Translations under genes and position numbers: made by a program
Notes under the pieces: model-generated
What the model was told of the DNA's origin: nothing
The model's input: the letters and a program-made list of their open reading frames with translations, nothing else
Databases searched by the model: none
In this document: one piece after another, positions 1-21,464 of the stretch
Layout of the letters: each line of letters opens with the position of its first letter
Position numbering within the stretch: the first letter of the stretch is position 1
Virus record (IMG/VR): IMGVR_UViG_3300025085_000234
Coordinates: 1 to 21,464 of that record
From: a virus
DNA: 21,464 nt
Strand: one strand, 5' to 3'

Positions 1-375
1 TTGTGTTCCCCTAGTTAGGAAATCAATACCAGGATATTTTTTAATGTTCTTTTTATATGACCGATTTTGATATTTTTTAGGTATATATAAATATATATGG
101 AAACCACCACTGGGTGTAAGTACAGTAGGTTCTAATTTTAGATCTAAATCTTTTAATAATTTATTAAAACTATCTTCACCATTATTTCTAGGATCTACAT
201 CTATTACCAGATCATCATCTCCAATTACCCATCCTAAGTTACCTTTATGGCTAAGTATTCGGTCCTCATCTACTCGCTTTTTAGTCCAGTTTTCGACTAT
301 TGGCCTTTTACCTGCTAAAACAGTTAGTTGTTTACCTGACGACAGGTATTGTCTTATAGTTGAATTATTAATCAT
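1..375 (-). CDS. PrimPol-type archaeo-eukaryotic primase, N-terminal part (runs off window)
   Basis: Reading the minus strand from an ATG at 375 gives 125 codons without a stop up to the window edge, so the 3' part is missing. The visible part matches the bifunctional primase/polymerase (Prim-Pol, AEP superfamily) catalytic core. It has a hydrophobic strand ending in I-D-V-D (D59, D61), then P-S-G-G-F-H (S89 to H93), then G-I-D (D118); these are the expected hhhDhD, sxH and hD motifs for metal and nucleotide binding. Known AEP members make RNA or DNA primers for phage and plasmid replication. Its start overlaps the stop of the HTH gene (TAATG), so the two are probably translationally coupled. 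A helicase domain could follow outside the window but cannot be seen. Confidence 0.85.
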   Translation of the reverse strand, partial: MINNSTIRQYLSSGKQLTVLAGKRPIVENWTKKRVDEDRILSHKGNLGWVIGDDDLVIDVDPRNNGEDSFNKLLKDLDLKLEPTVLTPSGGFHIYLYIPKKYQNRSYKKNIKKYPGIDFLTRGTQ

Positions 376-584
376 TATTCAAACATAAGTGGTGCTTCTA
401 ACTGTGAATCATTTATATAAATGCTCACAGCCTGAAGAGTAGATCGAGTATAGTTACTCTCAATACCGTCTGCAAGCTTTTTAAGTGTGGGGTAAGATAT
501 ACCCGTAGACTCACTTACTGCATACAAACGCTTATCTTTTAGACCCTTTTGTATATCTAATAAGGGTAAAATCTGATCTTGCAT
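375..584 (-). CDS. Small helix-turn-helix DNA-binding protein
   Basis: This 69-aa protein contains a plausible HTH at about residues 21-42 (YAVSESTGISYPTLKKLADG), in the style of Cro/CI or XRE-like phage regulators, followed by a short helical tail. A ribosome site (AAGGAG) lies 8 bases before the ATG. It is the first gene of the leftward unit and is coupled to the primase gene. It sits beside the AT-rich divergent region, so it could bind there and control one or both directions. The fold is inferred from the pattern of small and hydrophobic residues only; its target is unknown. Confidence 0.6.
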   Translation of the reverse strand: MQDQILPLLDIQKGLKDKRLYAVSESTGISYPTLKKLADGIESNYTRSTLQAVSIYINDSQLEAPLMFE

Positions 585-617
585 TAGCTGACTCCTTGAG
601 TTTTGATTGAAAGTGGT

Positions 618-626
618 ATAGTATCA
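618..626 (-). promoter_or_regulatory. Candidate extended -10 promoter for the leftward HTH-primase unit
   Basis: On the minus strand the sequence TGATACTAT (TGn plus TACTAT) lies about 35 bases before the HTH start codon. No good -35 is visible at 17 bases. It is supported only by position and the extended -10 match. Confidence 0.35.
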
Positions 627-664
627 TAGTTTTATCATATAATAATTAAATATTATTTTTTATC

Positions 665-701
665 AAATATATTTTACATACCATTAAAAACATGATATAA
701 T
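665..701 (+). promoter_or_regulatory. Early promoter, copy 1 of a shared family
   Basis: AAATATATTTTACA (665-678) contains a -35-like TTTACA (673-678). Exactly 17 bases later comes TATAAT (696-701), preceded by TGA, which makes an extended -10. The same architecture recurs at 3399, 5928, 10391 and 12235. Transcription should start near 708, just before the gene at 761. Confidence 0.8.
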
Positions 702-707
702 GGTCCC

Positions 708-731
708 ATCAAATCGAGAAATAGGTTTGAT
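708..731 (+). promoter_or_regulatory. 5'-end leader hairpin of promoter copy 1
   Basis: ATCAAA (708-713) and TTTGAT (726-731) are inverted repeats around a 12-base loop containing GAAATA. They fall right at the predicted transcript start. The leader after promoter copy 2 (about 10433-10456) has the same ATCAA/TTGAT pair and the same GAAATA loop word, which argues for a conserved 5'-terminal stem-loop that stabilises the mRNA or binds a regulator. Confidence 0.5.
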
Positions 732-760
732 AAACAATAAAAACTATATAAGGAAATAAA

Positions 761-1090
761 ATGAAAAAATACTGTAATATGCAAGGATATTCTGATACTA
801 CCCCTTACGAGGTTATTAAGGTTATATCCGACAAAACTCTAGAAATTAGATCTATGACTGTTGAAAAGGATCCTAGTTATAAGGCGGAATTTGTTCCGGG
901 AGGATTCTCAGCTCATTGTACTAATAACCGTGACCAGAAATGGTTAATTAAATCTAACCCCGAGGGTCATGTATTTAGAGTCAGGAAACGTAAGACTAGA
1001 ATGAACTACGGTGAGGATATTTACTGGCACCAAACTGCCCGTTATAGATTATCCGATAAGCCTCATTATTTCTACGATTACAACTTTTAA
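761..1090 (+). CDS. Conserved phage protein of unknown function
   Basis: This 109-aa protein is the first gene of the rightward block, with a TATAAGGAAATAAA ribosome region before the ATG. It is rich in aromatic and basic residues. Its middle (about residues 44-70, PGGFSAHCTN then QKWLIKSNPEG) resembles an uncharacterised family seen in many tailed phages. No catalytic motif, membrane segment or signal peptide is visible. Being first behind a strong promoter, it is likely made early and in quantity, as host-takeover proteins often are, but no function can be read from the sequence. Confidence 0.75.
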   Translation: MKKYCNMQGYSDTTPYEVIKVISDKTLEIRSMTVEKDPSYKAEFVPGGFSAHCTNNRDQKWLIKSNPEGHVFRVRKRKTRMNYGEDIYWHQTARYRLSDKPHYFYDYNF

Positions 1091-1097
1091 ATTAACC

Positions 1098-1113
1098 GGG
1101 CCCTTCGGGGCCC
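1098..1113 (+). terminator. UUCG-capped GC hairpin between the first two early genes
   Basis: GGGCCC-TTCG-GGGCCC forms a six-pair GC stem closed by a C(UUCG)G tetraloop, 7 bases after the stop of the preceding gene. No U-run follows on either strand, so it is not a standard intrinsic terminator. It may be an mRNA 3'-end stabiliser or processing boundary, or a weak attenuator. Confidence 0.5.
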
Positions 1114-1138
1114 AATAAAAAGATATAAGGAGAATAAA

Positions 1139-1846
1139 ATGAAAAATTGTTATTATATATCAAGTGGTTTTGGCAACGGTATGTTTACTCTTCGTGAGCA
1201 TAGTGTGTTTAAGACTAACTATGGCCTGAAAGAGGAAGATAGATATATCAAAACTCTTGCTAGGGATTATGATAAAGCGGTAGCCAAGGCTAAGGAATAC
1301 GTTGGCGAGAATGGTAAGCTTGAGATTAGTAAGCCTTTCGAATTGGCGAAATGGGGTGAAGCTGAAAAGAATTACAGATATATACCCCCAGTTCTTTCTG
1401 ATGAAGAAATTGCAAAACGTGAAGCTGAAGCTAAAGTTAAAGCTGAAGAAAAAGCTAAACGTGAAGCAGAATATGCTGAAGTATTACGTCTTAGACAAGA
1501 AGAATACGACAGAGCAGAACCAATTCCTGTAACTAATGATCGAATTAGATTCAAAGGTACCGTTGAAGGAACTTATTCTAAAGAAACCCAATGGGGCATT
1601 CAGCACAAAATGTTTTTAATCGATGATCGTGGATTTAAAATTAATGGAACAAATGTAAAAGTTCCATACATTGATTCTGTAACTGGTAAGCCCGAAATAA
1701 TCAACGAGGGAACAGAGGATGAATTCGAAAGAAAAACATTTGTCAAAAAAGGCGATAGAGTTTCATTTATTGCTAAAGTTCAACCAAGTGATGATCCGAA
1801 ATTCGGCTTTTTTAAACGTCCTACTAATATTAAGGAGGTATCATAA
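1139..1846 (+). CDS. Early protein with charged coiled-coil middle and possible OB-fold C-terminus
   Basis: A 235-aa protein with ribosome site AAGGAG 6 bases before the ATG. Residues 1-75 are an unknown N-terminal domain. Residues 86-125 are a Glu/Lys/Ala-rich helix with short repeats (KAEEKAKREAEY), probably a coiled coil. Residues 130-230 alternate hydrophobic strands with turns (RIRFKGTVEGTY, KMFLIDDRGFKI, GDRVSFIAKVQPS), like a small beta-barrel such as an OB-fold. Its position ahead of recombination and replication genes suggests a nucleic-acid-binding or replication accessory role; this is inference. The stop overlaps the next start (TAATG). Confidence 0.7.
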   Translation: MKNCYYISSGFGNGMFTLREHSVFKTNYGLKEEDRYIKTLARDYDKAVAKAKEYVGENGKLEISKPFELAKWGEAEKNYRYIPPVLSDEEIAKREAEAKVKAEEKAKREAEYAEVLRLRQEEYDRAEPIPVTNDRIRFKGTVEGTYSKETQWGIQHKMFLIDDRGFKINGTNVKVPYIDSVTGKPEIINEGTEDEFERKTFVKKGDRVSFIAKVQPSDDPKFGFFKRPTNIKEVS

Positions 1847-1977
1847 TGAAAAAAACACAAGCAATTACTCAAAGAAGAAGAGGTGCAAAACGCAGAGACC
1901 ACCTTTCTTCTAGACAAATGAGAAGGAAAGCTGAAAGAGAGATAAGAAAACAATCTACTATAAGGAGAATAAAATGA
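1846..1977 (+). CDS. 43-aa strongly basic micro-protein
   Basis: The small frame starts at the ATG inside TAATG of the preceding gene, which supplies the ribosome site GGAGG 6 bases upstream. It stops at TGA interlocked with the next ATG (ATGA). The product is 43 aa and nearly half Arg/Lys (for example QRRRGAKRRDH and RQMRRKAEREIRKQ), with no membrane segment. The coupling on both sides makes it a real gene. Its charge suggests binding to DNA, RNA or ribosomes; no family is recognised. Confidence 0.65.
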   Translation: MKKTQAITQRRRGAKRRDHLSSRQMRRKAEREIRKQSTIRRIK

Positions 1978-2285
1978 ATATTGAAAAACAGATTAAAGAT
2001 TTAACCGATGCAATGATCCGATTAACAGAGGTTATGGAAGTAAAACGGGAAGGTAATTCTATAACTGTTTCTGTACCTAAACCTGATCCTGAGGATCCTT
2101 TTGATGAAAGTAATCATACAGTTATTACAGCATCTCATGTTAAAGAATTAGCAAAAGAAAAAATGAGATCGGGAATTGATCGTAAAACTATCAAGGATAT
2201 GGTAACTAAATTGAAGGCAGATTCAATAGCCGATCTTGATTCTGAGGGTCTTAAGACTCTACATAAACAACTGGGGAAACTATGA
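1974..2285 (+). CDS. Small acidic/basic helical protein upstream of the DUF2800 nuclease
   Basis: A 103-aa protein with ribosome site AAGGAG before the ATG. Residues 1-25 are a predicted helix, residues 34-52 are Pro/Asp-rich (PKPDPEDPFDE), and residues 55-103 are helical and Lys-rich (VKELAKEKMRSGIDRKTIK). No known motif is seen. The stop codon interlocks with the DUF2800 start (ATGA), so the two are translated together and it may be a partner of that nuclease or of the SSB. Confidence 0.65.
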   Translation: MNIEKQIKDLTDAMIRLTEVMEVKREGNSITVSVPKPDPEDPFDESNHTVITASHVKELAKEKMRSGIDRKTIKDMVTKLKADSIADLDSEGLKTLHKQLGKL

Positions 2286-3406
2286 TTGCACATGCTAAAC
2301 TCTCTGCAAGTGGATCGAGTCGGTGGCTTAATTGCCCCGGCTCAGTTCATGCAGAATCAATATATCCTTCTGATGGAGAAGGATCCGAATTTGCTATTGA
2401 AGGTTCTATGGCTCATGAATTAGCCGATTTATGTTTAAAGAAGAACAGAGATGCTGATTGGTATTTAGGCAAAATTGTTTATAAAAGAACAGTAGAAAAA
2501 GAGATGGTAGAGTATGTTCAGGAGTACGTAGATTATGTTAGAAGCTTCGAAAATAGATTTACCACTCTATATACTGAAGAGCGAGTAAGCTTTGCTCATT
2601 TAGTACCTGATGGGTTTGGTACATTAGACGCAGCAGTTGTAGATTCTGATAAAGGCATTTGTCATATATTTGATTTGAAATATGGTAAGGGTATAAGAGT
2701 AGATGCATTTGAAAATACTCAAGCACAATTGTATGCAACAGGTATGGAAAATGATTTAGCATTCCTACATGATATAAAAACCTTTAGATTACATATTGTT
2801 CAACCTCGTTTATTCCATTTTTCTGAATGGGATATATCAAAAGAGGATTTATTATTATTTGGTAAGTATGTAACGGAAAGAGCTCAATTAGCATTAAGCC
2901 CTGATGCTCAAAGAATACCAGGTAAAAAACAATGCCAATGGTGTAAAGCCAAAGGTGATTGTAAAGCATTATTAGATTTTACTACTGCTACCATAACTGC
3001 CGAATTTGATGACTTAGAGAGCATCGATGTGGAAACATTAAGTGAAGATGAAAAGAAGTCCATACTGGACAATAAAGGCCTTTTCGTATCATTTTTAAAT
3101 GCAGTAGAAGCTTCCATATTTAATCAATTAGGTACAGGTAAAGAATTCCCAGGTTACAAACTAGTAGAGGGAAGAGCAATAAGGAAATGGAATTCCTCTG
3201 CAGAAAAAGCATTAATAGACAAATTAGGAGAAGATGCTTATCTTAAACGTATGATAGGTATAACTGAAGCAGAGAAAAGATTAGGTAAAGATTTCACTAA
3301 GGATCTAACCGATAAACCACAAGGTAAAACTGTATTAGCGCCTTTAAGTGATAAAAGACAAGCTTTAGATATACAAAGTGTAGAAGAGATATTTGATGAA
3401 ATATAA
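2282..3406 (+). CDS. DUF2800 RecB/Cas4-like Fe-S nuclease
   Basis: This 374-aa protein matches the DUF2800 family, a PD-(D/E)XK nuclease group related to RecB and Cas4. Visible motifs: H45 in the first helix (EGSMAHELAD), G-T-L-D116, the core D131-L-K133 strand, and Q147-x3-Y151. Four cysteines that can hold an iron-sulphur cluster are present: C18 (RWLNCPG) and C218, C221, C227 (CQWCKAKGDC), as in AddB and Cas4. The likely role is a DNA exonuclease that makes single strands for phage recombination or replication. In many phages it stands directly before DUF2815, exactly as here, so the pair probably acts as an exonuclease plus ssDNA-binding module. The nuclease activity is inferred from motifs. 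Confidence 0.88.
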   Translation: MIAHAKLSASGSSRWLNCPGSVHAESIYPSDGEGSEFAIEGSMAHELADLCLKKNRDADWYLGKIVYKRTVEKEMVEYVQEYVDYVRSFENRFTTLYTEERVSFAHLVPDGFGTLDAAVVDSDKGICHIFDLKYGKGIRVDAFENTQAQLYATGMENDLAFLHDIKTFRLHIVQPRLFHFSEWDISKEDLLLFGKYVTERAQLALSPDAQRIPGKKQCQWCKAKGDCKALLDFTTATITAEFDDLESIDVETLSEDEKKSILDNKGLFVSFLNAVEASIFNQLGTGKEFPGYKLVEGRAIRKWNSSAEKALIDKLGEDAYLKRMIGITEAEKRLGKDFTKDLTDKPQGKTVLAPLSDKRQALDIQSVEEIFDEI

Positions 3407-3435
3407 TTTATTATTTGTCAATTATATGATATACT
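3399..3435 (+). promoter_or_regulatory. Promoter for the ssDNA-binding protein unit (family copy)
   Basis: AAATATAATTTATT (3399-3412) ends in TTTATT as -35, then a 17-base spacer, then TATACT (3430-3435) preceded by TGA (3427-3429), an extended -10. It matches the other four promoters in layout and in the AAATATA block (about 11 of 14 bases). It overlaps the last codons of the DUF2800 gene. Predicted transcript start is near 3441, so the RNA carries the hairpin and ribozyme that follow. Confidence 0.6.
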
Positions 3436-3450
3436 TCACCATAAAAAGTT

Positions 3451-3489
3451 TTCATCCAGGTTTGACTTGCACCTGGTTCCGAAAAGCAG
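3451..3489 (+). repeat. Degenerate partial copy of the hammerhead stem I and core
   Basis: TTCATCCAGG here (3451-3460) is repeated exactly at 3542-3551, and CCTGG plus a TC-GA--AG pattern follows in both places. The upstream copy has CCGAAAAG where the downstream copy has the catalytic CTGATGAG, so it cannot be an active core. Its CCTGG (3472-3476) can also pair with CCAGG of the real stem I, so it may compete with folding. Confidence 0.5.
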
Positions 3490-3502
3490 GTCTTATTAGT
3501 AA

Positions 3503-3588
3503 GACGAAAAGAGCCCTCAGCCTCCACAAGTACGAGGGCTCTTCATCCAGGATTGGTAACCTGGGTCTGATGAGTCAGCCAAACCAAT
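3503..3588 (+). ncRNA. Type II hammerhead self-cleaving ribozyme
   Basis: All hammerhead core elements are present in type II order. GAAA at 3506-3509 opens stem III (3509-3518 with 3534-3543, ten pairs including the required A15.1-U16.1). The cleavage nucleotide is C3544. Stem I is 3545-3551 with 3560-3566 (seven pairs, one G-U). CTGATGA follows at 3567-3573. Stem II is G574-C505, T575-A504, C576-G503, including the required G10.1-C11.1 pair. Loop I ATTGGT (3552-3557) is complementary to ACCAAT (3583-3588), a six-pair pseudoknot of the kind described in bacterial and phage hammerheads. Predicted cleavage is between 3544 and 3545, about 70 bases before the SSB start. Stem II is short, and GTCTTA/TAAGAC (3490-3505) forms a competing hairpin that may make folding switchable. 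Confidence 0.85.
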
Positions 3589-3614
3589 TTAATATAACCA
3601 TTTAAGGAGTTAAA

Positions 3615-4115
3615 ATGAGTAAAATGATGTTAAAAAATGTTCGTCTATCTTTCCCTTCTATCTTCCGCAAAGCAGAATTTGATGGAAACGAAGGTAAATT
3701 TGAAGGAACCTTTCTAATTGATAAAAAAGACAAAAAGACTAAAGCAATGCTCGATGAAGCAATCGATAAAGCTGTTGCTGAAGCTAAAGTTAGTATCCCA
3801 TCGGATAAGCGTTGCTTAAAAGATGGCGATGATTCTCAATATGATGGGTACGCCGACCATTGGTCTTTAAAAGCTGCAAGTTCTAAAAGACCAACGGTAA
3901 TCGATAGAGATAAAACACCTTTAGTCGAAGAAGATGAAAGAATTTACCCAGGCTGTTATGTAAATGCTATTATCGATCTTTGGATCCAAAATAATAAATA
4001 TGGAAAACGTGTAAATGCAAATTTATATGGAGTTCAATTTGTTAAAGATGGAGAATCATGGGGTATGGGACAAATCGATGTCTCTGATGACTTCTCTGAT
4101 TTAGACGATCTATGA
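3615..4115 (+). CDS. DUF2815 single-stranded-DNA-binding protein
   Basis: A 166-aa protein of the DUF2815 family, which is regarded as phage ssDNA-binding/OB-fold protein. Typical features are the opening LKNVRLSFPSIFRKAEF, the FEGTFLIDKKDKKT strand region (about 32-47), and the motif YPGCYVNAIIDLWIQNNKYGKRVNANLYGVQF (115-146; quoted here only by its ends in the family sense). It ends in an acidic tail (DDFSDLDDL), as SSBs do to recruit partners. The ribosome site AAGGAG lies 6 bases before the ATG. It sits between the nuclease and the polymerase, has its own promoter and ribozyme leader, and a terminator begins right after it, which suits a protein needed in large amounts. Its stop interlocks with the polymerase start. 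Confidence 0.85.
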   Translation: MSKMMLKNVRLSFPSIFRKAEFDGNEGKFEGTFLIDKKDKKTKAMLDEAIDKAVAEAKVSIPSDKRCLKDGDDSQYDGYADHWSLKAASSKRPTVIDRDKTPLVEEDERIYPGCYVNAIIDLWIQNNKYGKRVNANLYGVQFVKDGESWGMGQIDVSDDFSDLDDL

Positions 4116-5926
4116 TTAACTACGAAGCCCCTTCGGGGGCTTTTATCGTTCTTGATTGTGAAGTATATCCCAATTATTTCTTAGCAGCATTTAAAAATAT
4201 TGAAAATCAAAATGTTGTAACCATAGAATCTAAAGGTGAAGACCAAGGATTAACTAAAGAGCAAATAAATAAGCTTTATAGTATTATCATTAAGAAAACA
4301 ACTTTTGGATTCAATAGCAACAAATATGACATCCCTATCATACTATTTGCTTTAACTGGTAGGCCTTGTAAAGATATTCATAAATTGTCAGATAGAATAA
4401 TTAATGAGAATATACCAGGATGGAAATCGTTAAAAGATTTTAATTTATTCCTACCTAAAAATATGTCTCATTTTGATATATCTGAACCAGCACCAGGTGT
4501 AAGAGTCAGCCTCAAATTATATGGTGGAAGATTACATTCTAAAAGGCTTCAAGATTTACCTATAGAGCCAGGTACAATGCTAACAGAAAAAGAGATGGAA
4601 GATACTCTAACCTATTGTATAAATGATTTAGATACAACTATAGACTTATATAAAAAGATTGAAGATAGGATTAAACTTCGATATGAAATGTCTAATCAAT
4701 ATGGTTTAGATTTAAGATCTAAATCTGATGCACAAATAGCAGAAGCTGTTATTAAGTCCGTGCTTAGTAAAAAAATGTTAAACAAAAGAATTAATAGACC
4801 CCGAATAGAAAGTTCCACTACATTCAAATATGAAATCCCTAGCTATATTAAGTTTGATAGTAAAGAATTAAATGAAGCTTTAGAATTTATTCGTAATCAT
4901 AGATTTGAATTAGATGGTAAGGGGTCAATACAACTACCTAAAGAATTAAAATCTATGAAGATTAATCTTGGTAAATCAACTTATCAATTAGGTATAGGTG
5001 GAATTCATTCTACTGAAAAAAAGCAAACGATTATACCTAAACCGGGAACAATATTGTGTGAAAGAGATGTAGTATCTTATTACCCTGCTATAATACTTAA
5101 TTTAGGATTATACCCCCGGCATTTGGGTAATAAATTTTTAGAAGTTTATAAAGGGATTGTGGATAGGAGAATTGAAGCAAAAAAGTCCGGTAATAAGTTA
5201 ATAAATGATTCATTAAAAGTTGTAATAAATGGGTCTTTTGGTAAATTAGGATCCAAATATTCAGTTTTATATTCCCCTGATTTAATGATGGCCGTAACAT
5301 TAACAGGCCAATTAGCTTTATTAATGCTAATTGAAAAATTAGAACAAAAAGGGATAAATGTTATTTCCGCAAATACGGATGGATTTGTATCTATTTTAGA
5401 CAAAGATAAGTATGAAGATTTCGATGATATGTGTTTTTGTTGGGAAATAGATACAGGATTTGAATTAGAAGAAACAAGATATCAAGCTTTATATTCCCGA
5501 GATGTTAATAATTATTTAGCTGTTACTGAAAAAGGAGTTAAAGGTAAAGGTATTTTCACTATAAATCAAATTAGCAAAAATCCTACTGCTACAATATGTG
5601 TAAATGCAGCAATGGATTATCTGACTAAGAATAAACCCATAGATGAAACTATTAAATCCTGTAAAGATATTAAGGAATTCCTAACTGTTAGATCCGTTAC
5701 AGGTGGAGCAGTTTGGGGTGATGATTATTTAGGAAGAGTCGTGAGATGGATATATTCAAATAAAGGTCAACAAATTAGCTATAAGAAAAATGGTAATAAA
5801 GTACCTAAGTCTGATAACTCTAGACCCATTATGGAATTAGAAGAATTTCCTAATGATATTGATTACGATCGCTATATAAATGAATCAAAACAGATTTTAG
5901 AAGATATTGGTTATTCTGAGATTTAA
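4112..5926 (+). CDS. Family B DNA polymerase with 3'-5' exonuclease
   Basis: A compact 604-aa replicative polymerase. Exonuclease motifs: Exo I D15-C-E17, Exo II N68...D73 (GFNSNKYD), Exo III Y168-x3-D172. Polymerase motifs: A at D319-VV-S322-YYP (family B DxxSLYPSII), B at K369-VVI-N373-GSFG, and C at A-N421-T-D423-G. Motif C has Asn where most family B enzymes have the first Asp of DTD; similar NTDG forms occur in phage enzymes, so this is probably not inactivating. The start is interlocked with the DUF2815 stop (ATGA) and has no ribosome site of its own, so translation depends on coupling. A terminator hairpin lies in codons 5-11. The enzyme is shorter than cellular PolB (about 780 aa or more), lacking an N-terminal domain. 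Confidence 0.93.
   Translation: MINYEAPSGAFIVLDCEVYPNYFLAAFKNIENQNVVTIESKGEDQGLTKEQINKLYSIIIKKTTFGFNSNKYDIPIILFALTGRPCKDIHKLSDRIINENIPGWKSLKDFNLFLPKNMSHFDISEPAPGVRVSLKLYGGRLHSKRLQDLPIEPGTMLTEKEMEDTLTYCINDLDTTIDLYKKIEDRIKLRYEMSNQYGLDLRSKSDAQIAEAVIKSVLSKKMLNKRINRPRIESSTTFKYEIPSYIKFDSKELNEALEFIRNHRFELDGKGSIQLPKELKSMKINLGKSTYQLGIGGIHSTEKKQTIIPKPGTILCERDVVSYYPAIILNLGLYPRHLGNKFLEVYKGIVDRRIEAKKSGNKLINDSLKVVINGSFGKLGSKYSVLYSPDLMMAVTLTGQLALLMLIEKLEQKGINVISANTDGFVSILDKDKYEDFDDMCFCWEIDTGFELEETRYQALYSRDVNNYLAVTEKGVKGKGIFTINQISKNPTATICVNAAMDYLTKNKPIDETIKSCKDIKEFLTVRSVTGGAVWGDDYLGRVVRWIYSNKGQQISYKKNGNKVPKSDNSRPIMELEEFPNDIDYDRYINESKQILEDIGYSEI
4125..4144 (+). terminator. Intrinsic terminator inside the start of the polymerase gene
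   Basis: AAGCCCC (4125-4131), TTCG loop (4132-4135), GGGGCTT (4136-4142) with TTTT at 4141-4144: a seven-pair stem, five of them GC, with a C(UUCG)G tetraloop and a short U-run. It lies 9 bases after the DUF2815 stop but is read as codons E-A-P-S-G-A-F of the polymerase. It should end part of the SSB transcripts and attenuate polymerase expression. Translating ribosomes entering the polymerase frame would disrupt it, which offers coupling-dependent read-through. Confidence 0.7.
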
Positions 5927-5927
5927 A

Positions 5928-5962
5928 AAATATATTTTATAATATGTAAAATAAGATACAAT
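5928..5962 (+). promoter_or_regulatory. Middle promoter, family copy 3
   Basis: AAATATATTTTATA (5928-5941) is followed by GATACAAT with TACAAT at 5957-5962. The spacing is 15-16 bases, shorter than the 17 of the other copies. An AATTTTAATA word after it is shared with copy 4 near 12280. It precedes the nucleotide-metabolism genes that begin at 5987. Confidence 0.6.
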
Positions 5963-5986
5963 GCAATTTTAATATGGAGAAAAATT

Positions 5987-6391
5987 ATGCAAGGATGTAA
6001 CATGTTCAAACAAGTTAGAGATTTACATCTTCAGTTTGGTATCAACCACGAAAGGATACCTTTTACTCAAGAAGAAAAAGATTTCAGAACATTAGCTATG
6101 ATTGAAGAAGTTAATGAGTATATGAATGCCGAAACAAAACATGATGAATTAGATGCTTTAATTGATGTGGTTGTTTTTGCATTAGGTACTGCTGAAAGGC
6201 AAGGGATGTTAGATGTTTTTAAAGAAGCATATTTAAGGGTTATGGAAGCCAATAGTAAAAAAGAAATTGGACAAAATGCTAAACGTAATAATTTTAAAAT
6301 CGATTTAGTAAAACCTGAAGGTTGGAAAGCAGCTGATTTAGAGGATCTAGTATCAGATTCAAAACAAATAGAAATGGATTTTGGAGAATAA
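5987..6391 (+). CDS. MazG-like all-alpha nucleoside triphosphate pyrophosphatase
   Basis: A 134-aa protein with the MazG/all-alpha NTP pyrophosphatase pattern: E-E-V-N-E in a helix (about residues 44-48, IEEVNEYMNA), then D-E-L-D-A-L-I-D (about 57-64), which together bind the metal. Such enzymes cleave (d)NTPs to (d)NMPs. T4 gp56, which removes dCTP and dUTP, belongs to the same structural superfamily, so this protein could feed dCMP to the ThyA-like enzyme and deaminase downstream. Substrate cannot be read from the sequence. A GGAG ribosome site precedes the ATG; an internal ATG at codon 6 is an alternative start. First gene after promoter copy 3. Confidence 0.75.
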   Translation: MQGCNMFKQVRDLHLQFGINHERIPFTQEEKDFRTLAMIEEVNEYMNAETKHDELDALIDVVVFALGTAERQGMLDVFKEAYLRVMEANSKKEIGQNAKRNNFKIDLVKPEGWKAADLEDLVSDSKQIEMDFGE

Positions 6392-6392
6392 A

Positions 6393-6680
6393 ATGGCAAT
6401 AGAAGAAACGTTAAAATCACGAAAAGGTAGATATGGTAGAGCTACAGATAATGCTCTAGTATCACAATCATTAATGGATGTGGTAAGACACAATGGTCCT
6501 TCATTTAAAGAATGGAGTGATTTGCATAAGATGATTGTTCAAATGATATTCAGTAAAATTTCTAGAATGGCATGTGGTGATCCGGATTATGTTGACAACA
6601 TACATGATGTTATAGGTTATGCAAAGCTATTAGAAAATTATTTAATCGATAAAGAAAAAGGAGTACCTCATGATAATTGA
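6393..6680 (+). CDS. Small conserved phage protein (DUF6378-like)
   Basis: A 95-aa helical protein. The ATG at 6393 (MAIEETLKSRKGRYG) is preferred over an in-frame TTG at 6381, because GGAG lies 6 bases before the ATG. The pattern RKGRYG, then ...WSDLHKMIVQMIFSKISRMACGDPDYVDNIHDVIGYAKLL (described by its ends) resembles the DUF6378 group of phage proteins of unknown function that often sit among nucleotide and replication genes. No catalytic residues are known. It overlaps the methyltransferase start by 11 bases. Confidence 0.65.
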   Translation: MAIEETLKSRKGRYGRATDNALVSQSLMDVVRHNGPSFKEWSDLHKMIVQMIFSKISRMACGDPDYVDNIHDVIGYAKLLENYLIDKEKGVPHDN

Positions 6681-7536
6681 TAAAGAAACATTAGGCCCTA
6701 AGCCTATATTAGCAAAAGGAAAATATCCTGATAATTTTTACAGCAAAGAAAATTATTGTGCCCCAGAAGTATGGTTAGGGGTATTAGAAGGAGAAAACGG
6801 GGAAAGACTTAATAAAAATGTTAGAAATAAATATTACCCCAAAGTTAATAGTAAACATATTGCTAAAACTCCTTTACATGCTATAAGATGGGCAATACAA
6901 GAATATACCGAAGAAGGTGATACTATTCTGGATCCTTTTGCTGGCTCAGGTACTACTGCCGTAGAAGCTTTTGCACAAAATAGGAATTTTATAGGAATAG
7001 AATATGAATTCTTTGATGAAGTATTAGCTCCTACATTAAAACCTTTTGCAGAAAATGACAGCAATTTGTACATGATTATGCAGGGAGATGCAGAACAAAA
7101 ATTAAAAGTTGTTCAAGATGAGAGTTGTGCTTTAGTTAATTTTTCAAACCCTTATCCTGATGGAGGGGACCATACCAAAGGTATAGGTGCTGATAATAAA
7201 CTGGAATATAAAAAGAAAGGCAATTCGGGCTTAATGAAATCTAACCAACAATATTGGGATAAGATGAAAGCTATTCAGGATCTATCTTGTAAAAAACTAA
7301 TTAAAGGTGGATTTGCTATTTTTGTTATTAAAGATATGATGAAAAATAAAGAGGTATATCAACTTCACAAAAAATTAGCAGATCTAATGCCTGATTATAT
7401 GGAGCATATAGGTACTGTAGCTTTAGACCATTATCCCCGGTCTTTATTTATGAATACCTACGAAAAGTTTTATGGGGTTAGACCCCCATTAGAGCAAGTA
7501 TGCCCAATTTTTAGGAAGATACGAAGTGCAAGCTAG
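6670..7536 (+). CDS. DNA methyltransferase (N6-adenine/N4-cytosine type)
   Basis: A 288-aa SAM-dependent methyltransferase. Motif X-like H-I-A-K-T-P-L (63-69) leads into motif I D-P-F-A-G-S-G-T-T (88-96), with acidic E111 closing the SAM pocket. Motif IV is F-S-N-P-Y-P (158-163), a variant of the [DNS]PP[YFW] signature that flips the target base. The order X-I-IV differs from the common beta class, in which IV comes before DPFxGSGTT. The S-N-P-Y form lacks the first Pro, so target choice (A or C) is open. No cognate restriction enzyme is next to it, so it is an orphan phage methylase, plausibly protecting phage DNA. It overlaps the next gene by 11 bases. Confidence 0.8.
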   Translation: MIIDKETLGPKPILAKGKYPDNFYSKENYCAPEVWLGVLEGENGERLNKNVRNKYYPKVNSKHIAKTPLHAIRWAIQEYTEEGDTILDPFAGSGTTAVEAFAQNRNFIGIEYEFFDEVLAPTLKPFAENDSNLYMIMQGDAEQKLKVVQDESCALVNFSNPYPDGGDHTKGIGADNKLEYKKKGNSGLMKSNQQYWDKMKAIQDLSCKKLIKGGFAIFVIKDMMKNKEVYQLHKKLADLMPDYMEHIGTVALDHYPRSLFMNTYEKFYGVRPPLEQVCPIFRKIRSAS

Positions 7537-8266
7537 GGGTATATCACTTAAACATGCAATCTTTAATTCGAGATATGCATTAAAAAGTATGGGTGAAGAA
7601 GTTCAAACTAAAAATTGGCAAGGGGATAAATCGCCTTTTAGTTTTATTGAGCTTTTAAATCTAACTTTAGAAGCACCATTGGCTCAAACTGAAAAAGAAG
7701 CTAGAGAAGAATGCAACCCATTTTGGCCTTGGGCAGATGAACATTTCGAGGAAAGAGTGAGTGGCATACCTTACAATCCTCCGCCAAGTCATACAAAATG
7801 GCTTAAAAAAACGGAGGAATATCTAGAAACGGACTCCAAATTTAGCCATACGTATCCCGAACGCATGTGGTCCAAGGGTTTACATAGGGCCATACGGCAT
7901 GAAATTGGGGATCTAAATGATGCGGTAGAATTATTAAAACAAGACCTCTATACCCGTCAATGTTATATACCTATTTATTTTCCAGAAGATTTATCAGCTG
8001 CAAGACAAAATAAAAGGATACCTTGTACATTGGGATGGCATATAATAGTAAGGGATAATCGTATTAACGTACATTATCCAATGAGGTCTTGTGATGCAAT
8101 AAGACATTTCCATAATGATTTATATTTTGCGAATAGATTAGCTTTATGGATTGAATCAAAATTAGATGTTGAATTGGAGATGGGATCGATCCTATTTTCT
8201 GCTACTTCTTTTCATTGCTTTACTAACGACCTATATGCTTTAAACAAATTAATCGAGAAAGGATAA
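7526..8266 (+). CDS. Thymidylate-synthase-family enzyme with dCMP-type specificity (putative dCMP hydroxymethylase)
   Basis: A 246-aa ThyA-fold protein. Catalytic C167 lies in I-P-C-T-L-G; the dUMP/dCMP phosphate arginines are R144 (YTRQCY) and R187-S-C-D190, exactly 20 residues after the Cys as in E. coli ThyA (C146 to R166). Eleven residues after R187 comes D198, where ThyA has N177. Asp at this site is the mark of T4-type dCMP hydroxymethylase (D179), and the Asn-to-Asp change is known to turn ThyA toward dCMP. The residue after the catalytic Cys is Thr, not the usual His. Start is GTG at 7526 with AGGAAG upstream, within the methyltransferase end. Product could be 5-hydroxymethyl- or 5-methyl-dCMP. 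Flanked by methylase, AsnB-like protein and dCMP deaminase. Confidence 0.7.
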   Translation: MQARGISLKHAIFNSRYALKSMGEEVQTKNWQGDKSPFSFIELLNLTLEAPLAQTEKEAREECNPFWPWADEHFEERVSGIPYNPPPSHTKWLKKTEEYLETDSKFSHTYPERMWSKGLHRAIRHEIGDLNDAVELLKQDLYTRQCYIPIYFPEDLSAARQNKRIPCTLGWHIIVRDNRINVHYPMRSCDAIRHFHNDLYFANRLALWIESKLDVELEMGSILFSATSFHCFTNDLYALNKLIEKG

Positions 8267-8349
8267 TGGACCAATTCATTTGGGATTTACTTAAGCTTCT
8301 CGTCGCTTGTATCATCATTGCTGAAATACTTTACCGGAAGGAGAAATAA
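8266..8349 (+). CDS. 27-aa single-pass membrane micro-protein
   Basis: A tiny frame coupled to the ThyA-like gene (TAATG) and ending 1 base before the AsnB-like ATG, so it fills the gap exactly. The product has an amphipathic start (MDQFIWDLL), a hydrophobic core (KLLVACIIIAEIL) and a basic end (YRKEK): a one-pass inner-membrane peptide, N-terminus out or in unknown. Its last codons carry the ribosome site (GGAGG-like AAGGAG) of the next gene, so it may in part serve as a translated leader. Confidence 0.5.
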   Translation: MDQFIWDLLKLLVACIIIAEILYRKEK

Positions 8350-8350
8350 A

Positions 8351-9691
8351 ATGTGTGGATTTTTAATATATAAAACAGAAAAAAGATTAGGGAATTTAAA
8401 AGTAGAAGAATTAAAGAATAGTCTTTCCCATAGAGGTATTGATATTTCTGTTCATAATGAACCAGGTGCATTTGTTATACATAACATGTTACCTATGACA
8501 AACTTAGTAGATTATAAACAACCTTTAATAAATCCCTACAAATGGAAGGGGATGATAGGTGCATTTACTGGGGAGATATTTAATTGGAAACAAATAAAAG
8601 AAAAATATGATTTAGATTGTAATAATGATTCTGAATTATTTGCAGATATTATGTATGGGCAAAAATCAAAAGAAAAAGTTCATGAAATGGATGGGTTTTG
8701 GAATTTCGGAGCTATACACAATGATAATATAGTAGGGGTGGTAGATTATTTATCTCAAAAACCTTTGTATTATAGAACAGATATGGAAGCACTTTGTTCA
8801 GAGCCTTATCCTTTAACTATGTTAGGTCCTGTAACAAAAGATAATATATTCTTTTCATCTATACCTAAATTTGGATATGATACTGAGGGTAATACCCCTT
8901 GGAATGAAATTAAACAAATCCCAGCTGGATCCTATTATGAGAATGGTAAAATTCATAAATATTGGAATTGGAATTTAGTAGAAGATGTACCTTTAAGAGC
9001 AGGTATATCCCGATCAGTTAGTGCAAGAATGGGAGGGGAAAGAGCCCCTGCAATTCTTTTATCTGGGGGGTTGGATAGTGCAATAATTTATCATTATGCT
9101 AAAAAAATAAATCCAGATATAAAAGTATTCCATATAGAAAATAGAGAAAATAAATATATTCAACTTCTAACTAAGAAATATGAAAAAATTAATTTATCAG
9201 ATTATACAATTAGTACAGAAGAAGCTATAAGAAGGAATCAAACCCCAGTAGATTTAGGTAGTGTACTACCCCAGGCACAATTAGCTGAGGCATTAAAAGA
9301 TAAAGGTATTCATGTAGTTTTATCTGGTGATGGATCCGATGAATTATTTTCAGGTTATGATAGAAATCTTTATTATGATAGTCAACATTCTGATATATTC
9401 CAAGAATTACCTTATTATCATAATCCAAGATTAGATCGTATTATGATGGGGTCCGTTGTAGAGCTTAGAGCCCCTTTTATGGCATCATATATAGTTAAAT
9501 ATGCTTTATCTTTAGATTTTGAAGCAAGAAGATATAAAAAGATTTTAAAAGAATTATATAAACATGCCCTTCCTACAGGTATTATATTAAGAGAAAAATT
9601 GGCTTTAAAATCAGAAAAAATAAGAAAGAAAAAGCAAAGAGATAATACTATAGAAAATATAAAGATATTTGAAAAATTATTTAGCCTATGA
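8351..9691 (+). CDS. Asparagine synthetase B-like glutamine amidotransferase
   Basis: A 446-aa protein (start at the ATG that puts C2 after Met; an in-frame ATA/ATG further upstream would bury it). The N-terminal class II glutaminase has C2, S-H-R28-G and G-E-I-F-N. E. coli N74 of the oxyanion hole is Thr here (T73), which may weaken glutamine use. The C-terminal synthetase domain has the ATP pyrophosphatase loop S238-GG-L-D-S, then S-G-D-G-S-D-E-L-F-S-G-Y (325-336) and the L-R-A-P-F substrate-site strand. It is shorter than E. coli AsnB (about 554 aa). It could make Asn for phage protein synthesis or amidate another acid, possibly a modified nucleotide given its ThyA-like and deaminase neighbours; the second is speculation. 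Confidence 0.85.
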   Translation: MCGFLIYKTEKRLGNLKVEELKNSLSHRGIDISVHNEPGAFVIHNMLPMTNLVDYKQPLINPYKWKGMIGAFTGEIFNWKQIKEKYDLDCNNDSELFADIMYGQKSKEKVHEMDGFWNFGAIHNDNIVGVVDYLSQKPLYYRTDMEALCSEPYPLTMLGPVTKDNIFFSSIPKFGYDTEGNTPWNEIKQIPAGSYYENGKIHKYWNWNLVEDVPLRAGISRSVSARMGGERAPAILLSGGLDSAIIYHYAKKINPDIKVFHIENRENKYIQLLTKKYEKINLSDYTISTEEAIRRNQTPVDLGSVLPQAQLAEALKDKGIHVVLSGDGSDELFSGYDRNLYYDSQHSDIFQELPYYHNPRLDRIMMGSVVELRAPFMASYIVKYALSLDFEARRYKKILKELYKHALPTGIILREKLALKSEKIRKKKQRDNTIENIKIFEKLFSL

Positions 9692-10164
9692 AGATTAGAA
9701 CAAAACGCGATAGTAGAATTAGCAAACATCAATATTTTTTAAAGTTAGCTAAGATTGTAGCTACAAGGGCCACTTGCCCTAGAAGAGAAGTAGGTTGTGT
9801 TATAATTAATGAAGCTGGTCATATAAAAGCTACAGGTTATAATGGGGTTCCTTCAGGATACCCTCATTGTACTGATCATCCATGTGGGGGTCATAAATCA
9901 GGAACCGGTAATAATTTAGAATCATGTATGGCTACACATGCTGAGGCCAATGCTTTACTCCAATGTGATGATGTAATGGATGTGGATATAATTTATCTAA
10001 CCGTATCTCCTTGTATAAATTGTGCAAAATTAATAGGTAATACTTCTTGTAAAATGGTAATATATTCAGAAGAGTATATTAATAAAGATGGTATCAATAT
10101 GCTTAAAAAGTTAGGTATAATAACTAAGTATGAGAGAATCATTAATCGAGAGGAAAGTCAGTGA
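9688..10164 (+). CDS. Deoxycytidylate (dCMP) deaminase
   Basis: A 158-aa zinc deaminase. Zinc and catalytic residues H84-A-E86 and P-C109-I-N-C112 are in the expected order. The insert with H60, C61, H64 and C66 (YPHCTDHPC) is typical of the second zinc site of phage T4/T2-type dCMP deaminases. It turns dCMP to dUMP for thymidylate synthesis. Because the ThyA relative here looks dCMP-specific, dUMP would go to the host thymidylate synthase. It starts by ATGA overlap with the AsnB-like gene. Deaminases of this group are usually controlled by dCTP and dTTP. Confidence 0.92.
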   Translation: MKIRTKRDSRISKHQYFLKLAKIVATRATCPRREVGCVIINEAGHIKATGYNGVPSGYPHCTDHPCGGHKSGTGNNLESCMATHAEANALLQCDDVMDVDIIYLTVSPCINCAKLIGNTSCKMVIYSEEYINKDGINMLKKLGIITKYERIINREESQ

Positions 10165-10396
10165 GTATGCAAAATCCCAAGGATGGTTGACTTATAAATT
10201 CACAAGCCCTTCTAATAGAGGGGTACCTGATAGAATCTATTTAAAAGATGGAATTTGCTTTTTTATAGAATTTAAAGCCCCTGATAAAAAAACTAGTAAG
10301 CTACAGAATAAGGTCATTAAAAGGATCCAATCTAAAGATTTCGATGTACATATTATTGATTCTTTGGAAGAAGGTAAAGATCTTTTTGTAAAATAA
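10130..10396 (+). CDS. VRR-NUC family nuclease
   Basis: An 88-aa stand-alone VRR-NUC domain (PD-(D/E)XK fold). Motifs: R30-G-V-P-D34, then F-I-E47-F-K49, then Q59 (TSKLQ), as in phage VRR-NUC proteins that act as small structure-specific endonucleases, for example on branched DNA. In many phages it lies next to a SNF2 helicase, as it does here two genes on. It overlaps the deaminase gene by 35 bases, so its start could also be the TTG or ATG slightly downstream, but the ATG at 10130 gives the complete N-terminal helix (ESLIERKVSEYAKSQGW). Confidence 0.88.
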   Translation: MRESLIERKVSEYAKSQGWLTYKFTSPSNRGVPDRIYLKDGICFFIEFKAPDKKTSKLQNKVIKRIQSKDFDVHIIDSLEEGKDLFVK

Positions 10397-10427
10397 ATTT
10401 TACAAATAGTCAAAGACATGATATAAT
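10391..10427 (+). promoter_or_regulatory. Early promoter, family copy 2
   Basis: AAATAAATTTTACA (10391-10404; TTTACA at 10399-10404), 17 bases, then TATAAT (10422-10427) preceded by TGA. From CATGATATAATGG through CCCATCAA it is nearly identical to copy 1 at 691-712. A leader hairpin (ATCAA ... TTGAT, about 10433-10456) follows. It drives the protease-like and helicase genes. Confidence 0.8.
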
Positions 10428-10471
10428 GGCCCCATCAAGTGAAATAAATCATTTGATAATATAAGGATAAA

Positions 10472-10921
10472 ATGATGAAAATTTATAACATAAAAAGAGA
10501 ACGGGGAAGGGCTAGTAATAGATTCTGTGGCCCCGCAGCTATCTCAGCTTTGACTAACAAAGACACTGCAGAGACAGCTAGGTCCCTAAGAGACAGAGGT
10601 GGCTTAAGACAGATCACAGGCACATCTGAAAGACTGCTTAAGGAAACTCTATATTACGATTATGGAATTAACCTTATCAATATAAGTGACTATTCCAAAA
10701 ATTGTATGAATCGAAGACCCACTCTAGCTAGATGGTTAAAACAAACGATCAAGTTTAGAACCAAGGGAAGAGTTTTCGTAATCATAGCAGGAAACCATTA
10801 CCAAATAATTTCAGGAAGAAGATATGTTTGTGGAATGGTAGGTGAAATATGTTCTATCCGGGATAAGAAGGTTCGGAGAAGAGCAAGAGTTGAAAAAGTC
10901 TATGAAGCTAGATCAGTCTAA
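10472..10921 (+). CDS. C39-like/papain-fold cysteine protease candidate
   Basis: A 149-aa protein with C19-G-P-A-A (NRFCGPAAISAL) near the N-terminus and G-N-H109-Y-Q-I in a strand about 90 residues later, the Cys...His arrangement of C39-like peptidases and related papain-fold proteins. The tail (about 128-145) is very basic (DKKVRRRARVEK), which could bind nucleic acid. Such genes occur in phages without known substrates; here it is the first gene after promoter copy 2, ahead of the helicase. A role in host protein cleavage or processing is inference; it might also be a deamidase or transglutaminase-like fold. Confidence 0.55.
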   Translation: MMKIYNIKRERGRASNRFCGPAAISALTNKDTAETARSLRDRGGLRQITGTSERLLKETLYYDYGINLINISDYSKNCMNRRPTLARWLKQTIKFRTKGRVFVIIAGNHYQIISGRRYVCGMVGEICSIRDKKVRRRARVEKVYEARSV

Positions 10922-12233
10922 CTTACACTCTTACCAAAAAAGAGCACTTGCGTTTATTAAACATAAGCGTAAGTGCGCTTTATTCCTGGATATGGGTTTA
11001 GGTAAATCTGTTATCGCTTTAACCGCAGCTTCAGAAATGTTAGATGACTTCCTAGTTAATAAGATCCTAGTTGTTGCACCCTTAAGGGTTTCAAATACCG
11101 TATGGAAACAAGAAGCAAATAAATGGGAACATCTTCAACATCTCAATATTTCCATAGCAACAGGATCAGCAAAAAATAGGATCCTAAGTTTACAAACCAA
11201 AGCGGACATTCATGTTATTAATAGAGAGAATGTTGACTGGCTTGTACGGACACAAAAATGGCAATGGGATATGATTATCATAGATGAATCAAGTTCATTT
11301 AAATCTATGAAGTCTAAAAGATTTAAAGCATTAAGAAAAGTAACAAAATATCTGCGAAGTGTAGTACTTCTAACAGGGACTCCTAGCCCTAATGGAATTG
11401 TAGACCTATGGTCCCAAATGTATTTAATTGACCAAGGGATGAGATTAGGAAGAACAATGACTAATTTTAGACAAAGGTTTTTACATCCAGCAGGATATAT
11501 GAGTTATTCCTGGGAACCAAACAAAGGTGCGGATAAAGAAATCCAAGAATTAATTAAAGATGTATCTATATCTATGAGCTCAGAGGATTATTTGGAGTTA
11601 CCTGAACGAATAGACCTCACAGAATATATTGAATTACCAGAAGAGATCCTAAGTCAATATAAAGAATTAGAAAAAGAATTTTTATTAGAATTAGAAGAAG
11701 GTGATATCGAAGCTTTATCTGCAGCAACATTAGCAAACAAATTACTCCAGATGTGTAATGGTGCAGTTTATGATTCTGAAGGAATAGCTCATACTATCCA
11801 TGATTTAAAAATTAAAGCTTTAAAAGAAATCATTGAAGATAACCCAAATGAGTCCTTTTTAATTGCATATAACTATAAATCGGATCACGTACGTCTCTCT
11901 AAATCCTTTCCGCAAGGTGTTTCACTTAGTAAGAGTGGTGTAGAGATTCAGGAATGGAATAAAGGTAATATAAAACTAATGTTTGCCCACCCTGCTAGTG
12001 CAGGACACGGGTTAAACTTACAAAAAGGTGGATCCTCAATTATATGGTTTGGATTAAATTGGTCATTAGAATTATATCAGCAATTTAATGCAAGGCTACA
12101 TAGACAAGGTCAAGATAAGCCTGTAAAAGTTACTCACTTGGTGGCTAAAGAAGGTATTGATGAAAAGGTAATGAAAGCAATAGGATCCAAAGCTAAGACC
12201 CAAAGAGAGTTGTTAGAGTATTTAAAAAAATAA
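10902..12233 (+). CDS. SNF2/RapA-like DNA helicase (DEAD-like superfamily 2)
   Basis: A 443-aa SF2 helicase. Motifs in order: Walker A D-M-G-L-G-K-S, Ia V-V-A-P-L-R-V, II I-I-D-E-S-S, III L-T-G-T-P, V S-A-G-H-G-L-N-L-Q, VI Q-Q-F-N-A-R-L-H-R-Q-G-Q with both arginine fingers. These SNF2 phage helicases remodel DNA or replication complexes. The ATG at 10902 is chosen: it gives MKLDQSNLHSYQKRAL, the usual N-terminus; an upstream GTG at 10842 would overlap the preceding gene by 80 bases. It forms a replication group with the primase, polymerase and VRR-NUC of this window. Confidence 0.9.
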   Translation: MKLDQSNLHSYQKRALAFIKHKRKCALFLDMGLGKSVIALTAASEMLDDFLVNKILVVAPLRVSNTVWKQEANKWEHLQHLNISIATGSAKNRILSLQTKADIHVINRENVDWLVRTQKWQWDMIIIDESSSFKSMKSKRFKALRKVTKYLRSVVLLTGTPSPNGIVDLWSQMYLIDQGMRLGRTMTNFRQRFLHPAGYMSYSWEPNKGADKEIQELIKDVSISMSSEDYLELPERIDLTEYIELPEEILSQYKELEKEFLLELEEGDIEALSAATLANKLLQMCNGAVYDSEGIAHTIHDLKIKALKEIIEDNPNESFLIAYNYKSDHVRLSKSFPQGVSLSKSGVEIQEWNKGNIKLMFAHPASAGHGLNLQKGGSSIIWFGLNWSLELYQQFNARLHRQGQDKPVKVTHLVAKEGIDEKVMKAIGSKAKTQRELLEYLKK

Positions 12234-12234
12234 T

Positions 12235-12271
12235 AAATATATTTTACAATGAGTAAAAACTTCGATACAAT
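12235..12271 (+). promoter_or_regulatory. Promoter, family copy 4
   Basis: AAATATATTTTACA (12235-12248) is an exact 14-base match to copy 1. A 17-base spacer leads to TACAAT (12266-12271). It lies in the short gap after the helicase and drives the small-gene run from 12303. Confidence 0.75.
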
Positions 12272-12302
12272 GGGGACTAATTTTAATAAGCAAGGAGGCA
12301 AC

Positions 12303-12479
12303 ATGGAACAACCTAAGAACAATAATCCCAAAGGTAATTGTTGGAACTGTGGTGAAGTAACAGGCTTTGGCCATAATCAAAAAGAACCAACCCGATATGA
12401 TACGATTATATGCTCTACTGATTGTAGAAAAGTATTAGACCGGGAAGGTTGGAAACCAAGGAGTAAAAATGGAAACTAA
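12303..12479 (+). CDS. Small zinc-binding (two CxxC-like knuckles) protein
   Basis: A 58-aa protein. The ATG at 12303 with AGGAGG 7 bases before it is the start; the in-frame ATG at 12249 lies inside the promoter. Cysteines C13-x2-C16 and C37-x3-C41 form a likely zinc site (NCWNCGE and CSTDC). Such short zinc proteins in phages often bind host RNA polymerase or nucleic acid, but no family is certain. It overlaps the next gene by 11 bases. Confidence 0.65.
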   Translation: MEQPKNNNPKGNCWNCGEVTGFGHNQKEPTRYDTIICSTDCRKVLDREGWKPRSKNGN

Positions 12480-12822
12480 AGAAGAACTTTTAAGAGGTGA
12501 TTTTGAGAATCACCTCTACGAGACTTCCAAGGGTGATGCTTTACAAGATTTTATTGATAAAGCCCTTGAGATGACAATATCTGTTGAACATGAAGTTCCT
12601 TTCCATATGGAAGGACCAGATGTATACAATTCGGATCCTAAAGTTGCTAGAGTTATAGATCAAATTATAACCTTAGGAAGATGGTTTGTGTATAATATAG
12701 ATGTTGTTGGTAAGTACAGGCTTTATGAAGAATCGTTTGCTTATAACTTTGAAAAAGAAGCATTCAATATTCTTCATGATGAATTAGGATATTATATAGA
12801 GGATGATAATGACACAAAATAA
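12469..12822 (+). CDS. Hypothetical acidic protein
   Basis: A 117-aa acidic, mostly helical protein starting METKEELLRGDF and ending in an acidic stretch (YIEDDNDTK). No conserved motif, signal or membrane segment is recognised. Overlaps on both sides place it in a coupled run of small middle genes behind promoter copy 4, a common place for host-takeover proteins. Confidence 0.6.
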   Translation: METKEELLRGDFENHLYETSKGDALQDFIDKALEMTISVEHEVPFHMEGPDVYNSDPKVARVIDQIITLGRWFVYNIDVVGKYRLYEESFAYNFEKEAFNILHDELGYYIEDDNDTK

Positions 12823-13030
12823 AAAAAATGGACAAATACATGTTCCGATACAAAATACTAATGAAAGTCATTTAGTAGGAGTAGCAGGGATAGCTTTAAT
12901 ACTACACCAACTTCAAGATTTAAAAGATGATGAATTAAGGAATCATCTTATAGAAGCTGCTCAAGAATTATGTGACGAAATAATGGCTGAGCAGGCCTTT
13001 AATCTTTCGGAGATAAATAATAATGTATAA
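12809..13030 (+). CDS. Hypothetical helical protein
   Basis: A 73-aa protein; the ATG at 12809 is preferred over that at 12803 because AGAGG then sits at normal distance. Residues 23-62 are a predicted pair of amphipathic helices (GVAGIALILHQLQDL, then HLIEAAQELCDEIM). No family recognised. It overlaps the preceding gene by 14 bases and the next (lipoprotein) by 8. Confidence 0.55.
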   Translation: MTQNKKNGQIHVPIQNTNESHLVGVAGIALILHQLQDLKDDELRNHLIEAAQELCDEIMAEQAFNLSEINNNV

Positions 13031-13190
13031 ATATTTTTGTTGGACTGTAATCTTTAGCATACTTTCCTATATAGCTATAGGTATACTATTAGTAAGTTTC
13101 CTATCAGGTTGCTCTGGATTTGATAGGATCCAATGCCAAGATTCCGATTCCGTTTATTGTGAAGGAGTAGTATCCCATGCAATACTATGA
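13023..13190 (+). CDS. Small predicted lipoprotein
   Basis: A 55-aa frame read from an ATG overlapping the preceding stop. It has a hydrophobic segment (about residues 8-27, TVIFSILSYIAIGILLVSFL) ending in the lipobox L-S-G-C30, so signal peptidase II would leave a mature 26-residue lipid-anchored peptide with two more cysteines (C38, C46) that could form a disulphide. Phage lipoproteins of this size include outer-membrane spanin subunits and superinfection-exclusion proteins. It is not in the lysis module and has no Pro-rich Rz1 tail, so exclusion is somewhat more likely; this is inference. Confidence 0.6.
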   Translation: MYKYFCWTVIFSILSYIAIGILLVSFLSGCSGFDRIQCQDSDSVYCEGVVSHAIL

Positions 13191-13485
13191 ATTAATGGGT
13201 AAAGGATGGAAATCACCTAGAACCTTTACTATTGAACAAATTTTTAAACTTGCTGAAAAGAAAGGTATAAAGCTAAATAAGTGGGATCTAAAAAGGCATT
13301 TATTAGTCGGTACTCGTAATATAGACGTACTTTTAGATAAAGACAATAAATCCTATGAGTGGAGACGTGAACGTTTAAATACGGACAAATACAAGCTCCA
13401 TTTAAAGGTCCTAGCTGATAAAAAACGGATGAAAGATAGAAATTTCTATGATAAGTACTCTAGATTAGCTTTATCAACGATTTAA
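13177..13485 (+). CDS. Hypothetical basic protein, last gene of the rightward block
   Basis: A 102-aa strongly basic protein (Lys/Arg-rich, for example KKRMKDRNFYDK). The first half (FTIEQIFKLAEKKGIKL) could be a DNA-binding helix pair, but no family is certain. Ribosome site GAAGGAG lies 9 bases before the ATG, inside the lipoprotein gene. The stop codon TAA interlocks with the stop of the convergent DUF1353 gene, so there is no room for a terminator between them. Confidence 0.6.
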   Translation: MQYYELMGKGWKSPRTFTIEQIFKLAEKKGIKLNKWDLKRHLLVGTRNIDVLLDKDNKSYEWRRERLNTDKYKLHLKVLADKKRMKDRNFYDKYSRLALSTI

Positions 13486-14054
13486 TCACTCCAATGGATA
13501 TTTGCTTTCCGATGCTTATTCCAAGCTGCAAAGCCACCTAACCTCAATCCATAATAAGCTAAGTAGTTAATTAATCTAAACCCATTTTGAATTATATTTA
13601 TATCTCTAAAAATAATATCTAATTCTTTTTGGGTTTTAATTCCTATAGAATCTTGCTTACTAAGCTTTAATAGAGTAGCATGTTTGTAACCATAATCATG
13701 AACTAATCCCCCAACCAATAATACTCCCATTGGGGATAACCAAGTATGTAAGAATTTAGGAACAGATGCTCCATCAAAAACAAATCCCTTGGGGATGACT
13801 AATTTTTCACCATCAATCTCATAATGATAGTCTTCAGATATTTCCCATTTTCTAGATACGAATAACCATACTTTAATACCACCCCAAAAGCCTTTACCTT
13901 TGGTTGGAATGGGAATGGGTTTCATGTGAGGCATACTAATAGCTTTAAATTCCATATTAGGTTTTACATCTTTATCTAAAATTTTCCAGATAAATCCTAT
14001 CCAAACTAATGCTATCACGATACTGAATTGCCAAAATTGTAAAATTATTTCCAT
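13482..14054 (-). CDS. DUF1353 protein with N-terminal membrane anchor
   Basis: A 190-aa protein, last gene of the leftward block. Residues 8-26 are a membrane helix, followed by W-K-I-L-D-K-D. The DUF1353 domain (about residues 75-170) shows the family core I-P-K-G-F-V-F-D-G-A-S-V-P and G-L-V-H-D-Y-G-Y. DUF1353 proteins are common in the lysis/tail end of phage genomes; a peptidase-like or wall-linked role has been suggested but is not proven. The WKILDKD segment is near-identical at DNA level to the end of the small holin-like gene at 14503, which suggests a shared membrane anchor by duplication. Confidence 0.75.
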   Translation of the reverse strand: MEIILQFWQFSIVIALVWIGFIWKILDKDVKPNMEFKAISMPHMKPIPIPTKGKGFWGGIKVWLFVSRKWEISEDYHYEIDGEKLVIPKGFVFDGASVPKFLHTWLSPMGVLLVGGLVHDYGYKHATLLKLSKQDSIGIKTQKELDIIFRDINIIQNGFRLINYLAYYGLRLGGFAAWNKHRKANIHWSD

Positions 14055-14055
14055 A

Positions 14056-14493
14056 TTATTTTCCTTTTGCTAATTGGGCCCCAAAATAGAATTCGATTAT
14101 CATAGTAGCCCATGAAAAGACTTCCTCTAGTTTAAGTACTGCACCTGCTTGTACGGTTACATATTCAATTTGATCAGGAGTTAATTGAAATCCGAAAAAA
14201 TTAAATCCCTCAATAAGAGTAGGTACAACAGTAGGAACATTAAAAAAGACTGGAGCAACTTGGGTAAAAATAATAAGACCTAATATTACTAGAATTATTA
14301 TTCTTCTATTCCAAGCTGCCATTGGGCTTTCTTTATCTGCCCTATCCCTAGCCATGTTAATCGAATCATTCCTTACTTGGAGTGATTCGATCATTAATTT
14401 TTGATTTTCTTGATTTGCTTGGCTTCTAAGCGCAATAAGTTTGGCTAAAAAGCCTAATGCTATGGGTGCTACGTTAGTTATAAAACCAATCAT
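14056..14493 (-). CDS. Holin, three-segment type (GTA_holin_3TM-like)
   Basis: A 145-aa membrane protein. Hydrophobic segments at about residues 4-22, 69-88 and a weaker one near 122-140. A charged, Arg/Lys-rich stretch with M-A-A-W-N-R-R precedes the second segment, as in the three-TM holins of gene-transfer agents and related phages. It would make the membrane lesion that lets endolysin or lysis effectors out. It is one gene before DUF1353 and one after a smaller holin-like protein. No endolysin is recognised in the window. Confidence 0.55.
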   Translation of the reverse strand: MIGFITNVAPIALGFLAKLIALRSQANQENQKLMIESLQVRNDSINMARDRADKESPMAAWNRRIIILVILGLIIFTQVAPVFFNVPTVVPTLIEGFNFFGFQLTPDQIEYVTVQAGAVLKLEEVFSWATMIIEFYFGAQLAKGK

Positions 14494-14502
14494 TTCAAGA
14501 AG

Positions 14503-14739
14503 TTATTTTATATCCTTTAAATCTTTATCAAGTAATTTCCAGATAATACCTGCAGCGATTAATCCTGCTAAGCCTGCATTACCTAAAGTCCAAACAATAT
14601 CAAGTATGGATCCAATTACATTTCCAGTTAAAAATGCTACTTTAGAACCGAAAATAATTTGTAACACAATTGATAAGCTTATTAACTTAATACCTACATC
14701 TATTGCACCGTCTGCACCATTTTTGATTTTCTCTAACAT
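14503..14739 (-). CDS. Small two-segment membrane protein (holin/antiholin-like)
   Basis: A 78-aa protein with hydrophobic segments at about residues 14-38 and 44-66 and a charged end W-K-L-L-D-K-D-L-K-D-I-K, which fits small class II holins or antiholins. The ribosome site AGGAG lies before the ATG. Its last segment is nearly the same at base level as the N-terminal anchor of the DUF1353 protein (14003-13960 region). Two holin-like genes in a row are common where one times and the other triggers lysis. Confidence 0.55.
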   Translation of the reverse strand: MLEKIKNGADGAIDVGIKLISLSIVLQIIFGSKVAFLTGNVIGSILDIVWTLGNAGLAGLIAAGIIWKLLDKDLKDIK

Positions 14740-14750
14740 ATTTTACTCCT

Positions 14751-14975
14751 TTAATTTCCTTCTCGAAGGATTTTATAAATCTGATCTAACTTGTTTTCGA
14801 TTTTATTTATGGAAACAAGATAGTCATTTTTTAGGACATATTCCTTAGGCATATTACCTTGACATATTGTCATGGTACGCTCTAATTCTTTAACATCCCT
14901 TGCCAATTGCTTCATGAAATAACCTAGCATAGCTATGATAAGTCCTAAAGCAAGTATTAAAAATTCGATCATCAT
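14751..14975 (-). CDS. Membrane-anchored coiled-coil protein, lysis module
   Basis: A 74-aa protein: membrane helix at residues 3-22, then a charged helix (VKELERTM), a short Cys-containing linker and a second heptad-like helix (about 52-71, INKIENKLDQIYKILRE). This N-in single-anchor plus coiled-coil plan resembles i-spanins or XhlA-like accessory lysis proteins. The function is inferred from architecture and position. Translation starts at the first or second of two consecutive ATGs. Confidence 0.5.
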   Translation of the reverse strand: MMIEFLILALGLIIAMLGYFMKQLARDVKELERTMTICQGNMPKEYVLKNDYLVSINKIENKLDQIYKILREGN

Positions 14976-15002
14976 TTCATTTATTCCTTACCACATTTGT
15001 CT

Positions 15003-15011
15003 ATTATATCA
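15003..15011 (-). promoter_or_regulatory. Extended -10 promoter before the lysis genes
   Basis: On the minus strand TGATATAAT occurs in a 36-base gap between two late genes. No -35 match is seen at 17 bases. The same nonamer is in the plus-strand early promoters and in the other late gap at 17604. Confidence 0.4.
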
Positions 15012-15500
15012 TTAATTAGCTAATGGATTATCTAAGGCTCTTTGTAGCTTACTAGTAAGCCTTTCTTCTAATTCTTTAATTTTTCTATCTGTATCTGAAT
15101 ATAAAGCATCCCTTCTTGCATCAAACCTTTCAGAAGCATTATCAATAGTTTCATTTATTTTATCTTGTGAACCATTAACTTTATCTTCTAATCTTTCCAT
15201 AAGTGCTTCTTGCCTAGCTAAGTCATCCTTTAAATCATTCTTAATTGTTCTCGTATAGTCTTTAGCTTGTTCTACTGACTCACTTACACTTACTAATGTT
15301 TCCTCTATGACTGCTATATTCTGTTCTATTCCAGTTAAATCTGGGGCAATATAAGAATTTATTTTAGCTTCCATTTCAAGATAACGGTTCCATATTTCAA
15401 ATCCACCCCAAAGACCACCTATAATAGTACCTACCAAAGGTACTATAAGTAATAACTTACTTCCCCCTACTTTAATACCACCGTATTCTATTTCTGCCAT
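15012..15500 (-). CDS. Membrane-anchored long coiled-coil protein
   Basis: A 162-aa protein. Residues 1-14 (MAEIEYGGIKVGGS) are cytoplasmic, a membrane helix spans about 15-34 (LLLIVPLVGTIIGGLWGG), and residues 55-160 are one long heptad-patterned helix rich in Glu/Lys/Arg. The arrangement is that of an i-spanin or a cell-envelope tether. Near-identical N-termini occur in uncharacterised marine phage proteins; the function is unknown. It overlaps the upstream gene by 13 bases. Confidence 0.55.
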   Translation of the reverse strand: MAEIEYGGIKVGGSKLLLIVPLVGTIIGGLWGGFEIWNRYLEMEAKINSYIAPDLTGIEQNIAVIEETLVSVSESVEQAKDYTRTIKNDLKDDLARQEALMERLEDKVNGSQDKINETIDNASERFDARRDALYSDTDRKIKELEERLTSKLQRALDNPLAN

Positions 15501-17083
15501 TGTAGATCCACTAATTTATTATGAAGTAATTCATTTGCTAATCCATTCCTTAACCCTTTTAGATTTTCTGGTATAGTTTTATTCAGATATATATCCCTAT
15601 CTGAATAAAAAACTCCATCCACCATAGATGAATTATAACTTGAAAACCCTAATTGAAAATTTAATAATGCTAAAATGTAGGATTGGATTTCCTTTTGAGC
15701 TTCTAATGAAGCTGCTTCCCCCATTTCCTTAGCTAAGTTATTTAATTTGTTAGTAATAATTTCCTTCATTTTTTTCTTTTTAGATTCTTTTCTATCTTTT
15801 TCACTAACTTCTGGTTTTGCTTCAGCTAATCTTTCAGTCTGTTCTTCATTAGGTTCTTCAATGCTTGACTCATCTTCTGGTCCCTCTGCTTCTGGCTCTG
15901 CTTCAGGTTCTTCTTCCATTTCTTCAAGTTCTTCCTGTTCATCTTCTACCTCCTCTATAGGTTCCTCTATAGGTTCCTCTAAAATTTCCTCAATTTCTTG
16001 TTCTAATTCTTCTATAATTTCTTCTTGTGTAATTTCTTCAAATTCAATTTCAGGTATTACTTCTTCAAAAACTTCAATTAATTCTTCAAAATTTAAAATC
16101 TCAGGTATATCTATTTCAATAAATATTTCTGGGGGAATTAAAACAAATATTTCTTCCTCTTCTTCCTCCATTTCTAATTCTTCTTCAGCTATTGCTGCCT
16201 CATATCCTGGACAATATATGGAATAAGTAGGATTATATTCACATTGCTGATCCAAATATGCTGTTTCAAAATTAGGACAAGCATTACTCCATAAACTATC
16301 TAATGAACATTGTTGGTTAAAATAAGCTTCACTATAACCCACACAGCCAGAATCATAGAGAGGATTAAGACCACATTGTTGCTCATAATAAGCCTCCGCA
16401 TAAGTTTCTGGGTAATACAAACAACTCAAATGACTTTCTGGTATAACACTGCATATACTTTCTCCCCCTCCGATTACTACTGGGTCATCTTCTGCACTAT
16501 TCCAAAAGAGTGCTCCATCTTGAGTAGGATGGTTATAGAACCATTGTTCATACTCCCCAGCACTTAAATCACCAACTACTGCTACTGTAACACTATGATT
16601 ATTTATTTGAACTTGTTCATAATTTATTGAAATATTACCAAGTGGAAAAATTGTTAAATCAAAAGTATTACTGGTATTAGTATTATAATACTCTGCTAAT
16701 CCCTCCCACATATATTTTTGGTAAGTTTCATCTCCTTGGGTATAAAACTTCCCAACACCTGTATCTATTAAGTCAGTATGGAAAGGCATAATAGTATAAT
16801 TGAATCTTACACCTGTCGCACCATTTGCAAAGTCTTGACCATGACAACACAACCCATCATGGATATATCCGCTACCTGGAACAGTAAGAGGATCTAAAAA
16901 TCCCACTACACCATTTGAAAACATAAAGCTAGTGACATAGCTATTACCATAAAAAGGAAAGGTAAAGTCCAATGGTACTTCCACCCATCCGTCGTCGGTA
17001 ATCGTATGCTCTATTATAGGGGCTTCAGATAACGAGGATAGCGAGAAGCATAACCCCAAGAATGCCGTTAGTAAGATTTGCAA
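15488..17083 (-). CDS. Secreted nidogen-like protein with Cys repeats and Glu-rich stalk
   Basis: A 531-aa protein. Residues 1-20 are a signal peptide. Residues 33-200 resemble a nidogen (NIDO) extracellular domain: V-P-L-D-F-T-F-P-F-Y-G then F-S-N-G-V-V-G-F, known from adhesive and viral surface proteins. Residues 224-291 are three 22-24-residue repeats, each with QQC-x(9-10)-C, then a fourth partial one. Residues 299-420 are extremely Glu/Pro-rich (a stalk or disordered linker). Residues 420-531 hold a charged helical and compact C-terminal domain (DRDIYLNK then PENLKGLRNGLA). It is probably displayed on the virion or delivered to the envelope; similar architectures occur in marine phage late regions. 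Its signal peptide codons overlap the preceding gene. Confidence 0.65.
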   Translation of the reverse strand: MQILLTAFLGLCFSLSSLSEAPIIEHTITDDGWVEVPLDFTFPFYGNSYVTSFMFSNGVVGFLDPLTVPGSGYIHDGLCCHGQDFANGATGVRFNYTIMPFHTDLIDTGVGKFYTQGDETYQKYMWEGLAEYYNTNTSNTFDLTIFPLGNISINYEQVQINNHSVTVAVVGDLSAGEYEQWFYNHPTQDGALFWNSAEDDPVVIGGGESICSVIPESHLSCLYYPETYAEAYYEQQCGLNPLYDSGCVGYSEAYFNQQCSLDSLWSNACPNFETAYLDQQCEYNPTYSIYCPGYEAAIAEEELEMEEEEEEIFVLIPPEIFIEIDIPEILNFEELIEVFEEVIPEIEFEEITQEEIIEELEQEIEEILEEPIEEPIEEVEDEQEELEEMEEEPEAEPEAEGPEDESSIEEPNEEQTERLAEAKPEVSEKDRKESKKKKMKEIITNKLNNLAKEMGEAASLEAQKEIQSYILALLNFQLGFSSYNSSMVDGVFYSDRDIYLNKTIPENLKGLRNGLANELLHNKLVDLQWQK

Positions 17084-17594
17084 TAAATTCTCCTCGATCC
17101 ATAGTTCTAAAATTTTCTTTTTTAGGGATTTGTTTAGGATTCTTTTTCCACTCTACAGATGCCTCTTCCCCAATCTTCCCCATTATCGGGCAGGGAGTTC
17201 CAGCCTTTTCCATGGCATCATAGGTCCTCCAGTCTTGACACATCACACTTACTGCTGCTACCTTCATTCCCATATCATACAAAACTTTAGCTATTTTTAA
17301 TCTTTCACAGTTAGCATCTCTATATGCCTGCCCTGTAGATATACCTAAAATCTGTGTTTGAACTGCTCCACTTACACCAACAGTACATAGATCTGAATTA
17401 CTTGCATTTATACTAGGGCTAATAGCACTAGGTGGATTAGTTTTAATTGTAGATTTTGTTGTTGTATTACTTGTTACTGTAGATGTAGATGTGCTTTCAG
17501 TTACGATAGGATCAGCCATTACTGGGATAACAAATATCATCCAAAAACAGATAACTATGCCAAATGCTATTATATTGTTAATTCTTCTATTCAT
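17025..17594 (-). CDS. Exported protein with Cys motifs and C-terminal membrane segment
   Basis: A 189-aa protein. Residues 1-27 are a signal peptide (hydrophobic IAFGIVICFWMIFVIPVMA). A Ser/Thr-rich linker follows (about 30-66). The conserved core (67-145) has four cysteines (SDLC, ANCERL, MCQDW, TPCPIMG). The last 17 residues (NGILGVMLLAILVI) are a membrane segment. This core occurs in other marine phage proteins of unknown function, typically next to the nidogen-like gene as here, so the two may form one surface or envelope complex. Its last 59 bases also encode the next gene's signal peptide in another frame. Confidence 0.6.
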   Translation of the reverse strand: MNRRINNIIAFGIVICFWMIFVIPVMADPIVTESTSTSTVTSNTTTKSTIKTNPPSAISPSINASNSDLCTVGVSGAVQTQILGISTGQAYRDANCERLKIAKVLYDMGMKVAAVSVMCQDWRTYDAMEKAGTPCPIMGKIGEEASVEWKKNPKQIPKKENFRTMDRGEFIANLTNGILGVMLLAILVI

Positions 17595-17603
17595 TTAAAA
17601 TTT

Positions 17604-17612
17604 ATTATATCA
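17604..17612 (-). promoter_or_regulatory. Extended -10 promoter before the surface-protein genes
   Basis: Minus-strand TGATATAAT in the 39-base gap after the oxygenase cluster, about 10 bases before the ATG at 17594. This gives a very short leader, so a start further into the gene or a false match is possible. No -35 is seen. Confidence 0.3.
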
Positions 17613-17633
17613 TATCACCTAAATTAATTCTAT

Positions 17634-18209
17634 TCATCTAAACTTTGCTCCCTGTATCCAACCTATTAATGACATTCGTTTACCTTTTGTAACTGGTGTA
17701 ACTCTATGTTCTAAAAAAGATGGAAAAACAATTACTGTACCTTTTTTCTTAATGTTTATTTTATCTTGTTTACTAAAGTCTCCATTCCAAATTTCAAAAT
17801 TGCCTCCTTTGTAATCATTAGGTTCAGACAACTGAACAACTACTGAAAGTTTTCTATGACACATTTTTTCAGTTTTCCAATTTGTATCTATATGCCAATC
17901 ATAAAAATCCTTGTTATCTGAATTGTACGTAGTAAATTGACAAGTTTCAACTGTGTTTATGTCAAAACCAAATGCTTCATTATTAGCTTGTACACCATAA
18001 CGATATATTAAATCATAAATTTCAGGATATTTTCCTCTACTTGGGAAACTTATTTTTGACTTTCTTATTTTTTTATTAACCCTAACATCAACACCATTAT
18101 CTTGACCAATTAAACCATCGATAGTTTTAGATTCTTGACCTGCTTGTACTATCTTCTCAATAAAAGGCTCTTTAAGGTGTTGAGTGTAATAAAACCAATT
18201 ATATTTCAT
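17634..18209 (-). CDS. 2OG-Fe(II) oxygenase, PKHD/prolyl hydroxylase-like
   Basis: A 191-aa double-stranded beta-helix dioxygenase. Iron ligands H106-x-D108 (YDWHIDTNW) and H168 (FPSFLEHRV), with R178 for 2-oxoglutarate (GKRMSLIGW). The layout matches the PKHD-type hydroxylases such as PiuC/YbiX and phage relatives that hydroxylate protein residues or modified bases; the substrate is unknown. It is the last gene of a five-oxygenase run and follows the frameshifted gene by 1 base. Confidence 0.85.
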   Translation of the reverse strand: MKYNWFYYTQHLKEPFIEKIVQAGQESKTIDGLIGQDNGVDVRVNKKIRKSKISFPSRGKYPEIYDLIYRYGVQANNEAFGFDINTVETCQFTTYNSDNKDFYDWHIDTNWKTEKMCHRKLSVVVQLSEPNDYKGGNFEIWNGDFSKQDKINIKKKGTVIVFPSFLEHRVTPVTKGKRMSLIGWIQGAKFR

Positions 18210-18210
18210 A

Positions 18211-18716
18211 TTAAAAATAATTTAGATTAATGTTAACTCTTCTATCTTGATTACTTGTTGTTGTACTTGCATGAGGTTTAGTTGTATCAAGAATAACTGC
18301 CCTATTAGCAACACTTTCTATTTTTGTTCCATCTTCTAAAATAGTTGCACCATGTTAATATGAAATACACACCCTTTTTGTTTGTATTCATAATCTGTGT
18401 GTAATTCGTGTTCTATAATCTTAGGTGTCCTATTAAACAAATTTACTTTTATTCTAATTAATGCTTTAATGTTTAATTTGTTAAGCAAAGGTTGCAATGT
18501 TTTCCACCCTTCTTTAGTTGTAAACACTTCATTTGAGTCATACATAACATGACAGAAATAACCTTTATATTTAAGATTTTGATTTGTTCTTAAATCGTCT
18601 TTAAAATAAGTTATAGAAGGTTGAAAATACCAAGCAAACTTGTTACTCATCATTAGTTCTTGTAAAACATTAAAATCTTTTTTGTCTAAAAAATTGTCAA
18701 TAATTTTATAATCCAT
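18211..18716 (-). pseudogene. Frameshifted 2OG-Fe(II) oxygenase (paralogue of the gene at 20003-20509)
   Basis: The frame from ATG 18716 gives about 121 codons ending ...FHIN, then runs to a TAG at 18336-18338. In the shifted frame from 18351 the coding continues (GATILEDGTKIESVANRAV, then KPHAS and RRVNINLNYF) to the TAA at 18211-18213. Together they align end to end with the 168-aa intact paralogue, and the catalytic HTD (frame 1), His and Arg (frame 2) are all kept. The gap near 18352-18354 fits a loss of about 7 bases (or any 1-base net shift), because two or three residues are missing. The cause may be recent inactivation, a sequencing/assembly error, or programmed shifting; no slippery site is obvious. 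Confidence 0.8.
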
Positions 18717-19284
18717 AGGTATATCCTGAATCAAACAGACCGACATCACCTTTGGGCATTATATTAAAAGCCAATGAATATCTTGTAGCATCTCCATCCC
18801 ACTCACGTATTTTATGTTCTGTTCGTGCAGGAAATATTAATAGTGTACCTTTGGTTGGTTTGTATTGGCATGATAATGAATTTAACAAATTATTCTCAAC
18901 TGGCTCTACAAAAATAGCAGGTGCTTGTTTTTCTAAAATTATTTCACAATTGTCTTGTAAATAAAAAACTGCTGTCCACCATGCATTACAATGAATATGT
19001 TGAATTTGTTCTTGCTTTCTCCCTACTTTGCTAAACCATGACCTACTTATTTCAATGTCACAATCATATTTCATTGCACCATGTATAAATTCTTTTGCTT
19101 TAGCAATAAATTGTTTTTTTAATTTAGGACTCTTATCTAATATTTTATGACTATAAGTAGAGTTATCTCTAAAATCTGAATAATCTAAACTACGAAGTAA
19201 TTCAATTACTGGTTCTTCTAACTCAGTTGCTTGTATGTTTGCAACAACTGTAGAAAAAATTGCATCTATGCCTTTTAGACTCAT
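18706..19284 (-). CDS. 2OG-Fe(II) oxygenase-like protein (TIGR02466/Oxy_5 type), copy B
   Basis: A 192-aa protein with the H96-x-H98 pair (QHIHCNAWW), H157 (FPARTEHKI) and R168 (TRYSLAFN). The HxH rather than HxD pattern is characteristic of the TIGR02466 (2OG-FeII_Oxy_5) group, so it is probably active. It is a clear paralogue of the gene at 19435 along its full length (GID-IFST-VANIQ at the start, FNIMPKG at the end). It overlaps the small gene before it (ATGA) and the frameshifted oxygenase after it (11 bases). Confidence 0.8.
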   Translation of the reverse strand: MSLKGIDAIFSTVVANIQATELEEPVIELLRSLDYSDFRDNSTYSHKILDKSPKLKKQFIAKAKEFIHGAMKYDCDIEISRSWFSKVGRKQEQIQHIHCNAWWTAVFYLQDNCEIILEKQAPAIFVEPVENNLLNSLSCQYKPTKGTLLIFPARTEHKIREWDGDATRYSLAFNIMPKGDVGLFDSGYTYGL

Positions 19285-19460
19285 CTAAATATATCTCCTC
19301 TTTTATATTTAATGTACCTTTGTGATTTGATTTTGTTTATAACTTTTCTTATGTTAGTAGTTTTTTTTGCTTGTATACAAATTTCTTCCCATTCTGATTG
19401 ACTAACTTCATCATCCCATGCTAAAGATTTTTTTTTAGTAAACCCATGATGAGTCACCAT
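19281..19460 (-). CDS. 59-aa basic protein between the two oxygenase copies
   Basis: A frame from ATG 19460 to TGA 19283-19281 gives 59 aa: MVTHHGFTKKKSLAWDDE at the start, a WEEICIQAKK helix in the middle and a basic end (KIKSQRYIKYKRGDIF). A GGAAAGGTAGG ribosome-site-like stretch lies just before the start. It starts within the end of the preceding oxygenase gene (overlap 26 bases) and ends by ATGA overlap with the next. Many small phage proteins near 2OG oxygenases have this size, but no family is known. It was too short for routine ORF calling. Confidence 0.6.
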   Translation of the reverse strand: MVTHHGFTKKKSLAWDDEVSQSEWEEICIQAKKTTNIRKVINKIKSQRYIKYKRGDIFR

Positions 19461-20010
19461 AACCTACCTTTCCTTTTGGAATAAAATTGAATGCTAATGA
19501 AAATCTAACTCTTTCTTTATCATTATGTGGAAGTATTTGATGTTCAACTCCTGATGGAAAAACTAACAATGTTCCTACGTTTGGTTCAAAGGTAACTTCT
19601 TTAGCATTTAATAAAGTTTGTTTTTCAGGAATGACAAACATTTGTTGATATGTTCTATCGTTTAATTGTATTCGACAATCTTCTTCAAAATAAAAACAAC
19701 AACTCCACCAAGAGTTACAATGCCTATGAGGATTTAAAAACTGACCATCCCATATTCTAGTAAACCAAGAAGTTGTCATTTGTATTTCACAACCCATGTG
19801 CATATATTCTTGTAAAAACTGTTGTACTTCTTTTGTAAATGCTTTTTTTAATTTGTCAGTTAAAACATCATGACTGATAGTGCAATTACCACTAAAGTCT
19901 TTGTAGTTGTACGATGACAATAGTTTTTCTACTGGATCAACTAATTCAAGCAACTGTATATTAGCTACAGGAGTTGAAAATAAACTGTCTATTCCTACTA
20001 AATTATCCAT
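19435..20010 (-). CDS. 2OG-Fe(II) oxygenase-like protein (TIGR02466/Oxy_5 type), copy A
   Basis: A 191-aa paralogue of the gene at 18706. Metal residues H95-x-H97 (PHRHCNSWW) and H157 (FPSGVEHQI), with R169 (VRFSLAFN). The HxH pair is again in the place of HxD. It starts by an 8-base overlap with the preceding 2OG gene's stop. The pair (HxD-type followed by Oxy_5 type) is duplicated in the window with reversed order in copy B, which points to duplication with rearrangement or separate acquisition. Confidence 0.8.
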   Translation of the reverse strand: MDNLVGIDSLFSTPVANIQLLELVDPVEKLLSSYNYKDFSGNCTISHDVLTDKLKKAFTKEVQQFLQEYMHMGCEIQMTTSWFTRIWDGQFLNPHRHCNSWWSCCFYFEEDCRIQLNDRTYQQMFVIPEKQTLLNAKEVTFEPNVGTLLVFPSGVEHQILPHNDKERVRFSLAFNFIPKGKVGYGDSSWVY

Positions 20011-20509
20011 GATAATACATAAAATTTATAACCACTCTTGATTTTGTATTAGTACAAGATGTTCCACGATGAATTAAATTAGCAGGAAATGTTAACATTC
20101 TATTAGCAACACTTTCTACCTTAGTACCATCAGCAAATTCTGTAAATCCATCATTATGATTAATATAGAAAATTGATGTTGTCCAATCTTCTAGTTTTTT
20201 TTTATCTAATTCACTTTCATCTACATGAAAACCATTTTTGATAATAGTTGAAGTTTTTGTAAGTAGATTTGCTTTTACTCTGAGCAAAGAATAAGCACTT
20301 AGCTTATCTAACAAAGGTTGTAGTAATTCAATACTATTTGATTGTGGTTGATTGTATCTATAAAAAGTATGACAAAATTGAAAATACTCGTTCTTGTCTG
20401 TTGTGTAATCTATAGTGGGATTATAAAACCAAGGTATTTCAGAGCCTAGCAATTGCTTTTGAATGTTTTTAAAAACTTTCTTATCTAAAAAGTTATCTGT
20501 AACTTGCAT
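20003..20509 (-). CDS. 2OG-Fe(II) oxygenase (HxD type), copy A
   Basis: A 168-aa dioxygenase with H95-V-D97 (NGFHVDESE), H147 (FPANLIHRG) and R158 (KSRVVINFM). It starts M-Q-V-T-D-N-F-L-D-K-K, matching the frameshifted gene (IIDNFLDKKDF). A strong ribosome site AAGGAGGAT precedes the start. Homologues are frequent in marine T4-like phages near tail genes; the substrate (tail protein, host protein or DNA base) is unknown. Confidence 0.8.
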   Translation of the reverse strand: MQVTDNFLDKKVFKNIQKQLLGSEIPWFYNPTIDYTTDKNEYFQFCHTFYRYNQPQSNSIELLQPLLDKLSAYSLLRVKANLLTKTSTIIKNGFHVDESELDKKKLEDWTTSIFYINHNDGFTEFADGTKVESVANRMLTFPANLIHRGTSCTNTKSRVVINFMYYHG

Positions 20510-20519
20510 GGTATCCTCC

Positions 20520-20708
20520 TTACCATTTATCTAACGGACATTCCTGTGACTTCCATTTAGTTTTTGCTGTTAGGTTGCAACCACAGTTTTTACACCAAGG
20601 CATACCATATCGCATTTGCATTTCATCACAAGTCTGACAAGTATCTCGTCTTTTTTTTTCTGTTTTTTTATCTACAAGTAACCCAAATTTATCTATTAAC
20701 TTAGTCAT
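20520..20708 (-). CDS. Small Cys-rich zinc-ribbon protein
   Basis: A 62-aa protein with C24-x2-C27, C39-x2-C42-x-C44 and C57, enough for one or two zinc sites, and a conserved end (CNLTAKTKWKSQECPLDKW). Very similar short proteins occur in marine T4-like cyanophages next to oxygenase and tail genes. The role is unknown. Confidence 0.75.
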   Translation of the reverse strand: MTKLIDKFGLLVDKKTEKKRRDTCQTCDEMQMRYGMPWCKNCGCNLTAKTKWKSQECPLDKW

Positions 20709-20734
20709 TGCTTCCTCTTAAGCATTTTAACTAA

Positions 20735-21232
20735 TTAGACAAAAGTATCATCTGCCCATTTTATTGATATATTGCCAGTTGCAAGGTCTGTCATTGTATA
20801 TACAGGTGGAGCAGGTGCGCCTGTTTCAGTTATTATTTCTGTACCACCACTTTCCATTACCTTTTCAGTTTGGTATGTATCTGACCATGTTTGATATTCT
20901 GCCCTGTATGCTTCTTCTTCTGTTTTAGTTTTGTATTTTATTTTAACTTTTATTACAGAATCACCTTTTTCAGCTTGTTGTACTTGTACTGTCTGAGTGC
21001 TGTAATCTATCCATCCATCAGAATCACCATCTTCTTCAACTGCTTTGTAATGCAAATAATCACCTGCACTTGCACCACCTCCATGAGTTACGTCTACACC
21101 TGAAACCTTTTCTATTGTAGTTAAACAACTACCCATTTTGCCTAATTCAGTATAGTCAAATTTAACTTCAAGAGTATCAGTAGCTGTAAACTGGTCTCCC
21201 CATGTTCTTCTTGCTTGTAATGTTACTGCCAT
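20735..21232 (-). CDS. Putative virion/tail structural protein
   Basis: A 165-aa protein rich in Thr, Gly and Asp with strand-like alternation (TLQARRTWGDQF, TDTLEVKFDY) and no membrane segment or catalytic motif. The end (TMTDLATGNISIKWADDTFV) is typical of small beta-rich tail or fibre-associated proteins. It lies directly after the Gly-rich fibre fragment. Function is inferred from position only. GGAGAAAATA precedes the ATG. Confidence 0.6.
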   Translation of the reverse strand: MAVTLQARRTWGDQFTATDTLEVKFDYTELGKMGSCLTTIEKVSGVDVTHGGGASAGDYLHYKAVEEDGDSDGWIDYSTQTVQVQQAEKGDSVIKVKIKYKTKTEEEAYRAEYQTWSDTYQTEKVMESGGTEIITETGAPAPPVYTMTDLATGNISIKWADDTFV

Positions 21233-21241
21233 TATTTTCTC

Positions 21242-21464
21242 CTATGAAATTTGCCCTGTGTTTCCTGCAAGTACAGAACCTGCTGAACCATTTGCTGAAC
21301 CATTTGAACCTGCTGAACCTCCTGAACCACCACCATATCCACCAAAACTTTGATGGCAATAATTGGTTGAAGAACCTCCACCTCCACCTGATGCACCTGC
21401 TGACCCTAGATTTCCTCCCGAACCACCTGAGCCTCCTCCACCATTGTGTACAGTACAGTTAGGA
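21242..21464 (-). CDS. Gly/Ser-rich C-terminus of a tail adhesin-like protein (5' end outside window)
   Basis: The minus-strand frame entering from the right edge reads PNCTVHNGGGGSGGSGG, then further runs such as SAGASGGGGGSS and GGSGGSAGSNGSANG, ending VLAGNTGQIS at TAG 21242-21244. Gly-rich repeats of this kind form the receptor-binding tips (polyglycine type II helices) of T4-like gp38-style adhesins and similar tail proteins. The protein is incomplete, so the assignment is tentative. Confidence 0.6.
   Translation of the reverse strand, partial: PNCTVHNGGGGSGGSGGNLGSAGASGGGGGSSTNYCHQSFGGYGGGSGGSAGSNGSANGSAGSVLAGNTGQIS

Follow-up and report, generated by a model that had tools for sequence, protein, structure and literature searches.

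What role might a hammerhead ribozyme have when it lies directly in front of a phage SSB gene? This question is raised by the window, by which we mean the whole 21,464-nucleotide stretch analysed here (positions 1-21,464 of IMGVR_UViG_3300025085_000234) and whose coordinates are used throughout. Upstream of the unit of interest is a DUF2800 exonuclease gene (2282-3406, + strand; PF10926, 1.7e-86; phrog_69 exonuclease, 5.6e-104). The gene at 3615-4115 (+) had been assigned to DUF2815 from the sequence alone, and its open reading frame bears this out, encoding a gp2.5-like SSB (DUF2815/Enc34_ssDNA-bd) of 166 aa with an acidic C-terminus (DDFSDLDDL) that matches PF10991 (E 2.1e-36, 125.6 bits against a cut-off of 26) and phrog_112. 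It is homologous to a solved SSB (PDB 5odj, 2e-21) and belongs to the same protein family as the Enc34 SSB (PMC5686142; PDB 5odj). The DNA polymerase gene (4112-5926, +; phrog_1252, 4.2e-197) begins within an ATGA overlap with the SSB stop codon, and its product is family-B-like according to the annotation of its homologues.

A type II hammerhead precedes the SSB gene

The sequence-only reading proposed a complete type II hammerhead at this site, with a Hammerhead_II covariance model as the check. That model, RF02276, matches at 3502-3584 (+) with 46.7 bits (E 6.8e-07), above its gathering score of 37 bits, and is the sole Rfam match returned by cmscan within the window; each core element that had been named was also confirmed base by base. 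Including the loop I/tail pseudoknot, the ribozyme spans 3503-3588 (+), as defined by RF02276, the core check and covariation over 18 loci. Stem II consists of G3503-C3576, A3504-U3575 and C3505-G3574, the last being the 10.1-11.1 pair that closes it. GAAA occupies 3506-3509, A15.1-U16.1 is 3509-3543, and stem III comprises ten pairs (3509-3518/3534-3543). H17 is C3544, and therefore not G, with the predicted cut at C3544/A3545; stem I has seven pairs (3545-3551/3560-3566) and CUGAUGA lies at 3567-3573. AUUGGU in loop I (3552-3557) is complementary to ACCAAU at 3583-3588. When pseudoknots are left out of the folding a rival fold is favoured by ~3.5 kcal/mol, and minimum-energy folding alone shows no ribozyme because pseudoknots are outside the folding model. 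A hairpin adjoining stem II (GTCTTA/TAAGAC) was considered as a conserved switch and ruled out, since it is lost in L005 and L006.

The ribozyme is conserved in structure and position

A type II hammerhead lies upstream of DUF2815 in 18 distinct loci of related uncultured phage sequences, and in all 18 the distance from the CTGANGA core to the SSB start codon is 31-52 nt. Stem III is highly variable in sequence across these loci whilst its pairing is kept: 91.6% of cells are paired, and the covariation test counts 49 double-change cells compared with 13.6 in shuffles. The loop I/tail pseudoknot shows little covariation in the relatives because its UUGG/CCAA is mostly invariant. Relatives match our covariance model R1 at 45.7-84.4 bits, and members left out of model building are still matched at 45.7-52.9 bits, while most relatives score under the RF02276 gathering cut-off. 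CUGANGA, GAAA, A15.1-U16.1 and an H17 other than G are kept in the relatives, with N7 being C or A in L098, L115 and L119. Homologues with a broken CTGATGA or GAAA had been named as evidence against the ribozyme; what we find is a core that is near-fixed among the ribozyme-bearing relatives. The 10.1-11.1 position is U.U in L010, L013, L014 and L017 and lacks a base in L015/L016, and some of these ribozymes may be slow.

When IMG/VR was scanned for the core without regard to genes, 10 true hammerheads were recovered, every one of them before DUF2815. Exactly one hammerhead was present in each of 14 records, with no second copy found in the same records, and the ribozyme stays beside the SSB start codon even where extra ORFs are inserted upstream. 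These comparisons demonstrate the structure of the element, its conservation and its position relative to the promoter-like sequence and the gene, and confirm the hammerhead, at the level of sequence, as a structured, position-conserved element directly 5' of the SSB gene. Many DUF2815 phages are without the ribozyme, and outside a 13-row clade its presence is patchy. Pattern matches in L052, L054, L059, L064, L070, L071 and L077 are not credible (21-23 bits, E 0.1-0.3); of the three of these seven weak matches that were read, L052 and L059 resemble coding sequence and L064 was rejected as a hammerhead because it has no stem III.

Transcription signals and the leader

The promoter, ribozyme, gene and terminator had been read as one self-contained unit. 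A candidate promoter (TTTATT-17-TATACT, with the extended -10 TGATATACT) lies at 3407-3435 (+), identified by a wider promoter scan and its match to consensus and absent from the list of a simple promoter scan; RNA would be expected to start near 3441-3443. The promoter claimed at 3399-3435 is weak by itself, as 44 of 300 shuffles are equally good, but it is made credible by relatives with a stronger candidate in the equivalent position (L010-L013, where 0-1 of 300 shuffles are as good). Promoter-like sequence occurs 9-15 nt before GAAA in L007, L009-L013 and L115 and 32 nt before it in L089, giving a promoter-to-ribozyme distance of 9-32 nt in 8 of the 18 loci. With the site so near, cleavage would remove little beyond a non-coding leader.

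Three terminator-like hairpins were found in the scanned region, compared with 0.8 expected. That at 4124-4143 (+; GAAGCCCC-TTCG-GGGGCTTT), from the terminator scan, lies in the first polymerase codons. Relatives keep a hairpin 3' of DUF2815, but it is intergenic there, and only in the window phage, with its ATGA overlap, does it fall inside the polymerase ORF. The claimed terminator thus has a counterpart in relatives, whereas a coding-region terminator as a designed feature is ruled out. Both signals are supported mainly by conservation. The ribozyme does sit inside a promoter-to-terminator unit as proposed, but the flanking signals are not specific to it: they also flank DUF2815 in ribozyme-free phages, so the ribozyme supplements an SSB unit that is itself common.

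The leader also contains a covarying H-type pseudoknot, overlooked in the sequence-only reading, at 3456-3492 (+; S1 3456-3461/3471-3476, S2 3464-3470/3486-3492). The same geometry, with changes on both sides, recurs in the two nearest relatives of the window, L005 and L006, and 0, 1 and 1 of 400 shuffles score equally in the three sequences; none of the other ribozyme loci checked has it. In the window, one S1 strand repeats stem I (CATCCAGG), a repeat seen in the window only. Matches to other RNA families in the leader were at chance level. Downstream of the cut, the cleaved SSB mRNA is predicted to have a 5' UTR (3545-3614, +, from the cut site and sequence) that would begin with a 5'-OH on stem I and the loop I pseudoknot and continue as an A/U-rich tract with AAGGAG.

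Discussion

We consider that the hammerhead is a natural 5'-end-processing element of the phage SSB message, with a probability of roughly 0.6. RNA polymerase would start just 3' of the DUF2800 gene and make a transcript of short leader, hammerhead and SSB gene that stops at the terminator. The folded hammerhead would cut after C3544, shedding a non-coding leader of ~100 nt in the window with a 2',3'-cyclic phosphate, and would leave an SSB mRNA with a single uniform start a few tens of nucleotides before the start codon, its 5'-OH on stem I held by the loop I pseudoknot. Read-through RNAs from upstream genes would be trimmed to the identical end. We infer the cleavage, its occurrence in vivo and any effect on stability or translation. 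A structured start offering no 5' phosphate to 5'-end-dependent decay should make the message stable and independent of context, which would suit a protein required in stoichiometric amounts, much as RiboJ serves reporter genes; an abundant SSB message arising from cleavage is plausible by this analogy. RiboJ differs in being an engineered synthetic insulator and, to our knowledge, is not a type II phage element. It too is a hammerhead between promoter and RBS that sets a uniform mRNA 5' end, and it increases transcript roughly twofold and protein by two- to tenfold (PMC6206723).

A natural parallel is the HHphage hammerhead of haloviruses HF1/HF2, located 13 nt upstream of a DNA helicase gene whose transcript has a 5' end mapped ≤3 nt from the cut (PMC3088659). 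It is likewise a 5' UTR hammerhead before a phage replication gene that is first in its transcript, but it belongs to archaeal viruses, has a variant core and another gene, and is known only from two highly related viruses. With RF02276 (Perreault et al. 2011, PMC3088659) our element shares the permutation (closed loops I and III with an open stem II), the core and the loop I/tail pseudoknot. Unlike RF02276 generally, it is specific to a single gene family, in whose 5' UTR it has a fixed place and a promoter of its own, has A/U-rich members under the Rfam cut-off, some with U.U at 10.1-11.1, and carries an extra leader pseudoknot in one subclade.

The earlier suggestion that cleavage detaches the SSB mRNA from exonuclease RNA would hold only on read-through; with the promoter downstream of the exonuclease gene, the unit's own transcript has no such RNA to lose. 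Coding RNAs would, from the gene layout, be separated only upon read-through or with an intervening ORF. Operon splitting as the main role, in which SSB RNA is parted from upstream coding RNA for separate decay and translation, is possible, though distinctly less probable than 5'-end processing. It has been proposed for prophage hammerheads (Perreault et al., PMC3088659), and would fit L014, L016 and L017, where a small ORF lies between promoter-like site and ribozyme, and L098, where several ORFs intervene, but in at least eight loci the promoter-like sequence 9-32 nt 5' of the ribozyme leaves the main transcript without an upstream gene. Least probable of all is a passenger, selfish or neutral: a sequence carrying the ribozyme would have arrived in front of SSB and stayed there although it does nothing. 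Patchy occurrence beyond the 13-row clade would suit this view, but strong covariation, a near-fixed core, a fixed place and a single copy per record disfavour it.

The predicted cleaved leader invites comparison with T4 gene 32, where the operator is a 5'-terminal pseudoknot followed by a tract with less structure that contains UUAAA/UAAA repeats together with the RBS (PMC535899). Surplus SSB might similarly bind the pseudoknot and A/U-rich RBS leader and repress its own translation, and DUF2815 leaders are mildly TAAA-rich (2.24, compared with 1.53 in shuffles and 1.37 upstream of other AT-rich ORFs). The likeness to the T4/RB69 operator (PMC535899) is one of predicted layout, however, that system having no ribozyme and another SSB family; the loop I pseudoknot is commonplace in type II hammerheads regardless, DUF2815 is gp2.5-like rather than gp32-like, and we found no RNA binding by this family in the literature, the Enc34 paper making no mention of RNA. 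We regard such autoregulation as unlikely, and hold as equally doubtful the elaboration, by analogy, that self-cleavage builds a gp32-like SSB operator while the subclade pseudoknot tunes cleavage or senses free SSB. A regulated switch, with ligand, protein or leader pseudoknot turning cleavage on or off, seems more improbable still: the leader pseudoknot covaries in the window, L005 and L006, and its repeat of stem I makes strand exchange conceivable, but the other ribozyme loci checked lack the pseudoknot and the repeat is limited to the window.

The case matters in that a single ribozyme accompanies a single gene whose function is known, in a constant position, across a diverse phage group; for prophage hammerheads, flanking genes were reported as not constant (PMC3088659). 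The literature searched, which left out most subscription papers, yielded no SSB-linked hammerhead. The SSB hammerhead may be a natural counterpart of RiboJ, and what a hammerhead in the 5' UTR does for a phage mRNA, whether through 5'-OH stability, insulation or autoregulation, becomes directly testable. Ribozyme-free relatives form a natural comparison set. No relative was found in prophages by DUF2815 scans of genome contigs, and no hammerhead in eight DUF2815 isolate regions examined (Enc34 itself not included). The DUF2815 isolates examined have the same DUF2800-DUF2815-DNA polymerase-VRR-NUC-helicase neighbourhood; the closest have their polymerase annotated as DNA polymerase B, and by SSB the closest is Pseudoalteromonas phage PHS21 (60%).

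Results

The window, a virus record of 21,464 bases, carries a real, conserved hammerhead ribozyme of a known class. Hammerhead_II is the sole Rfam family match within it, at 3502-3584 (+), and its 46.7 bits against a gathering score of 37 bear out the sequence-only reading, which had called for a covariance model. The anatomy proposed there also proved correct when checked base by base: GAAA, a ten-pair stem III, C17 at 3544, a seven-pair stem I, CUGAUGA at 3567-3573, an open stem II of three pairs and a loop I/tail pseudoknot with six pairs possible. Pseudoknot-free folding of the window favours a rival structure over the hammerhead by 3.5 kcal/mol. The next gene 3' (3615-4115) lies between a DUF2800 exonuclease gene (upstream) and a DNA polymerase gene (downstream), and its matches (DUF2815, PF10991; phrog_112; PDB 5odj, 2e-21) identify the predicted product as an Enc34/gp2.5-like SSB.

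Inspecting the region 5' of the SSB start codon in IMG/VR relatives, we found type II hammerheads in 18 distinct rows (the window and loci L005-L007, L009-L017, L056, L089, L098, L115 and L119); the Rfam gathering cut-off, where tried, recovers only copies identical to that of the window. In a 13-sequence alignment (A3), with the stem III interior trimmed to a fixed length, standard pairs fill 91.6% of pair cells, compared with 76.6% when shuffled and 28-43% in slid controls; both sides are changed in 49 cells against 13.6 in shuffles, and 8/9 stem III pairs have two-sided changes. The model built from A3 matches loci outside its training set (L013, 79.8 bits; L056, 52.9; L115 and L118, 51.7; L119, 45.7), and matches exactly once in each of 14 records searched whole, many of them fragments. 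Position 10.1-11.1 is U.U in L010, L013, L014 and L017, and lacks one base in L015/L016, so these may be slow ribozymes.

We also scanned IMG/VR with the core pattern TCTGATGANTTAGCCAA, so that loci were not picked by protein. It returned 28 stretches, of which 10 fold as hammerheads, and all 10 lie directly 5' of DUF2815, one (L056) before an SSB too diverged for the earlier protein searches. CTGANGA is 31-52 nt from the SSB start codon. A small ORF separates DUF2800 from the ribozyme in L014, L016 and L017, where promoter-like TTTACA...TATAAT remains behind DUF2800; in L098 the two are separated by several ORFs. The ribozyme thus keeps to the SSB gene rather than to the upstream gene. The ribozyme label needs two changes (15.4 shuffled) on a 53-protein DUF2815 tree, and a 13-row clade (support 99/94) is entirely ribozyme-positive, with deeper forks partly unresolved, sampling confined to public viral contigs and clustering inflated by near-copies. 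The ORFs inserted in the DUF2800-ribozyme gap (L014, L016, L017, L098, L056) are varied and mostly function-unassigned, forming a variable slot beside a conserved unit.

In the window, L005-L007 and L009-L013, an extended -10 (TGnTATAAT or TGnTATACT) comes after the DUF2800 stop, 70-75 nt from GAAA in the window, L005 and L006 and 10-15 nt in the others; L115 has TTTACT-16-TATAAT 9 nt, and L089 TTTACA-17-TATAAT 32 nt, 5' of GAAA. The window's candidate promoter (3407-3435) is weak in isolation, being matched by 44/300 shuffles, but has promoter-like counterparts at a like place in relatives. Terminator-like hairpins occur 3' of DUF2815 in loci with and without the ribozyme. By eye, the gap 5' of DUF2815 holds promoter-like sequence in ribozyme-free isolate phages too, and in most of them a hairpin follows the gene. 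An SSB transcription unit is thus a common part of the gene module, with the ribozyme added to that unit. The coding-region terminator of the sequence-only reading holds for the window only, owing to an overlap there of the polymerase ATG with the SSB stop.

An H-type pseudoknot lies in the stretch from promoter to ribozyme in the window (3456-3492), L005 and L006, with six S1 pairs (CCAGGT/ACCTGG in the window, GGGGGT/ACCCTT in L005 and L006), an L1 of 1-2 nt, seven to eight S2 pairs (GACTTGC/GCAGGTC, GCTCTGT/ACAGAGC and GTTCCGT/ACGGAAC among the three), no L2 and an L3 of nine nt. Its score was equalled by 0, 1 and 1 of 400 shuffles. The matching geometry and place and the two-sided changes would be hard to get by chance, though three sequences are few. 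It matches no Rfam family, was not seen in the remaining ribozyme loci, and may be a regulatory RNA in its own right. A feature of the window alone is that the pseudoknot strand CATCCAGG...ACCTGG in the leader is a near-exact repeat of ribozyme stem I (3453-3476 against 3544-3565), so strand exchange between leader and ribozyme is possible.

Discussion

We consider it most likely that the ribozyme gives the SSB mRNA a uniform 5'-OH start. Because the promoter sits downstream of the exonuclease gene and upstream of the ribozyme, RNA made from this unit would start close by: some 60 nt 5' of the ribozyme in the window, and a few nt 5' of it in L007, L010 and L115. Predicted cleavage at C3544/A3545 would then remove non-coding leader RNA, roughly 100 nt for the window. 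The SSB mRNA would be left with a pseudoknotted start, and read-through RNAs would be cut back to an identical end. The 5'-OH SSB mRNA had originally been pictured as split from exonuclease RNA; with this promoter it is mostly leader that would be shed, and the earlier picture keeps its place for read-through RNAs. In bacterial mRNA decay, 5'-end-dependent pathways are hindered by a 5'-OH and a 5' stem. The closest natural precedent is the HF1/HF2 halovirus hammerhead, also before a replication gene (helicase), with a mapped 5' end <=3 nt from the cut (PMC3088659), and in E. coli the synthetic hammerhead RiboJ increased the amounts of both transcript and protein (PMC6206723).

Were the ribozyme's role instead to separate SSB RNA from upstream coding RNA, loci with an intervening ORF would be accounted for, but loci with the promoter right beside the ribozyme would not, and we regard this as unlikely. 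More doubtful still is autoregulation like that of T4 gene 32, with the SSB controlling its own mRNA through the cleaved leader. Its appeal lies in the predicted layout of the cleaved mRNA, a leading pseudoknot and then an A/U-rich RBS region, as in the gp32 operator (PMC535899), and DUF2815 leaders are mildly TAAA/TTAAA-rich, recalling the gp32 operator repeats (TAAA 2.24, against 1.53 shuffled and 1.37 before other AT-rich ORFs, in the 40 nt 5' of start codons at 29 loci; L034 has four TTAAA). However, a loop I/tail pseudoknot is usual in type II hammerheads regardless, so the likeness is a lead only. A ligand-controlled switch and a neutral passenger are less likely again. We could not find a description of an SSB-linked hammerhead in the open literature, which was partially covered; the gene-specific setting is apparently undescribed, the ribozyme class itself being known.

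Elsewhere in the window, 8318-9691 (+), in the early/replication region, encodes an asparagine synthase-like phage protein with GATase and Asn_synthase domains. A 531-aa ORF at 15488-17083 (-) has repeats that contain Cys and a long region rich in Glu, with Pro/Ile, and is perhaps a virion protein. By eye, 17634-20509 (-) holds several similar ORFs resembling duplicated 2-oxoglutarate/Fe(II) dioxygenase-like proteins, the similar pairs being 18706-19284 with 19435-20010 and 18336-18749 with 20003-20509 (-).

Follow-up and report, generated by a model that had tools for sequence, protein, structure and literature searches.

In the phage species analyzed here, the intrinsic terminator predicted behind the gene of the single-stranded DNA-binding protein (SSB) is written into the first codons of the following gene, polB, which encodes a family B DNA polymerase. 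We consider it probable that this hairpin is ssb's own terminator, a signal that varies between lineages yet is widely kept, and that in this species polB now reads through it. The DNA analyzed, hereafter the window, is a whole stretch of viral sequence whose features around the ssb-polB junction are collected in Table 1.

Table 1. Features of the window at and upstream of the ssb-polB junction
Feature	Position	Strand	Description
Source window			21,464 bases; IMG/VR virus record
Type II hammerhead ribozyme	3502..3584	+	ssb leader; Rfam RF02276, 46.7 bits (gathering 37)
ssb Shine-Dalgarno			AAGGAG; -8.7 kcal/mol
ssb	3615..4115	+	Enc34-type ssDNA-binding protein, PF10991, 166 aa; Pfam 125.6 bits; phrog_112
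ATGA overlap	4112..4115	+	PolB ATG 4112-4114; SSB stop TGA 4113-4115
polB	4112..5926	+	family B DNA polymerase, 604 aa; phrog_1252, 657.7 bits; PDB and Foldseek matches
Predicted intrinsic terminator	4124..4144	+	stem GAAGCCCC/GGGGCUUU, 7-8 bp; cUUCGg tetraloop; T-run TTTTATCGTTC to ~4151

Results

A predicted terminator in the first codons of polB

The two arms of the stem, AAGCCCC and GGGGCTT, occupy positions 4125-4131 and 4136-4142 on either side of a TTCG loop (4132-4135), and an additional G-U pair between 4124 and 4143 is possible at the base. The hairpin starts 9 nt after the SSB stop (8 nt when the G-U pair is counted) and about 13 nt from the A of the PolB ATG, and it is followed by TTTTATCG, a T-run that is moderate and short (four T, then ATCG). 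With its 7-8 pairs, five of them G-C, and its short UUCG loop, the stem has the make-up of an intrinsic terminator. The same bases are read in the PolB frame as GAA GCC CCT TCG GGG GCT TTT, that is, residues E5 to F11. The initial annotation had described a hairpin 9 bases past the SSB stop that encodes PolB residues 5-11 and thus has to satisfy coding and termination at once; position and frame are as it claimed, and the signal qualifies as a terminator by its sequence.

The PolB frame is open from the ATG at 4112 through the stem, and the ssb stop of this lineage is TGA. polB is devoid of a Shine-Dalgarno sequence (+0.5 kcal/mol, against -8.7 kcal/mol for ssb), and with the 4-nt ATGA overlap the two genes have the characteristics of an ATGA re-initiation pair. 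Moreover, the next in-frame ATG, GTG or TTG after 4112 is codon 92, which lies beyond D15 and E17, so that the ATGA at the SSB stop is the only usable PolB start among these codons. The earlier statement that PolB lacks a ribosome site of its own and is tied to the ATGA is therefore borne out. A frameshift fusion of SSB and PolB was also considered and rejected: the PolB frame is closed by a TGA at 4097-4099, and no slippery heptamer was seen by eye.

In Foldseek, the PolB model (pLDDT 87.3) was matched to family B polymerases (E 4e-14), which places the protein in this family; no Pfam match was obtained at 0.001, and no kin were confirmed in a search of 84,980 prokaryote genomes. Homologous PolBs begin near residue 10 of the window's protein (e.g. 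MKNFVVLD, MNNFIVLD), and the first invariant columns in 23 PolBs are D15 and E17, which we take to be residues of the exonuclease motif. In the AlphaFold2 model residues 1-10 are disordered, with a mean pLDDT of 46 that is also depressed by the shallow alignment at these residues, and the first strand starts from residue 11. The peptide EAPSGA is unique to the window's lineage. Judging from the sequences and the model, the residues encoded by the stem look like a by-product of the terminator, tolerated as a tail.

The 18-mer hairpin folds at -12.1 kcal/mol (z = -2.9), and 3 of 200 dinucleotide shuffles were as stable. Its d-score, computed with a formula from the literature, is 17.9 (4124-4144), a value that no other site on either strand of the whole window reaches. 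When the first 13 codons (MINYEAPSGAFIV) were recoded synonymously, 298 of 20,000 versions matched the G-C pair and stem pair counts (1.5%) and 332 of 4,000 were equally stable by folding energy (8%). This modest result arises because the codons for Ala-Pro-Ser-Gly-Ala favor the stem. The hairpin thus exceeds what the amino acids alone would lead one to expect, which is unusual, but not decisive; the strong evidence for a terminator comes from the comparison with relatives.

The hairpin is widespread, and untranslated, in relatives

From all fetched loci in which an SSB match and a readable stop were present, we removed junctions more than 95% identical to an earlier one, which left 35. The d-score was above 0 at 20 of these 35 distinct ssb 3' junctions. 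As a control, 289 stretches of the same length were taken from positions downstream within the loci, some of them from near-identical contigs, and none scored above 0. A simpler score, requiring a strong stem with four or more T among the 8 bases that follow, was reached at 24 of the 35 junctions (counting L013, in which the T-content is weak); one junction was weak and ten had no such signal. Many ssb junctions carry T-runs of 5-7 T in 8.

Among the loci whose SSBs are 74-82% identical to that of the window (L015-L025), the stems (AGGGGC/GCCCCT, AGGGCG/CGCCCT, GGGGTC/GGCCCC etc.) are unlike the window's in sequence, yet paired; because the arms differ in this way, MAFFT aligns the junction hairpins badly. 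The hairpins of the close relatives mostly lie 4-6 nt past the ssb stop, and the PolB ATG comes after them, as in CCCCTTTTCTATTATGAATAATTTTGTCGTC (M-N-N-F-V-V), so that the hairpin is not translated and the layout of the window is not found there. At the position of the window's ATGA most close relatives read CTATAA or CTATAG, with a separate ATG further on. These paired, untranslated hairpins led us to reject a chance or protein-driven origin of the window's hairpin. Homologues that kept the amino acids EAPSGAF and lost the pairing, the outcome that had been named beforehand as speaking against a terminator, were not seen: the pairing is kept, and EAPSGA occurs in this lineage only.

The terminator is not indispensable, since the d-score is 0 or less at 15 of the 35 junctions and the sites of L013 and L014, which are among the closest relatives of the window, are poor. 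In the hairpin and d-score scan of the ssb junctions, a good terminator was missing in L013, L014, L019 and L007, all fairly close; L019 has the stem without the T-run.

Several junctions are organized differently. In L014 about 320 nt (4502-4821), apparently with small ORFs inside, separate ssb and polB instead of a terminator. In L007 (2980-3000) the PolB start lies inside the end of ssb, without hairpin or terminator, which by its sequence is a separate compaction of the same ssb-polB junction. L029, L033 and L044 have a long hairpin right after the ssb stop, without a T-run and with polB not immediately next; these are perhaps processing or 3'-guard hairpins.

The terminator's exact 20-mer was counted in at least 119 viral contig stretches. 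Among the matches listed there were 80 loci, all of which were used, and 70 copies, the window's and 69 others, had sufficient flank. Only in the window, among these listed matches, does an ORF of more than 210 aa that has no later start for 86 codons contain the 20-mer within its first five codons. Six other copies among them lie inside ORFs of 100 aa or more, four of which have another start 8-15 codons past the hairpin; the ORFs around the remaining two copies, in L131 and L153, measure 101 and 125 aa.

Loss of the polB start codon

In the window, GGGGCTTTT passes directly into ATCGTTCTTGAT (F-I-V-L-D), with the T-run directly against the conserved Phe-Ile-Val-Leu-Asp codons. The relatives have PolB's own ATG and its surrounding bases between the T-run and the Phe-Ile/Val-Val-Leu-Asp codons; in the window these bases are missing. 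With its own ATG lost, the PolB frame reaches back through the hairpin to the ATG at the SSB stop. The most economical route for this loss would be a deletion between T-runs. The lost ATG, like the hairpin, the frame and the layout of the relatives, is read in the sequences themselves.

Apart from the window itself, four contigs have the overlap between terminator and polB, and it was seen nowhere else. They belong to the same species as the window, from which they differ at 3, 18, 19 and 26 positions elsewhere (over 5.5-8.6 kb). An assembly error is ruled out, as all four carry the identical junction. The junction shows no variants among the five contigs, a sample without power for a selection test. 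In the tree, L013 and then L014 stand beside the window, both with their own PolB ATG, and L007 is placed further off than these two.

A hammerhead ribozyme ahead of ssb

The type II hammerhead of the ssb leader has the CUGANGA and GAAA core, closed stems I and III and an open stem II; core and stems are present in relatives too. Its expected cut would fall between C3544 and A3545, 70 nt upstream of the ssb ATG. A search pattern composed of GAAA, stem III, UH, stem I and CUGANGA was found once each in 13 of the 15 clade loci, some of which are near-duplicates, always just before ssb, with stem III sequences that are quite different yet paired. In the two remaining loci stem III is shorter: 5 bp in L021 and, as judged by eye, still less in L007. 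A set of 80 unrelated viral loci (1,475,496 nt, both strands) and one of 19 distant relatives (298,330 nt) did not contain the pattern. At Rfam's own thresholds the window alone is called; in a laxer search L014 stands exactly at the gathering score.

UGGC/GCCA, as for a pseudoknot between loop I and the 3' tail, is present by eye in most of the clade ribozymes. Type II hammerheads with such a pseudoknot were described by Perreault et al. (2011), who suggest that phage transcripts are cut into single-gene mRNAs and who report, in haloviruses, one located 13 nt upstream of a helicase gene (PMC3088659). The terms "ssb" and "single-strand" are absent from the main text of that article.

The gene upstream of ssb encodes a DUF2800 protein (2282-3406; PF10926), and its phrog_69 label is exonuclease. 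An extended -10-like element, TGATATACT, lies at 3427-3435, before the ribozyme; TGATATAAT or TGATATACT is similarly found in L013, L017, L018 and L019. L022, L024 and L025 seem to have no -10-like element, and in them the ribozyme directly follows the previous ORF.

Discussion

How would such a terminator act? From the arrangement described above we infer termination and its efficiency, coupling to translation, and re-initiation. Most ssb transcripts would end at about 4145-4150, which would yield abundant SSB mRNA, and the fraction that reads through would carry polB, with ribosomes re-initiating at the ATGA to make PolB. That the terminator sets SSB above the polymerase, as had been proposed, is plausible and would be a sensible outcome of a signal of this kind.

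A ribosome finishing SSB close behind the RNA polymerase would be expected to hinder the folding of the hairpin. Indeed, Li et al. (2015) found in E. coli that termination at tR2 dropped from about 90% to less than 10% when the terminator stood 5 bp past a stop, and that uncoupling translation restored it; this strong stop-proximal repression is due to the ribosome finishing the upstream gene (PMC4824070). Their spacer series differ, with about 0.8 at 18 bp in one series and about 0.12 at 17 bp in another. At 8-9 nt past the SSB stop the hairpin is in the repressed zone, and read-through should therefore rise with tightly coupled SSB translation. Coupling of transcription and translation in the host is an assumption here. 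The nearest cultured phages by SSB are from Pseudoalteromonas (60% and 59%), a likeness that suggests a gammaproteobacterial host.

The ribosome in the PolB frame would have little weight for termination. All terminated ssb mRNAs, moreover, would carry the PolB ATG without an in-frame stop, and re-initiation there would lead to a non-stop complex, a cost left unmentioned in the initial annotation. In the E. coli study, termination at tR2 fell by only about 10% when an ORF began 30 bp upstream of the terminator, as the new ribosome arrives too late, and this ORF, with its non-stop mRNA, about halved the expression of the upstream gene (PMC4824070). Frequent termination together with common re-initiation would cost much through non-stop complexes, and one of the two may thus be weak.

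Other explanations of the junction have to be weighed against a terminator of ssb that polB reads through. That the hairpin is a mere by-product of Ala-Pro-Ser-Gly-Ala with no RNA role seems to us scarcely credible: these codons do favor the stem and some synonymous versions reach it, but the peptide is lineage-unique and disordered in the model, the relatives have their terminator in the same place outside any translated frame, and the same 20-mer recurs as a stock terminator of viruses. It is also very improbable that PolB starts at a non-standard codon past the hairpin (e.g. ATC at 4145) and that nothing is overprinted. The homologues do begin at this very point; however, ATC and ATT start codons are very rare, the ATG at 4112 is in frame and open through the stem, and the ssb stop has turned into TGA. 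The hairpin could instead be mainly a 3'-end guard or processing site, with weak termination, a similar level of polB transcript, and low PolB owing to poor initiation alone. The short T-run, the missing PolB Shine-Dalgarno sequence and the long post-ssb hairpins of L029, L033 and L044 that have no T-run would all fit; we nevertheless hold this to be unlikely in view of the T-runs at most junctions, many of them with 5-7 T in 8, and of the window's site outscoring all others there.

The mechanism proposed in the initial annotation was a translation-dependent attenuator, in which the hairpin is opened by ribosomes that enter the PolB frame at the ATGA, so that polB transcription hinges on re-initiation. 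Its terminator, the dual use of the bases and the ATGA as sole start all stand, and the ATGA overlap, the lack of a Shine-Dalgarno sequence and the hairpin so close to the A of the ATG agree with it. The PolB-frame ribosome as the switch is not supported: the terminator is kept in relatives where it is not translated, the comparable ORF in E. coli has the small effect given above, and re-initiation would, by an argument of the same study, be slower than the polymerase clearing the T-run (PMC4824070). We thus regard this mechanism as distinctly unlikely.

A broader scheme joins the terminator of ssb to the hammerhead, and we offer it as a doubtful, if possible, extension. In this phage clade ssb might be a self-delimited RNA cassette, its leader cut by the hammerhead 70 nt before ssb to leave a 5'-hydroxyl and its end made by the stop-hugging terminator. 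SSB translation would then set the frequency of polymerase mRNA. In the window's species, where the terminator would have been driven into the polymerase frame, terminated mRNAs, being non-stop for the polymerase ORF, would be a built-in cost or a control via ribosome rescue. The conserved hammerhead gives the ssb leader an experimental interest of its own.

None of the three elements, intrinsic terminator, stop-proximal repression and ATGA re-initiation, is new in itself. With Rho-independent C(UUCG)G terminators the window shares the GC stem, the stable tetraloop, the T-run and the position a few nt past a stop, but here the stem doubles as codons 5-11 of the next gene, which has no alternative start for 86 codons. 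Stop-proximal terminators repressed by ribosomes (the tR2 W28p construct, and the pyrBI attenuator as cited in PMC4824070) have the same position a few nt after a well-translated ORF. ATGA termination-reinitiation overlaps have the same 4-nt overlap and a downstream gene without a Shine-Dalgarno sequence; unlike them, the window has a strong hairpin that begins some 13 nt inside the second gene, and its terminated transcripts would be non-stop for that gene. A literature search by title and abstract returned no case of a phage terminator overlapping the start of a downstream gene.

The junction is a natural example of a gene gaining codons from its neighbor's terminator after the loss of a start codon, and relatives still show what is probably the ancestral layout. 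The trade-off between compact genome, termination and non-stop mRNA can be tested on one short fragment. We see in the overprinted terminator a real, neat and mostly understandable product of a compact phage genome.

Elsewhere, the window contains no tRNA; an asparagine-synthase-like amidotransferase gene (8318-9691) lies beside a thymidylate-synthase-like (7526-8266) and a DNA methylase-like gene (6670-7536). Both the GC skew and the coding strand change at 13030-13500, with rightward genes before this point and leftward genes after it.
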